DNA from: Actinorugispora endophytica
GTDB taxonomy: Bacteria > Actinomycetota > Actinomycetes > Streptosporangiales > Streptosporangiaceae
Reading direction: 5' to 3'
NCBI RefSeq assembly: GCF_004363075.1
Contig: NZ_SNYN01000023.1
Location: 1 to 64,000 of the forward strand
DNA length: 64,000 nucleotides
Part shown: piece by piece, positions 1-64,000 of the stretch
Numbering within the stretch: the first letter of the stretch is position 1
How the letters are laid out: each line of letters opens with the position of its first letter
The notes under the pieces: model-generated
Told to the model about the DNA's origin: nothing
Database searches by the model: none
The model's input: only the letters and a program-made list of their open reading frames with translations
Program-made: the position numbers and the translations under genes

Positions 1-124
1 CCCAACCCCCCCCCCCGGGGCGCGGGGGGGGGGGGGGGGGGGCCCCCCCCCCCGCCCCCCCCCGGGGGGGGGGGGGGGGGGGGGGGCCCCCCGGGGGGGG
101 GCCCCCCCCCCCCCCCCCCACGAC
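1..124. other. G/C homopolymer tract at the window edge, probable artefact
   Basis: The first ~120 bases are blocks of C and G with only three A and no T, unlike any other stretch here. There is no codon structure, hairpin logic or repeat unit. It stops abruptly just before the stop codon of the first gene, so it most likely reflects a contig end or low-quality base calls. Confidence 0.7.
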
Positions 125-2182
125 CTACACCGCCGCCGGCGCCGCCGCCTCGTTGAGTCTGCGCAGGGCCGCGCGCGCCACCTCGGGATCGGTGGTCCCC
201 CAGTACGGCGGCAGGGACGACCTCAGGAAGGACCCGTAGCGGGCGGTGGCCAACCGCGGGTCGAGCACCGCCACCACTCCCTTGTCGCTCATGGAGCGCA
301 GCAGCCGCCCCGTCCCCTGGGCCAGCAGCAGCGCGGCGTGGGTGGCCGCCACCGCCATGAACCCGTTGCCGCCCGCGGCCCCGACCGCGCGCTGGCGGGC
401 CGAGGCGAGCGGGTCGTCGGGGCGCGGGAAGGGGATGCGGTCCACGATGACCAGCTGCAGCGACGGCCCCGGGACGTCCACCCCCTGCCACAGCGAGAGC
501 GTGCCGAACAGGCAGGTGGCCTCGTCCTCGGCGAACTCCTTGACCAGCTGGCCGGTGGAGTCCTCGCCCTGGCACAGGATCGGCTGGTCCAGGCGCTCGC
601 GCAGTTCCTCGGTGGCCTGGCTGGCGGCGCGCATCGACGAGAACAGGCCCAGCGCGCGGCCTCCGGCGGCGTCGATCAGCTCGGCGATCTCGTCCAGGTA
701 GCGCGGGTCGAGGCCGTCCCTGCCGGGGGTCGGCAGGTGCTTGGCGACGTACAGGATGCCGCTGCGCGCGTGGTCGAACGGCGACCCCACGTCCATGCCG
801 CGCCAGCGCGGTTCGCCCTCGGTCGCCGAGCCGGGCGCCCCGGCCTCCGGGGCGGGTTCGCCCTCGGACCGCTCGGGCACCGGGGGCGGCGCCTGGTCGC
901 GCTCCCGGCCCAGTCCCCACTGCACGGCCAGGGACTGGAAGGAGCCGCCCAGCGCGAGCGTCGCCGAGGTGAGCACGGTGGTGCGGTCGCCGAACAGCTT
1001 CTCGCGCAGCAGCCCGCCCACCGCGAGCGGGGCGACGTGCAGGCTGGGCGCCTGCCGACCGCCCTTGGCCAGCCAGACGACGTCCTGCCGGTCGCGCAGC
1101 GGCGGCTCGAAGGACTCCAGGACGCGCACCGCCGCGCGGTGCACCTCCTCCAGCGCCGCCAGCGCGAACCTGCGGGCGCTGGCCGCGTCCGGGTCGTTCT
1201 TGTTCTCCGGACCGACCGAGGAGACGCACGCGTGGGCGGCGTCGCGCACGCTCGCCACGGCCCCGGCCAGCGCCTCGGGGATGTGGTCGATTCGGCCGGG
1301 CTCGGCGTCGGTGAAGATCATCGAGAGGCCGTCCGCCGTCTCCGCGAGGCGCTCGGTGAGCTCGACGTCGCACACCCGGGCGGCCCGCTTGGCGGCGGTC
1401 GCGACGGCCTTCTCGCTGAGCGCGCCGGTGGCCACCGAGGTCACCCGGTCGACGAGTTCGTGGGCCTCGTCGACCAGGAGGAGGTCGTGCTCGGGGAGGA
1501 GGTGGTAGCCCTGCATCGCGTCGATGGCCAGCAGGGCGTGGTTGGTCACGACGATGTCCACCTCGGTGGTCTCGGCGCGGGCCTGCTCGGCGAAGCACTC
1601 GGTGCCGAAGGGGCACGCCTGCGCGCCCATGCACTCGTTGGCCGCCACCGACACCTGCCGCCAGGCCAGGTCGCTCACACCCGGGACCAGCTCGTCGCGG
1701 TCACCGGTGACGGTCTCCTCGGCCCAGGAGTGCAGCCGCTGCACCTGCCGGCCGAGCGAGGACAGCGCGCGGGGGTCGAACAGCTCGGTCTCGTCCGGGT
1801 CCGCGCCCGCGGTGTCCAACCGGTGGCGGCACAGGTAGTTGCGCCGTCCCTTGAGGATCGCGAAGGTGGGCTCGCGGCCCAGCAGCGGCCGCAGCGCCTG
1901 GGCCAGGCGCGGAAGGTCGCGGTCGACGAGCTGGTTCTGCAGCGCGATGGTGGCGGTGGAGACCACGACGGTGGTCTTCTCGGCGAGCGCGTGGCGCACG
2001 GCCGGGACCAGGTAGCCCAGCGACTTTCCGGTCCCGGTCCCGGCCTGCACGACGAGGTGCTCGTCGGCCTCGATGGCCTCGGTGACCGCCTTGGCCATCG
2101 CGACCTGGCCGTCGCGCCGCGCTCCGTCGAGCGCGCGCACCGCGGCGTCCAGCAGTGTTTCGACGTCGGGAAGATCAGGCAC
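125..2182 (-). CDS. dinG: ATP-dependent DNA helicase, DinG/XPD (Rad3-like) family
   Basis: Superfamily 2 helicase of 685 aa, expected to unwind 5' overhang or structured DNA during repair. The Walker A motif QAGTGTGKS lies near residues 46-54 and a DEAH box (LLVDEAHELVD) near residue 240. Between them are four cysteines (NYLCRHR, then ECMGAQACPFGTEC) spaced as in the [4Fe-4S] domain of DinG/XPD enzymes. The C-terminal helicase half has QGTGRLLRS (motif VI). The GTG at 2182 is chosen because the protein then begins MPDLPDVETLL, the usual actinobacterial N-terminus; an ATG 48 bases upstream is possible. No strong ribosome binding site precedes either start. The symbol marks family membership; the actinobacterial orthologue is not proven to do the job of E. 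coli DinG. Confidence 0.9.
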   Translation of the reverse strand: MPDLPDVETLLDAAVRALDGARRDGQVAMAKAVTEAIEADEHLVVQAGTGTGKSLGYLVPAVRHALAEKTTVVVSTATIALQNQLVDRDLPRLAQALRPLLGREPTFAILKGRRNYLCRHRLDTAGADPDETELFDPRALSSLGRQVQRLHSWAEETVTGDRDELVPGVSDLAWRQVSVAANECMGAQACPFGTECFAEQARAETTEVDIVVTNHALLAIDAMQGYHLLPEHDLLLVDEAHELVDRVTSVATGALSEKAVATAAKRAARVCDVELTERLAETADGLSMIFTDAEPGRIDHIPEALAGAVASVRDAAHACVSSVGPENKNDPDAASARRFALAALEEVHRAAVRVLESFEPPLRDRQDVVWLAKGGRQAPSLHVAPLAVGGLLREKLFGDRTTVLTSATLALGGSFQSLAVQWGLGRERDQAPPPVPERSEGEPAPEAGAPGSATEGEPRWRGMDVGSPFDHARSGILYVAKHLPTPGRDGLDPRYLDEIAELIDAAGGRALGLFSSMRAASQATEELRERLDQPILCQGEDSTGQLVKEFAEDEATCLFGTLSLWQGVDVPGPSLQLVIVDRIPFPRPDDPLASARQRAVGAAGGNGFMAVAATHAALLLAQGTGRLLRSMSDKGVVAVLDPRLATARYGSFLRSSLPPYWGTTDPEVARAALRRLNEAAAPAAV

Positions 2183-2243
2183 GCATGCGACAGTACCGGC
2201 CCCGGGGCCCGGCCGGAGCCGGTTGTCCACAGCCCCCGCCGGC

Positions 2244-3038
2244 TCAGGGCCGGGGCTCGACCTCGGTGGTCAGCTCGTCGTGCAGGAAGCAGACGTGGTC
2301 CCGCACGTCCAGGCCGTCCTTGAGCGGATCGGGGAAGCACCAGGCCGCGTCGGCGAGTTCGCGCCCGTCCAGGCGGACGCCGAAGTAGGCGGCCTCGCCC
2401 TTGTAGGGGCAGTAGGCGCGGGTGGCGCCGGGGACCAGGACCCCGTCACGGACGTCGCCGCGCGGGACGTAGAGGCGGTTGGGCAGGCCGGTCTCGGACA
2501 GGACCCTGGGCCGGTCGGTCAGCGCGACGACCGCGTCCCCGAGCGAGACCCGCACGCGCCTGGCGGACCGGCGGACGTCCACCCGGTGGTAGGGGTCGCG
2601 CAGATGCCCGCGCACCCGCTCGTCCTCGTCGTACCAGGCGTCGGCGGCGTCCCAGTACATGGCGGCCAGACCGCTCAGCCACGCGGCCTCGGCCCTGGGT
2701 TCGGGGTAGGACCACACCGCGTCGGGGAAGACGCTCTCCCCCGCGGCCAGCGTCCGGTAGACCGCGTCCCCCTTGTAGGGGCAGTGCGTGGTGTGGTCGC
2801 TGTCGCGGAGCAGGGACCGGTCGAAGTCCTCCACCGGCGCGTACAGAACGGGGAGCAGCCTCGTCTCGTGCAGCAGGAGGCCCCGTTCCGTGTCGAGCAC
2901 GGTCCGGCCGCCGCGCTCGGCGCGCACCCGCCGCGGGAAGGGGTGCATGAACAGCGCGTGCTCGGGGCGTTCGAGCCGGTAGTTCACCGTCGCGGGCGGA
3001 CGCGCCGACAACGGCCCCCCGCCAAGAGTCAGCGACAT
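2244..3038 (-). CDS. DUF427 domain protein with two domain copies
   Basis: This 264-aa soluble protein contains two copies of the small beta-rich DUF427 domain. Each carries the signature CPYKG (first copy HTTHCPYKGDAVYRT, second RAYCPYKGEAAYFG) followed by an aromatic/proline segment ending in a W-x-F/Y-P-[DE]-P motif. The family has no established biochemical activity. The ATG at 3038 is preferred because GAGGAGG lies 7 bases upstream; an in-frame ATG at 3065 lacks such a site. It stands alone between the helicase gene and the tRNA-Ala terminator region. There is no signal peptide or membrane segment. Confidence 0.85.
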   Translation of the reverse strand: MSLTLGGGPLSARPPATVNYRLERPEHALFMHPFPRRVRAERGGRTVLDTERGLLLHETRLLPVLYAPVEDFDRSLLRDSDHTTHCPYKGDAVYRTLAAGESVFPDAVWSYPEPRAEAAWLSGLAAMYWDAADAWYDEDERVRGHLRDPYHRVDVRRSARRVRVSLGDAVVALTDRPRVLSETGLPNRLYVPRGDVRDGVLVPGATRAYCPYKGEAAYFGVRLDGRELADAAWCFPDPLKDGLDVRDHVCFLHDELTTEVEPRP

Positions 3039-3164
3039 GCCGACCTCCTCGTCTCGTGGTGGCACGTCTTCCCTACCCGGGGACGCCTCGCGTCACCCGG
3101 GTTCCGGGGCCGGTCGGGCATCGGCGCGTCCGGCGGCCGAAGGGCACTCCCCGGGAAACGACGA

Positions 3165-3207
3165 AACGACCCCGTGAGGCGGTCGAGAACCGCCGGACGG
3201 GGTCGTT
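3165..3207 (-). terminator. Orphan copy of the tRNA-Ala-type terminator hairpin
   Basis: Outer arms AACGACCCC (3165-3173) and GGGGTCGTT (3199-3207) enclose an inner stem GGCGGT/ACCGCC. Flanking bases (ACGAAACGACCCC, then AAGTCGAGTGGA) match those beside both tRNA-Ala genes, but no tRNA follows directly. It may serve as a second terminator for the tRNA at 3354-3426 or be a remnant of a third tRNA unit. Confidence 0.55.
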
Positions 3208-3300
3208 CCGAAGTCGAGTGGACCTGACGGGACGTCACTCGAACCCGCGGGGCGAAGCCCCGCACCGGGGGTCTGGGGGTCGCCCCCCAGGAGAAACGAC

Positions 3301-3344
3301 GAGACGACCCGGCGAGCGCGGTCACGCGCGAGCAAGGTCGTCTC
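3301..3344 (-). terminator. Hairpin just downstream of tRNA-Ala 1
   Basis: Arms GAGACGACC (3301-3309) and GGTCGTCTC (3336-3344) pair over 9 bp, with a nested GCGCG/CGCGC stem inside. It begins 10 bases past the tRNA 3' end on the minus strand, as expected for its terminator or processing stem. Confidence 0.55.
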
Positions 3345-3353
3345 GGAGTCGAG

Positions 3354-3426
3354 TGGAGCTATGGGGATTCGAACCCCAGACCTCTTCCATGCCATGGAAG
3401 CGCGCTACCAACTGCGCCATAGCCCC
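3354..3426 (-). tRNA. tRNA-Ala (anticodon GGC), copy 1
   Basis: Read on the minus strand the gene starts GGGGCTATGGCGCAG. Its anticodon stem CTTCC/GGAAG encloses the loop ATGGCAT, so the anticodon is GGC. The T arm carries GGTTCGAATCC. Acceptor arms GGGGCTA and TAGCTCC pair with one G-U. The discriminator is A and CCA is not encoded. All 73 bases are identical to the copy at 5682-5754. Confidence 0.95.
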
Positions 3427-3539
3427 TTGCGACGGGACCCACTCTACCGGATTTCGGGAGGCGGTCGACACCATTCCCGGCGAGGCGGCCCCTCGGCCTC
3501 CCCCCTGTCCACCCGGGGCGCGGGGGATCCCGGGGCCGC

Positions 3540-3719
3540 GCGGGCGGGGCCGGAGGCCCGCGCGGCCCCGCCGGATGTCCGTGGCACGGCGGTCCGAGGG
3601 CCGGTCCCGCCCCCGCTCGGAATGATCATGGGCTTTCCGCCCTTCCCGGCCCCGAAAAGGGCAGAAAGCCCAAGAGCGCCAACGAATGCGCGAATCACCC
3701 CCGCGCGGGAACTTCCCTA
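3540..3719 (-). repeat. Dispersed 3'-end repeat module, copy A
   Basis: This is the most complete copy of a family seen four times. Starting at the pectate lyase TAG (3717-3719) and reading the minus strand, it has a short GC-rich tail (GGAAGTTCCCGCGCGGGGG), then a hairpin with arms 3630-3644 and 3657-3671 (GGGCTTTCCGCCC against GGGCAGAAAGCCC), then about 90 bases of GGGACCGGCCCTCG... and CACGGACATCCGGCGG that recur almost unchanged in copy C (13468-13623). The hairpin can act as the pectate lyase terminator. Confidence 0.75.
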
Positions 3720-5282
3720 GCCGGCGTAGGTCTCGAACTCGGCGACGCGCGGCGTGCCGTCCGAGCTGGTGATCTCGAAGTTGATCTTCCGAAGCGTCGT
3801 CGGCTCGATGGTGATGGCGCCCGCTCCGCTGCCGGTGGCCAGGACGGCACCGGTGTCGTGGTCGACGACCCGCCAGGAGCCGATGTTGCCTTCGGCCCCG
3901 GCCGCCTCGCGGATGTTGATCGCGGACACCGTGGTGTCGGAGCCCCACTTGACCGAAATGCGGCCGGTCGAGCCGCTCGGCGACCAGTAGGTGCCCATGT
4001 CGCCGTCGGTGACGTTCCCGTAACTGGTCCCACTGGCCTTGCCCGAGCCGTCGGCCCCGGCCCCGATGCTGAGGTTGCTCCCGACGGGAGGGTCGGTGGG
4101 GTCGGGGTCGGGATCGGTCGGGTCGGGATCGGTCGGGTCGGGGTCGGTCGGTTCGGGGTCGGGGTCGGTCGGGTTCTCCGCTTCGCAGTCGCCGTCCGAG
4201 ACCCGGTTGCCGCTGTCCGCGCCCGCGGTCTGGTCCACCACCTGCGGCACGCAGCCGGCGTCGTCGAGCTCGTAGAAGTACGGAATGCTCACCGACGTGG
4301 TGGACTGCGGATCGGGTCCGGCGGGGTAGTTCTCGTCCCCCTCGCCGGACCAGGTCACGTTGTCGAAGATGTTGCCGCCGACCTCCCAGGAGCCCCTCTC
4401 ATCGGTGTAGAAGGTGCCCAGGACGTCCTTGGAGTCCTCGAAGTAGTTGTTCTCCACCTTCGCGCGGGCCCCGGCCCGGGAGTTGATGCCGGACTCGTGG
4501 AGCTCCGTGTAGTGGTTGTTGTACATGTGCCCTATGCCGCCGCGAAGCAGGGGCGCGCGCGAGTCGATGTTCTCGTACCGGTTGTGGTGGAACGTGACGT
4601 AGCCGTTCGAGCGGTCGCTCTCGCTGGACCCGACGAGACCGCCACGGCCGGAGTTGCGCAGGACGCTGTAGGAGAGGGTGACGTACTGGGTGTTGTTCTT
4701 CATGTCGAAGAGGCCGTCGTAGCCCTCCGACTCCCCGCCCGACGCCTCCAGGGTGACGTGGTCGACCCAGACGTTGCGGACGCCGCTCTCCATCCCGATG
4801 GCGTCACCGCCGTTGGACGTGGGCGAGCCGGACTTCTTGACGTTCCGGACGGTCACGTTCTGGATGATGATGTTGTCGGACTCCCGGATGTGGATGCCCA
4901 GCTGGTCGAACACGGCTCCGCTGCCGGTGCCGACGATCGTGACGTTGCTGATCTTCTTGAGCTCGATCACGTCGTCGGCGGTCTCGCAACCGTCGCCCGA
5001 CACCTTGGAGGTGTTGCCGTGGTTGATGGTTCCTTCCACCTCGATGATGATCGGGGTGCTGGTGCTGGGCCGATTGCACAGGGCCTCGTGGATCTGGGTT
5101 CCGGTCGTGGCCCGTACCGTCTGGCCGCCCGCTCCGCCGGTGGTGCCGCCGTTCTGGGTCGCGTAACCCGTGGCACTGCCGGTCTGCGCCGATGCGGAGG
5201 ACATCGGCAGGGCCAGACCGGCCGCCACCACGGTCGCGGCGGCCAGCGCCGGCACGAGTCGACGCCTGGTTGATCGTCTCAC
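3717..5282 (-). CDS. Secreted pectate lyase (PL1) with Asp/Pro linker and C-terminal carbohydrate-binding domain
   Basis: Predicted extracellular enzyme of 521 aa that cleaves de-esterified pectin by beta-elimination. Residues 1-32 are a signal peptide: an R-rich start, the hydrophobic LAAATVVAAGLALP and an ASAQ cleavage site. Residues ~50-345 form the right-handed beta-helix of PL1, with VWVDHVTL, DGLFDMKNNTQYVTLSYS, TFHHNRYENIDSRAPLLR and MYNNHYTE. A linker of repeated DPTDPDP units (~375-400) leads to a ~110-aa beta-sandwich resembling discoidin/F5-8 type binding modules. The start is GTG with AGGGTGAGCA before it. Two palindromes upstream suggest carbon-source control. The gene lies between two identical tRNA-Ala genes, a context compatible with acquisition. 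Substrate choice (pectate rather than pectin) is inferred from family. Confidence 0.88.
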   Translation of the reverse strand: MRRSTRRRLVPALAAATVVAAGLALPMSSASAQTGSATGYATQNGGTTGGAGGQTVRATTGTQIHEALCNRPSTSTPIIIEVEGTINHGNTSKVSGDGCETADDVIELKKISNVTIVGTGSGAVFDQLGIHIRESDNIIIQNVTVRNVKKSGSPTSNGGDAIGMESGVRNVWVDHVTLEASGGESEGYDGLFDMKNNTQYVTLSYSVLRNSGRGGLVGSSESDRSNGYVTFHHNRYENIDSRAPLLRGGIGHMYNNHYTELHESGINSRAGARAKVENNYFEDSKDVLGTFYTDERGSWEVGGNIFDNVTWSGEGDENYPAGPDPQSTTSVSIPYFYELDDAGCVPQVVDQTAGADSGNRVSDGDCEAENPTDPDPEPTDPDPTDPDPTDPDPDPTDPPVGSNLSIGAGADGSGKASGTSYGNVTDGDMGTYWSPSGSTGRISVKWGSDTTVSAINIREAAGAEGNIGSWRVVDHDTGAVLATGSGAGAITIEPTTLRKINFEITSSDGTPRVAEFETYAG

Positions 5283-5318
5283 TGCTCACCCTTCGTAGTG
5301 AAGCACGAGCTTGACGTG

Positions 5319-5347
5319 CTTTACTCGAGAGTAAAGAAAGCGCTTTC
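5319..5347 (-). promoter_or_regulatory. Two adjoining palindromic operators upstream of the pectate lyase gene
   Basis: GAAAGCGCTTTC (5336-5347) is a perfect 12-bp palindrome with the central CG typical of LacI-family sugar regulators. CTTTACTC-GA-GAGTAAAG (5319-5336) is a second inverted repeat sharing one base with the first. They lie 37-65 bases before the GTG start. Binding by a LacI-type repressor is inferred; no regulator gene is adjacent. Confidence 0.55.
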
Positions 5348-5628
5348 CATGTCAAGGGGGTAACGCGGACGTTTCTGGGAAGGCCAAAGCCTCCGGCCGC
5401 CCCGTACGCCCTTGTCCTGCGATTTCATCGGCGTCGGGCGTCGGAATCGGGATCGGGTGACTCCAGGCGCGTGATCGGTCGGACCGCCTCATCGACGGCG
5501 CGGCAGGCCGGACGCCGGCGCCAGGCCTTCCGGCGGGCCCGCAGAGGCCCGCCCGCACCGCCGATCGGCGCGGCCCCGGCCGCAGGGGGCGCCCCGGGGG
5601 TCAGGGGTCTTCTCCGGCGGAAAGACGA
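5348..5628. other. Intergenic stretch with no recognisable gene
   Basis: Between the pectate lyase operators and the terminator of the second tRNA-Ala I see no coding region with family similarity or a good start site. The last part (GGGGGTCAGGGGTCTTCTCC) resembles the sequence next to the hairpin at 3301-3344, so it belongs to the duplicated tRNA surroundings. Confidence 0.5.
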
Positions 5629-5670
5629 AACGACCCCGCGAGGAGGACGAAGACCTCGAGCGGAGTCGTT
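5629..5670 (-). terminator. Hairpin downstream of tRNA-Ala 2
   Basis: Arms AACGACCCCGC (5629-5639) and GCGGAGTCGTT (5660-5670) pair over 11 bp with one G-U. They lie 12 bases past the tRNA 3' end. Sequence and placement match the hairpins at 3301-3344 and 3165-3207. Confidence 0.6.
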
Positions 5671-5681
5671 CTGAAGTGGAG

Positions 5682-5754
5682 TGGAGCTATGGGGATTCGA
5701 ACCCCAGACCTCTTCCATGCCATGGAAGCGCGCTACCAACTGCGCCATAGCCCC
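5682..5754 (-). tRNA. tRNA-Ala (anticodon GGC), copy 2
   Basis: Identical over all 73 bases to the gene at 3354-3426, including GGGGCTATGGCGCAG at the 5' end, anticodon loop ATGGCAT and uncoded CCA. Several flanking bases on both sides are also the same. Position next to the nadD-rsfS-phosphatase group suggests this may be the ancestral copy, but that is inference. Confidence 0.95.
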
Positions 5755-5830
5755 TTGCGGGAGTCGAGCCGGGGTCACCCCCTGTCGACTCCCTGAACAA
5801 TAGCGGAATCCGCGGCGTTCGTCGAAACGG

Positions 5831-6457
5831 TCAGCGGTCGTCGCCCAGGACCCGGTCCTCGGGAAGGGTCCCCGCGTTGTGCTCCAGGAGGCGCCAACCG
5901 CCCAGACGCCGGGGACCGAGCACCGACCACGAGCAGTTGCTCAGCGAGCCCAACGCCTCCAACTGGTCGGCCGGCAGGCCGAGCATGGTGTGGATGCCCG
6001 CGCGCAGCGCCGCGCCGTGGCTGGCGACCACGAGCACGCCGTTCTCCGGAACCTTCTCCAGGCCGCGCTGGATCGCCTCGGCCACCCGGGCGCCGACGGC
6101 CGGCATGTCCTCGCCGCCCGGGATGTCCATGGTCGGGAGCTGCTCGGGCCAGCCCGCGCGGATCTCGGCTCGGCTCAGGCCCTCCCACGGTCCGCCGAAG
6201 CGCTCCCGCAGCGCCGGGTCGTGCGCCACCGTCAACCCGGTGAGCCCGGCCAGGGCGTTGGCGGTGTCGGAGGCCCGCTGGAGGTCCGACGCGATGATCG
6301 CGTCGGGCCTCAGCAGGGCGAGCAGCCGCGCCGCCTTCTCGGCCTGGGCGAGACCCGTCTCGTTCAGCGGGATGTCGATCTGCCCCTGGAACCGGTTCTC
6401 CACGTTCCAGTCGGTCTGTCCGTGGCGCCAGCAGACGACACGACGGGTTTCGGTCAC
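5831..6457 (-). CDS. Histidine phosphatase (phosphoglycerate mutase family), GpgP-like
   Basis: This 208-aa protein belongs to the branch-1 histidine phosphatases. The catalytic motif WRHGQTDWN places the phospho-accepting histidine at residue 12; the second histidine is in VVASHGAALRAG and the proton-donor region reads ERFGGPWEG. The gene follows nadD and rsfS, the position held in mycobacteria by the glucosyl-3-phosphoglycerate phosphatase gene gpgP, so a phosphoglycerate-ester or broad-specificity phosphatase role is likely. The GTG at 6457 is chosen because AGGAG lies 8 bases upstream and the family signature starts right after it; upstream in-frame sequence is arginine/proline-rich and non-conserved. 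Substrate is not determined by the sequence. Confidence 0.85.
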   Translation of the reverse strand: MTETRRVVCWRHGQTDWNVENRFQGQIDIPLNETGLAQAEKAARLLALLRPDAIIASDLQRASDTANALAGLTGLTVAHDPALRERFGGPWEGLSRAEIRAGWPEQLPTMDIPGGEDMPAVGARVAEAIQRGLEKVPENGVLVVASHGAALRAGIHTMLGLPADQLEALGSLSNCSWSVLGPRRLGGWRLLEHNAGTLPEDRVLGDDR

Positions 6458-6498
6458 AGGTTCACTCCTGAAGGGGGATGGGCGGGTGCGGAACCGGC

Positions 6499-6891
6499 TC
6501 AGGCGTCCTCGGATCCGCGGACGGCGCCGCGGGACTCCTTGGGCAGGGTGATCTCGGGGCAGTCCTTCCACAGTCGCTCGAGGCCGTAGAAGCCGCGCTC
6601 CTCCTCGTGCTGGATGTGCACGACGAGGTCGACGTAGTCCAGGAGCACCCAGCGGCCGTCGCGTTCGCCTTCGCGGCGGACGGGCTTGGCCCCGGCCTCG
6701 CGCAGGCGGTCCTCGACCTCGTCGACGATGGCGCGGACCTGGCGGTCGTTGGGTGCGGAGCACAGGACGAACGCGTCGGTGATCACGAGCTGGTCGCTCA
6801 CGTCGTAGGCGATGATCTCCTGGGCGAGTTTGTCGGCCGCGGCCGCGGCGGCGATGGTGACGAGCTCAACGGCCCGGTTCGTGGCGGTCAC
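6499..6891 (-). CDS. rsfS: Ribosomal silencing factor RsfS
   Basis: This 130-aa member of the RsfS/Iojap family (DUF143) binds ribosomal protein L14 on the 50S subunit and blocks subunit joining when nutrients are scarce. Hallmarks are the early AADKLAQEIIAYDVSDQ segment, VITDAFVLCSAPNDRQV, and the C-terminal WVLLDYVDLVVHIQHEEERGF, ending in the family F/Y-Y-x-LE-x-LW motif (FYGLERLW). The GTG at 6891 begins MTATNRAVELV. It sits between nadD (26-base gap) and the phosphatase gene in the arrangement common across Actinobacteria, so the three are probably co-transcribed. Confidence 0.95.
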   Translation of the reverse strand: MTATNRAVELVTIAAAAAADKLAQEIIAYDVSDQLVITDAFVLCSAPNDRQVRAIVDEVEDRLREAGAKPVRREGERDGRWVLLDYVDLVVHIQHEEERGFYGLERLWKDCPEITLPKESRGAVRGSEDA

Positions 6892-6917
6892 GAGTGGTAG
6901 CTGCCTCCTGTGGGCCC

Positions 6918-7568
6918 CTACCCCGCCACCTGATCATCGAGGTAGAGCCCGGTCTTGTTGATGTAGCGGACAATGCCATCGGGTACCAGGTACCAGATGG
7001 GTTCGCCCTTCCGGACGCGCTCCCGACACTCGGTCGAGGAGATGGACAACGCGGGGATCTCCACGAGGGAGACCTTTCCTTCGGGCAGTCCGGGATCCGC
7101 GAGCGGGTGTCCCGGCCGGTTACAGCCTACGAAATGCGCGAGTTCAAAGAGTTCATCCGCGTTGTGCCAGCTCAGAATAGCGCCCAGGGCGTCCGCGCCG
7201 GTGATGAAGAAGAGCTCGACGTCAGCGCCGTAGTACCGGCGCATCTCGCGCAGCGTGTCGATGGTGTAGGTGGGCCCGTTCCGGTCGATCTCCATGCGGC
7301 TCACCCGGAACTGGGGGTTCTCCGCGGTGGCGATGACCGTCATCAGGTAGCGGTGCTCCGCCGGGGTGACCCTGCTCGTCTTCTGCCAGGGCTGTCCGGC
7401 GGGCACGAACAGGACCTCGTCGAGGTCGAACAGGTGGGCGACCTCACTGCCCGCCACGAGGTGCCCGTGGTGGATGGGGTCGAAGGTGCCGCCCATGATG
7501 CCGACCCGGCGCGGTGCGGCGGGCCGCCGGAGATCAGGGCCTGGCGTGGTCGTCGTCTCGTCGGACAC
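6918..7568 (-). CDS. nadD: Nicotinate-nucleotide adenylyltransferase
   Basis: NadD converts nicotinate mononucleotide and ATP to deamido-NAD, a step shared by de novo and salvage NAD synthesis. The nucleotidyltransferase signature [12 protein letters not shown] is near residues 28-39, the mid-domain FITGADALG follows, and the closing [10 protein letters not shown] motif is intact. The GTG at 7568 gives 216 aa, normal for the family; earlier in-frame codons add a non-conserved tail. It heads the nadD-rsfS-phosphatase group and is divergent from the M48 peptidase gene, with about 190 bases between the two starts for both promoters. Confidence 0.93.
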
Positions 7569-7762
7569 GGTCGTCGCTCTCGTTTCGACCTCGGGCGGTG
7601 TTCCGCGGAACACACCCTGCTGTCTGGTTTGGTGTTCAGTGTCGAGATTAGTCGGGACGCCGCCCGGACGAACGGGCAGCCCCGCCGACACTCCGAAAAA
7701 CGCGTCATATCTCGTTTGCCGAAACCGTGGATTTGCGCGGGGGTCACGCATAGCATGCGGAC

Positions 7763-8815
7763 ATGTCCACTACGCCTGACCGCACCCGCGTCCGCCTTTC
7801 CGACATCTCCTCCCGCGCCTACGAGCATCCGGCCGACCGCGGCGCGCTGGTCGCGCTGCGGTCGCTGCGCGGCTTCGACGAGGTGTTCAAGCGCATGTCG
7901 GGCCTGTTCAACGAGCGCGCCCTGCGACTGATGTTCCTGGCCAGCGCGGTACGCGTGAGCGAACGCCAGTTCCCCGACGTCTACGACTACGTCCGCGACG
8001 CCGCCTACACGCTCGACCTCAAGCAGGTACCCGAGCTCTACATCCAGATGAACCCGCAGCCCAACGCCATGGCGATCGGCAGCAACAAGCCGTTCATCGT
8101 CATCACCACCGGCCTGTTCGACCTGCTCGACGCCCAGGAGCAGCGCTTCGTGGTCGGCCACGAGGTGGGGCACATCCTGTCGGGGCACGCCGTGTACCGC
8201 ACGATGCTGCTCGCCCTGATCCGGCTCGCCACCCGGGTCGCCTGGATTCCGCTGGGCTACATCGGCCTGCGCGCGATCGTGGCGGCGCTGGAGGAGTGGT
8301 ACCGCAAGTCGGAGCTGTCCTGCGACCGCGCGGGCCTGCTCGCCGCCCAGGACCCCGACGCGGCCAAGCGCGCCCTGATGAAGATGGCGGGCGGCTCGCG
8401 GCTCGCCGAGATGAACGTCGACGCGTTCCTGGAGCAGGCCAAGGAGTACGACGCCGCCGAGGACGTGCGCGACGGGTTCCTCAAGCTCCTCATCACCCAG
8501 GGGCACACCCACCCGTTCGCCGTGATCCGGCTCGCCGAGCTGGACCGCTGGATCAAGGAGGGCTCCTACCAGCGCGTCCTGAACGGCGACTACCCGCGCC
8601 GCGACACCGACTCCGACACCCGGATCGGCGACGAGGCGCGCAACGCCGCCCGTTCGTACAAGGAGTCGTGGGAGCGCACCTCCGACCCGCTGGTGGGGAC
8701 GCTGCGCGACGTCGCGGGCAGCGCGGCGAGCGCCGGGGGCAAGATCTTCGACACGGTCGCGGACCGCTGGAAGAACGGCTCCGGCAACCGCCGCGACGAC
8801 AACGGGGCCGCCTGA
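7763..8815 (+). CDS. M48-family zinc metallopeptidase
   Basis: This 350-aa protein has the gluzincin motif HEVGH at residues 133-137. A downstream SELSCDRAG segment supplies the third zinc-binding glutamate. Just before it, [21 protein letters not shown] is hydrophobic enough to be a membrane-associated or membrane-spanning helix. This layout fits the HtpX/Ste24-like peptidases found widely in Actinobacteria, which are thought to act in membrane protein quality control. The C-terminal ~60 residues are polar and low in conservation. The ATG lacks a clear Shine-Dalgarno site, so leaderless translation is possible. It is transcribed away from nadD. Confidence 0.85.
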
Positions 8816-9366
8816 CCCGACCCGTCCCGCGCCCGGTTCCACCGCCCCTGAGCGTCCGGCGGGACCGGGCGCTCCGCTGCGCGGAGGCGGCGGAGTGTTT
8901 TCCCACCTCGGGAGCGGGTAGACGCGCGGAGGCGTACCGGGATCCTTTTCGCATTCAGCAGATCGCGGCGGTGGATTTCCGAGGAAGAAAAGCCGACATA
9001 AGGAAAAACAACCTCGTGGCCGCCCTGTGAGCAACCCCATAGCGGAATACCTCCGGCGATTTCGCGCCCTCGTTCCACTTCGGCTAGAGTTTCGGCCAGC
9101 CTGCCATCCCGGCCTGCAGATTCGCCTCCCAGGACCCTGAGGTCGGCCGGAACAGCCGATCACGGACCTTTTCCGGTCCGACGGGGCCGTTCGGGCCCGG
9201 GAGCGATCGACTTTCTCGGAGAAGCCCGGAATTCCGGGCCGGTGAACCGGCGAACCGATCAGCGGCGCCATGAGAGTAGAAAGCAGGGGCTCGGGTCCGT
9301 CCCCCAAGCGGTCACCGCTCACCACCGGCCCGATGCCCCCGCCACACAACCGCGACGGGGGAACGG
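8816..9366. other. 550-base intergenic region before the glycosyltransferase gene
   Basis: I find no supported gene here. The middle (about 8955-9015) is unusually A-rich for this genome. TAGAGT at 9085-9090 fits the actinobacterial -10 pattern TANNNT but has no clear -35. The final bases before the glycosyltransferase ATG include GACGGGGGAACGG, a weak ribosome binding site. Confidence 0.5.
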
Positions 9367-11352
9367 ATGTCCATAGAGGTAACCGTCATTATTCCAGTCC
9401 ACAACACATCCAAGGGTGTGCTGGACGGGCTGGAGTCGCTTCGCGCGCAGACCATGCCGCGCTCGCGCTTCGAGGTCGTCTACGTCGACGACGGCTCCAC
9501 CGACGACACGGGGGAGATCCTCGACGCCGAACTGGCCGGCGAGGAGAACTTCTCGGTGGTGCACACCGAGAACTCGGGATGGCCGGGCCGTCCCCGCAAC
9601 ATCGGCATGGACCGCGCCCGCGGGGAGTACGTCTTCTTCATGGACGACGACGACCGGCTCGGGGCCGAGGCGCTGGAGCGCCTGGTCGCCAAGGCCCGCG
9701 AGGACTCCGCCGACATCGTCATCGGCCGGATCGCCGGAGTCGGCCGCAAGGCCCCCCGCGAGATCTTCCAGAAGCCGATGTCCGGCGGGACCCTGCGCAA
9801 GAACCACATCCTGCTCACCACTCTGACGGTGCAGAAACTCTTCCGCCTCGGCTTCGTCCGGGAGGCCGGCCTGCGCTTCCCCGAGGGCAAGGTCCGGCTG
9901 GAAGACCACATGTTCATGCTGCCCGCGTACCTGAAGGCGAAGTCCGTCTCGGTCGTGCACGACTACACCTGCTACTACTGGGTGCGGCACAAGGACTTCG
10001 GGAACATCTCGTACCAGCCGCTGGAGCCGGTCGGCTACTTCGACAGCGTCGAGCGGATCATCGACATCATCGAGGCCGAGACCGAGCCCGGCGCGCTCCA
10101 GGACCGCCTGCTCGCGCACTGGTACCGCTCCAAGGTACTGGGCCGGGTGCAGGGCAACTCCTACCTGAAGCAGCCCGAGGAGTCCGCGCGCGAGCTGCAC
10201 TCCGTCATCGCGTCGCTGGTGGAGCGCCGGATCCCCAAACGCCTGGACGCCAAGCTGAACTCCTTCTCCCGGCTGCGCGCCGCCGCGCTCCGGACCGGGC
10301 GGCCCGGACTCGTCCGGCGGATCGCCGTCTTCGAGGCCGACCTCGCGCACTCCACCACGGTGACCGGTTTCCGGTGGGCCGGGGAGAAGCTGCACGTGGA
10401 CGTCGAGAGCACGCTGGTCCGCAAGAGCGACCAGCGCCCGCTGGAGTTCGTGCGCGAGGGCGAGTCGGTGTACTGGGACCTGCCGGGCGAGCTCGCCGAG
10501 GTCGAGTCGGTCCGGGCCGCCGCCGAGATCAGCCCCCAGTTGAAGAAGCTGAACCTGCGAGCGTTCGCGCGCAACTCCGCGATCGGCGCGGACGTGACGG
10601 TCCCGCTCCCGTTCACCCTCGCCGAGGCGCCCGGCAGCACCCCGGACCGCCGCGCCGTCCGCCTCACCGGAAGCGTCGAGATCGACGTCGCGCACGGCAA
10701 CCTGGGCTCGGCCCTCTCGGGGCAGTGGTGGTTCGTCTCCCGGATCGACCTGGCGGGGACCAGCACCGACCACACGCTCGGCCCGTTGCGCCGCCCGGGC
10801 TCCGAGGAGGGGCGGACCCCCGCCTTCGTCCGCCTGGACGACGGGACCTCGGTCCTGGCCAACCCCTCCTACAACGAGAAGGACCACCTGGTGGTCTCGG
10901 TCGACGGCTCCTGGCGGGACCTGGGCGAAGCGGTCCGCGAGGCCCGGAGGTCCACGGTGGTGGCGCGCGACGGCCGGCTCCGGCTGCGCATCCCCCTGGC
11001 GCTGCACGCGGGCGACCAGCGGATCACCATGCCCCTGCGGCTGATCGGCCCCGAAGGCGGCGTCGAGGGGACCGCCAGCGTGCTGACCGAACCGGCCGAC
11101 GACGCCGGCACTCCGCCCGGCGCCGTGCTCTCGGCGGAGCTGACCGGCATCCCCCGCCAGGGCCGCTGGCAGCTGGCGGTGGGCCCCGAGCAGGAGGCCG
11201 TCCCGCTGGGCATCGAGCTGTCCCGCTCCCTCGGCCGCTGGACCGTGGGCGTCCGGCGCCCGCCCCGCGCCCGCGCCCTCGCCCGCCGCGCCTACCAGGG
11301 GCTGCGCCGCCGCGCCGGAAGGGTCCTGCGGAGGATGGGCCTGCGCCGCTGA
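9367..11352 (+). CDS. Family 2 glycosyltransferase, TarS/teichoic-acid type
   Basis: Predicted cytoplasmic or membrane-associated inverting glycosyltransferase of 661 aa. Residues 1-~220 are a GT-A fold: VTVIIPVHNTSKGV, nucleotide-binding VYVDDGSTDD, then FFMDDDDRLG with the DxD metal site. An aromatic segment (YTCYYWVRHKDFGNISY) typical of enzymes that decorate polyol-phosphate wall polymers follows. After a helical linker (~220-325) come two or more beta-sandwich repeats (~330-620), as in wall-teichoic-acid glycosyltransferases where the C-terminal part mediates oligomerisation. The last ~30 residues are arginine-rich and could contact the membrane or acidic polymer. It is convergent with proA. 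The acceptor polymer is inferred from family resemblance only. Confidence 0.82.
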   Translation: MSIEVTVIIPVHNTSKGVLDGLESLRAQTMPRSRFEVVYVDDGSTDDTGEILDAELAGEENFSVVHTENSGWPGRPRNIGMDRARGEYVFFMDDDDRLGAEALERLVAKAREDSADIVIGRIAGVGRKAPREIFQKPMSGGTLRKNHILLTTLTVQKLFRLGFVREAGLRFPEGKVRLEDHMFMLPAYLKAKSVSVVHDYTCYYWVRHKDFGNISYQPLEPVGYFDSVERIIDIIEAETEPGALQDRLLAHWYRSKVLGRVQGNSYLKQPEESARELHSVIASLVERRIPKRLDAKLNSFSRLRAAALRTGRPGLVRRIAVFEADLAHSTTVTGFRWAGEKLHVDVESTLVRKSDQRPLEFVREGESVYWDLPGELAEVESVRAAAEISPQLKKLNLRAFARNSAIGADVTVPLPFTLAEAPGSTPDRRAVRLTGSVEIDVAHGNLGSALSGQWWFVSRIDLAGTSTDHTLGPLRRPGSEEGRTPAFVRLDDGTSVLANPSYNEKDHLVVSVDGSWRDLGEAVREARRSTVVARDGRLRLRIPLALHAGDQRITMPLRLIGPEGGVEGTASVLTEPADDAGTPPGAVLSAELTGIPRQGRWQLAVGPEQEAVPLGIELSRSLGRWTVGVRRPPRARALARRAYQGLRRRAGRVLRRMGLRR

Positions 11353-11375
11353 CATCCCGCGCCCGCGATGGTCTT

Positions 11376-11468
11376 GGGCTTTCTGCCCGTTCCGGGGCCT
11401 GAAAGGGCAGAAAGCCCATGATCGTCGCGGGCGGGCCGCCGAACCACCTCCGCGCCGGAGACTCCCTA
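11376..11468 (-). repeat. Dispersed 3'-end repeat module, copy B, between convergent genes
   Basis: The hairpin GGGCTTTCTGCCC (11376-11388) and GGGCAGAAAGCCC (11405-11417) is a perfect 13-bp stem. Reading the minus strand from the proA TAG (11466-11468), the tail GGAGTCTCCGGCGCGGAGG closely matches copies A and D. It can terminate both proA and the convergent glycosyltransferase gene. Confidence 0.75.
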
Positions 11469-12722
11469 GCGGACGTGCCCCTCGCCGGTGACCACGTACT
11501 TCGTGGAGGTCATCTCCGGCAGTCCCATGGGGCCGCGGGCGTGCAGCTTCTGGGTGGAGATCCCGATCTCCGCGCCGAAGCCGAACTCGCCGCCGTCGGT
11601 GAAGCGGGTGGAGGCGTTGACCATGACGGCCGCCGAGTCCACGCGGGAGACGAAGCGGCGCGCGGCGGACTGCGAGTCCGTCACGATGGCCTCGGTGTGC
11701 GACGAGGAGTAGGCCCGGATGTGCGCCACGGCCTCGTCGAGGGAGTCCACGACGCGCGCGGCCAGGTCCAGGGACAGGTACTCGGTGGTCCAGTCCTCCT
11801 CGGTGGCCGCCACGACCGCGTCGTCGTAGCCGCGCACCCGCTCGTCCCCGTGCACGGTGACCCCGGCCTCCTTGAGCGCGGCCAGCGCCCGGGGCAGGAA
11901 GGCGTCGGCGACCCCCGCGTGCACCAGCAGGGTCTCGGCGGTGTTGCACACCGAGCACCGCTGGACCTTGCTGTTCATCGTGATGGCCAGCGCGCGGTCC
12001 AGGTCGGCGGCCTCGTCCACGTAGACGTGGCAGTTGCCGGTGCCGGTCTCGATGACGGGCACGGTGGACTCGTTCACCACGGTCTGGATGAGCGAGGCGC
12101 CGCCGCGCGGGATCAGCACGTCCACCAGGCCGCGCGCCCGCATCAGGTGCTTGACGGAGTCGCGGCTCAGGCCCGGCACCATCTGGACCGCGTCCACGGG
12201 GACCTCGGTGCCCTCCAGCGCGCCCCGGATCACGTCGGTGATGACCGTGTTGGAGGAGTACGCCGAGGAGGAGCCGCGCAGCAGGGCCGCGTTGCCGCTC
12301 TTGAGGCACAGGGCAGCGGCGTCGACGGTGACGTTGGGGCGGCCCTCGTAGATGATGCCGATGACCCCGAGCGGGACCCGGACCTGGCGCACCTCCAGCC
12401 CGTTGGGCAGCACGTTGCCGCGCACGACCTCGCCGACCGGGTCGGGGAGCTCGGTGACCTCGCGGACGGCGTCCGCGATCGCGCCGACGCGCTCGGCGGT
12501 GAGGGTGAGGCGGTCGATCATGGCCTCGCTGGTGCCGTTCTCCCGCGCCTTGGCGGTGTCCTCGGCGTTGGCCTTGACGATCTCGTCGGCGCGTGCCACG
12601 AGGGCGTCGGCGACGGCCAGCAGCGCGGCGTCCTTGGCGGCCCGCGTGAGCGGGGCGAGGTCGGCAGCGGCATCCCGGGCGCGCTCGGCGACCTCGCGGA
12701 CGTCCCGCTCGATGTCAGTCAT
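11466..12722 (-). CDS. proA: Glutamate-5-semialdehyde dehydrogenase (gamma-glutamyl phosphate reductase)
   Basis: ProA performs the second step of proline synthesis, reducing gamma-glutamyl phosphate to glutamate-5-semialdehyde with NADPH. The 418-aa protein is full length. Signatures are the NAD(P)-fold segment [33 protein letters not shown], the catalytic cysteine region [15 protein letters not shown] and the C-terminal [20 protein letters not shown]. It is separated from proB by about 3.3 kb of accessory and decayed genes, although the two are often adjacent. The ATG at 12722 follows a weak AGAGACACC site. Confidence 0.95.
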
Positions 12723-12746
12723 GGTGGTGTCTCTGCTTTCTGGTAG

Positions 12747-12932
12747 TTACTCGTCGAAGGCGTCCGTCTGGACGGCACGGGTGAACGCTGTCCATTCTGC
12801 CGCCTGGAAGGGCAGGTGTCCCAGCTCGGGGTGCTTGGAGTCCCGAAGCGCGGCCCCTGCGGGGAGGTCCGCGACCTCGACGCAGTTGTCGCCACCTGAT
12901 GAGTAGGAGGACTTGCGGAAAGTCAGGATCAT
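12747..12932 (-). CDS. DUF397 domain protein
   Basis: This 61-aa protein starts with FRKSSYSSGGDNCVEVADL and ends with HLPFQAAEWTAFTRAV, the two conserved ends of DUF397. These short actinobacterial proteins are usually encoded directly downstream of Scr1-type helix-turn-helix (DUF5753) regulators, and the pairs are thought to act together in developmental control, possibly like a toxin-antitoxin or anti-regulator pair. Its ATG overlaps the stop of the upstream regulator by 4 bases (ATGA), so it was translationally coupled to a gene that is now 5'-truncated. The DUF397 frame itself is intact. Confidence 0.88.
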   Translation of the reverse strand: MILTFRKSSYSSGGDNCVEVADLPAGAALRDSKHPELGHLPFQAAEWTAFTRAVQTDAFDE

Positions 12933-13467
12933 GAGTCGGCCCGTCTGTCGTGTCCATCGGCGATGGAGCTGATGAGAGCAAGGGATGGCTCCGGCCCCAG
13001 CGCCAGGTTCAGCAATGCGTCGGATATCAGCGCATGCCGGTCGAAGTAGGCGGAATCCTCTACATAGAGGGCTTCCAACCCAGTGGGGATAGAGACGATT
13101 CCAGGCTCGGGACGGGGAAAGTCGAACAGGGTGAAGGCTCCGTCCATCGCCGTGTGCGCCCCGGTCTCATCGGAAACCACAAGAACCGTCACCTTGTAGT
13201 GCGCTGCCATTCCCATCAAGAAACGCAGCTGGGCAGCCATGACCTCGTGTGAACCGACGACCTTGCGCAACGCGGCCTCATCGATCACCGCGGTCAGGTT
13301 CGGTCCTCGGGGAGCGTCCAGTACCTGCCGTCGAAGCATCCTGGATTCGGCCTTGCGGTCGATATCGGCGAGGGAAACGATCTGACTGGCCCGGGAGACG
13401 GCCGCCGCATAGTCCGGAGTTTGAAGCAGCCCTGGAATCAACACCACCTCATAGGTCCTGATCCGAG
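12929..13467 (-). pseudogene. 5'-truncated Scr1/DUF5753 helix-turn-helix regulator
   Basis: The frame encodes the C-terminal DUF5753 domain: IRTYEVVLIPGLLQTPDYAA, then an R-x-x-Q/R-VL cluster, VIDEAALRKVVG, LRFLMGMAAHYKVTVLV and the GAHTAMDGAFTLFDF block. Full members begin with an ~80-residue HTH_31 DNA-binding domain. Here the sequence upstream of the conserved IRTYE is instead the dispersed repeat copy C, starting at about 13468, and no helix-turn-helix can be found on its far side. The frame runs on into the repeat (to an ATG at 13555) but those residues are repeat-encoded. The domain could still be made, but DNA binding should be lost. Confidence 0.75.
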
Positions 13468-13623
13468 GCGGGCGGGGCCGGAGGCCCGCGCATAACCGCC
13501 GGATGTCCGTGACGCGGCGGTTCGAGGGCCGGTCCCGCCCTCCCGGAACGATCATGGGCTTTCCGCCCTTCCCGGCCCTGAAACGGGCAGAAAGCCCAAG
13601 ACCGTCAACAAAACCACCGGTGG
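13468..13623 (-). repeat. Dispersed repeat module, copy C, at the breakpoint of the regulator gene
   Basis: From GCGGGCGGGGCCGGAGGC through GGATGTCCGTGACGCGGCGG to the hairpin (13556-13568 with 13585-13597) this matches copy A with few differences. After the hairpin, CGTCAACAAAACCACCGGTG (13604-13623) is shared with copy D, not with A. The tail present beside stop codons in copies A, B and D is missing here. Confidence 0.75.
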
Positions 13624-13749
13624 CAGACGCCAGCCGAGCAGATCGTCACCGCCTCCGGGCTCCCCACAACCCCACTGGAAACCACGAGTGTGGACTGCGC
13701 CCTGTCACTTCCGAGGCTTCAAGCACTGGCTGCCCTGGACCGCCTCTGA

Positions 13750-14286
13750 CGGGCTGGAGCAGAACAGAACACTGTTCTCTCCATTTCCACCGGGAGAACC
13801 GGATACGTCAACGCGGGCCCTCTTCGCTCCCTGGTTTCCCTGGCCGGCAACCACTCCGAGTCCCCTGGGGAGAGTTGGACGCGCTGTCTGATCGTCGATG
13901 CCGGGCTTCCTCCACCCGCCCTGCAAATCCCCGTCCACCTGCCAGGGTGGGGTGACGTCCGGCTGGACATGGGGTATCCGAACCTGCGCCAGGCCGTGGA
14001 GTACGACGGACGAGAGCACCACGGGTCACCTGCCGACATGACCCGTGACCGCGATCGCCGGCGGTGTCTCGCGGACGCAGGATGGAACGTGCTGGTCGTG
14101 AGAGGTCGATCGGTCTTGGTCGACCCCGTGCCCTTCCTCCGACAGCTCGCGTCCCGCCTGTGGAATCGCGGCTGGCATCCGGACTCAGGGCGGGCGGCGA
14201 TGATCCGCAGGCGGACGAACTACATTGGCATGTGCTTTCGGAGAGCCCGAGAAGCGCGCTCGGCCGACTCTTCGGCGGCCTGGTGA
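13750..14286 (+). pseudogene. Remnant of an endonuclease-like (DUF559/AbiEi-type) protein
   Basis: The open frame encodes CLIVDAGLPPPALQIPVHLP, then DVRLDMGYPNLRQAVEYDGR and EHHGSPADMTRDRDRRRCLA, then DAGWNVLVVRGRSVL. This is the C-terminal half of the common actinobacterial protein with a PD-(D/E)XK-like DUF559 fold (E-Y-D-G-x-x-H core). The expected N-terminal ~150 residues are missing: a TGA closes the frame at 13747-13749 and no start or ribosome binding site lies nearby. It borders repeat copy C and the truncated regulator, so the whole 12.9-14.3 kb zone looks like a site of rearrangement. Confidence 0.6.
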
Positions 14287-14321
14287 CAAGAACGCCCTTT
14301 CACCCTCGGCGGGGATCCGGG

Positions 14322-14924
14322 TCATTCCCCGTTGCGCAGGTCCTTCGGCGGGGTCCGGGTGTGGGTGATCTCGGTGAAGCGGACGGTGCTGCCCTCCCCG
14401 GTCGGGGACTGGGCGAGGAAGCCGACGCGCGCCGGGCCCTTCAGGGCGAAGTAGCGGATCAGGTGCCAGAAGCCGTCGCCGGTGTCGGCGTGGAAGGCGA
14501 AGGCGGTGCCGGTGCGGGTGACGCGCAGCCGGACGCCGTCGGGGTCGACGGTGAAGGAGTTGCAGTCGTCGGAGACCCCGTCGCGGGTCACCACCGACAC
14601 GATGGTCGGCCTGCCCTGCGGGGACAGCTCCAGGCACAGCTTCGCGGAGTTCCCGTCGTCGACGTGGACGAACAGCACCCCGGCGTCGTAGGTGGCTCCG
14701 AAGTCGAGCGCGACCCGCGCGCTGAGGGTGAAGTCGCCGTCGAGGGCCGCCACCAGGGCCGGGGCGTTCGCCACCCGGTCCGGACCGCCCGGGTCGCCGA
14801 ACAGGTCGGTCCGGGGCCCGGCGGTGACGGTGACCCGGTCGGGTCCTTCGACCCGGTGGCCGGCCGGGGCGACCAGCCAGCGCAGCGGCGCCGGAACGGC
14901 GGGGATCTCGACCGGGTCGGTCAT
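14322..14924 (-). CDS. DUF1349 domain protein (concanavalin-like lectin/glucanase fold)
   Basis: This 200-aa protein fits the DUF1349 family, which adopts a concanavalin A-like jelly roll and is related to yeast regulator YcjM/Ree1-like proteins. Typical blocks are DFTLSARVALDFGATYDAG, VLFVHVDDGNSAKLCLE, VVTRDGVSDDCNSF and a closing VGFLAQSPTGEGSTVRF. No signal peptide is present, so it is cytoplasmic. The ATG at 14924 has GAGGAG 7 bases upstream; an earlier in-frame ATG at 14963 lacks one. It is the second of two accessory genes between proA and proB, read from the minus strand. Activity is unknown; sugar binding is inferred from the fold. Confidence 0.8.
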   Translation of the reverse strand: MTDPVEIPAVPAPLRWLVAPAGHRVEGPDRVTVTAGPRTDLFGDPGGPDRVANAPALVAALDGDFTLSARVALDFGATYDAGVLFVHVDDGNSAKLCLELSPQGRPTIVSVVTRDGVSDDCNSFTVDPDGVRLRVTRTGTAFAFHADTGDGFWHLIRYFALKGPARVGFLAQSPTGEGSTVRFTEITHTRTPPKDLRNGE

Positions 14925-15045
14925 CGGGGGCTCCTCAAACGTGGTCCGGGACTCTGAGATCATCGACCACCACCCCCCGGAAGCACAAGACCGCCTGCCC
15001 TCGGTGACTCTCCCGGGCGGTCCTGGCCTTTCCGGCGCCCGAGGG

Positions 15046-15909
15046 TCAGCAGTACTCGTAGACGTGGTCCGGGTGGCCGGAGTCCACCAGGTCGCGGTCG
15101 CGCAGGATCGTGGACGCGGGGGTGTCCGGGTCCTCGCAGACGTCGGGGAAGGGATCCTTCAGGTTGTCGGTGTACTCGATGTTCAGGACGCGGCCGTCGT
15201 AGGCGTCGGTGTACTCCCCGCACTCGTCGTACTGGGCGCACTCCTCGGAGACCGCGAAGTCGAACCCGACCTCGTCGCGGCCCCGGTCCACCACCTCCGA
15301 GGCGTTCTTCTGCGCGATGGCCAGGCCCTCGGCGTGGGCGGTCCCGGCGTACAGCGCAGCGGTCGCCATGTTGTCGTCCTCGGAGAGCAGCCCGTCGGTG
15401 CGGTCGAAGGAGTCGAGGTTGTCGAGCTCGACGGCGTCGAACCCCGCGTCCGCGCACCCGGTGATGACCTCGCCGATGATCTCGCCGACGCGCTCGCGCT
15501 TCTCCTCGGTCGAGGTGTCCAGGTACATCTCGTCCGGCCACTCGGGGTCGGAGACGACGTCGCCGTCGTCGTCGCGCAGGACCAGGTCCTCCTCCAACCA
15601 GAGGTCCCCCTCCCCCGGCTGGGTCTGGAACCCGTTGACGTAGCAGATGGAGTACAGGCCCTCGACCGGTTCGCCCGTGCTGTCGCGGACGACCACGGTG
15701 ACCCCCTCGGGCGGGTCGTAGTCACCGCCCAGCTGGTAGTCGAAGCGGGCGCCGACCGGCGGCAGGGCGGGGTCCTCGCTCCCCGCGCCGGAAAGCTCGG
15801 CGCTCTCCTGGCCTCCGGGCGCGCACGCCCCGAGCGCGAGGACCGCGCCGAACACCGCCGTGGCCGTGGTCACCGAACGTCGTCTGATGGTGCGGATCTC
15901 GTCTCTCAC
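15046..15909 (-). CDS. Lipoprotein glycoside hydrolase, GH114-like endo-alpha-1,4-polygalactosaminidase
   Basis: The N-terminus has a signal sequence ending in the lipobox VLALGAC, so the 287-aa protein is probably a surface lipoprotein. The catalytic part is a TIM-barrel of the GH114/TM1410 family: VEGLYSICYVNGFQ at strand 1, the conserved W-P-D-E-x-Y-L-D block, FDAVELDNLDSF carrying the acidic E-x-D-N motif, and AIAQKNASEVV. Related enzymes cleave galactosamine-containing exopolysaccharides, as in fungal pellicles and biofilms. The start is GTG with no obvious ribosome binding site. The perfect hairpin at 15949-16004 separates it from proB, so it has its own promoter. Substrate is inferred from family. 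Confidence 0.8.
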   Translation of the reverse strand: MRDEIRTIRRRSVTTATAVFGAVLALGACAPGGQESAELSGAGSEDPALPPVGARFDYQLGGDYDPPEGVTVVVRDSTGEPVEGLYSICYVNGFQTQPGEGDLWLEEDLVLRDDDGDVVSDPEWPDEMYLDTSTEEKRERVGEIIGEVITGCADAGFDAVELDNLDSFDRTDGLLSEDDNMATAALYAGTAHAEGLAIAQKNASEVVDRGRDEVGFDFAVSEECAQYDECGEYTDAYDGRVLNIEYTDNLKDPFPDVCEDPDTPASTILRDRDLVDSGHPDHVYEYC

Positions 15910-15948
15910 CGGAACAGAGTAGCGAGACCGTTGTTCGTTCTCCCCGCT

Positions 15949-16004
15949 GATCTTGACCTTTTCGGGGTCTCAACCGCCTCCGAGACCCCGAAAAGGTCAA
16001 GATC
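15949..16004. terminator. Perfect 23-bp stem hairpin downstream of proB
   Basis: Left arm 15949-15971 begins GATCTTGACCTTTTCGGG; right arm 15982-16004 is its exact complement; the loop is AACCGCCTCC. Outside the stem, CTCCCCGCT and GGCGAGGAG extend pairing imperfectly. It lies 35 bases past the proB stop and 40 bases before the GH114 start. Confidence 0.75.
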
Positions 16005-16039
16005 GGCGAGGAGAACCACCGCGGACCCGGGCTCGACGG

Positions 16040-17176
16040 CTAGAGCACCACCAGGTCGTCGCGGTGCACGATCTCGCGTCTGTACTCCGAGCCCAGTTCG
16101 CGGGCGAGCCAGCGGGTGGAGCGGCCCATCAGGTCGGGGATCTCGGCGGAGTCGTAGTTGACCAGGCCGCGCGCCACGGTGTTGCCCTCCTCGTCGCGCA
16201 GGTCCACCGGATCGCCCGCGCTGAACTCGCCCTCCACCTTGACCACCCCCGCCGGGAGCAGGGAGGCCTTCTTCGCGACCACCGCGCGCACCGCGCCCGG
16301 GTCCAGGACGACGCTGCCCCGTCCGGCGGTGGCGTGGGCCAGCCAGAGCTGGCGGCTGGAGGGGCGCCGGTGCCCTGCCGGGGCGAAGAACGTGCCGACC
16401 GGCGCGCCCTCCAGCGCTGCGCGCGCGTTGGCGGCCGAGGTCAGGACCGTGGACACGCCCGCCTCGGTGGCGATGCGCGCCGACTCGACCTTGGTGACCA
16501 TGCCGCCGGTTCCGACCCCCCTGCGCCCCGTGCTCGCGACGTCCACCCCGACCAGGTCGTCGGGGCCGTCGACCCGGGCGATCCTGCTGGAGCCGGGCAG
16601 GCTCGGGTTCCCGTCGTAGAGCGCGTCCACGTCCGAGAGCAGCAGCAGCGCGTCCGCCCGGAGCAGGTGCGCGACCAGGGCGGCGAGCCGGTCGTTGTCG
16701 CCGAACCGGATCTCGTGCGTGGCGACCGTGTCGTTCTCGTTCACGATCGGCACCGCGCCGATCTCCAGCAGGCGGATCAGGGTGCGCTGGGCGTTGCGGT
16801 ACTGCGCCCGGCGCATCAGGTCCTCCACGGTCAGCAGGACCTGCGCCGCGGTCAGCGAGTGCCGGGCGAACTCCGCGGTGTACCTGGCCAGCAGCAGGCC
16901 CTGGCCGACGCTGGCCGCGGCCTGCTGGGTGGCCAGGTCACGCGGGCGCCGGGCCAGCCCCAGCGGGGCCAGGCCGGCGGCGACCGCGCCGGAGGACACC
17001 AGCACGACCTCGATCCCGGCCCCGCGGCGCTCGGCCAGCACGCCGGCCAGCTCCGCCATCCGGTCGTGGTCGATGCCGCCCTCCGGGGTGGTCAACGAGG
17101 ACGACCCCACCTTGACCACGATCCGTCGAGCTCCGATGATCGCCGAACGCGCCTGCTCGACGCCTTCGCTGCCCAC
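16040..17176 (-). CDS. proB: Glutamate 5-kinase
   Basis: ProB phosphorylates glutamate to gamma-glutamyl phosphate, the first and feedback-inhibited step of proline synthesis. The 378-aa protein has the amino-acid kinase domain (IVVKVGSSSLTTP, VVLVSSGAVAAG, PIVNENDTVAT, FGDNDRLAALVA, GTGGMVTKVESARIA). Its C-terminal PUA domain, from about residue 285, includes GSVVLDPGAVRAVV and ends HRDDLVVL. The GTG at 17176 is chosen because GGAAAGGA lies just upstream and the kinase core starts 18 residues in. It follows obgE by 34 bases and is probably in the same transcript. Confidence 0.95.
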   Translation of the reverse strand: MGSEGVEQARSAIIGARRIVVKVGSSSLTTPEGGIDHDRMAELAGVLAERRGAGIEVVLVSSGAVAAGLAPLGLARRPRDLATQQAAASVGQGLLLARYTAEFARHSLTAAQVLLTVEDLMRRAQYRNAQRTLIRLLEIGAVPIVNENDTVATHEIRFGDNDRLAALVAHLLRADALLLLSDVDALYDGNPSLPGSSRIARVDGPDDLVGVDVASTGRRGVGTGGMVTKVESARIATEAGVSTVLTSAANARAALEGAPVGTFFAPAGHRRPSSRQLWLAHATAGRGSVVLDPGAVRAVVAKKASLLPAGVVKVEGEFSAGDPVDLRDEEGNTVARGLVNYDSAEIPDLMGRSTRWLARELGSEYRREIVHRDDLVVL

Positions 17177-17210
17177 TTCGGTTGTCCTTTCCACGAGCGC
17201 GGAGGGGTGG

Positions 17211-18575
17211 TCAGCCCAGCCGGGAGTCGGTGCCGCGCGGCCCCGGAACGATCTCCTCGGCGTTGATGGTCGGGTCCCAGTCGAAGACCACCGCGTCCTC
17301 CTCGTCGCCGATGCGGACCTCGGCCCCCTCGGTCGCGCCCGCCTTGGCCAGGGCCTCCTCGATACCGAGCCGGTTGAGCCGGTCGGCGAGGTAGCCGACG
17401 GCCTCCTCGTTCTGGAAGTCGGTCTGGCGCACCCATCGGGCGGGCTTGTCGCCCAGCACCCGGAAGACGTTGTCGCCCGCCTTGACCACCTGGAACGGCA
17501 CCTCGCCGATCTCGCGGGGACGCAGCACCGTGCGGGTGGGCTCCTCGACGGGCCTGGCGGCACGGGCGGCGGCCACCTGCTCGGCGAGCGCGAAGGACAG
17601 CTCCCGCAGACCCTCGCGGGAGGCCGCCGACACCTCCAGGACCCGGTAGCCGCGCTCCTGGAGGATGGGGGCGACCATCTCGGCGAGCTCTCGGGCCTCG
17701 GGCACGTCCACCTTGTTCAGCGCCACGATGCGCGGCCGGTCGGACAGGTCGACGCCGGTCCGCTCGCCGTAGACGGCGAGTTCGGCCTCCAGGACCTCCA
17801 GGTCGCTGACGGGGTCGCGGCCCTGCTCGTAGGTGGCGCAGTCCAGCACGTGCAGCAGGGTCGAGCAGCGCTCGATGTGCCGCAGGAACTCCAGGCCCAG
17901 GCCCTTGCCCTCGCTGGCCCCCGGGATCAGACCCGGGACGTCGGCGATCACGTACTGGACGGTGCCCGCCTCGACGACGCCGAGGTTGGGGATGAGCGTG
18001 GTGAACGGGTAGTCGGCGATCTTGGGGCGCGCGGCCGAGAGCGCGGCGATCAGCGAGGACTTGCCCGCGCTGGGAAAGCCCACCAGGCCGACGTCGGCGA
18101 TGGTCTTGATCTCCAGCCGGATGTCCAGCTCCTCGCCGGCCTCGCCCTTGAGGGCGAAGCCGGGGGCTTTGCGCTTGGTGGAGGCGAGCGCGGCGTTGCC
18201 GAGACCGCCGTGTCCGCCCCCGGCGATGACCAGCCGGGTGCCCTGGCCGACCAGGTCGGCGATGACCTCGCCGTCCGCGCCTGTCACGACGGTGCCGTCG
18301 GGGACGGGGAGCACCAGCTCCGCGCCGTTGGCACCGGACCGGTGCCCGCCCTGGCCGGGCGTGCCGTTGCCCGCCTTGCGGTGCGGGCGGCGCTGGTACT
18401 CCAGCAGGGTCGCGGTGTTCCCGTCCACCTCCAGGACGACGTCGCCGCCCCGGCCGCCGTTGCCCCCGTCGGGACCGCCCAGCGGCTTGAACTTCTCCCT
18501 GTGGATGGAGGCACAGCCGTGCCCGCCGTCCCCGGCCTTGACGTGCAAGACCGCTTCGTCGACGAAATCGGGCAT
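17211..18575 (-). CDS. obgE: Obg GTPase
   Basis: Ribosome-associated GTPase needed for 50S maturation and linked to growth and stringent control. The 454-aa protein has all three domains: the glycine-rich Obg fold ([31 protein letters not shown]), the G domain with G1 GFPSAGKSS, switch [12 protein letters not shown]3 DVPGL and G4 NKVD, and a C-terminal OCT domain (~350-430) found in Gram-positive Obg. It follows rpmA after a strong hairpin (18607-18645) that may lower its transcription relative to the ribosomal protein genes. Confidence 0.96.
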
Positions 18576-18606
18576 GGCTTCTCCCTGGTTACTTTCCGTA
18601 TGAACG

Positions 18607-18645
18607 CGCGTGAGGCGGGCCAGTCACACTGGCCCGCCTCACGCG
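18607..18645 (-). terminator. 18-bp stem hairpin between rpmA and obgE
   Basis: CGCGTGAGGCGGGCCAGT (18607-18624), loop CAC, then the exact complement (18628-18645). It lies inside what is otherwise a continuous rplU-rpmA-obgE-proB unit, so it may act as a partial terminator or RNA-processing site that sets the ratio of ribosomal protein to GTPase mRNA. No T-run follows, as is usual in high-GC actinomycetes. Confidence 0.7.
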
Positions 18646-18671
18646 TTGGTACTGCGCCGTCCTACCGGGCC

Positions 18672-18938
18672 TTATTCAGCGGCGACCGGGGTCGGGACGA
18701 TGCTCACGGCCTTGCGGCCGCGACGGTTGCCGAACTCCACCTTGCCCGCGACGAGCGCGAACAGGGTGTCGTCGCCACCGCGGCCGACGTTGTCGCCCGG
18801 GTGGAAGTGCGTGCCGCGCTGGCGGACGATGATCTCACCGGCGTTGACGGCCTGACCGCCGAAGCGCTTGACACCGAGCCGCTGGGCATTGGAGTCGCGC
18901 CCGTTACGGCTGGACGATGCGCCCTTCTTGTGTGCCAT
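18672..18938 (-). CDS. rpmA: 50S ribosomal protein L27
   Basis: This 88-aa L27 begins [20 protein letters not shown], whose N-terminus reaches the peptidyl-transferase centre, and contains the signature [16 protein letters not shown]. There is no cleavable N-terminal extension of the type seen in Firmicutes. It starts 15 bases after rplU ends, with GAGGAG just upstream of the ATG. Confidence 0.98.
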
Positions 18939-18953
18939 CTCGAGCTCCTCCTG

Positions 18954-19277
18954 CTACTTCGCGGCGATACCGGTGACGCGGACCTGGGTGTACTTCTGGC
19001 GGTGTCCCAGGCGCTTCTTGTAACCGGTCTTGTTCTTGTACTTCAGAATGTTGATCTTGGGGCCCTTGGCCTCGCCGAGGACCTCCGCGGTGACCTGGTA
19101 GCCGTCCAGCTCGGTGGTCTCGCTGATCACCTTGCCGTCGTCGACGACAAGCAGCGGCTCCCACGTGAGCGTGGCCCCTACCTCGTCGGTCACCTTGTCG
19201 ATGTTCAAGACGTCATCGACGGAGACCTTCTCCTGTCGGCCGCCCGCTCGCACGATCGCGTACACCGGGAAACTCAC
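18954..19277 (-). CDS. rplU: 50S ribosomal protein L21
   Basis: This L21 of 107 aa has the typical start YAIVRAGGRQEKVSVDD and the C-terminal KYKNKTGYKKRLGHRQKYTQ, which binds 23S rRNA. The start codon is GTG with AGCAGGAA before it. A 180-base region upstream separates it from the RNase gene terminator and should hold the promoter of the rplU-rpmA-obgE-proB unit; TAATCT (19416-19421, minus strand) is one -10 candidate. Confidence 0.98.
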   Translation of the reverse strand: MSFPVYAIVRAGGRQEKVSVDDVLNIDKVTDEVGATLTWEPLLVVDDGKVISETTELDGYQVTAEVLGEAKGPKINILKYKNKTGYKKRLGHRQKYTQVRVTGIAAK

Positions 19278-19460
19278 TTCCTGCTCGCTTCAGAAAAAAT
19301 GCGCTCAAAATCGACCGCAGTCGTCAACCCGCTCGCCCCTGAAAGAGATGGCGTGGGAATCGAAAGGAGGTCTCGGGCGCGCGAACATGTGGGGCGCGCC
19401 GACGCACCGGACCTTAGATTACCACTCACCGGCCAGGGGCGAGCACGTCACGGTATCGGT

Positions 19461-19488
19461 CCGGCCGGGCGGCGGACCGCCCGGCCGG
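19461..19488 (-). terminator. Terminator hairpin of the RNase E/G gene
   Basis: CCGGCCGGGCGG (19461-19472) and CCGCCCGGCCGG (19477-19488) form a perfect 12-bp stem with loop CGGA, starting 7 bases past the RNase gene stop codon. Confidence 0.75.
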
Positions 19489-19494
19489 CGGATG

Positions 19495-22266
19495 TCAACC
19501 GGCCTCCGCCACGGCCGTCTCCGGGGCGGCCTTGCGGCGGGTCCGGCGGCGGCGCGGGCGCTCGCCCGCGGAGTCGGCCTCGGCTGCCTGGTCCGCGTCG
19601 GCCTCGACCGGCTCAGCGGGCTCTGCCGCCGCGACGGGCTCGGCCGGCCCGGCCGCGGGAGCGGCGTCCTCGGGCTCGGGCGGCGGGCCCGCGGCCCGCT
19701 TGGCGCGGCGGGGCGTCCGGCGCGCCGGCTTGGCCTCGGCCTCGGCGGGGACCGCCACGGGCTCGGGCGCGGCCACGGGGGCCACCGGGCCCTCCTCGGC
19801 CTCGACCGGCTCGCTCCTGGCGGGCTCGGGCGCGACCTTGTCCGCCTTGTCCGCGCCGCCCTTGTTCTTCTTCTTGCGCCCGCCGCCGCTCTGCGCGCCG
19901 TTGCCGTTGCCGTTCGCCCTGGCCTCGACGGGTTCGGTGTGCAGGACCAGGCCCCGGCCGTTGCAGTGCTCGCAGGAGTGCGAGAACGCCTCCAGGAGCC
20001 CCTGCCCGACGCGCTTGCGGGTCATCTGCACGAGGCCCAGCGAGGTGACCTCGGCCACCTGGTGCTTGGTGCGGTCCCGGGACAGGCACTCCAGCATGCG
20101 CCGCAGCACCAGGTCCCGGTTGCTCTCCAGCACCATGTCGATGAAGTCGACCACGATGATGCCGCCGATGTCGCGCAGCCGGAGCTGGCGGACGATCTCC
20201 TCGGCCGCCTCCAGGTTGTTCTTGGTGACGGTCTCCTCGAGGTTCCCGCCCTGCCCGGTGAACTTGCCGGTGTTGACGTCGATGACGGTCATCGCCTCGG
20301 TGCGGTCGATGACCAGGGAACCGCCGCTGGGCAGCCAGACCTTGCGGTCCAGGGCCTTGGCGATCTGCTCGTCGATCCGGTAGGCCTCGAAGACGTCGCG
20401 CTCCCCGTCCCAGTGCGACAGCCGCTCGGCCAGGTGCGGGGCGACGTGGTCGACGTAGTCGCGCACGGTGTCCCACGCGTCGCCCCCGGAGACGACGAGG
20501 CCGGAGAAGTCCTCGTTGAAGACGTCGCGGACCACCCGGACGGTCAGGTCCGGCTCACTGTTGAGCAGCGCGGGGGCCGTCGCCGACTTGGACTTGCGCT
20601 TGATGGAGTCCCACTGCTTGGCCAGGCGCGAGATGTCGCGCTCCAGCTCCTCCTCGCTGGCGCCCTCGGCCGCGGTGCGCACGATCACGCCCGCGCCGGC
20701 TGGCATGACCTTCTTCAGGATCTGCTTGAGCCGGGCTCGCTCCTTGTCGGGGAGCTTGCGGCTGATCCCGGTCATGGAGCCGTCCGGCACGTACACCAGG
20801 TAGCGGCCGGGAAGGCTGATCTGGCTGGTCAGGCGGGCGCCCTTGTGGCCGAGCGGGTCCTTGGTGACCTGGACCAGGACGGACTGGCCGGACTTGAGCG
20901 CCGACTCGATGCGGCGGGGCTGGCCCTCCAGGCCCGAGGCGTCCCAGTTGACCTCGCCCGCGTACAGCACGGCGTTGCGGCCCTTGCCGATGTCGACGAA
21001 GGCCGCCTCCATCGAGGGCAGCACGTTCTGCACCCGGCCCAGGTAGACGTTGCCGACGTAGGACTTGTGGTCGGCGCGGTCGACGTAGTGCTCCACGAGC
21101 ACGTCGTCCTCCAGCACCGCGATCTGGGTGCGCTCACCCGTGCGGCGGACCACCAGGTCCCGCTTGACGGACTCGCGGCGCGCCAGGAACTCGGACTCGG
21201 TGATGATCGGCGGGCGGCGGCGGCCCTGCTCGCGGCCCTCGCGGCGGCGCTGGCGCTTGGCCTCCAGCCGGGTGGACCCGCGGACGGACTGGACCTCGTC
21301 CTCGATCGGGCGCTCGGCGCGGGCGGCACGCGCGGGGCGGACCCGGACCACCGTGTTCGGCGGGTCGTCGGGCTCGGCGGTCTCTCCGTCGGAGTCGCCC
21401 CCGGAGCGGCGGCGGCGACGGCGGCGACGGCGGCTGCCCGTGGCGACGGCCTCGTCGTCCCCGCCGCTCTCGTCCTGCTCGGCGGTCTCGGCGTCCGCGG
21501 GCTCCTCGGCGGCGTCGCCGAAGGCATCCTCGTCCCCGCCCTCGTCCTGCTCGTCACCGGTGCGCGCCTTGCCCCGGCCGCGGCCGCCCCTGCGGCGACG
21601 GCGGCGGGAGGGCCGGTCGTCGTCGGCCTCGTCACCGGAGGCGTCCGCCTCGTCCTCGGCCACCGCCTCGGTCTCGTCCTCGTCCTCGGCGTCCGCCTCG
21701 ACCACGGCCGGGACGAACACCACCGGGGGCTGGAAGAGCACCATGGGCGGCTGGAAGGTGACTGTGGCGGCGGACTCGGGGCGCGGCTCCTCCGCGGGCT
21801 CCTCGACCACGACCGCGACCTCGGGCTCCGCGGCCGGCTCGGGCTCCGCGACCTCGGGCTCCGCGGCTTTGGAGGACCTGCGGGCGCGGGTCCGCGTCGT
21901 CCCGGTGGCGGCCTTGGCCGCGGTCCTGCGGGTGCGCTTCTTCGGCTCCGCGGGAGCCTCGGCGGCCAGCTCGGGCTCCGCGGCCTCGGCGACCGGTTCC
22001 TCCGGGGCACGGGCCGCCTCGGCGGGGACGGACTCCACGGAGGCGGCGGCCACGGTGGTGCGCTTCGGCGCGGGGGACGGTTCGGGGTCGGGTTCGGGCG
22101 GCGGTCCCGCGGGACGGCTCACGGCGCGCCCGCGGCGCACCGGCGCGGTCACGCGCACCTCGCCGGACGCGCCGACGGCCGCCGATCCGTTCGGCCGTGT
22201 GTCCGTTTCGGTTTCAGTTGTGCCCTCGGCGTCTTCTGCGCCGTTGCTGGGCTCGTTCTCGAGCAT
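19495..22266 (-). CDS. rne: Ribonuclease E/G
   Basis: Endoribonuclease of 923 aa for mRNA turnover and rRNA processing. The first ~330 residues are a disordered acidic/basic low-complexity extension (PEPEP and EAEDEDE stretches alternating with RRRRRRGG blocks), characteristic of actinobacterial RNase E where it replaces the E. coli C-terminal scaffold. The catalytic region follows: an S1-like domain (SYVGNVYLGRVQNVLPSMEA), RNase H/DNase I-like segments with GGIIVVDFIDM that bind the metal, and the zinc-link CEHCNGRG. A second disordered, K/R- and A/E-rich tail ends the protein. Both tails could recruit degradosome partners or membrane. It lies between the DUF2344 gene and rplU as in many actinomycetes. 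Confidence 0.93.
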   Translation of the reverse strand: MLENEPSNGAEDAEGTTETETDTRPNGSAAVGASGEVRVTAPVRRGRAVSRPAGPPPEPDPEPSPAPKRTTVAAASVESVPAEAARAPEEPVAEAAEPELAAEAPAEPKKRTRRTAAKAATGTTRTRARRSSKAAEPEVAEPEPAAEPEVAVVVEEPAEEPRPESAATVTFQPPMVLFQPPVVFVPAVVEADAEDEDETEAVAEDEADASGDEADDDRPSRRRRRRGGRGRGKARTGDEQDEGGDEDAFGDAAEEPADAETAEQDESGGDDEAVATGSRRRRRRRRRSGGDSDGETAEPDDPPNTVVRVRPARAARAERPIEDEVQSVRGSTRLEAKRQRRREGREQGRRRPPIITESEFLARRESVKRDLVVRRTGERTQIAVLEDDVLVEHYVDRADHKSYVGNVYLGRVQNVLPSMEAAFVDIGKGRNAVLYAGEVNWDASGLEGQPRRIESALKSGQSVLVQVTKDPLGHKGARLTSQISLPGRYLVYVPDGSMTGISRKLPDKERARLKQILKKVMPAGAGVIVRTAAEGASEEELERDISRLAKQWDSIKRKSKSATAPALLNSEPDLTVRVVRDVFNEDFSGLVVSGGDAWDTVRDYVDHVAPHLAERLSHWDGERDVFEAYRIDEQIAKALDRKVWLPSGGSLVIDRTEAMTVIDVNTGKFTGQGGNLEETVTKNNLEAAEEIVRQLRLRDIGGIIVVDFIDMVLESNRDLVLRRMLECLSRDRTKHQVAEVTSLGLVQMTRKRVGQGLLEAFSHSCEHCNGRGLVLHTEPVEARANGNGNGAQSGGGRKKKNKGGADKADKVAPEPARSEPVEAEEGPVAPVAAPEPVAVPAEAEAKPARRTPRRAKRAAGPPPEPEDAAPAAGPAEPVAAAEPAEPVEADADQAAEADSAGERPRRRRTRRKAAPETAVAEAG

Positions 22267-22382
22267 CCGGGCGGTCTCCCGTCAGAGTTCTCGGGCGCGG
22301 TCCCGGCGCGGTGCGCCCGGACCTCGTCCCACGAGAACTGTCGTCGCTGTGTCTGCGCCGGCGCCGTGCTGACGACGCCGGT

Positions 22383-23174
22383 TCAAAGTCCTTGTGGTGC
22401 GCCCACGTTCCCCGTCCGGGATCGCGTGGAAGCGTTCCCGGTGTGTGCGCTGACGGCCGTGGCGCCTGGATCCGAGGCCGCGTCCTCCGCGGCGAGCGGG
22501 TCTGCGATGGCTCCTGAAGCCTCGTCGAGCGGCCCCTGCGCCAGCCTGGTCATCAGTGGTGATGACGGCGGCGCGAGGCCGGCAACCTGACGGAGGCCGG
22601 TCACCACGTCGTCGGGTCGTACGGCAGGTGTCGTGTGCCGTACGATCAAGCGAAGTATGGCATATGTCTCTTGTCGTTCTATCGCGGCACGCCTGTCGAC
22701 GTCCAGGTAGAGGACGGGCGGGCGCGTGTCGAAGCGGCGGAGGCCCTTCTTGGTGAGCCGTTCCACCTCGACCCGCTCGGCCGTGCGGAACACGGCCGCC
22801 GCGGCCGCGGCGTCATCGGGGGTGACGCCCGGCAGTTCGATCCGCCACTCCGACGCCTCCAGGCGGTCCGCCAGCCCCCCGGCCGCCGCGGGGACCGCCT
22901 CGATGACGTCGATGCCCTGGGGCATCGCCTCGTCGAGTCGGACACGCAGTCGTTCGGGGTCGAGCGGCTCGGTCAGAGTGAGTTCGAAGTACTCCGCCTC
23001 ACTCGCCACCCCCGTGGGAGCGGCACCCGTGTAGGAGATCTTGGGGTGAGGCGAGAACCCCGCGGAGAAGGCAACGGGAACCTCGGCCCTGCGCAGCGCG
23101 CGTTCGAGCGCGCGAGCGATGTCGCGATGGCTCGCGAACCTCATCCGGTGGCGTTTGGCGTATCGCACACGCAT
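22383..23174 (-). CDS. TIGR03936/DUF2344 family protein
   Basis: This 263-aa protein starts MRVRYAKRHRMRFASHRDIA, then GFSPHPKISY and ASEAEYFELTL, the pattern of DUF2344. Homologues are either fused to or encoded beside the B12-binding radical-SAM protein seen next upstream (23629-25566), and the two probably work together in an undefined modification. In-frame codons continue upstream of the ATG as ELPPAPEG..., resembling longer relatives, but without a usable start, so the ATG at 23174 is kept with moderate certainty. The C-terminal ~50 residues are low complexity. Confidence 0.82.
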   Translation of the reverse strand: MRVRYAKRHRMRFASHRDIARALERALRRAEVPVAFSAGFSPHPKISYTGAAPTGVASEAEYFELTLTEPLDPERLRVRLDEAMPQGIDVIEAVPAAAGGLADRLEASEWRIELPGVTPDDAAAAAAVFRTAERVEVERLTKKGLRRFDTRPPVLYLDVDRRAAIERQETYAILRLIVRHTTPAVRPDDVVTGLRQVAGLAPPSSPLMTRLAQGPLDEASGAIADPLAAEDAASDPGATAVSAHTGNASTRSRTGNVGAPQGL

Positions 23175-23559
23175 CCGGTGGCCCGGGCTTCCGTTGGAGA
23201 GCGAATCGGCGCCCTCTGGTGCGGGGGGCAGCTCAGCTCCTTTCCTCCTGGACTCCCTGAACGGACCGGCACGGTCGACGCGTGCGTCCGCGGGAGCTTC
23301 CTTATTACCTTTTCAGCGTACGGTGCGTGCCGGTGGACTCGCACCACCGCCCTGCTCGTACACAACCCGTTCGGGGCGGTGTGTGTTCCGGCACAGTAGG
23401 TGCTCTTCCCATCCGGGCGGTGGTTGAAAAGCGTCCGATCCCGCGAGTGGGGCGCGATTCCGGTACAGGGGCCCGGCCCGATCGCCCTTCCGGAAAATTT
23501 TTCCAAGAAATCCGGATTTGCTGCCAACCATCCCCGGGGACGGCACGTCTAAGTACTTG
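23175..23559. other. Intergenic region between the radical-SAM gene and its DUF2344 partner
   Basis: These 385 bases contain no supported gene. A purine-rich AGGAGGAAAGGAG (minus strand, 23237-23249) lies about 75 bases before the DUF2344 ATG without a start at the right distance. ACACAACCCG and CGGTGTGTGT (around 23357-23386) can pair imperfectly. The strong terminator at 23560-23592 implies the DUF2344 gene has its own promoter here. Confidence 0.45.
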
Positions 23560-23592
23560 TACGGCCCGGCGCGAGCGGGGCGCCGGGCCGTA
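23560..23592 (-). terminator. Terminator hairpin of the radical-SAM gene
   Basis: TACGGCCCGGCG (23560-23571) pairs perfectly with CGCCGGGCCGTA (23581-23592) across a 9-base loop, 36 bases past the radical-SAM stop codon. Confidence 0.75.
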
Positions 23593-23628
23593 CCCCGACT
23601 CCCGCGTCGGCTTCCGGCGCCTCTCAGG

Positions 23629-25566
23629 TCACCGGATCACCGTCAGCGGCAGCAGTTTCGCCTCCGCCCCGGGATGGATCTGGATCTCGGTCCCCATGCT
23701 GGGGCAGACCCCGCAGTCGTAGCAGGGGCTCCACCGGCAGTCGTCGACCTCCACCGACTCCGCGCCGTGCAGCGCGTCCTGCCAGTCCTGCCAGAGCCAC
23801 TCCCGGTCCAGACCCGCGTCCAGGTGGTCCCAGGGCAGCACCTCGTCGGCCGCGCGCTCGCGCACCGTGTACCAGTCCAGGTCCACCGGCTCGCCGGCCA
23901 GCGCCTTGTCCGCGGCGACGGCCCAGCGGTCGTAGGAGAAGTGCTCGCTCCAGCCCTCGAAACGGCCGCCGTCGAGCCACACCTGCTCCACGACCCCGGC
24001 CAGGCGGCGGTCCCCGCGCGAGAGCAGCCCCTCGATGATGGAGGGCCTCCCCTCGTGGTAGCGCAGGCCCACCGACTTGCCGTAGCTCTTGTCCGACCGC
24101 AGGACCGCCTTGAGCTTGCGCAGGCGGGCGTCCACCGCCTCGTGCGGGGTCTGCCCCGCCCACTGGAACGGGGTCTGCGGCTTGGGCACGAACCCGCCGA
24201 TGGACACCGTGCAGCGGATGTCCCTGCGGCCGGTGACCTCCCGCCCCGCCCTGACGACCTCGCGGGCCAGGTCCGCGATGGCCAGGACGTCGGCGTCCTC
24301 CTCGGTGGGCAGGCCGCACATGAAGTAGAGCTTGACCTGGCGCCAGCCCGCGGCGTACGCGGCGGTGACGGTGCGGATGAGGTCGGCCTCGGTGACCATC
24401 TTGTTGATGACCCGGCGCATCCGCTCGCTGCCTCCCTCGGGCGCGAAGGTCAGGCCCGAGCGGCGGCCGTTGCGGGTGAGCTCGTTGGCCAGGTCGATGT
24501 TGAAGGCGTCCACGCGGGTCGAGGGCAGGGACAGGCCGGTGTTGGTGCCCTCGTAGCGGTCGGCGAGGTTCCGGGTGATGTCGCCGATCCGGCTGTGGTC
24601 CGCGCTGGACAGCGACAACAGGCCGACCTCCTGGAACCCCGAGGAGCGCACGCCCTGGTCGACCATCGAGGCGATGACCCGCTCGCTGCGCTCGCGCACC
24701 GGGCGGGTGATCATCCCGGCCTGGCAGAACCGGCAGCCGCGGGTGCAGCCGCGGAAGATCTCCACGCTGAACCGCTCGTGCACGGATTCGGCGAGCGGGA
24801 CGATCGGGTTCTTGGGGTACGGCCACTCGTCGAGGTCCATGACGGTGTGCTTGTGCACCCGCCAGGGCACCCCGCCCCGGTTGGGCGTGTAGCGCTCGAT
24901 CCGGCCGTCGGGCAGGTAGGTGACGTCGTAGAAGCGGGGGACGTACACGCCGCCGGTGGCGGCGAGCCGGGCCAGCAGCGCGTCGCGGCCCCCCGGCGCG
25001 CCCTCGCGCTTGAACTCGCGGATGATCTCGGTGACGGCCAGCGCGATCTCCTCCCCGTCGCCGAGCACGACGGCGTCGAGGAAGTCCGCGATGGGCTCGG
25101 GGTTGAACACCGAGTGCCCCCCGGCCAGCACGATCGGGTGGTCCTCGCCCCGGTCGGCCGCGCGCAGCGGGATCCCGGCCAGGTCCAGCGCGGTGAGCAT
25201 GTTGGTGTAGCCCATCTCGCTGGCGAAGCTGATCCCGAACACGTCGAACGCGGCCAGCGGCCGGTGCGCGTCCACCGTGAAGTGCGGCACCCCGTGCTCG
25301 CGCATGAGCTTCTCCAGGTCCGGCCACACCGCGTAGGCGCGCTCGGCGAGCACCCCCTCGCGCTCGTTGAGGACCTCGTACAGGATCTGGATGCCCTGGT
25401 TGGGCACGCCCACCTCGTAGGCGTCGGGGTACATCAGCGCCCACCGCACCTCCGCGCCGTCCCACTCCTTGACGACGGAGTTCAGTTCACCTCCCACGTA
25501 CTGGATCGGCTTGTGCACATGCGGCAGCAGCGCTTCCAACCTCGGAAAGACGGATTCGACGGGCAT
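23629..25566 (-). CDS. TIGR03960 family B12-binding domain/radical SAM protein
   Basis: This 645-aa enzyme has an N-terminal cobalamin-binding-like domain (to ~residue 230, with VLAGGHSVFNPEPIADF) and a radical-SAM barrel. The [4Fe-4S] motif CTRGCRFCQAG (C-x3-C-x2-C) lies in the first part of the barrel. The C-terminus has a second cysteine cluster, CRWSPCYDCGVCPSMG, which could hold another cluster. The family is nearly always next to a DUF2344 protein and often near rne; its substrate is unknown. The ATG at 25566 begins MPVESVFPRLEALLP, matching the family N-terminus, and is preferred over an ATG 45 bases upstream. Confidence 0.88.
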   Translation of the reverse strand: MPVESVFPRLEALLPHVHKPIQYVGGELNSVVKEWDGAEVRWALMYPDAYEVGVPNQGIQILYEVLNEREGVLAERAYAVWPDLEKLMREHGVPHFTVDAHRPLAAFDVFGISFASEMGYTNMLTALDLAGIPLRAADRGEDHPIVLAGGHSVFNPEPIADFLDAVVLGDGEEIALAVTEIIREFKREGAPGGRDALLARLAATGGVYVPRFYDVTYLPDGRIERYTPNRGGVPWRVHKHTVMDLDEWPYPKNPIVPLAESVHERFSVEIFRGCTRGCRFCQAGMITRPVRERSERVIASMVDQGVRSSGFQEVGLLSLSSADHSRIGDITRNLADRYEGTNTGLSLPSTRVDAFNIDLANELTRNGRRSGLTFAPEGGSERMRRVINKMVTEADLIRTVTAAYAAGWRQVKLYFMCGLPTEEDADVLAIADLAREVVRAGREVTGRRDIRCTVSIGGFVPKPQTPFQWAGQTPHEAVDARLRKLKAVLRSDKSYGKSVGLRYHEGRPSIIEGLLSRGDRRLAGVVEQVWLDGGRFEGWSEHFSYDRWAVAADKALAGEPVDLDWYTVRERAADEVLPWDHLDAGLDREWLWQDWQDALHGAESVEVDDCRWSPCYDCGVCPSMGTEIQIHPGAEAKLLPLTVIR

Positions 25567-25645
25567 AAGAGCAGACCTTACGTTCTCGGACGTTCCAGAA
25601 GGGCCGACCAACCGGCGTCTACCCCGGCCAGGGGGGACGCCGCCT

Positions 25646-26044
25646 TCACACCTGGTAGATCTCCAGATCCGTCCTGGCTCCGGACGAACCGATCAGGTGG
25701 GCGATGTCCCCGGGGTCGCTGGTGACGACCAGACTCGCGTCGTACTCCAGCGCGGCCGCCACCACCAGCGCGTCCACCGCGTCGCTCGTGCCGGATCTGC
25801 CGAGAAGCACCCCTGCGGCCTTGGCCAGCCGCTCCGACGGCTCGACGACGAGGCATCCCTTGAGGAACCGCGCCAGCATCGCCTGCTTGGCGCCGTCACG
25901 CCACGCCCGGGTGACGACAGGGGAGACCACGATCAGTTTCCGCTGCTGCGCGTGGACTTCGTCCTTAAGAGCCCATACCGTCTTCACCTGCTTCTCCGCC
26001 ATGACGAGCGCGCCCGTGTCGAGCACCACCCCGAAGTTCCCCAT
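25646..26044 (-). CDS. PIN-domain ribonuclease toxin of a type II toxin-antitoxin pair
   Basis: This 132-aa protein shows the PIN-domain acidic residues: D9 in VVLDTGALVMAE, the glutamate that follows, SDAVDALVVAAA and the closing TSDPGDIAHL. VapC-like PIN proteins cleave tRNA or rRNA. Its ATG overlaps the stop of the upstream RHH protein by one base (TGATG), the usual antitoxin-first arrangement with translational coupling. Location between rodA and the radical-SAM gene interrupts an otherwise conserved order, so it is probably a later insertion. Confidence 0.82.
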   Translation of the reverse strand: MGNFGVVLDTGALVMAEKQVKTVWALKDEVHAQQRKLIVVSPVVTRAWRDGAKQAMLARFLKGCLVVEPSERLAKAAGVLLGRSGTSDAVDALVVAAALEYDASLVVTSDPGDIAHLIGSSGARTDLEIYQV

Positions 26045-26307
26045 CAGGCGGACTCGGCTTCCCTCATGAGCTTGCGCGCATCCGCGCCCGCGAGGACCGC
26101 GCGAGCGCGGGCGCGTTCCGACACCGTGATCTCACCGGCCTCGGCTTCGAACTCACGAACCGCGGCCCGTCCCTCCTCGCTTCGCCGGAGGGACTCGAGG
26201 GCCTCGGTGATCAGAGCTGACAGCGACACCCCTCTGGCCCTGGCGGTCGTCTTGGAGGCCTCGAGAAGCTCCTCGGGCAGGGTTACCGATACTTTGTGTG
26301 ACGCCAT
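26044..26307 (-). CDS. Ribbon-helix-helix antitoxin partner
   Basis: This 87-aa protein begins KVSVTLPEELLEASKTTARA, a ribbon-helix-helix (CopG/MetJ-like) DNA-binding domain, then GVSLSALITEALESLRR. A charged helical tail (REFEAEAGEITVSERARAR) probably wraps the PIN toxin and blocks its active site. It should autoregulate the operon through its RHH domain. The ATG at 26307 follows TAGCCTCGCTGT, a weak binding site. TTATCGCCTTTTGATAGCC, just upstream on the minus strand, contains an AT-rich promoter-like stretch. Confidence 0.8.
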   Translation of the reverse strand: MASHKVSVTLPEELLEASKTTARARGVSLSALITEALESLRRSEEGRAAVREFEAEAGEITVSERARARAVLAGADARKLMREAESA

Positions 26308-26520
26308 ACAGCGAGGCTATCAAAAGGCGATAATCATCGCCTGGTATTGCGCCCTTCGCCCCCTTCCAGGGAACCTCCGGCGCGGGGGTGGTTCGGCGTG
26401 CCGGTGCTTCGGGTGGGTCGTTCGGCCGCACGCCACGCGGATCGCGAGGTCACGGCGGGCGGCGACGGCGGGTGAGGGTCGGGGCCGCGCCCACGACGTC
26501 CGTCGCGTGAGGGGTCCGTT

Positions 26521-26628
26521 GACGGTCGTGGGCTTTCCGCCCTTCCCGGCCCCGAAACGGGCGGAAACCCCACGGCCGTCAACAAAACCACCGGTGCCCG
26601 AATCCACCCCCGCGCCGGAGCCTCCCTA
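26521..26628 (-). repeat. Dispersed 3'-end repeat module, copy D, at the rodA stop codon
   Basis: Reading the minus strand from the rodA TAG (26626-26628): tail GGAGGCTCCGGCGCGGGGG, then CACCGGTGGTTTTGTTGACG, then a long hairpin with arms 26521-26542 and 26559-26580 (22 bp, two mismatches) around GGGCTTTCCGCCC. The CACCGGTGGTTTTGTTGACG block is shared with copy C, and the tail with copies A and B. Confidence 0.75.
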
Positions 26629-27804
26629 TTCGAACCCCCGGTCGTGCGCGCGGATGGCCAGGACCAGGCCGACGGCGGTGAAGTTGGCGACGGCCGCGGT
26701 GCCGCCGTAGGAGACGAACGGCAGGGGCAGGCCGGTGATCGGCATGATCCCGAGGGTCATGCCGATGTTGACGAAGGACTGGACGCAGATCCAGGCCGCG
26801 ACGCCGGCGCAGACCAGGCGGCCGTAGGGCTGCTCGCAGTGGGCGGCGATGCGCAGGGTGCGCAGCAGGACCACGCCCAGCAGGACGATGATGGCCGCGC
26901 CTCCGATGAAGCCGAGCTCCTCGCCCGCGACGGTGAAGATGAAGTCGGTGTGCTGCTCGGGGACGAACTTGCCGCTGGTCTGCTCACCGCGGAACAGGCC
27001 GGTGCCGTTGACGCCGCCCGAGCCGATGGCGATGAGCGCCTGGTTGGCGTTGTAGCCGGCCCCCTGCGGGTCCGCGGTGGGGTCGATGAAGGTGGCGAAG
27101 CGGGCCAGCTGGTAGTCCTCGAGCAGGCCGAACCACCACACCGCGAGGACGCCCAGCAGGCCGCAGCCGACCAGGCCCAGCACCCAGCGCAGCGGGGCGC
27201 CCGACAGGGCCAGCATCCCCAGGTAGACGCCGCCCAGGACCATCGCGGTGCCGAGGTCCGGCTGGGCCAGGATCAGCCCCATCGGCACGGCCAGGACCAG
27301 CAGGCTCATCAGCACGTCCCAGGTGGCGGGGGCGTGCTCGCCGTCGCGGGGCTCGCCCAGCAGCGTGGCCGCGCCCAGGATCAGCGCGATCTTGGCGACC
27401 TCGCCGGGCTGGGCCTGGAAGCCTCCGACGACGAGCCAGGAGCGCGACCCGTTGACGACGGCGCCCATCGGGCTCAGTACCAGGGCCAGGCCGACGGCGG
27501 CGAGCGTGAAGACGACGGGCGCGTAGGCGCGCGCCACCCGGTAGTCCACTCCCGCGACGGCGAGGCAGGCCAGCAGGCCGACCGTGAGGTGCGCCAGGTG
27601 GCGCCGGGCGAAGCCGGTGAACTCCACCGGGCCGCCCGGGGGGATCGTGGACGCCCACACCAGCAGGACGCCCAGCACGCCGAGCGCGGCCACCGCCGAC
27701 AGCAGCGCCCAGTCCAGGCGTTGCGGCAGCCCCACTGCTATCAGGCGCCCGGCCCGCGCGCCCAGGGAGGACCGCCGGAGGTATCGGTCGGAGTGCAGCG
27801 ACAT
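26626..27804 (-). CDS. rodA: Rod-shape peptidoglycan polymerase RodA
   Basis: SEDS-family integral membrane glycosyltransferase of 392 aa with about ten hydrophobic segments. It polymerises lipid II during elongation with its partner PBP2. Family motifs are GSRSWLVVGGFQAQPGEVAK, ILAQPDLGTAMVL, GYNANQALIAIGSGG and the final GIMPITGLPLPFVSYGGT. The ATG at 27804 is chosen because AGGAGAAACAC precedes it; an upstream ATG would overlap the mrdA stop. It ends the mreBCD-mrdA-rodA operon, 14 bases after mrdA, and terminates in repeat copy D. Confidence 0.93.
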   Translation of the reverse strand: MSLHSDRYLRRSSLGARAGRLIAVGLPQRLDWALLSAVAALGVLGVLLVWASTIPPGGPVEFTGFARRHLAHLTVGLLACLAVAGVDYRVARAYAPVVFTLAAVGLALVLSPMGAVVNGSRSWLVVGGFQAQPGEVAKIALILGAATLLGEPRDGEHAPATWDVLMSLLVLAVPMGLILAQPDLGTAMVLGGVYLGMLALSGAPLRWVLGLVGCGLLGVLAVWWFGLLEDYQLARFATFIDPTADPQGAGYNANQALIAIGSGGVNGTGLFRGEQTSGKFVPEQHTDFIFTVAGEELGFIGGAAIIVLLGVVLLRTLRIAAHCEQPYGRLVCAGVAAWICVQSFVNIGMTLGIMPITGLPLPFVSYGGTAAVANFTAVGLVLAIRAHDRGFE

Positions 27805-27818
27805 GTGTTTCTCCTGGA

Positions 27819-29996
27819 TCACTTGCCGGGCGCCCGGACGGTCCCGTCAGGGCGGACCGTGGGCAGTTCGGAGGGGGGCTCGCCGCCGGGCAGCGCGGGC
27901 TCGCGCTTCCCCGGCCCCTCCTGCTCCCCCTCCTCGCCCGGTCCGGCACCGGTCTGCTCCTGCTCCTGCGGGGCGAAGCCGTAGATGCCGTCGTAGATCT
28001 CGCGGACCACCGGAGCCGCCACCGTGCCGCCGGTGCCGCCCTGGGAGATCAGCACGACCACCGCGAACCGGGGGTCGTCGGCGGGCGCGTAGGAGGCGAA
28101 CCAGCCCGACTCGCGCTTGCCGGTGACGGTGCCCGTCCCGGTCTTGCCCGCGATGGACACCTCGTCCTGCGGGAACCCGTTGAAGGCGCCCGAGGCGGTG
28201 CCCTCCTTGGGCACGTCCTCCAACGCGTCCCGCAGGTACTCCAGGGTGGCGTCCGAGACCGGCAGCCGCCCCGCCACCACCGGCGGGATCTCCCTCGCCC
28301 CGGAGCCGTCGGCCTCGATCAGCGCCTTGCCCACGCGCGGCTCGTACAGGGTTCCGCCGTTGGCGATGGCCGCGTAGGCGTTGGCCAGCTGCAACGGGGT
28401 GACCAGAACGTCGCCCTGCCCGATGGAGAAGTTCGCGGCGTCGCCCGCCCGCCACACGTACCCCTCGGTGCAGTTCTCGGTGGCCACCCTCTTGAGGTAG
28501 TCGGCGTGCTGGGGGTTCTCCTCCGCCACCTCGGGGTAGCCGGTCCGCGCCCGTCTGCAGCTGTCCTCCTTGGTGGCCTCCCAGTACTCCCGCTTCCAGG
28601 TGCGGTCCGGGACGCGCCCGGGGCTCTCGTTGGGCAGGTCGATGCCGGTGGGCCGTCCGAAGCCGAACCCCCTGGCCATGTCGACCATCGGGTCCCGGGG
28701 GTGCTGGACCGGGTCGATGCCGCCGTCGGCGAGCCACATCTCGTAGCCGAACCGGTAGAAGACCGTGTTGCAGGAGACCACGATCGCCTTGTGCAGGCTG
28801 ATCGACCCGTGCGCGCCGCCCTCGTAGTTGCGGAACGCCCGGTCCCCGACGTTGATGGAGCCGGGGCAGTCGTAGGTGCCGTCCAGCGGCGACCCGTTCT
28901 CCACGGCGGCGGCCAGCGAGGAGACCTTGAAGGTGGAGGCGGGCGGGAACTGGCCCTGCAGGGCACGCGAGATCAGCGGCTGGCCGGCGTCCTCGGACAG
29001 CAGCCGGTCGTAGGTCGCCTGGTCGATGCCGCCGTCCCACACGGCCGGGTCGTAGGTGGGCACGCTCGCCATGGCGATGACCCGTCCGGTGCGCACGTCC
29101 AGTACCACCCCGGCCGCCGAGTCGGCCGGGTAGCCGGCCGACCTGGCCCGTTCGATGCCCCCGGCGAGCGCCTTCTCGACGATCTTCTGCACTCCGGCGT
29201 CGATACTGGTGACCAGGTGCGCGCCGGGCCGCTGAGGGGTGTCGGAGACCACGCCGGTGACGTTCCCCTTGTTGTCCACGGCGAGGGTGCGCACCCCGGC
29301 GACGCCGCGCAGCCACGCGTCGTAGGTGCGCTCCACGCCGTCGCGCCCCACCTGGTCCACCCCGCTGAACTGGGCGCGCAGCTCCTCGCGCGCCCGCAGC
29401 TCCTCCTCGGTGACCGGCTGGAGGTAGCCGAGCAGCTGCGCGGCGCTCTGCCCCTGGGGGTAGTCGCGCACGGCGTGCTGCTGCGCGGAGATCCCGGGGA
29501 AGTCCTCCTGGCGCTCCCTGATCTGCAGGGCCAGCCTGGGGTCGACGTCCTCGGCCAGGGTGATCGGCTGGTAGGGCGAGCCGGGCCAGCAGGGGCGGCT
29601 CACCTCCGGCCCGCACAGCCGGGTGCGTTGGCGCAGCCGCTCGACCGGGACTCCCAGCACCTCGGAGAGGCGCGCCAGGACGGCGTCGCCGCCGTCCGGC
29701 TGCGCGGCCAGGGCGTGGAAGTCCGCCGAGACCACGAGTTCGGTCCGGTTGTGCACCAAGGGGCGGCCGGCTGCGTCCAGGATCTGGCCCCGGGTGGCCG
29801 GGATGACCAGGTTCTGGGTGCGGTTGGCCGCGGCCAGGGCCTGGTAGTGCTCGGCCATCGGGACCTGGAGGTACCACAGCCGTCCCGTCAGGACCGCCAG
29901 CAGGCACAGGACCAGCGCCTGGGCCGCCACCACCAGGCCGATCCGCCCCTGGCGCGGTCCTCGCGCCGCGTCGGGGATGTTCCTGGGGGGGATCAC
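27819..29996 (-). CDS. mrdA: Penicillin-binding protein 2 (class B, elongation)
   Basis: Class B transpeptidase of 725 aa that crosslinks peptidoglycan with RodA. A single N-terminal membrane anchor (IGLVVAAQALVLCLLAVLTG) is followed by the PBP dimerisation domain and the transpeptidase domain with STFK (active-site serine), SCN in VVSCNTVFYRFGYEM, and KTGTGTVTGK. The tail is acidic and proline-rich. The GTG at 29996 is chosen because AGGAGGAG lies upstream and it overlaps the mreD stop by 4 bases (GTGA). Confidence 0.93.
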   Translation of the reverse strand: MIPPRNIPDAARGPRQGRIGLVVAAQALVLCLLAVLTGRLWYLQVPMAEHYQALAAANRTQNLVIPATRGQILDAAGRPLVHNRTELVVSADFHALAAQPDGGDAVLARLSEVLGVPVERLRQRTRLCGPEVSRPCWPGSPYQPITLAEDVDPRLALQIRERQEDFPGISAQQHAVRDYPQGQSAAQLLGYLQPVTEEELRAREELRAQFSGVDQVGRDGVERTYDAWLRGVAGVRTLAVDNKGNVTGVVSDTPQRPGAHLVTSIDAGVQKIVEKALAGGIERARSAGYPADSAAGVVLDVRTGRVIAMASVPTYDPAVWDGGIDQATYDRLLSEDAGQPLISRALQGQFPPASTFKVSSLAAAVENGSPLDGTYDCPGSINVGDRAFRNYEGGAHGSISLHKAIVVSCNTVFYRFGYEMWLADGGIDPVQHPRDPMVDMARGFGFGRPTGIDLPNESPGRVPDRTWKREYWEATKEDSCRRARTGYPEVAEENPQHADYLKRVATENCTEGYVWRAGDAANFSIGQGDVLVTPLQLANAYAAIANGGTLYEPRVGKALIEADGSGAREIPPVVAGRLPVSDATLEYLRDALEDVPKEGTASGAFNGFPQDEVSIAGKTGTGTVTGKRESGWFASYAPADDPRFAVVVLISQGGTGGTVAAPVVREIYDGIYGFAPQEQEQTGAGPGEEGEQEGPGKREPALPGGEPPSELPTVRPDGTVRAPGK

Positions 29997-30541
29997 CTGC
30001 GGCTCCTCCTGCTCGTCCAGGACACGTCGCCGATCCCGGTGAAGTCGTCCCCCGTTCGGCGGCGCACCGCCCACAGGCTCGGGTACAGCACGAACGGCGC
30101 GACGGCCGCGGTCAACAGCAGCGTCACCGCGAGGTCGGAGGCCACGGCCTCCAGCGTGATCCGGGGGTCGCCCAGCACCACGCCGACGAACGCGAAGCCC
30201 AGACCGGTGACGACGGTGGCCGCGGCGGCCGCTCCCAGCGGCCGCAGGGCCGAGCTCTCCGCGGGTTCGCGCAGCGCCCCCACGACGTACCCCGCCAGGC
30301 ACAGGGCCATCGCGTAGCGGCCGAACTCGTGGTCGCCGGGCGGCGCGGCGTCCACGGCCAGCCCCGAGGCGAAGCCGGCGACCGCGCCCGCGGTCGCCGA
30401 GGAGCGCAGCGCGATCGCGGTGACGGCGAGCAGCACCAGGTCGGGCGCTGCCCCCCAGGGCAGCGGAAGCCGGTTGACGGCGGTGACCTGGACGACCACG
30501 GCCGCCGCGAGCAGCAGTGCCGCGAGGATCCAGCGGCTCAC
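29993..30541 (-). CDS. mreD: Rod shape-determining protein MreD
   Basis: Small integral membrane protein (182 aa) with five or so hydrophobic helices, starting MSRWILAALLLAAAVVVQVT and including PDLVLLAVTAIALRS. MreD bridges MreC and the elongation machinery. The GTG start overlaps the mreC stop by 4 bases, and its own stop overlaps the mrdA GTG in the same way. Sequence conservation in this family is low; assignment rests on topology and position. Confidence 0.85.
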   Translation of the reverse strand: MSRWILAALLLAAAVVVQVTAVNRLPLPWGAAPDLVLLAVTAIALRSSATAGAVAGFASGLAVDAAPPGDHEFGRYAMALCLAGYVVGALREPAESSALRPLGAAAAATVVTGLGFAFVGVVLGDPRITLEAVASDLAVTLLLTAAVAPFVLYPSLWAVRRRTGDDFTGIGDVSWTSRRSRR

Positions 30542-31434
30542 CGGTCCCCTCCCTTCGGCGCGGACCTCAGGAGCGAGTCGCGCGGATCGTCCTCGGGTTC
30601 GGCCACGACCACGCCGACGACGTCGATCCGGCTGATGTCCGCGAACGGGGTGACGCGGGCGGTCCGGCTCAACGCGCCCGGGGTGTCGGCCACCTCCGTG
30701 ACGGTGCCCACCGGGACGCCCGGGACGAAGGGCGCGCCTCCGTGGGAGCCGAGGGTCACGACGCGGTCCCCCTCGCGCACGACCGCGCTGCCGTCCAGCA
30801 GTTCGAGCACCAGCGGCGACCGGTCGGTGACGGCGTTCCCGGTTCCGTCGACCACTCCGATCTCCTTGGAACCCGCCAGCCGGACGCCGACAGCGGAGGC
30901 GCCGTCGGTGACCAGGGTGACGGTGCTGGTCTGCTCGGTGACCTCGGTGACCCGCCCGACGAGGCCGTCCCTGCTGATCACGGTCATGTCGGGGGCCACG
31001 CCGTCGCGCGCGCCGACGTCCAGCGTGACCGCGTCGGCGTAGCCGTGCCCGGTGAGCCGGGTGACGGCCTGGGCCGCGACGATCTCGTACCCGCCCAGGC
31101 CCGACAGGGTGAGCAGGTCGGCGAGTTCGGCCGAGCGCGCGCCGTCGCGTTCGAGGGCGTCGACCTCGGCGGCGAGTTCGGCGTTGCGCCGTTCCAGCTC
31201 GTCGATGCGCGCGGCCGAGGCGGGAGCCGCGGCCAGCGCCGCGGTGACCCCCGTGACCGGCGCGGCGGCGACGCCCACCGCCGAGGCGAGCGGCACGAAG
31301 GCCGCCGCCCCGGCCGCGCGGGCGCCGCCGCTGACCGGGTCGCCCTCGACGCGCACGTCCAGGACCAGCAGGACCAGCCCCACGGCCAGGAGCAGCACCA
31401 GCGCGGCCCGGGACCGGGGTGTGTCGCGCGGCAT
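30538..31434 (-). CDS. mreC: Rod shape-determining protein MreC
   Basis: This 298-aa protein has one N-terminal membrane helix (AALVLLLAVGLVLLVLDV), an external coiled coil (RIDELERRNAELAAEVDALE) and the two beta domains of MreC with AVTLDVGARDGVAPDMTV and the internal DGLVGRVTEV. It scaffolds PBP2 and RodA in the wall-elongation complex. The ATG at 31434 begins 2 bases after the mreB stop and is preferred over upstream in-frame codons that lie inside mreB. Confidence 0.92.
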   Translation of the reverse strand: MPRDTPRSRAALVLLLAVGLVLLVLDVRVEGDPVSGGARAAGAAAFVPLASAVGVAAAPVTGVTAALAAAPASAARIDELERRNAELAAEVDALERDGARSAELADLLTLSGLGGYEIVAAQAVTRLTGHGYADAVTLDVGARDGVAPDMTVISRDGLVGRVTEVTEQTSTVTLVTDGASAVGVRLAGSKEIGVVDGTGNAVTDRSPLVLELLDGSAVVREGDRVVTLGSHGGAPFVPGVPVGTVTEVADTPGALSRTARVTPFADISRIDVVGVVVAEPEDDPRDSLLRSAPKGGDR

Positions 31435-31436
31435 CG

Positions 31437-32471
31437 TCAGTGCCGCCGTTCCGGCACCAGCACCTGGTTGAGGCGTTCGTAGTTCTCCACGCAGGTGCCC
31501 GAGCCCAGCGCCACGGAGTCCAGCGCGTTGTCGGCGAGGTGGATGGGCATCCCGGTCTCGTGCCGCAGCCGCTCGTCCAGCCCGCGCAGCAGCGCGCCGC
31601 CCCCGGTGACGACGATGCCGCGGTCCATGATGTCGCCGGACAGCTCCGGCGGGCACTTGTCCAGGGTGGTGCGCACGGCGTCGACGACGGAGACCACCGG
31701 CTCCTCGATGGCCAGGCGGACCTCCATGGCGGACATGACCACGGTCTTGGGCAGCCCGCTGACCAGGTCGCGCCCGCGCACCTCGGCGTGCAGCTCCTCG
31801 GCGTCCGTCGGGTAGACCGACCCGATGGCCAGCTTGAGCTCCTCGGCGGTGCGCTCCCCGATCATCAGGGAGTACTCCTTCTTGATGAAGTTCATGATGG
31901 CGGCGTCGAGGTCGTCGCCGCCGACCCGGATCGACTGCGAGATGACGATGCCGCCCATGGAGATGACCGCGACCTCGGTGGTCCCGCCGCCGATGTCCAC
32001 GACCATGTTCCCGGTGGGCTCGTGCACCGGCAGCCCGGCGCCGATGGCCGCGGCCATCGGCTCCTCGATGATGTAGACGCGGCGCGCTCCCGCCTGGTAG
32101 CCCGCCTCCTTGACGGCGCGGTGCTCCACCGAGGTGATTCCGCTGGGCACGGCGACGACGAGTCTCGGCTTGGCGAAGTGGCGCCGTCTGTGGGTCTTCT
32201 GGATGAAGTACCGCAGCATGCGCTCGGTGATCTCGAAGTCGGCGATGACCCCGTCCTTGAGCGGCCGGATGGCGGTGATGTTGTCGGGGGTCCGGCCGAT
32301 CATCTGCTTGGCCTCGGCGCCCACCGCGACGATCTTTCCGGTCGAGGTGTTGAGGGCCACGACCGAGGGTTCGTTCAGGACGATGCCCCGGCCGCGCACG
32401 TACACGAGCGTGTTCGCGGTACCCAGGTCGACTGCCATGTCACGGCCGAGAAAAGCGAGATTATTGGTCAT
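31437..32471 (-). CDS. mreB: Rod shape-determining protein MreB (bacterial actin)
   Basis: Full-length 344-aa actin homologue: [20 protein letters not shown] (phosphate 1), [20 protein letters not shown] (phosphate 2), [13 protein letters not shown] (adenosine motif) and [11 protein letters not shown]. It heads the mreBCD-mrdA-rodA operon. The upstream 250 bases include a TA-rich GTAACTAAATAACT element likely to be part of its promoter and GAGGACGTTAC before the ATG. In filamentous actinomycetes MreB often acts in aerial hyphae and spore walls. Confidence 0.96.
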
Positions 32472-32643
32472 GTAACGTCCTCAGCGGCGCCAAACGGGAT
32501 ACGGCTTGCCCGGGTCGGGGATGCGGTGGATGCGGAGTCGATCCGCTGGGCTCAGCACTCAAGCCCTTCACAGGGTAACTCTGTGGAGTTATTTAGTTAC
32601 GCAAACGCGCCGGTTTGTTCCGGCCCGCACGGCGAGACGCGAA

Positions 32644-32690
32644 ACGGCCGGGCGGCTCCCGGCCGTGGTCGGACCGGGAGCCGCCCGGCC
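32644..32690 (-). terminator. Terminator hairpin of ndk
   Basis: An 18-bp perfect stem: CGGCCGGGCGGCTCCCGG (32644-32661) with its complement at 32673-32690, loop 11 bases. It lies 33 bases past the ndk stop, upstream of the mreB promoter region. Confidence 0.75.
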
Positions 32691-32722
32691 GCTGCCGGGA
32701 TTCGGTGTTCGATACGCGCGTG

Positions 32723-33130
32723 CTACCCCAGGTCGGGGAAGAACAGCTTGATCTCGCGCTCGGCGGAGTAGGTGGAGTCCGAGCCGTGCACGATGTTCGC
32801 CTGGACCTGCAGGGCGAAGTCGCCGCGGATGGTGCCCGGGCCGGCCGCGACCGGGTCGGTGGCCCCGGCCAGCGCGCGGAAGGCCTCGACGCAGCGGTCG
32901 CCCTCGACGACCATCGCGACCAGCGGGCCGCTGGTGATGAAATCGACCAGGGAGGGGAAGAACGGCCGGGAGGCGTGCTCCTCGTAATGGGTCCTCGCGG
33001 TCTCCGCGTCCAGGGTGCGCAGTTCGAGCGCGACGATCTTGAGGCCCTTCCGCTCGATGCGGGAGATGACGTCGCCGATGATGTTGCGACGCACGCCATC
33101 GGGCTTGATCAGGACAAGGGTGCGCTCCAC
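32723..33130 (-). CDS. ndk: Nucleoside diphosphate kinase
   Basis: Ndk transfers the terminal phosphate of ATP to other nucleoside diphosphates through a phosphohistidine. The 135-aa protein begins [18 protein letters not shown] and holds the catalytic H115 in [11 protein letters not shown] start. It lies about 195 bases downstream of the folC-DUF4233 pair and has its own terminator. Confidence 0.97.
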
Positions 33131-33325
33131 GGTGGTTGTCTCCTCGACAGGATCGTTCGGTGTTCGACGGTTCCGCCGGTCCGGACGCGGCCCGGGGCGT
33201 GCCTCCAGGGCCGTTCCGGGATCCGCGGCCGCCGGGACGACGCCCGCAGTCCGCCCCGGGAGCGTCCGGGAGGCACGACCTCGGGGAAACGCCCTACCTT
33301 CGGTCGTGCGTACACTACCGGTTCG

Positions 33326-33724
33326 TCAGCCGCCGTCCCGCCCGCTCGGCGCATCGGCCCCCGACTCCTGCCGCGCCTCGTACTCGGCGCGGGCGCTCTC
33401 GTACTCGGCCTTCATCGCGTCGGTGCGCCGCCCCAGGACCACCCCCGCGATCCACAGCGAGACGAAGACGATCCCCAGGTACGGCAGGCCCGGCACGAGC
33501 AGGCTGCTGACCACGAACCCCGCCTGGAGCGCGCACGCGGCGTAGAAGCCCCAGGTGAAGCGCTGCACGGCGGTCAGGAGCAGCGCGGCGAGGGCCAGCC
33601 CGCCCCACACTCCCCCCGCCAGCGCGGGCGGGTGCCCTCCGAGCTGGATGGCGACCGGGACGGCCAGCCCCAGGATGATCGCCTCGAACACCAGGACGAC
33701 GGCGCATATGGTCCGCACGGTCAC
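33326..33724 (-). CDS. DUF4233 membrane protein
   Basis: A 132-aa actinobacterial protein with four hydrophobic helices (for example ICAVVLVFEAIILGLAVPVA and YLGIVFVSLWIAGVVLG) and a charged cytoplasmic tail (MKAEYESARAEYEARQ). Its GTG overlaps the folC stop by 4 bases, the arrangement typical for DUF4233, which is regularly found between folC and ndk. No function is known. Confidence 0.85.
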   Translation of the reverse strand: MTVRTICAVVLVFEAIILGLAVPVAIQLGGHPPALAGGVWGGLALAALLLTAVQRFTWGFYAACALQAGFVVSSLLVPGLPYLGIVFVSLWIAGVVLGRRTDAMKAEYESARAEYEARQESGADAPSGRDGG

Positions 33725-35067
33725 TCCCTCTTCATCAGGTGGGTGGTGTCTCCCGCGGTGACGACCGAACCGGTCACGAGCACGCCAGCCCCTCCGAACT
33801 CCTCGCTCTGCTCCGCGAGGGTGACGGCCTGCTCGATGGCGTCGTCCAGGCGGTCGGCCAGGTGGACGCGGTCGACGTCGAAGACCTCCTCCGCGATCTC
33901 CTTGAGCTGTTCGGGCGCCATACTGCGCGGCGAGGAGTTGCGGGTGACCACGATCTCGTCGAGCAGCGGCTCCAGCGGCTCCAGGATGCCCTCGACGTCC
34001 TTGTCCGCCATGATCGCGACCACGCCGACGAGCCGGTCGAAGGAGAACGCCTCCCGGAGGGTGTCCACGCTCGCGGCCATCCCCGCCGGGTTGTGTGCGG
34101 CGTCCACGATGATGGTGGGGCTGGTCCGCACGATCTCCAACCGTCCCGGCGAGGCCGTCTTGGCCAGGGCTCCGCGCACCAGGTCGGGGTCGAGCCCCTC
34201 GTCACCCTCGGCCGGGGAGGCGAACGCCTCCACGGCGGCCAGGGCCACCGCGGCGTTGGCCGCCTGGTGGGCGCCGAACAGCGGCAGGAAGATCCCGTCG
34301 TATCCCGCGCGCAGGCCCCTGACGGCGATCTGCTGGCCGCCCACGGCCACGTCCCGGTGGACGACGCCGAACTCCAGCCCCTCGCGGGCGACCTGCGCGC
34401 CCACCTCGGCGGCGCGGCGCATCAGCGCCTCGGCCGCGGGCAGCGGCTGCTGGGCGAGCACCGCGACGGAGCCGGGCTTGATGATGCCGGACTTCTCCTC
34501 GGCGATGCCCTCGACGGTGTCGGGAAGGTAATCGGTGTGGTCGATGGAGACCGGCGTGACGACCGCGACGTCGGCCTCGACGACGTTGGTGGCGTCCCAG
34601 GTCCCGCCCATGCCCACCTCGACCACCGCCACGTCCACGGGCGCGTCCGCGAAGGCCGCGTAGGCCATGGCGGTGAGCACCTCGAAGAACGACATCGGGA
34701 TGTCGCTCCGGGCGTCCACCATCTCCACGTACGGCAGGACATCGGTGTAGACCTCGACGAACGCCTCCTCGGAGATCGGTTCGCCGTCGATCACGATGCG
34801 CTCGCGCATGGACGTCAGGTGCGGGCTGGTGTAGCGCCCCACCCGCAGCTGGCGCTCCCGGAGCAGGCCGTCGATCATCCGCGCGGTCGAGGTCTTGCCG
34901 TTGGTCCCGGTCACGTGGACGACGCGGTAGTTGGCCTGGGGCTCGCCCAGCAGGTCCATGACCGCGCGGATGCGCTCCAGCGTCGGGTGGATGAGCGACT
35001 CACCCGCGCGGCCGAGGATCTCGGCCTGGACCTCCTCGTAGCGCGAGGGCGCCTGTTCCCTGTTCAC
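33721..35067 (-). CDS. folC: Folylpolyglutamate synthase / dihydrofolate synthase
   Basis: FolC adds glutamate to (dihydro)pteroate and to folates. The 448-aa Mur-ligase-like enzyme shows the ATP-binding VTGTNGKTSTARM, the omega loop TSPHLTSMRERI, VEVGMGGTWDATN, IDHTDYLPDTVEGIAEEK, HQAANAAVALAA and VDAAHNPAGM. It is coupled to DUF4233 by a 4-base overlap. In many actinomycetes valS precedes folC next to clpX; here valS is absent and LVIVD, DUF305 and PepSY genes stand in that interval. Confidence 0.94.
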   Translation of the reverse strand: MNREQAPSRYEEVQAEILGRAGESLIHPTLERIRAVMDLLGEPQANYRVVHVTGTNGKTSTARMIDGLLRERQLRVGRYTSPHLTSMRERIVIDGEPISEEAFVEVYTDVLPYVEMVDARSDIPMSFFEVLTAMAYAAFADAPVDVAVVEVGMGGTWDATNVVEADVAVVTPVSIDHTDYLPDTVEGIAEEKSGIIKPGSVAVLAQQPLPAAEALMRRAAEVGAQVAREGLEFGVVHRDVAVGGQQIAVRGLRAGYDGIFLPLFGAHQAANAAVALAAVEAFASPAEGDEGLDPDLVRGALAKTASPGRLEIVRTSPTIIVDAAHNPAGMAASVDTLREAFSFDRLVGVVAIMADKDVEGILEPLEPLLDEIVVTRNSSPRSMAPEQLKEIAEEVFDVDRVHLADRLDDAIEQAVTLAEQSEEFGGAGVLVTGSVVTAGDTTHLMKRE

Positions 35068-35151
35068 AGCGTTGGCTTCGTCGTCTTGTACACGACTTCA
35101 GCCTAGGGCAGCACGCCCGGTGACTCGCTCCGGGTTCACCGCCGGTGAACG

Positions 35152-35190
35152 GCGGCGCGGCCCCGTCGGAGGTCGACGGGGCCGCGCCGC
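35152..35190 (-). terminator. Terminator hairpin of the LVIVD-repeat gene
   Basis: A perfect 17-bp stem, GCGGCGCGGCCCCGTCG (35152-35168) and its complement (35174-35190), with a 5-base loop (GAGGT), lies 15 bases after the LVIVD-repeat gene stop. Confidence 0.75.
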
Positions 35191-35204
35191 GGGGCCGGTC
35201 CGGT

Positions 35205-36671
35205 TCAGTACCTGAACTGGTTCTGCGGGTTGAACTCGTCCATGGTGACCCTGTCGGCGTTCCTCAGGCGCGGGTCGTCGATCCTCAGGACGTCCAGGCC
35301 CATCTGGATGTCGCTGGAGTAGACGTAGCCGTTGTAGTAGTAGGCCGACCAGCTGCCGCCCAGGGAGAGCCGGGTGTCCGACAGCGGGCCCCGGTCGAAG
35401 TAGCCGATCTCCTCGGGGGCGGACGGCTCGTTGAAGTCGATGACGGACACGCCGCCCTGGTACCAGGACTGCACGAAGTAGTCCTTGCCCTTGACCGGGA
35501 TCAGCGAGCCGTTGTGGGCCACGCAGTTCTCGGTGCTGGTCTGATCGCGGGGGATCTTGAAGTACCCGGCGAAGTCGAGCCGGACGTCGTCCGCGCCGTT
35601 GGGCCTGATCCTGCCCTTGAGGTCGTAGAAGGCGTTCGCGCCGTGCGTGTCGCCGACGCCCGGCAGGCAGGTGGCCGCGCCGCCGCCGCCCAGCTCGTCG
35701 GTGAAGAGCACCCGCCTGCCGTCGTTGCTGAAGGTCGCCGAGTGCCAGAACGCGAAGTTCTCGTCGTCGCGCACCCTCTCGACCACGGTCGGGTTGACCG
35801 GGTCGGAGATGTCCATGATCACGCCGTCGCCCATGCAGGCGCCCGCCGCGATGTCCCTCTCCGTGTAGACGGTGATGTCGTGGCAGCCGGTGGTCGCGGC
35901 GATCCGGTTGCCGTCGACGGTGCCGCCGGGGTTCCCGCCGTCGGGGAAGAGCACCGGCTCGTTGACGACCTTCGCCGCGCCCGGGTCGTCGTGGGCGACC
36001 CTGATGACCGAGATCTTGTCGTGCGGCGGCCGGCAGTTGGGGAAGCCGGCCGAGGGCGAGTAGGAGGAGACGTAGAGGTAGTCGACGTCGGCCCTCCCGC
36101 CCCGGCCCCGTCTCTCCTCGGTCTGGATCAGGGTGTGGGTGTGCGAGCCGCAGTCGGTGCGCACGGCGGCCACGTACTGGGGATTGGCCTTGTCGGAGAT
36201 GTCGAAGACCCGCACGCCCTCGAAGGCGGTGGCGCTGCCCGCGCTGGCGGCGGGACTGCCGCAGTCCTCGTCGGCGCGGGGGTAGTCGACGGAGAAGTAC
36301 AGCAGGTCGCCGCTGACCGAGACGTCCCCCTGCCCGCCCGGGCACAGCACCTGGCTGACGACGGAGGGGGACTCGGGGTCGCTGATGTCGTAGACGACGA
36401 AGCCGTCGTAGTTCCCGCCGATGGCGTAGTCGCCGGTGAAGGCGAGGTCGCTGTTGTAGGAGGCCTGGGACGCGAACGGGCCGGACTTGGGGATGTTGGC
36501 GACGTGCTCGACGTTGTCGCTGGCCACGATCTCACCGACGGCCGGGGGCCCGTCAGCCGAGGCCGCCGACGGCACCAGGGCGGCGGCGAGGACGAGCGCG
36601 CCGGTCGCGGCCACGGCTGCGGCCCGCCTCCGCGGGAGCCGTCTCGCGGACGGCCCGGGGGATATCGGCAT
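35205..36671 (-). CDS. Secreted LVIVD-repeat beta-propeller protein
   Basis: A 488-aa protein with a cleavable signal peptide (RRRAAAVAATGALVLAAALV then ASADG). The mature part is built from LVIVD-type repeats, each with a V-x-D-[IV]-S/N-[DE]-P core: FVVYDISDPESPSVV, VRVFDISDKANPQYV, VIMDISDPVNPTVVE, VSVIDFNEPSAPEEIG, DVLRIDDPRLRNADRV. These fold as a beta-propeller. Several cysteines suggest disulfides. AGGAG lies 7 bases before the ATG. It is divergent from a DUF305 lipoprotein gene, and both families are often linked to metal or envelope functions, but no activity is established. Confidence 0.85.
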   Translation of the reverse strand: MPISPGPSARRLPRRRAAAVAATGALVLAAALVPSAASADGPPAVGEIVASDNVEHVANIPKSGPFASQASYNSDLAFTGDYAIGGNYDGFVVYDISDPESPSVVSQVLCPGGQGDVSVSGDLLYFSVDYPRADEDCGSPAASAGSATAFEGVRVFDISDKANPQYVAAVRTDCGSHTHTLIQTEERRGRGGRADVDYLYVSSYSPSAGFPNCRPPHDKISVIRVAHDDPGAAKVVNEPVLFPDGGNPGGTVDGNRIAATTGCHDITVYTERDIAAGACMGDGVIMDISDPVNPTVVERVRDDENFAFWHSATFSNDGRRVLFTDELGGGGAATCLPGVGDTHGANAFYDLKGRIRPNGADDVRLDFAGYFKIPRDQTSTENCVAHNGSLIPVKGKDYFVQSWYQGGVSVIDFNEPSAPEEIGYFDRGPLSDTRLSLGGSWSAYYYNGYVYSSDIQMGLDVLRIDDPRLRNADRVTMDEFNPQNQFRY

Positions 36672-36832
36672 GTGGGCTCCTGTTCAAGTGCACGCCGAAA
36701 ATTAGCGCAAACGTATCCGACGCCCCGCGGTCTGAACAGGTGGTTGAAATCCGTCGGACATGACAGTTCGTAGTCACCACAGGTCACACCTTATACACTG
36801 ACCGTAAAAATTTTCATCCCGGGTCGACGCCC

Positions 36833-36861
36833 TGGACAAGTCGCCGTGTTTTGCGTAGACA
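36833..36861 (+). promoter_or_regulatory. Putative housekeeping promoter for the DUF305 gene
   Basis: TGGACA (36833-36838) and TAGACA (36856-36861) are separated by 17 bases, 39 bases before the GTG. The -35 is one base from TTGACA; the -10 departs from TANNNT at the last base. Assignment is by pattern only. Confidence 0.4.
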
Positions 36862-36899
36862 GTCCGCAGCGGTGCGGACAGCGGAGGAAGGAACGACCG

Positions 36900-37598
36900 G
36901 TGCGGCGGAGCCTCGTGGTCACGATGGGCGCGGTCCTGCTCTTCCTCGGCGGCACGGGATGCGCGGACTCCGCGCCCGGCACCGCCGGCGACGTCCCGGT
37001 GCTCGCCCCCGGCGCGCCGGGCGGGACCGCGACCCCGGCGTCCGAGGAGCAGCTCGCCGCGGCCCTCGAAGACGTCCGACACAACGAGGCCGACCACGAC
37101 TACATCGTCGCGATGATCGCCCACCACGGCCAGGCGCTGGAGATGACCGCGCTCGCGCCCGACCGGGTCCGGGATCCGGGGCTGCGCACGCTGGCCGAGC
37201 GGATCGACCTCGCCCAGCAGCCGGAGATCGACCTGATGGAGGACTGGCTGGAGACCAACGTGTACGGCCCCGGCCGGGAGAACCCCGCCCACCAGGACTA
37301 CTGCGGTCTGGAGGGCGGCCCGGACCACCACGGCGCGGACGGCTGCGTCGAACCCGACCACTCCGCCATGCCGGGCATGGCGACGCCCGAGCAGCTGGAC
37401 GAGCTGGAGGCCGCGTCGGGCGCGGAGTTCGACGCCCTGTTCGTGGAGCTCATGGTGGCCCACCACGAGGGGGGCGTCAGCATGGCCGAGGACGTCATGA
37501 TCGACGGCAGGCATCCCCGGGTGCTCACCATGGCCAACGACCTCATCACCGACCAGCGGGTCGAGATCGGCCGCCTGGAGTCGGTACTGGACGACTGA
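36900..37598 (+). CDS. DUF305 lipoprotein
   Basis: This 232-aa protein starts at GTG 36900, preceded by GGAGGAAGGA, and has a lipoprotein signal (LVVTMGAVLLFLGGTGC). Two DUF305 half-domains follow, each a helical unit with a paired-histidine motif: YIVAMIAHHGQALEMT and LFVELMVAHHEGGVSMAED. A histidine- and methionine-rich middle (GGPDHHGADGC, DHSAMPGM) adds possible metal ligands. DUF305 proteins are ferritin-like bundles frequently encoded with copper-handling genes, so periplasmic/surface copper binding is a reasonable inference. An earlier ATG (36846) has no ribosome binding site. Confidence 0.87.
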   Translation: MRRSLVVTMGAVLLFLGGTGCADSAPGTAGDVPVLAPGAPGGTATPASEEQLAAALEDVRHNEADHDYIVAMIAHHGQALEMTALAPDRVRDPGLRTLAERIDLAQQPEIDLMEDWLETNVYGPGRENPAHQDYCGLEGGPDHHGADGCVEPDHSAMPGMATPEQLDELEAASGAEFDALFVELMVAHHEGGVSMAEDVMIDGRHPRVLTMANDLITDQRVEIGRLESVLDD

Positions 37599-37621
37599 GG
37601 GACGACTGAGGGACGACTGGG
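37589..37621 (+). repeat. Three tandem 11-base repeats across the DUF305 stop codon
   Basis: The unit GGACGACTGAG occurs at 37589-37599 and 37600-37610 and, with one change, at 37611-37621. The first unit contains the stop codon of the DUF305 gene, so the array is a recent slippage product just past the coding end. Confidence 0.8.
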
Positions 37622-37725
37622 GCGCCCCGCTCCTTTACCCTTCTTTGCCCTTGTCGGCGCTTCGTCCCGTCCCTGCCGGACAGTGGGCGGGCACACCGCC
37701 GCCGAGGGGACGAGGGGGAGTCCGC

Positions 37726-38322
37726 ATGCGTCGCAGGGAGACCACCGGCCGGCGCCGCGCCGGGTTCGCGGGGGGCGCGGCCTTGGCGCTCGCCCTGGCG
37801 GGCGGGTGCGGCGCCGACGAACCGGACTACGGCGGCCCGGCCCCGGCCCACAGCGCCGTGGAGCCGCACGAGACGGCCGCGCTGCCGCAGCCCGAGGTCG
37901 ACCTCCTCGGCGCGCGGGACGCCGTCCTCGAGAAGCAGCCGGAAGCACTGGTCCACGACGTGGAACTGGAGGAGGACAGCATGGAGTGGCTCGTCGAGTT
38001 CACCCTCGACGACCTCCAGCGCGGTGCCGTGGTCGACGCGATGAGCGGCGACGTCGTCCAGGACCAGGAACTCCCCCACGACGACAACGACGCCCCCCAA
38101 TGGGACCTCGCGTCCCTTCCCGAGGGCAGCCTCGACACCGCCGTCGCGGCGGCCCTGGAGGAGAGCGAGGGCGACCGGGTCGTCGACGCCTCGCTGAGCG
38201 GGAAGGGCGACCAGCTGGTCTGGGAGATCGAGGTCGACGACCCCGACCCGGCCGACGCCGGGACCGAGACCACGGTCGACGTCGACGCCGGGACCGGCGA
38301 CGTGCTCGGAACCGAGAGCTGA
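37726..38322 (+). CDS. PepSY-like lipoprotein
   Basis: A 198-aa lipoprotein with signal LALALAGGCG and two PepSY-type repeats. The first ends EWLVEFTLDDLQRGAVVDAM and SGDVVQ; the second ends QLVWEIEVDD with VDVDAGTGDVLG. PepSY domains are small inhibitory or ligand-binding modules on the cell surface. GAGGGGGAG precedes the ATG at 37726. The gene follows the DUF305 gene by ~130 bases and its stop codon lies inside the palindromic terminator shared with clpX. Confidence 0.75.
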   Translation: MRRRETTGRRRAGFAGGAALALALAGGCGADEPDYGGPAPAHSAVEPHETAALPQPEVDLLGARDAVLEKQPEALVHDVELEEDSMEWLVEFTLDDLQRGAVVDAMSGDVVQDQELPHDDNDAPQWDLASLPEGSLDTAVAAALEESEGDRVVDASLSGKGDQLVWEIEVDDPDPADAGTETTVDVDAGTGDVLGTES

Positions 38323-38377
38323 CGACGAGGAGGGGCGCCCGCGGTTCCGGAACCGCGGGCGCCCCTCCTCGTCGTCA
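38320..38377. terminator. 58-bp perfect palindrome, bidirectional terminator between PepSY gene and clpX
   Basis: The arms 38320-38348 and 38349-38377 are exact complements with no loop base between them (29 bp; left arm starts TGACGACGAGGAGGGGCGCC). The left arm begins at the TGA of the PepSY gene and the right arm ends 8 bases before the clpX stop codon, so one structure serves both convergent genes. Confidence 0.85.
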
Positions 38378-38385
38378 GAGCGGGA

Positions 38386-39660
<1,275 letters not shown>

Positions 39661-39949
39661 CCAGCCACTCCTTAAAACGTAGGCCGCCCCGTCGTGTGCT
39701 CCCTTCCCGCCATCGCGGGTCCGGAACGTCCCTCCGACGCGTCCGGCGCGACCCTGCGGGATGGTATGCGAGCCCGTGTCGCGGGCCGGCCACCGATTTT
39801 CAGGATATGCGCTCCGCGTGGAGTGATGAACGGGATGGTCTGTGCGTCGTTCTTACGAGCCTAAGCGAAGAAGCGGGCCGGCTTCACCGCGTGGTGTCCG
39901 GTCGGGCTCGACCGGCCCCTCTCCTCGTCGCCTCTGGTCGCGGCCGATC

Positions 39950-40612
39950 CTACTTGGCCTGGGCCTTGCGGTACTGGAGCACGTCGTCGACGATCCCGTA
40001 CACCTTGGCTTCCTCCGCGGTGAGGATCTTGTCCCGCTCGATGTCGCGGGAGACCTCCTCGACGGTGCGGTTGGTGTGCCGCGCCAGGGTGGTCTCCAGC
40101 TGCGTGCGGATGCGCGTGATCTCGTTGGCCATGATCTCGATGTCACTGGCCTGACCGTGCGAACCCTCCGTGGCGGGCTGGTGGATCAGCACCCGCGCGT
40201 TGGGCAGCGCCAGGCGCTTGCCCTTGGTCCCGCCCGCGAGCAGGACGGCCGCGGCCGAGGCGGCCTGCCCCACGCAGACCGTCTGGATGTCGGGGCGCAC
40301 GTACTGCATCGTGTCGTAGATCGCCATCAGCGAGGTGAAGGACCCGCCCGGCGAGTTGATGTACAGCGTGATGTCGCGGTCGCTGTCGATGTGCTCCAGC
40401 GTCATCAGCTGCGCGATGATGTCGTTGGCCGACGTGTCGTCGATCTGCACCCCGACGAAGATGATCCGCTCTTCGAACAGCTTGTTGTAGGGGTTCATCT
40501 CCTTGACGCCGTACGTCGTGCGCTCGACGTAGGAGGGGAGGACGTAGCGGCTCTGCGGAGCCGCCGGCGCCATCCCGCCGCCGTAGGGGCTGCTGAGGTT
40601 GTACTCGGTCAT
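39950..40612 (-). CDS. clpP2: ATP-dependent Clp protease proteolytic subunit 2
   Basis: A 220-aa ClpP with catalytic S119 ([11 protein letters not shown]) and H144 (VLIHQPAT); the aspartate follows in the C-terminal part. Actinobacteria carry two ClpP proteins that form a mixed tetradecamer; this one lies second in the operon, as ClpP2 does in mycobacteria. The ATG at 40612 with GGAAGGCCAGGAA upstream is preferred over longer frames that run back into clpP1. Confidence 0.95.
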
Positions 40613-40668
40613 TTCCTGGCCTTCCACACTGCGCCTGTCCAAAGGGCTGCCGGGTCGGGGCTCCGCTG

Positions 40669-41268
40669 TCACCGGCCGCCCGTGACGTCGGGCGTCTCCG
40701 ACAGCACCTCGTCGATGAAGCCGTACTCGCGGGCCTCCTGGGCGGTGAACCAGCGGTCCCGGTCGGCGTCCTTCTCGATCTGCTCGTACGTCTGGCCCGT
40801 GTGCATGGAGACACGCTCCAGGAACATCTTCTTCACGTAGATCAGCTGGTCGGCCAGGATGCGGATGTCCGAGGCGGTGCCCCCGATGCCACCCGAGGGC
40901 TGGTGCATCATGATGCGGGTGTGCGGCAGGGCGTAGCGCTTGCCCGGCGCGCCCGCGCACAGGAGCATCTGCCCCATGGAGGCGGCCAGGCCCATGCCGA
41001 CGGTGCGGACGTCGTTGGGGATGTACTGCATCACGTCGTAGATCGCCATGCCGGCGGTCACCGAACCACCGGGCGAGTTGATGTACAGCGTGATGTCCCG
41101 CTGCCGGTCCTCGGCGGACAGCAGCAGGAGTTCGCCCACGATGCGGTTGGCGATGTCGTCGTCGACCTGCTGGCCGAGGACGACGATGCGCTGCCGCAGC
41201 AGGCGCTGCGACGTCTGGTCGAACATCGGGGGCATAGGCGACTCGGCCGTACGGGCTTCGGTTCGCAT
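40669..41268 (-). CDS. clpP1: ATP-dependent Clp protease proteolytic subunit 1
   Basis: A ClpP of about 200 aa with S97 ([11 protein letters not shown]) and H122 (MMHQPSGG). It is first in the clpP1-clpP2 operon, with a 56-base gap to clpP2. The ATG at 41268 is the most conservative start; a GTG at 41352 in the same frame is also possible, as the added residues are not conserved. A ClgR-type operator lies at 41380-41393. Confidence 0.92.
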
Positions 41269-41335
41269 GGACTCACTATCGGTCGGCGGCACTCTCGTCA
41301 CCTGCTCCGGAATCGAAACGGTTGCGACGCTTGCG

Positions 41336-41393
41336 ACACTAACGCTGTTCACCGGCGCACTCGCACCGTTCGCGTCCCTGTTCGCTTTCAGCG
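41336..41393 (-). promoter_or_regulatory. Candidate clpP1P2 promoter with ClgR operator
   Basis: On the minus strand CGCTGAAAGCGAAC (41380-41393) fits the published core of the ClgR motif, CGCYNANRGCGWWS, at every position. TAGTGT (41336-41341) downstream fits the actinobacterial -10 TANNNT, and no good -35 hexamer is present, as expected for an activator-dependent promoter. ClgR activates clp genes in corynebacteria, mycobacteria and streptomycetes. Confidence 0.6.
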
Positions 41394-41439
41394 CAGGTGC
41401 CCCGCTCCGCGACCAGGGCTTTCCGCGTCTGGCGAAACG

Positions 41440-41482
41440 CGCGGGCCCCGCACCCCCGTGAGTCTGGGGTGCGGGGCCCGCG
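41440..41482 (-). terminator. Terminator hairpin of tig
   Basis: CGCGGGCCCCGCACCCC (41440-41456) pairs over 17 bp with 41466-41482, loop 9 bases, beginning 21 bases after the tig stop. It insulates the clpP1 operator region from tig transcription. Confidence 0.75.
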
Positions 41483-41502
41483 TAGCGCTGCCCGGGAGCC
41501 GG

Positions 41503-42951
41503 TCAGGCCTTCTCGTCGGGCTTGGCCTCGTCCGCGGCCTCGGGGGCCTCGGCCTCCGCCTCCGCGGCGGTCCCGACGGTCTCGACGTCCTCAGGAGCCT
41601 CGGGGGCCTCGACCGTGACGGTCTCGGTCTCGGCCGCCCCGGCGGGGGCGTCCTGCTCGACGACGTTGCCGGACTCGTCGACGACCTTGGCCTTGGCCAC
41701 GACCAGGTTCATCGCCTTGGCGCGCACGACCTCGGTGTAGGCGACCCGGATCTGGTTCGACTGCACGAGGTGCTGCGCGAGCTGGTCGGGCGAGATGTTC
41801 ATCCGCTGGGCCTGGTCGACGACGTACTGGCTCAGCTCGTCGTTGTCCGCGGTCAGCTCCTCCTGGATGGCGAGCTGGTCGAGGATGAAGCCGGCCTTGA
41901 CGGCGCTGCCGGCGCCCTTGGCGAGCTCGGCCTCGAACTCCTCCTCGGTCTGCTCCTGCGACTCGAAGTAGGACTCCTTGGTCAGGCCGCTCTGCGAGAG
42001 CTGCTGCTCGAGGCTCTCGCGCCGGCGGTTGACCTCCTCGGCGACCACGCTCTCGGGGAGCGGGATGTCGACCGACTCGACGAGCTTGTCCAGGGCGCGG
42101 TCGCGGGCCTGGGCGATCTGCTGGTAGCGGCGGACCTCACCGAGGCGGTTGGCAACGTCGGCGCGCAGCTCCTCGATGGTGTCGAACTCGCTGGCCAGCT
42201 GGGCGAACTCGTCGTCCAGCTCGGGCAGTTCCTTGACCTTGACGCTGTGCACGGTGACGGTGACGTCGGCCTCGCGGCCCTCGTACTCGCCGCCCACCAG
42301 CTTGGTGGAGAAGGTCGTGGTCCCGTCGGCGCTCAGTCCGACGAGGGCCTCGTCCAGGCCCTCCAGCATGGTGTTGGTGCCGATCTCGTACGAGATCCCG
42401 CTGGCCTGGACGTCCTCGAGCTTCTCACCGTCGATCGCGGCGGAGAGGTCGATGGAGACGTGGTCTCCGGTCTCGGCGGGGCGGTCGGCTCCGGTCAGCG
42501 TGGCGAAGCGCTGGCGCAGGGTCTCCAGCTGCTCGTCGATCTGCTCGTCGGAGACCTCGGCGTCGTCGACGGTGACCTCGAGGCCCTCGTACTCGGGGAC
42601 CTCGAACTTGGGGCGGACGTCCACCTCGGCGGTGAAGGCCAGCTCGTCGCCGTCCTCCAGCTTGGTGATCTCCACGTCGGGCTGGCCCAGGGCGAAGACG
42701 TCCTCCTTCTGGACGGCCTCGTTGTAGAGCTCGGGAACCGCGTGGTTGACCGCTTCGCTGATCACCGCGCCGCGGCCGACGTAACGGTCGATGAGCCGCG
42801 CCGGGGCCTTGCCGGGCCGGAAGCCCTTGATTCGGACCTGCTTGGCGAGCGACTTGTATGTCACGTCGAAGGCGTGCTCGAGTTCCTCGAAAGGAACTTC
42901 GATGGTCAGCTTGACCCGGGTCGGGCTCAGCTCCTCGACATCGGTCTTCAC
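41503..42951 (-). CDS. tig: Trigger factor (ribosome-bound chaperone/PPIase)
   Basis: A 482-aa trigger factor. The N-terminal ribosome-docking signature is GFRPGKAPARL, followed by the FKBP-type PPIase domain (~155-245, GDHVSIDLSA...) and the long helical C-terminal chaperone arms. The extreme C-terminus is an acidic, alanine-rich tail (ETETVTVEAPEAPEDVETVG then EAEAEAPEAADEAKP) common in actinobacteria. GTG start. It stands upstream of clpP1-clpP2-clpX in the classic order. Confidence 0.96.
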   Translation of the reverse strand: MKTDVEELSPTRVKLTIEVPFEELEHAFDVTYKSLAKQVRIKGFRPGKAPARLIDRYVGRGAVISEAVNHAVPELYNEAVQKEDVFALGQPDVEITKLEDGDELAFTAEVDVRPKFEVPEYEGLEVTVDDAEVSDEQIDEQLETLRQRFATLTGADRPAETGDHVSIDLSAAIDGEKLEDVQASGISYEIGTNTMLEGLDEALVGLSADGTTTFSTKLVGGEYEGREADVTVTVHSVKVKELPELDDEFAQLASEFDTIEELRADVANRLGEVRRYQQIAQARDRALDKLVESVDIPLPESVVAEEVNRRRESLEQQLSQSGLTKESYFESQEQTEEEFEAELAKGAGSAVKAGFILDQLAIQEELTADNDELSQYVVDQAQRMNISPDQLAQHLVQSNQIRVAYTEVVRAKAMNLVVAKAKVVDESGNVVEQDAPAGAAETETVTVEAPEAPEDVETVGTAAEAEAEAPEAADEAKPDEKA

Positions 42952-43182
42952 GGGGCGGTACTCCTAGGTTTCCGGCGTTTTCCGGTACGCCCGGCACTTA
43001 ACGCGGCGCTCGGCCACACCGCAACATGGCGACGGCCGACGGGCACCGGCTGGCGGGACGTCACAGGAGACGGTGAGATCTCCAGCGTGATTTCCATACG
43101 ATCACGCTCAGTCTAGGGCAGGTGCGAAGGGGCCGACGGCCACACCGGAACGCGAACGCCCCACGGACCATCTGCCATCTCG

Positions 43183-43257
43183 TCGGGGAGGCGGGATTCG
43201 AACCCGCGGCCTCATGCTCCCAAAGCATGCGCGCTAACCAAGCTGCGCTACTCCCCG
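43183..43257 (-). tRNA. tRNA-Pro (anticodon TGG)
   Basis: Minus-strand sequence CGGGGAGTAGCGCAGCTTGG opens the gene. Anticodon stem CATGC/GCATG encloses TTTGGGA, giving anticodon TGG; the T arm is GCGGGTTCGAATCCCGC. Acceptor arms CGGGGAG and CTCCCCG pair fully. Discriminator A; CCA not encoded. Confidence 0.93.
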
Positions 43258-43364
43258 CGAACCGCGCGGGTCCGCGAAAAGTGCGCGACCCACACCGCGG
43301 AGACGGTAGTCTTGTCTCCGTCGGCTTCACGAGTCTAGAGGAAACTCAAGGGGCTCGACGCCAT

Positions 43365-43438
43365 GCGGGTGTAGTTCAATGGTAGAACTCCAGCCTTCCA
43401 AGCTGGTCGTGCGGGTTCGATTCCCGTCACCCGCTCCA
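43365..43438 (+). tRNA. tRNA-Gly (anticodon TCC)
   Basis: Plus-strand sequence starts GCGGGTGTAGTTCAATGG. Anticodon stem CCAGC/GCTGG encloses CTTCCAA, so the anticodon is TCC. The T arm reads GCGGGTTCGATTCCCGT. The acceptor arms pair, the discriminator is T and the 3' CCA (43436-43438) is encoded, unlike the other three tRNAs here. Confidence 0.94.
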
Positions 43439-43443
43439 GACGC

Positions 43444-43489
43444 CGAAGGGCCAGGTCCGGGGATTCGCATCCCCGGACCTGGCCCTTCG
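43444..43489 (+). terminator. 21-bp stem terminator of tRNA-Gly
   Basis: CGAAGGGCCAGGTCCGGGGAT is not repeated in full elsewhere, but its exact complement follows (arms 43444-43464 and 43469-43489) across loop TCGC, 5 bases after the tRNA CCA. Confidence 0.85.
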
Positions 43490-43584
43490 TTCGTTCCCGC
43501 CGGACACTCGCCCATCCCCCCGGAACGAGCAGCAGCGTGTTCGGAGAGACCCGGTTCGCGGTCACCACAGGGAGTCCCGCTCGG

Positions 43585-43642
43585 TGATCTCGACGCCGGC
43601 GTTCCACAGAACGGACACAGTGGAACGCCGGCGTCGAGGTCA
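43585..43642. repeat. 22-bp inverted repeat of unknown role
   Basis: Arms 43585-43606 and 43621-43642 pair with one G-U (core GACGCCGGCGTTCCA), loop 14 bases. It lies about 95 bases after the tRNA-Gly terminator and 170 bases before the antiporter subunit gene, with no gene ending next to it. It could be a second terminator or a mobile-repeat relic. Confidence 0.6.
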
Positions 43643-43813
43643 TCGAGGGGCGGCCGGGGGCGGAGTTCCCGTTCGCGGGGCGCGCTTCTAACGAAATCGC
43701 GGCCGTGTCCGGGAGCGGGGTTGCGTGCCCGCTCGGGAGCGGCGGAGCATGGAGCACCTGGCCCGCCGATACGGGGATCCTCCCGGCGGGAGACGACAGA
43801 TGGGGTCGCGCCG

Positions 43814-44041
43814 ATGGGGCACAAGGTCCGGATCCAGGAACTCCCGGGGATCGGGAAACGCTACGACGCCGAGGCCGGGGCCCCGGGGCAGCGGGTCTCC
43901 GTGGTCGTCCGCGGCAACGGGATCCGGGACCTCTACGTGTTCACGTCGGACTCCCCCGATCCCGACGCGGTCCTCGAACTGACCGAGGAGCAGGCTCTGC
44001 GCATCGGCGCGATCCTCTCCGGCACCTTCTTCACCTCATGA
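43814..44041 (+). CDS. Small KhtT-like regulatory subunit of a cation/proton antiporter
   Basis: A 75-aa protein whose sequence KVRIQELPGIGKRYDAEAG, then GQRVSVVVRGNGIRDLYVF and ELTEEQALRIGAILSG, matches the N-terminal domain of KhtT/YhaT-type subunits. Those proteins normally add a C-terminal RCK_C nucleotide-binding domain; here that domain is missing. It sits 61 bases before a CPA2 antiporter gene, so it is almost certainly that transporter's regulatory partner. Ribosome binding is weak (GGGAGACGACAG lies 14 bases upstream). Confidence 0.7.
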   Translation: MGHKVRIQELPGIGKRYDAEAGAPGQRVSVVVRGNGIRDLYVFTSDSPDPDAVLELTEEQALRIGAILSGTFFTS

Positions 44042-44102
44042 GCCCGCCGGACGCTCCCGCGCGTCGGCCGCCCCAGCACGCCGCCCTCCGGTGAGGTAAC
44101 CC

Positions 44103-45596
44103 ATGCCGCACAACGAACTGCTCGTCTTCGGCGCGCTCATGCTCACCGCCGGCCTGCTGGCCAGGTTCGGGCGGAGGGTGGGGCTCCCGACGGTCCCCTT
44201 CTTCATGGCGGCCGGGGTCCTCCTCGGTCCGGGAACACCAGGGCCCGTGCTCATCGAGGACCCCGAGAGCCTGCACCTGCTGGCCGTCCTCGGCCTCGTC
44301 CTGCTGCTGTTCCAGCTCGGCGTGGAGTTCCCGGTCAAGCAGGTCCTTTCCAGCGGCAGGCGGCTGTTCACCGCCGCCGCCTGCTACATCGGGCTGAACA
44401 TCGGCGCGGGACTGGCCTTCGGCTTCCTGCTCGGCTGGGGGACCGGCGAGGCCCTGGTGGTCGGGGGCGCGCTGGGGATCTCCTCCTCCGCGATCGCCAT
44501 CAAGATCCTGATCGAACTGCGCAGGCTGACCAACGCCGAGACGCCCGTGATCCTGGGCATCATCGTCATCGAGGACCTGTTCCTGGCCTTCTACCTGGCG
44601 CTGATCCAGCCGGTCCTGTCCGACGCGTCCTCCCCGACGGACCTCGTCGTGCAGATCATCACCGGCTTCGGTTTCCTCGCGCTGCTCTTCGTCCTGGCCC
44701 GGTTCGGCGCGCGACTCATCGGGGCCGTCATCAACAGCCGCGAGGACGAGCTGCTCACGATCCTGATGGTCGGGCTCGTCGCGCTGGTGGCGGGGCTGTC
44801 CGAGGAGCTGGGCGTGTCCGAGGCGATCGGCGCGCTGATGATCGGCCTGGTGGTGTCGCGCACGTCGGTGCGCGAGCGGGTGGAGCGGCTGGTGCTGCCG
44901 CTGCGCGACGCGTTCGCCGCGGCGTTCTTCGTCTACTTCGGGCTCGGCATCAACGTCGCGGACCTGCCCGCCGTCGCGGTCCCCGCGCTGCTCGCGGTGG
45001 TGATGACGGTCGTCACGAACCTGACCGCCGGGGTCATCGCCGGGCGGCTCCACGGCTTCAACCAGCGCGCCACCGCCAACATCGGGCTGACCGTGCTGGG
45101 GCGCGGCGAGTTCTCCCTCATCCTGGTGACCCTGGCGCTGGGCGCGGGGCTCGATCCCCGGCTGGGGCCGTTCGTGGCGTTGTACGTGCTGGTCCTGGCC
45201 GTGCTCAGCCCGCTGATGGCCTCGGGGTCGCGGTACCTGGCCCGGGTCCTGCCCGACTCGCTGCTGGTCTCCAACTGGCGCTACGTGCGCGAGGAGACGA
45301 TCGGCACCTCCTGCTCGCACCTGGACCAGGTGGTGGTCACCGAGCCGGACGGCCGCGAGTGCGCCGAGTGCGCGCGCGTCGGCGCGACCTGGGTGCACCT
45401 GCGCCTGTGCACGGCGTGCGGGACGGTGGCGTGCTGCGACGACTCGGTGAACAAGCACGCCGGCGCCCACTTCCGGGAGAGCGGGCACCCGATCGTGCAG
45501 TCCATCGAACCGGGTGAGGACTGGCGGTACTGCTACGTGGACGCGATGCTGGTCCGCGAGCCCGCGGGCGGCGGGCGGGAGCCGGAGCGGGGCTGA
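44103..45596 (+). CDS. CPA2 cation/proton antiporter with C-terminal UBP-type zinc finger
   Basis: This 497-aa protein has a Kef/KhtU-type transport domain (residues 1-~390) of about a dozen hydrophobic helices, with LLLFQLGVEFPVKQ, GGALGISSSAIAIKIL, VEDLFLAFYLAL-type helix (IIVIEDLFLAFYLA) and VLGRGEFSLILVTL. The last ~85 residues are a zf-UBP domain: CSHLDQ, ECAECARVGATWVHLRLC, TACGTVACCDDS, NKHAGAHFRESGHPIVQSIE and WRYCYVD. Such fingers bind free C-terminal Gly-Gly in ubiquitin systems in eukaryotes; in bacteria the ligand is unknown. Here the finger occupies the place of the usual cytosolic KTN/RCK gating domain. K+ or Na+ specificity cannot be read from sequence. Confidence 0.85.
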   Translation: MPHNELLVFGALMLTAGLLARFGRRVGLPTVPFFMAAGVLLGPGTPGPVLIEDPESLHLLAVLGLVLLLFQLGVEFPVKQVLSSGRRLFTAAACYIGLNIGAGLAFGFLLGWGTGEALVVGGALGISSSAIAIKILIELRRLTNAETPVILGIIVIEDLFLAFYLALIQPVLSDASSPTDLVVQIITGFGFLALLFVLARFGARLIGAVINSREDELLTILMVGLVALVAGLSEELGVSEAIGALMIGLVVSRTSVRERVERLVLPLRDAFAAAFFVYFGLGINVADLPAVAVPALLAVVMTVVTNLTAGVIAGRLHGFNQRATANIGLTVLGRGEFSLILVTLALGAGLDPRLGPFVALYVLVLAVLSPLMASGSRYLARVLPDSLLVSNWRYVREETIGTSCSHLDQVVVTEPDGRECAECARVGATWVHLRLCTACGTVACCDDSVNKHAGAHFRESGHPIVQSIEPGEDWRYCYVDAMLVREPAGGGREPERG

Positions 45597-45640
45597 CCGC
45601 GGCGCGGCCCGGTTCCGTCCGGGCCGCGCGGCGCGGTCAG
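45593..45640. terminator. Bidirectional terminator spanning two convergent stop codons
   Basis: CTGACCGCG plus GCGCGGCCCGG (45593-45612) pairs with CCGGGCCGCGC plus CGCGGTCAG (45619-45640), with a 2-base bulge and loop TTCCGT. The outer ends contain the TGA of the antiporter gene and the TCA (stop, minus strand) of the flavoprotein gene. Confidence 0.8.
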
Positions 45641-47310
45641 ACCGACGCGCGGTAGCGGTGGATGAGGGCGACCGCCATGGCGCCCTCCCCCACCCCCGAG
45701 GCGACGCGCTTGACGGACCCGGCGCGCACGTCGCCCGCCGCGAACACCCCCGGCATGCTGGTCTCCAGCAGGAACGGCTCCCGCCCGGCCTCCCAGCCGG
45801 GGACCCCGCCGTCCTCGCCGCGCACCAGGTCGGGGCCGGTGAGCAGGAACCCGGCGCGGTTCCGCTGGAGCAGCCCGGCGACCCAGTCCGTGCGCGGGCG
45901 CGCGCCGATGAAGGTGAAGACGAAGCGCGCGGGGACCTCCTCGGTCCGCTCCTCGGCCGAGTCGCGCAGGACCAGCTCCTCCAGCCGGTCCCCGCCGGCC
46001 AGCCCGGTGACCCGGGTGTTCAGCCGGACCCGGATGTTGGGCCGCGCGGCGATCTCGTCGACCAGGTACTGCGACATCCCCTTCTCCAGGCTGTCGCCCC
46101 GCACGAGCAGGGTGACGTCGGCGGCGTGCTGGGAGAAGTGCATGGCGGCCTGCCCCGCGGAGTTGGCCCCGCCGATGATGTGGACCTCCTCGCCCGCGCA
46201 GGCCGTGGTCTCGGCCGTCGCCGCGCCGTAGTACAGCCCGGCGTTCTCGAACCGCTCGACCCCGGGGACGTCCAGCCGGTTGTAGGACACGCCCGTGGTG
46301 AGCAGCACGACCTCGGCGCTGATCTCGCGCCCGTCCGCGAGGGTGACGATGTGCGAGGGCCCGGCCTTGCGCAGTCCGACGGCCTCGACGGGCGAGAGGA
46401 TCTCCGCGCCGAAGCGCCGGGCCTGGGTGACCGCGCGCCGGGCCAGGTCGCCGCCGGACAGGCCCGTGGGGAAGCCCAGGTAGTTCTCGATCCTGCTGGA
46501 CATGCCCGCCTGCCCGCCGGGGACGTCCCGGTCCAGCAGCAGCGTGCTCAGGCCCTCCGACGCGCTGTAGACGGCGCCGCCCAGGCCCGCCGGGCCGCCG
46601 CCGACGATGAGGACGTCGTAGTGCGGGCGGGTCGCGGTGCCCGCGATGCCCAGCCTCCCGGCCAGTTGGGCGCTGTCGGGCGCGGACAGCGCGTCGCCCT
46701 CGGGGAACAGCACCAGCGGCAGCCGCGCGTCGGGGTGCCCGGCGGTCAGCTGGGCGGCCTCCTCGTCGCGGGCCGCGTCCACGAACCGGAACGGCTGCTG
46801 GTTGCGGGTGAGGAAGTCCCGGATGTGGTGGGCGGCGGGGGAGACGGGGTGGCCGACGACCCGGATGCCCCGGTAGGGCGGGTGGTAGGAGGCCCACCAG
46901 TCGTCCAGGAGGTCGTCCAGCACGGGGTAGAGCCGCTCCTCCGGCGGGTCCCACGGCTTGAGCAGGTAGTGGTCGAGCCGGACCTGGTTGATGGCCGTGA
47001 TGGCCGCCTCGGTGTCGGCGTAGGCGGTGAGCAGGACGCGCCGCGCGGACGGGAAGCGCGCCACCGCCTCCAGGAGGAAGTCGACTCCCGTCATGTCCGG
47101 CATGCGCTGGTCGACCAGGAACAGGGCGGGCTCCTCGTCCCGGGCCTCCAGCGAGTCGAGGGTCCTGAGCGCCTCCCGTCCGGAGGGGGCCGACAGGACG
47201 CGGTAGCGGTCGGCGTAGGCCGCGCGCAGGTCCCTGCGCACGGCCCTGAGCACGTGCGGGTCGTCGTCGACCGCCAGCAGGACGGGCCTGGGCGGGGAGG
47301 CATCGGTCAC
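45637..47310 (-). CDS. Response regulator receiver fused to a thioredoxin-reductase-like flavoprotein
   Basis: This 557-aa protein starts with a receiver domain (~8-130): VLLAVDDDPHVLRAV, phospho-acceptor in LFLVDQRMPDMTGVD and YLLKPWDPP. A linker with a thioredoxin/glutaredoxin-like stretch (PFRFVDAARDEEAAQL) leads to an FAD/NAD(P)H oxidoreductase (~235-550): DVLIVGGGPAGLGGAVYSA, HIIGGANSAGQAA and the FAD-closing FAAGDVRAG. The redox-active CxxC of true thioredoxin reductase is replaced by TTACAGEE, so it should pass electrons differently. GTG start with CAGGAG upstream. It is convergent with the antiporter gene and upstream of nothing; the zf-UBP gene precedes it by 38 bases and is probably co-transcribed. 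Confidence 0.85.
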   Translation of the reverse strand: MTDASPPRPVLLAVDDDPHVLRAVRRDLRAAYADRYRVLSAPSGREALRTLDSLEARDEEPALFLVDQRMPDMTGVDFLLEAVARFPSARRVLLTAYADTEAAITAINQVRLDHYLLKPWDPPEERLYPVLDDLLDDWWASYHPPYRGIRVVGHPVSPAAHHIRDFLTRNQQPFRFVDAARDEEAAQLTAGHPDARLPLVLFPEGDALSAPDSAQLAGRLGIAGTATRPHYDVLIVGGGPAGLGGAVYSASEGLSTLLLDRDVPGGQAGMSSRIENYLGFPTGLSGGDLARRAVTQARRFGAEILSPVEAVGLRKAGPSHIVTLADGREISAEVVLLTTGVSYNRLDVPGVERFENAGLYYGAATAETTACAGEEVHIIGGANSAGQAAMHFSQHAADVTLLVRGDSLEKGMSQYLVDEIAARPNIRVRLNTRVTGLAGGDRLEELVLRDSAEERTEEVPARFVFTFIGARPRTDWVAGLLQRNRAGFLLTGPDLVRGEDGGVPGWEAGREPFLLETSMPGVFAAGDVRAGSVKRVASGVGEGAMAVALIHRYRASV

Positions 47311-47348
47311 GGTCTGCAACTCCTGTCGGTGGGTGGGGAGGGCCGCGG

Positions 47349-47606
47349 TCAGGACACCGGGATCTCGTCGGCGTAGCACCACACCCAGGACTCCCCCGGT
47401 TCCCGGGAGGTGACGAGCGGGTGGCCGTGCTCGCGGAAGTGCCGGGTCGCGTGCCGGTTCCGCGAGGAGTCGCAGCACCCCACGTGTCCGCAGGTCAGGC
47501 ACATTCGGAGGTGGACCCATGTGTCGCCGGTCCTGAGGCAGTCCTCGCAGCCCTGGGCACTGGGGGTGACGTCGCGGATCTGGTCGACGTGCGTGCACGT
47601 GAACAC
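47349..47606 (-). CDS. Stand-alone UBP-type zinc finger protein
   Basis: An 85-aa protein made only of a zf-UBP domain: CTHVDQ, GCEDCLRTGDTWVHLRMC, LTCGHVGCCDSS, NRHATRHFREHGHPLVTSRE, WVWCYADEI. It aligns nearly residue for residue with the C-terminal domain of the antiporter encoded at 44103-45596. The zinc ligands (three Cys pairs and the H-x3-H / H-x3-H pattern) are intact. GTG start with AAAGG upstream. It precedes the receiver/flavoprotein gene by 38 bases. Function is unknown; relation to the antiporter suggests a shared ligand or partner. Confidence 0.85.
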   Translation of the reverse strand: MFTCTHVDQIRDVTPSAQGCEDCLRTGDTWVHLRMCLTCGHVGCCDSSRNRHATRHFREHGHPLVTSREPGESWVWCYADEIPVS

Positions 47607-48271
47607 GGGAGGCCTTTCTGCGGGGCGGCGGGCGCGCCGCGGTGGTTGCGCGCGCCCCTCCTCTGACTCGTCCCGCGGCGCGGGACCTCTCTCCCAGCCT
47701 GCCCGCTGCCGGTGGCGGACGCCCGCCTGACTTAACGGAATACCCGCGCACCGGCCGCACCCGGCCGAAGTCCGGGAAACCCTCCGGACTTCCGGATGGG
47801 ATCCGGGTGAATTCACTCCGGAAACGCATTCCGACCGCCTCGCGCCGAACCGTCCGATCGCCACCGCCGGGCAGACAGGTGCTTTTCACGACGTCACGAA
47901 ATAGTCGCCGATCTTGACGAAATACCGGCTTCGGGCCCACTCCCCGGAATGCACGTTGTCACGTCGGGTATCCGGCCGATCACCCGCCCACCTGCCGTAA
48001 TCCTGGCCCGAAGCTGCCGGTCGAACCCCCGACGTCACGGAATCCCGGCCGTTCCGCGCCCACGCGTTGCCAAACCCCGATTCAGGGCCGTGAATGTCAG
48101 ATCGCCCTTTTCCGTTCGGGGCCGGCGCTCCCGAGGAAGGGTCGTTGACGCGTCGGCCGCGCCTCACCGATCGTCGAAAAGGAACGGGGCGGTTTCCGAA
48201 CCGACGGGAATTCACGGCCGACACGGCCGGCTCCGGCGCGCCGTCCACGACGACCCTTCAGGAGTACTGCG
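47607..48271. other. 665-base non-coding leader upstream of the large operon
   Basis: No supported gene lies here. The stretch 47850-48110 is less GC-rich than its surroundings. CGACGTCACGAAAT (47889-47902) and CGACGTCACGGAAT (48030-48043) are near-identical direct repeats 141 bases apart, which could be regulator sites for the divergent zf-UBP or downstream operon promoters. Confidence 0.5.
47947..47971 (+). promoter_or_regulatory. Candidate SigB/SigF-type stress promoter
   Basis: GAAT (47947-47950), 15 bases, then GGGTAT (47966-47971) fits the streptomycete general-stress pattern GNNT-N14-16-GGGTAC/T. It points toward the operon starting 300 bases downstream. The pattern is short, so chance occurrence is possible; it is noted because the operon encodes STAS, RsbW-like and PP2C proteins. 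Confidence 0.3.
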
Positions 48272-49099
48272 GTGTCAAAGCGAGTGTTGATCGTCCTTTC
48301 CGAGTACGGGTACTGGGGAGAGGAACTCGTCGGGCCCTTGAGCGCCTTCGACGAGCGCGGATACGACGTCACCTTCGCCACTCCCACCGGCCGGCGGGCG
48401 CACGCGCTGCCGCCCAGCACGGACCCCGGCTTCGTCGACCCGCCGCTGGGCCGCCCCGTGGTGTCCGAGGCGGTGGCCAAGCTGACCCGCGAGGTCGAGG
48501 CGTCGTCCCGGCTGGAGAACCCGCTGGACCTGTCCTCGTGGCTTCCCGAGCGCCCCTACACCAGCGACGGCGACTACCTGCGCGGCCTGGAGGCCTACAA
48601 CCGCGCGCTGGACGCGGTCGCCGAGGACGTCCGGACGCGGTACGACGCGCTCCTCCTGGTCGGCGGCAGCGGTCCGATCGTGGACATGGCCAACAACGGG
48701 CGCGTGCACGACCTGCTGCTGGCGTTCCTGCGCACCGGGAAGCCGATCGGCGCCGAGTGCTACGGGGTCGCCTGCCTGGCCTTCGCCCGCGACTGGGAGG
48801 ACCGCGCCAGCATCATCCGGGGCAAGCACGTCACCGGGCACTGCAAGGAGTACGACTACAAGGACGGCACCGGGTTCCTGGGCACCGACTTCGCCATGGG
48901 ACCGCCGCCGTACCCGCTGGAGTACATCCTGCGCGACGCCACCGGCCCCGACGGCCGCTACCACGGCAACTTCGGCAGGGAGACGTCGGTCGTCGTCGAC
49001 TACCCGTTCGTCACCGGCCGCTCCACCCCCGACTCCTTCCTGACCGGGACAACGATGGTCGCCGTCCTGGAGGACGGCCTGACCCGGTACGGCTGGTGA
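48272..49099 (+). CDS. DJ-1/PfpI-family protein (type 1 glutamine amidotransferase fold)
   Basis: A 275-aa protein of the DJ-1/PfpI superfamily. It opens with RVLIVLSEYGYWGEELVGPL and has its nucleophile elbow at GAECYGVAC, putting the reactive cysteine at residue 163; DALLLVGGSGPIVDMANN is the preceding strand. Members act as glyoxalases, chaperones or hydrolases. The length and the SSWLPERPYTSDGDYLRGLE insertion resemble the larger Hsp31-like forms. The GTG start has AGGAG 8 bases upstream. It is the first gene of the 48.3-62.5 kb operon and is followed by the ThDP enzyme after 4 bases. Reaction not assignable. Confidence 0.82.
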   Translation: MSKRVLIVLSEYGYWGEELVGPLSAFDERGYDVTFATPTGRRAHALPPSTDPGFVDPPLGRPVVSEAVAKLTREVEASSRLENPLDLSSWLPERPYTSDGDYLRGLEAYNRALDAVAEDVRTRYDALLLVGGSGPIVDMANNGRVHDLLLAFLRTGKPIGAECYGVACLAFARDWEDRASIIRGKHVTGHCKEYDYKDGTGFLGTDFAMGPPPYPLEYILRDATGPDGRYHGNFGRETSVVVDYPFVTGRSTPDSFLTGTTMVAVLEDGLTRYGW

Positions 49100-49103
49100 C
49101 CCG

Positions 49104-50771
49104 ATGACCCGCGCGCACCAGGTGCCGCCGCGCCCCGGCAGGGCCGCGCTGTTCGAGCAGTTCCGCGCCGACGGCATCACCCGCATGTTCGGCAACCCCG
49201 GCACGGTCGAGCAGGGGTTCCTGGACGCGCTGGAGGACTTCCCGGACTTCCACTACGTCCTGGCCCTCCAGGAGACCGTGGCCGCGGGCATCGCCGACGG
49301 CTACGCCCGCGCCACCGGCGGCCCCGCGCTGCTGCAGCTGCACAGCGGCGTCGGCCTGGGCAACGGGATCGGCATGCTCTACCAGTCCAGGCGCGGCCAC
49401 ACGCCCCTGGTCTGCGTGGCCGGGGAGGCCGGCGTCCGCTACGACGCCATGGACGCGCAGATGGCCGCCGACCTGGTGGCGATGGCCCGCCCCGTCACCA
49501 AGTGGGCCGCGCGGGCCACCGACCCGTCCTCGCTGCTGCGCATGGTGCGCCGGGCCGTCAAGATCGCGATGACGCCGCCGCGCGGCCCGGTCTTCCTGGC
49601 CCTGCCCATGGACGTGCTGGACGCGGTGACGACCGAGCCCGCACTGCCGACCTCGATCCCCACGACCCGCGCGGTGTGCGCGCCCGACGTGGCCGAGCAG
49701 GCCGCCCGGCTGCTGGCCGGGGCCCGGCGCCCGCTGGTCCTGGTCGGCGACGGCGTCGCGCTGTCGGGCGCGCAGGAGGAGCTGGCGCGCGCCGCCGAGG
49801 CGCTCGGGGCGATGGTGTGGCAGGTCGACTCCTCCGAGGTCAACATCCCCGCCGACCACCCTTTGTCGGCCGGCCAGACGGGTCACATGTTCGGACACGC
49901 CAGCCGGGCGGTGGTCGCCGACGCCGACGCGGTGCTGATCGTGGGCACGTACGTGTTCCCCGAGGTGTTCGCCGACCTGGCCTCGCCGTTCGCCCCCGAC
50001 GCGCGGATCGTGCACGTCGACCTCGACGGGTACGAGATCGCCAAGAACCACCCGGTCGACCTGGGCGTCGTCGCCGACCCCGCCCCGACGCTGGCGGCGA
50101 TCACCGACGCGCTGGTCTCGCTGCGCTCCGCGGCCGACGCGGAGGCCGCCCGGGGCCGCCTGGAGGACGCCCGCGCCGCGGCGCGGGGGCGCGTGACCGG
50201 CGCGGCGCGGCCCGCGGAGGGCGAGCCGCTGCTGGCGGCGTTCATGCGGGAGCTGTCCGCGCGGCTGGACGACGACACGGTGGTCTTCGACGAGGCGCTG
50301 ACCGCCTCGGGCATCATCACCGACTTCCTGCCGCCGCGGATCCCCGGGCGGTACCACCTGACCCGGGGCGGCTCGCTCGGCGTGGGCTTCCCCGGCGCGG
50401 TGGGCGCGAAGCTGGCCCACCCCGACCGGACCGTCATCGGGTTCTCCGGCGACGGCGGGAGCATGTACACCTACCAGGCGCTGTGGACGGCGGCCCGGTA
50501 CGGCGTCGCCGCCCGGTTCGTGGTCTGCAACAACGGCCGCTACCAGCTGCTGGACTCCAACATCGACCAGTACTGGCGCGAGCGCGGCATCGCCCCGCGC
50601 GACTACCCGTCCGGTTTCGACCTGTCCCGCCCGGACATCCGCTTCGCGGAGGTCGCGCGCGGCCTCGGGGTGGCGGCGACCCGGGTGGACAAGGCCGAGC
50701 AGGTCCCCGACGCGGTGGACCGGATGCTCGCCTGCCCCGGCCCCTTCCTGGTCGACCTGCACACGGGCTGA
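49104..50771 (+). CDS. ThDP-dependent 2-keto acid decarboxylase, benzoylformate-decarboxylase-like
   Basis: A 555-aa enzyme with three domains. The Pyr domain has the cofactor-activating glutamate E57 (LALQETVAAGIADGYAR) and LHSGVGLGNGIGM with H80, which corresponds to the catalytic histidine of benzoylformate decarboxylase; the FGNPGT loop carries T34 where that enzyme has serine. The central domain is Rossmann-like (PLVLVGDGVALSGAQEEL). The PP domain has the GDG...NN motif at 449-477 (GDGGSMYTYQ...VVCNN). A decarboxylase or carboligase acting on an aryl- or branched 2-keto acid is likely, but acetolactate-synthase-like roles are not excluded. The next gene follows after 32 bases with AAAGGAG. 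Confidence 0.85.
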   Translation: MTRAHQVPPRPGRAALFEQFRADGITRMFGNPGTVEQGFLDALEDFPDFHYVLALQETVAAGIADGYARATGGPALLQLHSGVGLGNGIGMLYQSRRGHTPLVCVAGEAGVRYDAMDAQMAADLVAMARPVTKWAARATDPSSLLRMVRRAVKIAMTPPRGPVFLALPMDVLDAVTTEPALPTSIPTTRAVCAPDVAEQAARLLAGARRPLVLVGDGVALSGAQEELARAAEALGAMVWQVDSSEVNIPADHPLSAGQTGHMFGHASRAVVADADAVLIVGTYVFPEVFADLASPFAPDARIVHVDLDGYEIAKNHPVDLGVVADPAPTLAAITDALVSLRSAADAEAARGRLEDARAAARGRVTGAARPAEGEPLLAAFMRELSARLDDDTVVFDEALTASGIITDFLPPRIPGRYHLTRGGSLGVGFPGAVGAKLAHPDRTVIGFSGDGGSMYTYQALWTAARYGVAARFVVCNNGRYQLLDSNIDQYWRERGIAPRDYPSGFDLSRPDIRFAEVARGLGVAATRVDKAEQVPDAVDRMLACPGPFLVDLHTG

Positions 50772-50803
50772 CCGACGCACACCCACACCGAAAGGAGCCC
50801 CCT

Positions 50804-51235
50804 ATGGCCGAGTTCTCCGAGGCCGCGATCCGCCGGGCCGTGATCCGCTGGTACCGCGCCCTGGACCGGCACGACGAGCTGAGCGAGGTGCTGCCCTACC
50901 TCGTCGACGACGGCCTGGAGATGCGCTTCCCCGAGGGCGTCAGCCGCGGCCACGCCGGGTTCAAGGAGTGGTACGAGCGCGTGACCACCCTGTTCTTCGA
51001 CGAGGAGCACACCGTCAGGAGCGTGGACGTGGACTTCACCGGCCCCGCCTCGGCGACCGTCGCGGTCCTGGTCAACTGGCAGGCCCGGGTCTGGAGCCCG
51101 CCCGCCGCGCAGAGCCGGTGGCTCGGCTTCGACGCCTTCCAGACCTGGGAGGTCGTCCTGGACGAGGGCCGCGTCAAGGTCAGGACCTACACCGTGGACG
51201 CCCTCGACCCCATGCCGGGTTCGGCGTCCCTCTGA
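50804..51235 (+). CDS. NTF2/SnoaL-fold protein 1
   Basis: A 143-aa protein predicted to form the cone-shaped NTF2 fold: helix AAIRRAVIRWYRALDRHDEL, then EVLPYLVDDGLEMRFPEG, GHAGFKEWYERVTTLF and a strand-rich end (ATVAVLVNWQARVW, TWEVVLDEGRVKVRTYTVDA). Such proteins are small isomerases, cyclases, dehydratases or ligand binders. It is the first of four tandem NTF2-fold genes that share little sequence beyond the fold. Ribosome binding site AAAGGAG precedes the ATG. Confidence 0.75.
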   Translation: MAEFSEAAIRRAVIRWYRALDRHDELSEVLPYLVDDGLEMRFPEGVSRGHAGFKEWYERVTTLFFDEEHTVRSVDVDFTGPASATVAVLVNWQARVWSPPAAQSRWLGFDAFQTWEVVLDEGRVKVRTYTVDALDPMPGSASL

Positions 51236-51302
51236 TCCCTCCCCTCGCGCCGGGCGAACCCGCGCGGCGTCCGTCACACCCACCACCAGGCAAGGAGCCA
51301 CC

Positions 51303-51725
51303 GTGGCCAACACCGAACTCGTGTTCAAGATGTACGAGTACTTCAACGCAGGCAAGCTCGACGCCATCCGGTCCGAGCTGTTCGCCCCGGACATCGTCTG
51401 GCGGATGCCGGGCCACCACCCCCTCTCGGGCACGATGAGCGGCGTCGACGAGGTCATGTCGTTCCTGACCAACCTCTTCCAGGCCGGGATCACCGTCGAC
51501 AACGCCCACTTCGGCGAGCTGGACGACGGCACCGTCTGCGAGAAGCACCTCGGCCACGCCGAGCTCGACGGGGAGAAGTTCCTGTTCCCCACCTCCACCA
51601 CCTACGGGGTCCGCGACGGCCGGCTCGCCGACGTGCAGGTGCACACCGCCGTGCAGCACGACGTGGACCGGTACTTCTGGGCCCGCTTCCAGCTCAAGCC
51701 CGTCGCCGAGCGGGTGGCGTCCTAG
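51303..51725 (+). CDS. NTF2/SnoaL-fold protein 2
   Basis: A 140-aa protein with the SnoaL-type start ELVFKMYEYFNAGKLDAIRS, then LFAPDIVWRMPGHHPLSGTM and a pocket-lining GVDEVMSFLTNLF. PGHHPLSG (conserved histidines facing the cavity in related proteins) suggests a catalytic or ligand role similar to ketosteroid-isomerase-like proteins. GTG start with AAGGAG 5 bases upstream. The stop codon directly abuts the ATG of the next gene. Confidence 0.8.
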   Translation: MANTELVFKMYEYFNAGKLDAIRSELFAPDIVWRMPGHHPLSGTMSGVDEVMSFLTNLFQAGITVDNAHFGELDDGTVCEKHLGHAELDGEKFLFPTSTTYGVRDGRLADVQVHTAVQHDVDRYFWARFQLKPVAERVAS

Positions 51726-52184
51726 ATGGCGGGCCAGGGGCCGACCCGGGAGCGGGTCGAGGCGGCCTACCAGGCGCTGGAGACCGGTGACCGGTCCCGC
51801 GTCGCCGAGTACTGGGCCGAGGACATGCGCTGGCTGGTCCCCGGCAACCACCAGCTCGCCGGCTGGTGGGAGGGCCTGGACGGGTTCCTCGACTTCATGG
51901 GGCGGGTCGGGCGGCTGTCCGGCGGGAGCTTCGTGATGAAGCGCGAGGCCGTCCTGCTCTCCGGGGACCGGTCCGCCGACGTGTCCCACAACGTCGGCTA
52001 CCGGGCGGGCGCCGACGGCAGCCCGTCCCTGTACGACCGCCTGGAGATCGACGTCATCCACCTGCTGCGGTGGCGCGACGGCAGGGTCGTCGAGGGCCGC
52101 GGCGCGGTCTTCGGTGACGGAACCACCACCTTCAACCAGTTCTGGTCACAGGTCCGGGCCGACGGCGTCCGGACCGACGGCTAG
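51726..52184 (+). CDS. NTF2/SnoaL-fold protein 3
   Basis: A 152-aa member of the same fold, with VEAAYQALETGDRSRVAEYW, AEDMRWLVPGNHQLAGWWEG and a C-terminal LLRWRDGRVVEGRGAVFGD. It shares with protein 2 the W-x-[MV]-PG-[HN]-H core followed by L-x-G, so these two are the closest pair in the set, pointing to duplication. Its ATG begins directly after the previous stop. Confidence 0.78.
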   Translation: MAGQGPTRERVEAAYQALETGDRSRVAEYWAEDMRWLVPGNHQLAGWWEGLDGFLDFMGRVGRLSGGSFVMKREAVLLSGDRSADVSHNVGYRAGADGSPSLYDRLEIDVIHLLRWRDGRVVEGRGAVFGDGTTTFNQFWSQVRADGVRTDG

Positions 52185-52211
52185 GGGACCGCTCCGCGTG
52201 AAAGGGCACCG

Positions 52212-52592
52212 ATGGACACCCGAGAAGTAGTCGAGAGCTACTACGACCTCGCCAACAAGGGGGACTGGTCGCGCTGGTGCGACCTGTTCGCCCCCGACCA
52301 GGTCATGGACGAGCAGCTCGCCGGTCGCGTCGAGGGCCGCGAGACGCTCCGCTCCATGATGCGCGGGTTCCCCGACATGTACTCCTCCTTCGCCAACGTG
52401 CCCCGGCACGTGGTCGTCGAGGGCGGCCAGGCGGCGGTCGTGTCGCACATCTCGGCCCGCACCCGCGGCGGCGCCGGGATCGAGGCGGAGGTCGTCAACT
52501 ACTTCCGCGTCGTCGACGGCCTGATCTCCTACATGGCCAACTTCCACGACACGGTGCCCTTTCACGTCCTCGACCCCGACCCCCGGAGCTGA
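52212..52592 (+). CDS. NTF2/SnoaL-fold protein 4
   Basis: A 126-aa, compact member: EVVESYYDLANKGDWSRWCD, LFAPDQVMDEQLAGRVEGRE, FPDMYSSFANVPRHVVVEGG and YFRVVDGLISYMANFHDTVP. This resembles the polyketide-cyclase-like SnoaL branch more than the other three. Ribosome binding AAAGGG lies 6 bases before the ATG. It is followed by the GMC oxidoreductase after 8 bases. Confidence 0.78.
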   Translation: MDTREVVESYYDLANKGDWSRWCDLFAPDQVMDEQLAGRVEGRETLRSMMRGFPDMYSSFANVPRHVVVEGGQAAVVSHISARTRGGAGIEAEVVNYFRVVDGLISYMANFHDTVPFHVLDPDPRS

Positions 52593-52600
52593 GTCGTCCC

Positions 52601-54190
52601 ATGCAGGAGTACACGCACATCATCGTCGGCGGCGGCACCGCCGGGTCCGTGCTCGCCAACCGGCTGACCGAGGACCCCGACGTCAGCGTCCTGGTCCTGG
52701 AGGCGGGGGCGGGCTGGATCCCGCGGAACGTGGACGCCGCCCCGCTGTGGTTCACCCTGCTGGGCTCCGAGGTCGACTGGGGCTACGGCAGCGTCGCCCA
52801 GCCCGGCCTCGGCGGGCGCAGCACCTACGAGCCGCGCGGCCGGATGCCCGGCGGCAGCAGCAACCTGTACATCATGATGCACGTCCGGGGGCACCCCTCG
52901 GACTTCGACTCCTGGGCCTACCAGGGCGCGCCCGGCTGGTCGTACCGCGACGTCATGCCCTACTTCGCCCGGTCGGAGTCGGTGGAGTCCCCCGCCGGCC
53001 CCGACGCGGGCCGGGAGGGCCCCCAGACCGTCACGCGCGCCGACCGGCACGGGCCCAACCCGACATCCCGCTCGTTCCTCCAGGCCTGCGCCGAGCTCGG
53101 CCACCCGTTGCTGGACGACTTCAACAGCGGCGACATGTCGGGCGCGGGCTGGCACCAGCTCGACGTGCGCGGCGGCCGGCGCAGGGGCGCGCTCGCCAGC
53201 TACCTGGAGCCCGCGCTGGGCCGCCCCAACCTGACGGTGCGCACCAGCGCCACCACCACCCGGATCGTCGTGGAGAACGGGCGCGCCACCGGGGTGGAGT
53301 ACCACCAGGGCGCGGAACCGGACGCGTTCCCGGACACGGCACGCCGGATCGGCGCTCCCGGCCCGGAGGCCGGTCCGCAGCGGGCGCGCGCCACCGGCGA
53401 GGTGCTGGTGTGCGCGGGCGCGATCGAGTCGCCCAAACTCCTGATGCTCTCGGGGATCGGCGACCCGACGCGCCTGCGCGAGGCGGGCGTGGACCCGGTC
53501 GCCGACGTTCCGGGGGTCGGGGAGAACTTCCACAACCACGTGCTCACCGGCATGATGTCGGAGCTGCGCGAGGCCCCCGCCCAGGGCGCCCAGAACCTGT
53601 CCGAGGCCGCCCTGTTCACGCGCTCCGACCCGGGGCTCCCGGCGCCGGACCTGCAGATCGCGTACGTGCACGTGCCTTTCGACATCATCGTCGGCAGGGA
53701 CCACCCCACCGCGGTCAGCGTCCTGCCGGGCCTGGTGCGCCCGGCGTCGCGCGGCTGGGTCCGGCTGGCCGGGCCCGACCCGTTCGCCGCCCCGCTGATC
53801 AACCCCAACTACCTGGCGGACCCCTGGGACCTGGAGCGCATGGTCGCCGCGGTGCGGATCGGCCGGGACCTGTTCGGCACCCGGGCCTTCGCGCCGCTGG
53901 TCAAGCAGGAGCTCACCCCGGGGCCGGACGTCACCACCGACGCCGGGATCGCCGACTACGTGCGGCGCACCGCCGACAGCTACCACCACCAGGCCGGCTC
54001 GTGCCGCATGGGGCTGGACGACCGGTCGGTGGTGGACCCCCGGCTGCGGGTGCACGGGGTCGAGGGGCTGCGCGTGGTGGACGCCGGCGTGATGCCGTCG
54101 GTGCCCTCGGGCAACTGCCACACCGCGGTCGTGATGATCGCGGAGAAGGCCGCCGACCTCGTCCGGGGCCGGGAGGCCCGGAATGGCTGA
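52601..54190 (+). CDS. GMC-family FAD-dependent oxidoreductase
   Basis: A 529-aa flavoenzyme of the glucose-methanol-choline family. The FAD-binding motif THIIVGGGTAGSVLANRL is at the N-terminus, RMPGGSSNLYIMMHVRGH is the second GMC signature region, and GAIESPKLLMLSGIGDP is PROSITE-type signature 2. The active-site base is H463 in YHHQAGSCRMG; the second catalytic position is in SGNCHTAVVM (N505/H507). It should oxidise a primary or secondary alcohol, with or without O2. Its last 8 bases overlap the next gene (ATGGCTGA), implying tight coupling. Substrate unknown. Confidence 0.88.
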   Translation: MQEYTHIIVGGGTAGSVLANRLTEDPDVSVLVLEAGAGWIPRNVDAAPLWFTLLGSEVDWGYGSVAQPGLGGRSTYEPRGRMPGGSSNLYIMMHVRGHPSDFDSWAYQGAPGWSYRDVMPYFARSESVESPAGPDAGREGPQTVTRADRHGPNPTSRSFLQACAELGHPLLDDFNSGDMSGAGWHQLDVRGGRRRGALASYLEPALGRPNLTVRTSATTTRIVVENGRATGVEYHQGAEPDAFPDTARRIGAPGPEAGPQRARATGEVLVCAGAIESPKLLMLSGIGDPTRLREAGVDPVADVPGVGENFHNHVLTGMMSELREAPAQGAQNLSEAALFTRSDPGLPAPDLQIAYVHVPFDIIVGRDHPTAVSVLPGLVRPASRGWVRLAGPDPFAAPLINPNYLADPWDLERMVAAVRIGRDLFGTRAFAPLVKQELTPGPDVTTDAGIADYVRRTADSYHHQAGSCRMGLDDRSVVDPRLRVHGVEGLRVVDAGVMPSVPSGNCHTAVVMIAEKAADLVRGREARNG

Positions 54191-55223
54191 CCTGGTCCGC
54201 GCCGCCGACGGCAGGCTCGCCGGACGGCGGATCGCGATCCTCATCGAGAGCGACTACTACGAGCCGGAGATCTTCTACTACCAGCGGCGCTTCGCCGAGG
54301 AGGGGGCCGAGGTCGTCTTCCTGACCCGGATGTGGGGCCGGGCCGAGCTGACCTTCACCGGGCACGAGTACCGCGCGCCGTTCACCTGCACGGGGAGCGT
54401 CGAGGACGTCGACGACGCCGAGCTCGCCTCCTTCGCCGCGCTCCTCATCCCCTCGGGGATGGTGTCGGACCGGCTGCGCTACACCGAGGACGTCACCGCC
54501 ATCGCGCCCGCCACCGACCTGGTCCGCCGGGCGTTCGCCGAACCCGGTGTGCTCAAGGGCGTCATCTGCCACGGCCTGTGGCTCGTGGCGCCGATCCCCG
54601 AGGTGGTGCGGGGGCGCCGGGTGACGGCGCACAACAACCTCATCGGGGACGTGCGCAACATGGGCGCGGACTACGTCGACGCCGACGTGGTCGTGGACGG
54701 CGACCTGGTGACGGGCCGCTCGGGGCAGCACGCGCACCTGTTCGCGCGGCGCGTCATCGAACTGCTCGACCGCCCCGCGCCCGGGCCGCGGTGGTCGCAC
54801 GCGGCGCTGAACTGCCGGTCGCCGCGCGCCACCGAGGAGTTCTACACCCGCTGGTTCGGGTTCCGGCGCGCTCGCGCGGTCCCCCTCGGCGACGGCGCCG
54901 AGATCGTTTTCCTGCGTTCGGGCGACGCCTATCTCGAACTGTTCGGCTCGCCCGGCGGCGGGGCGCCGGGGACGGGGGACGGACCGGACCTGCCCGGGAC
55001 CGTCCGGCACCTCGCCTTCCAGACCGACGACGTGGACGGCCTGCTCAAGCGGATGGGCGACGGGGCCCGCGTGACGCTCGGGCCGCTGGACTTCGACGCG
55101 TTCATCCCCGGATGGCGCAGCGTCTGGCTCACCGACCCCGACGGCGTCGTGGTCGAGGTCAGCCAGGGATACCAGGATGCGGACCCCGCCGCGGACGCGG
55201 CGGCGGAAGGAGGACGACGATGA
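54183..55223 (+). CDS. DJ-1/PfpI domain fused to a glyoxalase/VOC domain
   Basis: A 346-aa two-domain protein. Residues ~15-195 are DJ-1/PfpI: RRIAILIESDYYEPEIFYYQ, SFAALLIPSGMVSDRL and the nucleophile elbow GVICHGLWLVAP with C129. Residues ~205-325 are a vicinal-oxygen-chelate domain: WSHAALNCRSPRATEEFYTR, GDAYLELFG, VRHLAFQTDDVDGLLKRM and VWLTDPDGVVVEVSQ, containing the H and E metal ligands. DJ-1 and VOC proteins can each act on methylglyoxal-type aldehydes, so the fusion may clear or shape a reactive carbonyl. DJ-1 homologues lie at this point of the cyanobacterial icfG cluster. Confidence 0.83.
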   Translation: MADLVRAADGRLAGRRIAILIESDYYEPEIFYYQRRFAEEGAEVVFLTRMWGRAELTFTGHEYRAPFTCTGSVEDVDDAELASFAALLIPSGMVSDRLRYTEDVTAIAPATDLVRRAFAEPGVLKGVICHGLWLVAPIPEVVRGRRVTAHNNLIGDVRNMGADYVDADVVVDGDLVTGRSGQHAHLFARRVIELLDRPAPGPRWSHAALNCRSPRATEEFYTRWFGFRRARAVPLGDGAEIVFLRSGDAYLELFGSPGGGAPGTGDGPDLPGTVRHLAFQTDDVDGLLKRMGDGARVTLGPLDFDAFIPGWRSVWLTDPDGVVVEVSQGYQDADPAADAAAEGGRR

Positions 55224-57100
55224 CCGACACCGACCTGACCCGCCCCGGGAGCGCGGCGCCGGACGGCTCCGAACCGGTGAACGCCCAGTTCACCCGGTCC
55301 GACACGGTGGCGGGGTACGTGACCGGGAGCGTGCCCGGCGGCTTCGGGATGCGCACGGGCGACGGCCGCCGGTTCGAGGTGGAGGTCAACGGCTCCACCT
55401 CGGCGGAGATGCTGCGCAACCTCGGCCAGCCCTACCTCGACGCCTCCGGGCACCTGGGCGACCTGCTCGTCCCGGGCCGGTTCCTGTACGTCCACGGCGT
55501 CTTCTACCCCAGCGGTGACAGGACCCGGTTCGAGGCCAAGCGGCTGGTCTTCGTGGGGCGCGGGCCCGCCGAGTACGCCTTCGAGAACCCGCTGTGGTGG
55601 GTGCACCAGATCGACCAGCTCGCCTCGTTCTACCGGCGCGCCCAGTTCGGCTCCGGCCCGGTGGACTTCCGCGACTACCGCACCGTCCTGCGGCTGAGCG
55701 GCGACAAGTCCGACAGCCACGTGCAGGAGACCGACACGATCTCCCGGCTGGTCTACGGCATGGCCTCGGCCTACATGCTCACCGGCAACGAGGACTACCT
55801 CGACGTGGCCGAACGCGGCACCGAGTACCTGCGCTCGCACATGCGGTTCGTGGACCGCGACGAGGACACCGTCTTCTGGTACCACGGCATCGAGGTCCAG
55901 GGCGACTCGGAGAAGAAGCTGTTCACCTCCGAGTTCGGCGACGACTACGACGCGATCCCGATGTACGAGCAGATCTACGCGCTGGCCGGCCCGGTCCAGA
56001 CCTACCGGGTGACCGGCGACCCCCGGATCACCGCCGACACCGACGCCACGCTGCGGCTGTTCGAGAGGTTCTTCCGCGACCACGACAAGGGCGGCTACTA
56101 CTCCCACGTCGACCCGATCTTCCTGGACCCGCACCACGAGTCGCTGGGCGTCAACGCCTCGCGCAAGAACTGGAACTCGGTCGGCGACCACGCCCCCGCG
56201 TACCTGGTCAACCTGTTCCTGGCCACCGGCGAGGAGCGGCACGCCGAGATGCTCAAGCGGACGTTCGACACGATCACCGAGCACTTCCCCGACTACGGGC
56301 ACAGCCCCTTCGTCCAGGAGCGCTTCCACGACGACTGGAGCCCCGACCGCGCCCACGGCTGGCAGCAGGACCGCGCGGTCGTGGGGCACAACCTCAAGAT
56401 CGCCTGGAACCTGACCCGGATGGACCTGCAGCGTCCCGACCCCGCCTACACCCGGCTGGCCCGGCACATCGCCGACCTGATGCCGGGCGTGGGCGCGGAC
56501 CCGCAGCGCGGCGGCTGGTACGACGTGGTGGAGCGGGTCGCCGAGCCCGGCCTGCCCACGCACCGGTTCACCTGGCACGACCGCAAGGCGTGGTGGCAGC
56601 AGGAGCAGGCGATCCTGGCCTACCTCGTCATCGCGGGTCAGAGCGGGGACCCCGAGTACCTGCGCCAGGCCCGGGAGGCCGCCGCGTTCTACAACGCGTT
56701 CTTCCTGGACCACGACGAGGGCGGCGTGTACTTCAACGTCCTGGCCGAGGGCCTGCCCTACCTGGTGGGGACCGAGCGGTTCAAGGGCAGCCACTCGATG
56801 AGCATGTACCACTCGGCCGAGCTGTGCTTCCTCGCCGCCGTCTACGGCAACCTGCTCATCCACGGGAAGCCCATGACGCTGTGGTTCAGGCCGCGCCCCG
56901 ACGCGCCGCGGCTGCTGCGGGTCCAGCCCGACATGCTCCCCGCGGGCGCGGTCCGCCTGACCGGGGTGGAGATCGACGGCGCCGCCCACGACGACTTCGA
57001 CCCCGACGCGATGACGGTGGCCCTGCCCGAGTCCGCGGAGTCGCTGACCGTGCGGGTCCGGCTCACCCCGGTGCCCGCCGACCACGATCGGAGGACCTGA
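55220..57100 (+). CDS. AGE (N-acylglucosamine 2-epimerase) family protein with extra N-terminal beta domain
   Basis: A 626-aa protein. The first ~115 residues are a beta-rich, OB-like domain (DTVAGYVTGSVPGGFGMRTG, RFEVEVNGST, LLVPGRFLYVHGVFYPSGD). Residues ~125-545 form the (alpha/alpha)6 barrel of the AGE/cellobiose-epimerase superfamily, with MASAYMLTGNEDYLDVAERG, KNWNSVGDHAPAYLVNLFLA, KIAWNLTRMD, FTWHDRKAWWQQEQAILAYL and a His-rich GSHSMSMYHSAELCF end. The tail is a small beta unit. AGE enzymes interconvert GlcNAc/ManNAc or glucose/mannose residues at C2. ATGA overlap with the upstream gene. A similar gene precedes the STAS-glgX genes in the cyanobacterial icfG cluster. Confidence 0.82.
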   Translation: MTDTDLTRPGSAAPDGSEPVNAQFTRSDTVAGYVTGSVPGGFGMRTGDGRRFEVEVNGSTSAEMLRNLGQPYLDASGHLGDLLVPGRFLYVHGVFYPSGDRTRFEAKRLVFVGRGPAEYAFENPLWWVHQIDQLASFYRRAQFGSGPVDFRDYRTVLRLSGDKSDSHVQETDTISRLVYGMASAYMLTGNEDYLDVAERGTEYLRSHMRFVDRDEDTVFWYHGIEVQGDSEKKLFTSEFGDDYDAIPMYEQIYALAGPVQTYRVTGDPRITADTDATLRLFERFFRDHDKGGYYSHVDPIFLDPHHESLGVNASRKNWNSVGDHAPAYLVNLFLATGEERHAEMLKRTFDTITEHFPDYGHSPFVQERFHDDWSPDRAHGWQQDRAVVGHNLKIAWNLTRMDLQRPDPAYTRLARHIADLMPGVGADPQRGGWYDVVERVAEPGLPTHRFTWHDRKAWWQQEQAILAYLVIAGQSGDPEYLRQAREAAAFYNAFFLDHDEGGVYFNVLAEGLPYLVGTERFKGSHSMSMYHSAELCFLAAVYGNLLIHGKPMTLWFRPRPDAPRLLRVQPDMLPAGAVRLTGVEIDGAAHDDFDPDAMTVALPESAESLTVRVRLTPVPADHDRRT

Positions 57101-57435
57101 TGGAAGTGAAGAAGCGCACGGTGGGAGAGGTCACCGTGGTGTCCGTCCTGGGCGACCTGGACGGCCGCTCCGCGCCGGCCGCCCAGGACCGGCTGCTGGG
57201 CCTCATCCCCTCGGGGGGCCGGGTGCTCATCGACATGACGGGCGTGCCCTACATGTCCAGCGCGGGGCTGCGCACGATGCTGCTGGTGTACCGCAGGGCC
57301 CAGGCGGTCAACGGGGCCATCGCGCTGGCGGGGGTCTCCCCCGAGCTGCGGTCGGTCATGTCCGCGACCGGGTTCCTGGAGTTCTTCACGATCTCCGACA
57401 CGGTCAGGCGCGGGATCGAGGAGCTGCGCGCATGA
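57100..57435 (+). CDS. STAS-domain anti-sigma factor antagonist 1
   Basis: A 111-aa single STAS domain: EVTVVSVLGDLDGRSAPAAQ, RVLIDMTGVPYMSSAGLRTM. S54 in MSSAGLR corresponds to the serine phosphorylated in SpoIIAA/RsbV. It should bind the RsbW-like kinase (59945-60376) when unphosphorylated and be dephosphorylated by the PP2C protein (60390-61655). It overlaps the AGE gene by 1 base (TGATG) and glgX by 4 (ATGA), so it is made in step with both metabolic enzymes. Confidence 0.9.
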   Translation: MEVKKRTVGEVTVVSVLGDLDGRSAPAAQDRLLGLIPSGGRVLIDMTGVPYMSSAGLRTMLLVYRRAQAVNGAIALAGVSPELRSVMSATGFLEFFTISDTVRRGIEELRA

Positions 57436-59603
57436 GCGTCGAACACGTCCCGCGCGACCGCATCGACTCCTATCCCACCCACCGGATCGCCGGGTACGGG
57501 GTGCGCCCCGGGCGCCCCATGCCCTTCGGCGCGACCCTGGTGCCCGGCGGCGTCAACTTCTCGGTGTTCTCCAACGGGGCCGACGCCATGTCGCTGGTGC
57601 TGTACCGCCGGGGGGCGCCCGCGCCGATGGCCGAGCTGCCCTTCCCGCGCGGCTTCCGCGTCGGCGGGGTGTTCGCGATGGTCGTGTACGGCCTGGACTA
57701 CGAGGACCTGGAGTACGGCTACCGCGCCTACGGACCGGAGCGGCCCCGTTTCGGGGACCGGTTCGACCCGACCCGGGTGCTCGCCGACCCCTACGCCAGG
57801 AGCGTCTCGGGACGGGACGTGTGGGGCGCGGTGCCGGACTGGGAGCGGGAGTACCCCTACCGGTCCCGCCTGGTCTTCGACGACTTCGACTGGGACGGCG
57901 ACACCCCGCTGCGCGTCCCGGCCGAGGACCTGGTCGTGTACGAGGCCCACGTGCGCGGGTTCACCCGCAACCCGAACTCCGGCGTGCGCTCCCCGGGCAC
58001 CTACGCCGGGCTCGCCGAGAAGATCCCGTACCTGCGGGAGCTGGGTGTGAACTGCGTCGAGCTCATGCCGGTCTTCGAGTTCGACGAGTTCGAGAACAGC
58101 CGGGTCCTCCCCGGGACGGGCGAGCGCCTGTACAACTACTGGGGGTACAGCACCCTGGGCTTCTACGCCCCCAAGGCCGGGTACGCCGCGACCGGCAGGT
58201 ACGGGATGCAGGCCGACGAGCTCAAGACGCTCGTTCGGCAGCTGCACCGGGCCGGCATCGAGGTGGTGCTGGACGTGGTGTTCAACCACACCGCCGAGGG
58301 CAACGAGAACGGTCCCACGATCTCGTTCCGCGGGCTGGACAACGCGGTCTACTACATGCTGACCCCGTCGGGGCAGTACTACAACTTCTCCGGCACCGGC
58401 AACACCTTCAACTGCAACCACCCCGTGGTCCGCGACTTCGTCCTGGACTGCCTGCGCTTCTGGGCCTCGGAGTACCACATCGACGGCTTCCGCTTCGACC
58501 TGGCCGCGATCCTGGACCGCGACATCCACGGCGCGCCGCTGGCCAACCCTCCCCTGCTGGAGTCGTTGGCGCACGACCCGGTGCTGCGCGACTGCAAGCT
58601 CATCGCGGAGGCGTGGGACGCGGGCGGCCTCTACCAGGTGGGGAACTTCCCCAACTACGGCCGCTGGGCCGAGTGGAACGGCAAGTACCGCGACACCGTG
58701 CGCCGGTTCCTCAAGGGCGACCCCGCCCTGGCCGGCGAGATGGCGACCCGGTACACCGGCTCCAGCGACCTGTACGGCGGCCGGGGCGCGGTCGCCTCGG
58801 TCAACTTCGTCACCTGCCACGACGGCTTCACCCTCAACGACCTGGTCTCCTACGACGAGAAGCACAACGAGGCCAACGGCGAGGGCAACCGCGACGGCGC
58901 CGACGACAACAACAGCTGGAACCACGGGGTCGAGGGGCCGACCGACGACCCCGACATCGCCGCGCTGCGCCTCCGACAGCTGAAGAACGCCATGGCGATC
59001 CTGCTGACCAGCCACGGCGTGCCGATGCTGCTGGCCGGGGACGAGGTGGCCAACACCCAGAACGGCAACAACAACGCCTACTGCCACGACAGCGAGCTGT
59101 CCTGGTTCGACTGGGAGCTGGTGGAGAAGAACGCCGAGCTGCTCTCCTTCGTGCGCGCCTGCGTCGCCTTCCGGCACGCCCACCCCGTTCTGCGCGGCGC
59201 CGGGCACTTCCGCGGCACCGACTACGCCGGGACCGGCTACCAGGACCTGAGCTGGCACGGGGTGCGGGCGTGGGAGCCGGACTGGTCGCCGGGCAGCCGG
59301 TTCGTCGCCTCGCTGCGCTGCGGCGGGCACGCCAAGGGCGGCACCGTCCAGGACGACTTCGTCTACGTGGCCGTGAACTCCCACTGGGAGGCCCTGGACG
59401 TGGAGCTGCCCCGGCTGCCCGAGGGCGCGCGCTGGCGGGTGTTCGCGGACACCTCACTGCCCGCGCCCCGCGACGCGCACGCGCCCGGGACCGAGCCCGA
59501 GGCCGCCGACCAGGCCGCCTACCGGGTGGGACCGCGCTCGGTGGTCGTCCTCGTGGGGCCCCGCGCCGCGGCCCAGGCGTCTTCCGACAACCCAAGTGAC
59601 TGA
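57432..59603 (+). CDS. glgX: Glycogen debranching enzyme / isoamylase-type GH13
   Basis: A 723-aa GH13 enzyme of the GlgX/TreX group that hydrolyses alpha-1,6 branches of glycogen. An N-terminal CBM48 domain (GVNFSVFSNGADAMSLVLYR) precedes the catalytic barrel. Catalytic residues are nucleophile D356 (GFRFDLAAIL), acid/base E393 (LIAEAWDAGG) and D464 (VTCHDGFTLND). Start ATGA overlap with STAS 1; STAS 2 follows after 11 bases. Being enclosed by two anti-anti-sigma genes is the distinguishing context and matches the slr1856-slr1857-slr1859 layout of Synechocystis. Confidence 0.93.
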   Translation: MSVEHVPRDRIDSYPTHRIAGYGVRPGRPMPFGATLVPGGVNFSVFSNGADAMSLVLYRRGAPAPMAELPFPRGFRVGGVFAMVVYGLDYEDLEYGYRAYGPERPRFGDRFDPTRVLADPYARSVSGRDVWGAVPDWEREYPYRSRLVFDDFDWDGDTPLRVPAEDLVVYEAHVRGFTRNPNSGVRSPGTYAGLAEKIPYLRELGVNCVELMPVFEFDEFENSRVLPGTGERLYNYWGYSTLGFYAPKAGYAATGRYGMQADELKTLVRQLHRAGIEVVLDVVFNHTAEGNENGPTISFRGLDNAVYYMLTPSGQYYNFSGTGNTFNCNHPVVRDFVLDCLRFWASEYHIDGFRFDLAAILDRDIHGAPLANPPLLESLAHDPVLRDCKLIAEAWDAGGLYQVGNFPNYGRWAEWNGKYRDTVRRFLKGDPALAGEMATRYTGSSDLYGGRGAVASVNFVTCHDGFTLNDLVSYDEKHNEANGEGNRDGADDNNSWNHGVEGPTDDPDIAALRLRQLKNAMAILLTSHGVPMLLAGDEVANTQNGNNNAYCHDSELSWFDWELVEKNAELLSFVRACVAFRHAHPVLRGAGHFRGTDYAGTGYQDLSWHGVRAWEPDWSPGSRFVASLRCGGHAKGGTVQDDFVYVAVNSHWEALDVELPRLPEGARWRVFADTSLPAPRDAHAPGTEPEAADQAAYRVGPRSVVVLVGPRAAAQASSDNPSD

Positions 59604-59614
59604 AGGAGTCCACC

Positions 59615-59935
59615 GTGAGTTTCGACGCGACACTCGACATGGCGGGGCGGACCGCCACCATCCGGCTGGCCGGGTCCCTGGACACCGCCACGGCCCCGAT
59701 GTTCCGGGAGGTGATCGAGCAGGCCTCGACCGGGCCGCTGGAGCTCCTGGTCCTCAACATGGAGAACCTCTCCTACATGTCCTCGGCGGGGCTGCGCTGC
59801 CTGCTCTTCGCCCGCCAGAAGATGGGCGAGGACACCCGCGTCATGGTGCTCGGCGCGAACCCCGAGGTGAGCCGCACGATCCGGCTCACCGGGTTCGACC
59901 AGAGCATCACCATGAGCCGGCACGTGGCCGACTAG
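59615..59935 (+). CDS. STAS-domain anti-sigma factor antagonist 2
   Basis: A 106-aa STAS domain: RTATIRLAGSLDTATAPMFR, LELLVLNMENLSYMSSAGLR and a C-terminal RTIRLTGFDQSITM. S57 is the phosphorylatable serine. It shares MSSAGLR with STAS 1 but the two are otherwise clearly diverged. GTG start with AAGGAG upstream. It is followed by the kinase gene after 9 bases. Two antagonists with one kinase suggest two inputs or outputs. Confidence 0.9.
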   Translation: MSFDATLDMAGRTATIRLAGSLDTATAPMFREVIEQASTGPLELLVLNMENLSYMSSAGLRCLLFARQKMGEDTRVMVLGANPEVSRTIRLTGFDQSITMSRHVAD

Positions 59936-59944
59936 GGGGCCGCC

Positions 59945-60376
59945 ATGGCAACAGTGCGCGATCCGGTGGTGGTCCCCGGAGACGTCCCCTCACTGGAGCT
60001 GGTCACCCGATACGTGCTGTCCGTCGTCGACGGCCTCCTCACCCCGCCCGCCGTGTACCGGATGCGGCTGGCGGCGGACGAGGTCGCCACCAACATCGTG
60101 ACGCACGGGTACGCCGAGAACGACCGCACGGGCGTGCTGGAGGTGGACGGCGGCGCCGACGGGGACCGGGTGTGGATCCGGTTCCGCGACTCCGCGCCGC
60201 CCTTCGACCCCCGGGACCGGTGCCACGCCCCCGACCTGGCCGTGCCGCTCGCGCGCCGCCCCGTGGGCGGGCTCGGACTGCACCTGGTCTTCACCATGCT
60301 GGACGACTTCGAGTACGAGCGCGAAGGCGACCGCAACCGGAACACACTGATCATGCGGCGCGACCCCGCCCGCTGA
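59945..60376 (+). CDS. RsbW/SpoIIAB-like serine-protein kinase (anti-sigma factor)
   Basis: A 143-aa GHKL ATPase. The N box RLAADEVATNIVTHGY contains E46 and N50; G1 is DSAPPFDP and G2 is GGLGLHLVFTMLDD. Proteins of this type phosphorylate STAS antagonists and sequester a sigma factor or other target. No sigma factor gene is encoded in the window, so the target is either unlinked or not a sigma factor. It lies 13 bases before the phosphatase gene. Confidence 0.88.
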   Translation: MATVRDPVVVPGDVPSLELVTRYVLSVVDGLLTPPAVYRMRLAADEVATNIVTHGYAENDRTGVLEVDGGADGDRVWIRFRDSAPPFDPRDRCHAPDLAVPLARRPVGGLGLHLVFTMLDDFEYEREGDRNRNTLIMRRDPAR

Positions 60377-60389
60377 GCACGGAGGAAAA

Positions 60390-61655
60390 ATGACACCGGT
60401 CACCGCGCTGGTCATCAGCGATGCGATCGACGGCGACACGGCCGGTGACCTGGCCGCCGCGTTGGAGGAGGACCAGATCACCACCCGCCTGGCGACACCC
60501 GGGCAGGTCACGGGGGTCCGGGCCGCCGAACCACCGCCCGACCTGCTCCTGGTGCACGCGGCCCTGGAAACCACGCGGATCGCCGCCGTCGTGGCGGCGG
60601 CCGACCCCGACGGCCTCTCCGCGGTGCTGGTCTTCGCCGACCAGGACCCGGGGTCGCTGGAGCGGCACGTGCGGGCCGGATACGACTACCTCGTCCCGCC
60701 CTTCCTGCCGTCCCTGGTCCGCCACCGCCTCTCGGCGTGCCGGGAGCGGAGGATGCTCAGCCGGACGGTCGCCGACATCGCCGAGTCGGCGGCACTGACC
60801 CAGTACGAGAGCGAGATGCAGATCGGGCGGGAGATCCAGCGGGGGTTCCTGCCCGTCTCGCTGCCGCAGCCCCGCGGGTGGGAGATCGAGGCGCGCTTCG
60901 AACCCGCCCGCGATGTCGCCGGCGACTTCTACGACGCGTTCGACCTGGTGGACGGCCGACGCATCGCGTTCCTCATCGCGGACGTGTGCGACAAGGGCGT
61001 GGGCGCCGCGCTGTTCATGGCGCTCATCAGGAGCCTGCTGCGGCACACCGCCGAGCACAGCAGCTCGGCCAACCTGGTCGCGTCCGACATGGCCCAGCTG
61101 GTGGCCCGCGACGTCCTGGGGTCGAGCCCCCAGGCGCACGGCTACCGCGCCCTGCTGAGCACGGTGGGGGCCGGACCGCTGATGGCGGCGGTGGCCGGCA
61201 CCAACAACTACATGACCAAGAACCACCTGGCGCAGGGCTACTTCGCGACGCTGTTCTTCGGCGTGCTCGACCCGGCCGAGGGCACGATCGTGTACATCAA
61301 CGGCGGCCACAACCCGCCGGTCCTGCTGCGCGGGAGCACCGTGCTGGGGATGCTGGAACCCACCGGTCCCGCGGTGGGCATGCTCCCGGGGGGCGCGTTC
61401 TCCCTGGGGATGGCCCACATGGAACCGGGCGACCTGCTGTTCCTGTACACCGACGGGGTCCCCGAGGCCAAGGACGAGCGCGGCGGGTTCTTCACCGACG
61501 AGCGCATGATCCGGGTGCTGACGGAGCCCGGCCCCCCGTCGGCGGTGGGCGCGCTGACCCGCATGGAGCGGGCTCTGGTCGACTTCCGCGGCGGCGCCGT
61601 CCGGTTCGACGACATAACGATGATGGCCCTGTACCGCGCAACGGAGGAAGCATGA
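60390..61655 (+). CDS. PP2C (SpoIIE/RsbU-type) phosphatase with degenerate receiver domain, IcfG-like
   Basis: A 421-aa protein. Residues 1-~125 fold like a response-regulator receiver (TALVISDAIDGD, PDLLLVHAALE, GYDYLVPPFLPSLV) but the phospho-acceptor aspartate is H56 and the conserved lysine before PF is proline, so it cannot be phosphorylated in the usual way. A short coiled linker (YESEMQIGREIQRGFLP) leads to the PP2C domain with D175/D179 (DVAGDFYD), D198 (ADVCDKGVGAALFM), INGGHNPPVLL, YTDGVPEA and DDITMMALY. It should dephosphorylate the two STAS proteins. ATGA overlap couples it to the MinD-like ATPase. Confidence 0.9.
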   Translation: MTPVTALVISDAIDGDTAGDLAAALEEDQITTRLATPGQVTGVRAAEPPPDLLLVHAALETTRIAAVVAAADPDGLSAVLVFADQDPGSLERHVRAGYDYLVPPFLPSLVRHRLSACRERRMLSRTVADIAESAALTQYESEMQIGREIQRGFLPVSLPQPRGWEIEARFEPARDVAGDFYDAFDLVDGRRIAFLIADVCDKGVGAALFMALIRSLLRHTAEHSSSANLVASDMAQLVARDVLGSSPQAHGYRALLSTVGAGPLMAAVAGTNNYMTKNHLAQGYFATLFFGVLDPAEGTIVYINGGHNPPVLLRGSTVLGMLEPTGPAVGMLPGGAFSLGMAHMEPGDLLFLYTDGVPEAKDERGGFFTDERMIRVLTEPGPPSAVGALTRMERALVDFRGGAVRFDDITMMALYRATEEA

Positions 61656-62491
61656 CCCAGATCGTCGCGGTGCACTCCTATCGGGGCGGCACCGGAAAGT
61701 CCAACCTGGTGGCCAACCTCGCGGTCCTCCTGGCCGCGCGAGGAATGCGCGTCGGCGTGATCGACACCGACATCCAGGCGCCGGGGGCGCACGTGCTGTT
61801 CGGCATCGACACGGCGGAGGACGCGCCCTGCCTGGGCGACTACCTCTCCAACGGCTGCCAGATCGAGGAGGCCGCCCGGGACCTGACCGGGCTGGCCTGC
61901 GCGTCCCCGTGCCCGGGCGCGCTGTTCGTCATCCCCTCCCACGCTCCCCCGAGCAAGATCATCGACATCGTCAGCCGCCAGTACGACGTGGCCCTGCTCA
62001 GCTCCGGCTTCCGGCGCTTCGCCGAGGTGCGCGGGCTCGACGTGCTGCTGCTGGACACCCATCCGGGTATGAACAACGAGACCGTCCTGGCCCTGGCGCT
62101 GGCCGACTCGGTCCTGATCGTGACCCGGCCCGACCACCAGGAGTACCGGGGCGCCGAGGTGTCCGTGGCGGTGGCCCGCACGCTGAACTGCCCGCGGGTG
62201 CTCGTCGTGGTCAACATGGTCTCGACCGGATCGGCCTCCGACGCGCTGGCCAGCCGCCTGCCGGGCGCCTACGCGGCCGAGGTCGCCGGGGTCATCCCCT
62301 ACCACGACGACATGGCGGACCTGGCCAGCGCGGGGGTCCTGGCCTCGCACGACCCCGGGCACGAGCTCGTGGGCCACTTCGGCCGGGTGGCCGACCGCCT
62401 GCTGGAGGCCCCGGTCCGGCCGAGCGCCTTAACCGAATGTTCACCGGGAGAACGTCAGGTCCGCGGGACACGCCCGCCGGGCGCTCCCTAG
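61652..62491 (+). CDS. MinD/ParA-like P-loop ATPase
   Basis: A 279-aa protein with the deviant Walker A motif YRGGTGKSN at residues 10-18 (catalytic and signature lysine region), Walker A' VGVIDTDIQAPGAHVLFG, and Walker B LDVLLLDTHPGMNNETVLA. Similar ATPases position complexes, drive partition or deliver metal clusters. There is no C-terminal amphipathic MinD membrane helix; the last ~25 residues are polar. It overlaps the phosphatase gene by 4 bases, so it belongs to the regulatory end of the operon. No ParB-like or cargo gene is adjacent. Its role is unknown; localising the complex or acting as a nucleotide-dependent sensor are options. Confidence 0.85.
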   Translation: MTQIVAVHSYRGGTGKSNLVANLAVLLAARGMRVGVIDTDIQAPGAHVLFGIDTAEDAPCLGDYLSNGCQIEEAARDLTGLACASPCPGALFVIPSHAPPSKIIDIVSRQYDVALLSSGFRRFAEVRGLDVLLLDTHPGMNNETVLALALADSVLIVTRPDHQEYRGAEVSVAVARTLNCPRVLVVVNMVSTGSASDALASRLPGAYAAEVAGVIPYHDDMADLASAGVLASHDPGHELVGHFGRVADRLLEAPVRPSALTECSPGERQVRGTRPPGAP

Positions 62492-62557
62492 CGTGGCAGG
62501 CGGCGCGCCCCCGGACGCGCCGCCCATCCGACCGGAACGACGGAGAGACAGGACAAC

Positions 62558-63592
62558 GTGCGCTACACACTGCTCGGCGACTCCGGGCTCAGGGTGTCCG
62601 AACTCGCCCTCGGGACGATGACCTTCGGCACCGACTGGGGATGGGGAGCCACCGAGGCCGACGCGGCCGCGCAGGTCGAGATGTTCGCCGAGGCCGGGGG
62701 CAACCTGATCGACACCGCCAACCGGTACACCGAGGGCACCGCCGAGAAGTACGTGGGCGCGGCGATCAGGGGCGACCGCGACCGGTGGGTGGTGGCCACC
62801 AAGTACACCCTGTTCGACCGCGCCGACGACCCCAACGCCGCGGGCAACCAGCGCAAGAACCTCATGCGCTCGCTGGAGGCCTCCCTGCGCAGGCTCGGCA
62901 CGGACTACGTGGACGTGCTGTTCGTGCACGCCTGGGACGGTCTCACCCCCGTCGAGGAGGTCGTGCGCGGCCTGGACGACGTGGTCCGCGCGGGCAAGGC
63001 CCACTACGTGGGGTTCTCCGACACGCCCGCGTGGGTGGCCGCGCGCGCCCAGACCCTGGCGCAGAAGGAGGGCCGCACCCCGTTCAGCACGATCCAGGTC
63101 CCCTACTCCCTCGCCGAGCGGACGGTCGAACGCGAACTCGTCCCGATGGCGCGGTCCCTGGGGATGGGCGTCATGGGCTGGGCGCCGCTGGCCGGGGGGC
63201 TGCTGTCGGGCAAGTACGTGGCCGACGGCCGGGCCGCGACCGGGGCGGTGGACAGCCGCCGCAGCGCCAAGGAGCTGTCCCCGGACCGGCTCGCGCTCGC
63301 GGTGGAGGTGGCCCGGGTCGCCGAAGCGGTGGGGGCCTCGTCCTCCCAGGTGGCGCTGGCGTGGCTGCTGTCGCGCGGGGTCATCCCGATCATCGGCGCC
63401 CGCACCCCCGGGCAGCTCCGGGACAACCTCGGCTGCCTGGACGTGGAGCTGCCCGAGGAGCTGCTCGCCGGCCTGGACAAGGTCTCGCGGGTGTCGCTGG
63501 GCTTCCCCGTGGAGTTCCTCGGCTCGATGTCCGACCTGGTCCTCGGCCCCGGCATGGAGCAGCGCCTCGACGCCCGCCCCGCCTGGCGCTAG
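62558..63592 (+). CDS. Aldo/keto reductase
   Basis: A 344-aa NAD(P)H-dependent carbonyl reductase. The catalytic tetrad is visible: D and Y in NLIDTANRYTEG, K in WVVATKYTLF and H in VDVLFVHAWDG. The cofactor-binding end is VIPIIGARTPGQLRDNLG. It belongs to the YajO/YghZ-like branch that reduces small aldehydes. GTG start with GGAGAGACAGG upstream. It begins 66 bases after the ATPase gene and may have its own promoter (TAGCGT at 62492-62497 region), so operon membership is uncertain; it ends at a very strong hairpin. Confidence 0.88.
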   Translation: MRYTLLGDSGLRVSELALGTMTFGTDWGWGATEADAAAQVEMFAEAGGNLIDTANRYTEGTAEKYVGAAIRGDRDRWVVATKYTLFDRADDPNAAGNQRKNLMRSLEASLRRLGTDYVDVLFVHAWDGLTPVEEVVRGLDDVVRAGKAHYVGFSDTPAWVAARAQTLAQKEGRTPFSTIQVPYSLAERTVERELVPMARSLGMGVMGWAPLAGGLLSGKYVADGRAATGAVDSRRSAKELSPDRLALAVEVARVAEAVGASSSQVALAWLLSRGVIPIIGARTPGQLRDNLGCLDVELPEELLAGLDKVSRVSLGFPVEFLGSMSDLVLGPGMEQRLDARPAWR

Positions 63593-63607
63593 TCCGCGCG
63601 TCCGCCA

Positions 63608-63678
63608 CCCTTGACGATCTCGACGTCAGCGCCCGGGAATCCGCGATTCCCGGGCGCTGACGTCGAGATCGTCAAGGG
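63608..63678. terminator. 34-bp perfect stem terminator between convergent genes
   Basis: Arms 63608-63641 and 63645-63678 are exact complements (inner part GCGCCCGGGAATC, outer part CCCTTGACGATC) with a 3-base loop. It lies 15 bases after the aldo/keto reductase stop and 28 bases from the convergent NTF2-fold gene stop, so it can stop transcription both ways. Confidence 0.85.
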
Positions 63679-63706
63679 GTTCGACGCGGAACCCGACAAG
63701 CAGGCC

Positions 63707-64000
63707 TCAGTGGGCGGGACCCCGCCTGGAATCACCGCTCCCCGCGATGACCGCGGGGACGAACGCGGCTGTCTGTCGCCAGAAGCGGCCGTTCCGCAGC
63801 ACCAGCGTGCCGAATCCGTCCACCGGCTCGCCGTCGAGCCTCAGGCGGACGTGGTAGGTGACCACGTCCTCGGTGACGTTCACCGCCACAGCGGCCCGGG
63901 GCTCCGGGTCCAGGGCGAGGTACCGGTCGAAGAACGCGCGGATCTCGGCGCGGCCGCGGGCCACGGTGTCGAAGCGGACGATGACGGCGTCCTCCTCGTA
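63707..64000 (-). CDS. NTF2/SnoaL-fold protein, 5' end outside the window
   Basis: The frame runs off the right edge. The 97 residues visible read EEDAVIVRFDTVARGRAEIR, AFFDRYLALDP, then VTEDVVTYHVRLRLDGEPVD and GTLVLRNGRFWRQTAAF, a typical SnoaL-like domain missing its first helix. A GTG at 63964 is internal to the conserved fold, so the true start lies beyond 64000. It is convergent with the aldo/keto reductase. It is a fifth NTF2-fold protein within 14 kb, but its sequence differs from the four in the operon. Confidence 0.7.
   Translation of the reverse strand, partial: YEEDAVIVRFDTVARGRAEIRAFFDRYLALDPEPRAAVAVNVTEDVVTYHVRLRLDGEPVDGFGTLVLRNGRFWRQTAAFVPAVIAGSGDSRRGPAH

Follow-up and report, generated by a model that had tools for sequence, protein, structure and literature searches.

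In the KhtTU system of B. subtilis and the CpeAB system of Streptomyces, the RCK_C domain of the regulatory subunit (KhtT or CpeA) binds c-di-AMP and alters the contact of that subunit with the antiporter (PMC10117811). The locus described here resembles both in encoding a CPA2 exchanger with a KhtT-type subunit upstream, the N domain of which matches, but the c-di-AMP-binding RCK_C domain is found in neither protein and the antiporter carries a zf-UBP zinc finger instead. KefC and KefB are also CPA2 exchangers, and the structural model of our antiporter is closest to KefC (8bxg) and NapA (5bz2); unlike the Kef proteins, however, it has no NAD(P)-binding RCK_N (TrkA_N) domain and therefore no KTN gate. 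The analogy with glutathione-gated Kef that was drawn in a preliminary description of this DNA is accordingly a loose one: both are conceived as CPA2 exchangers under a gate, while the RCK_N domain is absent here. We conclude that the antiporter unit is an exchanger of the KhtTU/Kef kind, and a novel variant of it.

The two other components of the locus also have well-described relatives. A flavoprotein shares its FAD and NAD(P) domains with thioredoxin reductase (TrxR) and AhpF, from which it differs by the absence of the CxxC motif, by an added receiver domain and by a putative thioredoxin-like domain devoid of cysteines. The zinc finger is the same as that of the eukaryotic ZnF-UBP proteins HDAC6 and USP5, with clear homology. 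In HDAC6, R1155 is essential, together with Y1156, for anchoring the C-terminus of ubiquitin (PMC12000391), whereas most bacterial fingers carry Asp or Ser in place of this anchor arginine.

Organisation of the locus

The window, by which we mean the whole 64,000-nucleotide stretch analysed, corresponds to positions 1–64,000 of contig NZ_SNYN01000023.1 of Actinorugispora endophytica (GCF_004363075.1; genome 5.25 Mb). It contains the following features.

43814–44041 (+): KhtT N-domain-only protein, 75 aa, without the RCK_C half (phmmer to KhtT 7agw/7agv, E 6e-7/1e-6)
44103–45596 (+): 497-aa CPA2 cation/proton antiporter ending in a zf-UBP finger (Pfam PF00999 and PF02148)
45360–45554 (+): zf-UBP finger of the antiporter, at the position of TrkA_C/RCK_C in relatives (Pfam, alignment)
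45598–45633 (no strand): strong inverted repeat between convergent operons, 15-nt arms, 6-nt loop, no T-tract
45637–47310 (−): receiver, Trx-like domain (no Cys) and TrxR-like flavoprotein without CxxC, 557 aa (Pfam, alignment, AlphaFold2)
46942–47277 (−): receiver domain with acidic DDD, phospho-Asp, Thr and Lys (Pfam Response_reg, residues 12–123; alignment)
46645–46875 (−): predicted beta-alpha-beta-alpha-beta-beta-alpha domain, Cys motif replaced by SPAA (AlphaFold2 secondary structure, residues 149–220; sequence)
46213–46230 (−): YGAATA where TrxR has CxxC (alignment)
47349–47606 (−): 85-aa stand-alone zf-UBP protein, encoded first in the flavoprotein operon (Pfam E 3.6e-16)
48272–57100 (+): divergent metabolic cassette of DJ-1, TPP enzyme, SnoaL-like, GMC oxidoreductase, DJ-1-glyoxalase and AGE epimerase genes (synteny with Streptomyces)

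The four parts previously proposed for 43814–47606 are all present, as judged from Pfam, PDB matches and alignment. Pfam places Na_H_Exchanger (E 4.5e-53) and then zf-UBP (E 1.9e-10) in the antiporter, and neither TrkA_N nor TrkA_C is matched within 44103–45596, bearing out the proposal that a zinc finger stands at the end of the protein where a KTN/RCK gate is usual. The 75-aa ORF has no Pfam match at all, TrkA_C included, and in comparison with PDB 7agw it ends at the same point as the KhtT N domain; the partner does, as had been suggested, lack its RCK_C half. The flavoprotein matches Response_reg (E 2e-14) and Pyr_redox_2 (E 3e-31), and the YGAATA sequence confirms the predicted loss of the CxxC pair from a receiver-TrxR-like fusion. 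The two fingers had been called nearly identical, which overstates their similarity, since they share 43 of 79 residues (54%).

These two are the only zf-UBP proteins in the genome, so that their pairing at one locus exceeds chance. The zf-UBP antiporter is also the only PF00999 protein detected in the genome, and TrkA_C matches are confined to Trk-type proteins. The antiporter and flavoprotein operons converge on the inverted repeat, a probable bidirectional terminator. A sigma-70 promoter scan found none, the outcome expected of a genome so rich in G+C. Two tRNA genes (43183–43257, −; 43365–43435, +; Rfam) lie directly 5′ of the antiporter operon.

KhtT-N and CPA2-zf-UBP form a conserved two-gene unit

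Antiporters bearing the finger were surveyed in 84,980 species genomes and in 395 genomes of this class, at loci chosen from the best-scoring finger matches and not at random. Such proteins occur in Nocardiopsis, Allonocardiopsis, Micromonospora, Actinoplanes, Plantactinospora, Streptomyces, Isoptericola and Nocardioides. CPA2 is combined with the finger in 68 ORFs, and a KhtT-N ORF immediately precedes 61 of them; these are the intact short actinobacterial CPA2-zf-UBP ORFs, and in all 61 (a count that includes some loci twice, the tree containing 50 distinct antiporters) the KhtT ORF lies on the same strand and ends 1–3 residues past the N domain. The remaining seven records comprise five long-insert antiporters (six records, with one locus represented twice) and one contig-end fragment; in both examples examined, of the five, the long insert before the finger contains TrkA_N. 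KhtT-N with CPA2-zf-UBP is thus a conserved two-gene unit.

In the antiporter tree the short finger-bearing antiporters form one clade (support 97/91). Its sister (99/95) consists of the finger-less antiporters of genomes G196 and G337, which are accompanied by a 177-aa KhtT carrying TrkA_C; in other relatives TrkA_C is part of the antiporter itself (Geodermatophilus, locus L216) or no domain of this kind is present. Given a sister group with full-length KhtT and no finger, the RCK_C sensor seems to have given way to the finger; most simply, KhtT lost RCK_C as the antiporter acquired the finger. The earlier suggestion of a finger in place of an RCK_C-type gate is therefore upheld, both by the invariably truncated KhtT and by the sister clade. 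In one genome (G235, C11:208000–227000, locus L239), the two-gene unit and a finger-less close relative are found 9 kb apart.

The finger is also found on other antiporters. A separate CPA2 lineage combines Na_H_Exchanger, TrkA_N and zf-UBP without TrkA_C, the finger occupying the same position, and in Balneola a CPA2-TrkA_N protein has the finger as a separate gene close downstream. Among CPA1 exchangers there are zf-UBP fusions, plus 10 fingers encoded adjacent to a CPA1 gene. Seven plasmid-borne zf-UBP neighbourhoods include no antiporter among their annotated genes, the gene tables being incomplete; flavoproteins are present in those of Agrobacterium, Rhodococcus and Burkholderia.

The finger family and its pocket

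The zf-UBP domain was detected in 175 of 297 genomes of this class, and the family is also present in Rhizobium, Deinococcus, Nostoc and Balneola. The zinc ligands are conserved in the alignment, in keeping with a zinc-binding fold. The stand-alone finger matches a close bacterial relative, PDB 2ida (E 6e-34), which is listed as 'hypothetical protein' and which we take to be RPA1320. An AlphaFold model of the antiporter places the membrane part and leaves the finger unplaced (pLDDT below 50). The literature searched contained no relevant paper on bacterial zf-UBP domains with antiporters, in actinobacteria or with response-regulator/TrxR fusions; work by Burroughs, Iyer and Aravind from 2011 is said to deal with prokaryotic binuclear treble clefs, and may already list such fusions.

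Two subtypes, with and without a Cys-x-His...Cys site, can be distinguished among 173 bacterial fingers, although the calls depend on a single alignment that is loose in its N-terminal part. The site is present in all 81 antiporter-linked fingers as against 23 of 76 fingers in two stand-alone classes, those with a receiver-fused TrxR-like flavoprotein (RR-TrxR) and those classed as 'solo other'; 17 of 21 fingers from histidine kinase/RR-TrxR operons are of the subtype lacking it, a point against coupling of the antiporter finger to the flavoprotein. The aromatic pocket (W39, W83, W/Y85 and Y/F87) is kept in nearly all bacterial fingers, whereas Asp at position 56 is invariant only in the short antiporter clade.

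The clear homology to the HDAC6 and USP fingers, along with the retained pocket, raises the question of whether the bacterial domain binds the C-terminus of a ubiquitin-like protein such as Pup, in the way that the eukaryotic ZnF-UBP binds ubiquitin. We consider this very improbable. At the position equivalent to R1155, none of the 173 bacterial fingers has Arg or Lys; most have Ser or Asp there, and those of the short antiporter clade always Asp. With the anchor arginine missing, binding of a ubiquitin-like tail is unlikely and a different ligand or partner is to be expected. The distribution of the family argues in the same direction, as Rhizobium, Deinococcus, Nostoc and Balneola all possess it and, to our knowledge, lack Pup.

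A second unit pairs the finger with a CxxC-less flavoprotein

In the neighbourhoods of 101 finger ORFs, from 100 actinobacterial loci, the gene found most often is that of a TrxR-like flavoprotein: one lies within 4 kb of 31 of the 87 stand-alone fingers, and 22 of those 31 are fused to a receiver. RR-TrxR is present in 190 of 395 genomes of this class. A zf-UBP protein beside a CxxC-less receiver-TrxR-like flavoprotein is thus a second widespread unit. It is often accompanied by a cNMP-domain histidine kinase, which may lie between the finger and the flavoprotein (Streptomyces, locus L052), and the host genome encodes a second RR-TrxR (C4:248196–249833) with an adjoining cNMP-kinase.

The window flavoprotein has the two-domain FAD and NAD(P)H fold (Pfam and structure comparison), and the best structural matches of its model, with residues 226–557 compared, are TrxRs. 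It nevertheless scores 187.7 against a cut-off of 343 bits for NCBIfam TRX_reduct, and CxxC is absent from every flavoprotein examined whose motif was readable; with no CxxC, the flavoprotein of this unit cannot be a classical thiol reductase. Residues 146–222 may adopt a thioredoxin/glutaredoxin-like, Cys-less topology, judging from the predicted order of secondary structure elements alone. The receiver of the window protein is intact in the alignment, with its acidic pocket, phospho-Asp, Thr and Lys.

Association of the two units

An RR-TrxR gene adjoins a finger-bearing antiporter in the window, in the relative N. trehalosi, in two Isoptericola MAGs, in Nocardioides limicola and in genome G028. 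The TrkA_N antiporter of Balneola is followed, all on one strand, by a DsbA-like gene, the finger, a cNMP-histidine kinase and RR-TrxR. Far from being rarely adjacent in other genomes, zf-UBP and antiporter genes recur together, with CxxC-less flavoproteins, in unrelated organisms. Mapped onto the RR-TrxR tree, adjacency needs 5 changes, of which at least 4 are forced by well-supported branches. RR-TrxR is also present in 16 of 20 genomes with CPA2-UBP and in 174 of 375 others, a difference (p 0.005) to which we give little weight because it is uncorrected for ancestry.

A single integrated locus, as first pictured, is not what these comparisons describe, since the operons are convergent with a hairpin between them and each unit is conserved without the other. 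There is accordingly a substantial, though lesser, chance that the neighbours are incidental, the antiporter being regulated in a self-contained way and the finger and flavoprotein serving the DJ-1/TPP/GMC/epimerase cassette with which they arrived as a block. In three Streptomyces the cassette (its proteins 55–72% identical to those of the window), the finger and RR-TrxR are syntenic and no antiporter is present at that place, and the RR-TrxR copies of these three form one clade with that of the window. Most antiporter loci, for example most of those in Micromonospora and Actinoplanes, have no RR-TrxR within 7 kb. Arrival as one block does not, however, account for N. trehalosi, where an RR-TrxR of a different lineage adjoins the same antiporter unit as in the window, nor for the separate further cases in Isoptericola/Nocardioides, G028 and Balneola.

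A second alternative, to which we give a slightly smaller chance, is that the antiporter finger docks some different partner, whether a C-terminal tail, another regulator from the cytosol or a second subunit of the antiporter, and plays no part in redox, while the flavoprotein makes separate use of its own finger. This would be in keeping with the near-universal aromatic pocket, with the Asp 56 peculiar to the short antiporter clade and with the absence of RR-TrxR from 3 of the 20 antiporter-finger genomes. It sits less well with a finger family that is common to antiporters and flavoprotein operons, and with the recurrence of those operons beside antiporters.

The receivers of the RR-TrxR proteins beside CPA2-UBP at three loci (L207, L210 and L212) have lost the acidic triad, the phospho-Asp and the Lys, and from their sequences they probably act without phosphorylation. 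Since the Isoptericola/Nocardioides receivers are without the acidic residues, their input is unlikely to come from phosphorylation.

A proposed model for finger-dependent regulation

We favour, at somewhat short of an even chance, a reading in which two modules sharing the zf-UBP domain lie side by side and the finger docks the flavoprotein to effectors that include the antiporter. The first module would be a KhtTU-type antiporter that has lost RCK_C from KhtT and gained a finger at the antiporter C-terminus; by analogy with KhtTU and CpeAB, the KhtT N domain would most likely still restrain the antiporter and the finger would provide the regulatory input. The second would be a signalling unit built on the flavoprotein and, in most relatives, controlled through phosphorylation by the cNMP-domain histidine kinase. 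The finger would then be the dock by which the flavoprotein, according to its NAD(P)H/FAD state and phosphorylation, acts on its effectors, the antiporter among them.

The elements of this model differ in strength. Observed directly are the domain make-up, the invariable KhtT truncation, the swap of finger for RCK_C and the repeated co-location of the parts. That the antiporter is gated by its finger is probable by analogy with the described systems, and the chances that K+ is the main ion appear evenly balanced. From the shared fingers and repeated co-location, coupling of the antiporter finger to the flavoprotein can be proposed tentatively, and redox as the relayed signal with considerable doubt. 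More speculative, and in our view unlikely, is a widespread system in which the cNMP-histidine kinase and CxxC-less receiver-flavoprotein would report redox or nucleotide state via zf-UBP, several antiporter families having repeatedly taken the finger for RCK_C, with ion efflux following the signal.

The recurrence of these parts together in distant bacteria suggests a hitherto unstudied mechanism for switching ion transport. If this is true, the domain with which CPA antiporters sense ligands can be swapped, a ubiquitin-family zinc finger having replaced RCK_C several times. It would also give bacterial zf-UBP proteins a first functional context, and what the CxxC-less TrxR-like signalling flavoproteins, a large family, do in the cell would become directly testable.

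Genes to the right of the cassette

Between 57100 and 62500 (+) lie putative STAS-like, GlgX-like, HATPase-like and PP2C-like (RsbU-type) genes followed by a ParA/MinD-like ORF, all named by ORF reading. Just beyond the right edge of the window is a paralogue of the cNMP-binding histidine kinase (C23:64214–65629, within C23:64172–65722; L148:4173–5723), 39% identical to the kinase of the Streptomyces operon. No RR-TrxR adjoins it in the stretch viewed, and it is a candidate kinase for the window flavoprotein.
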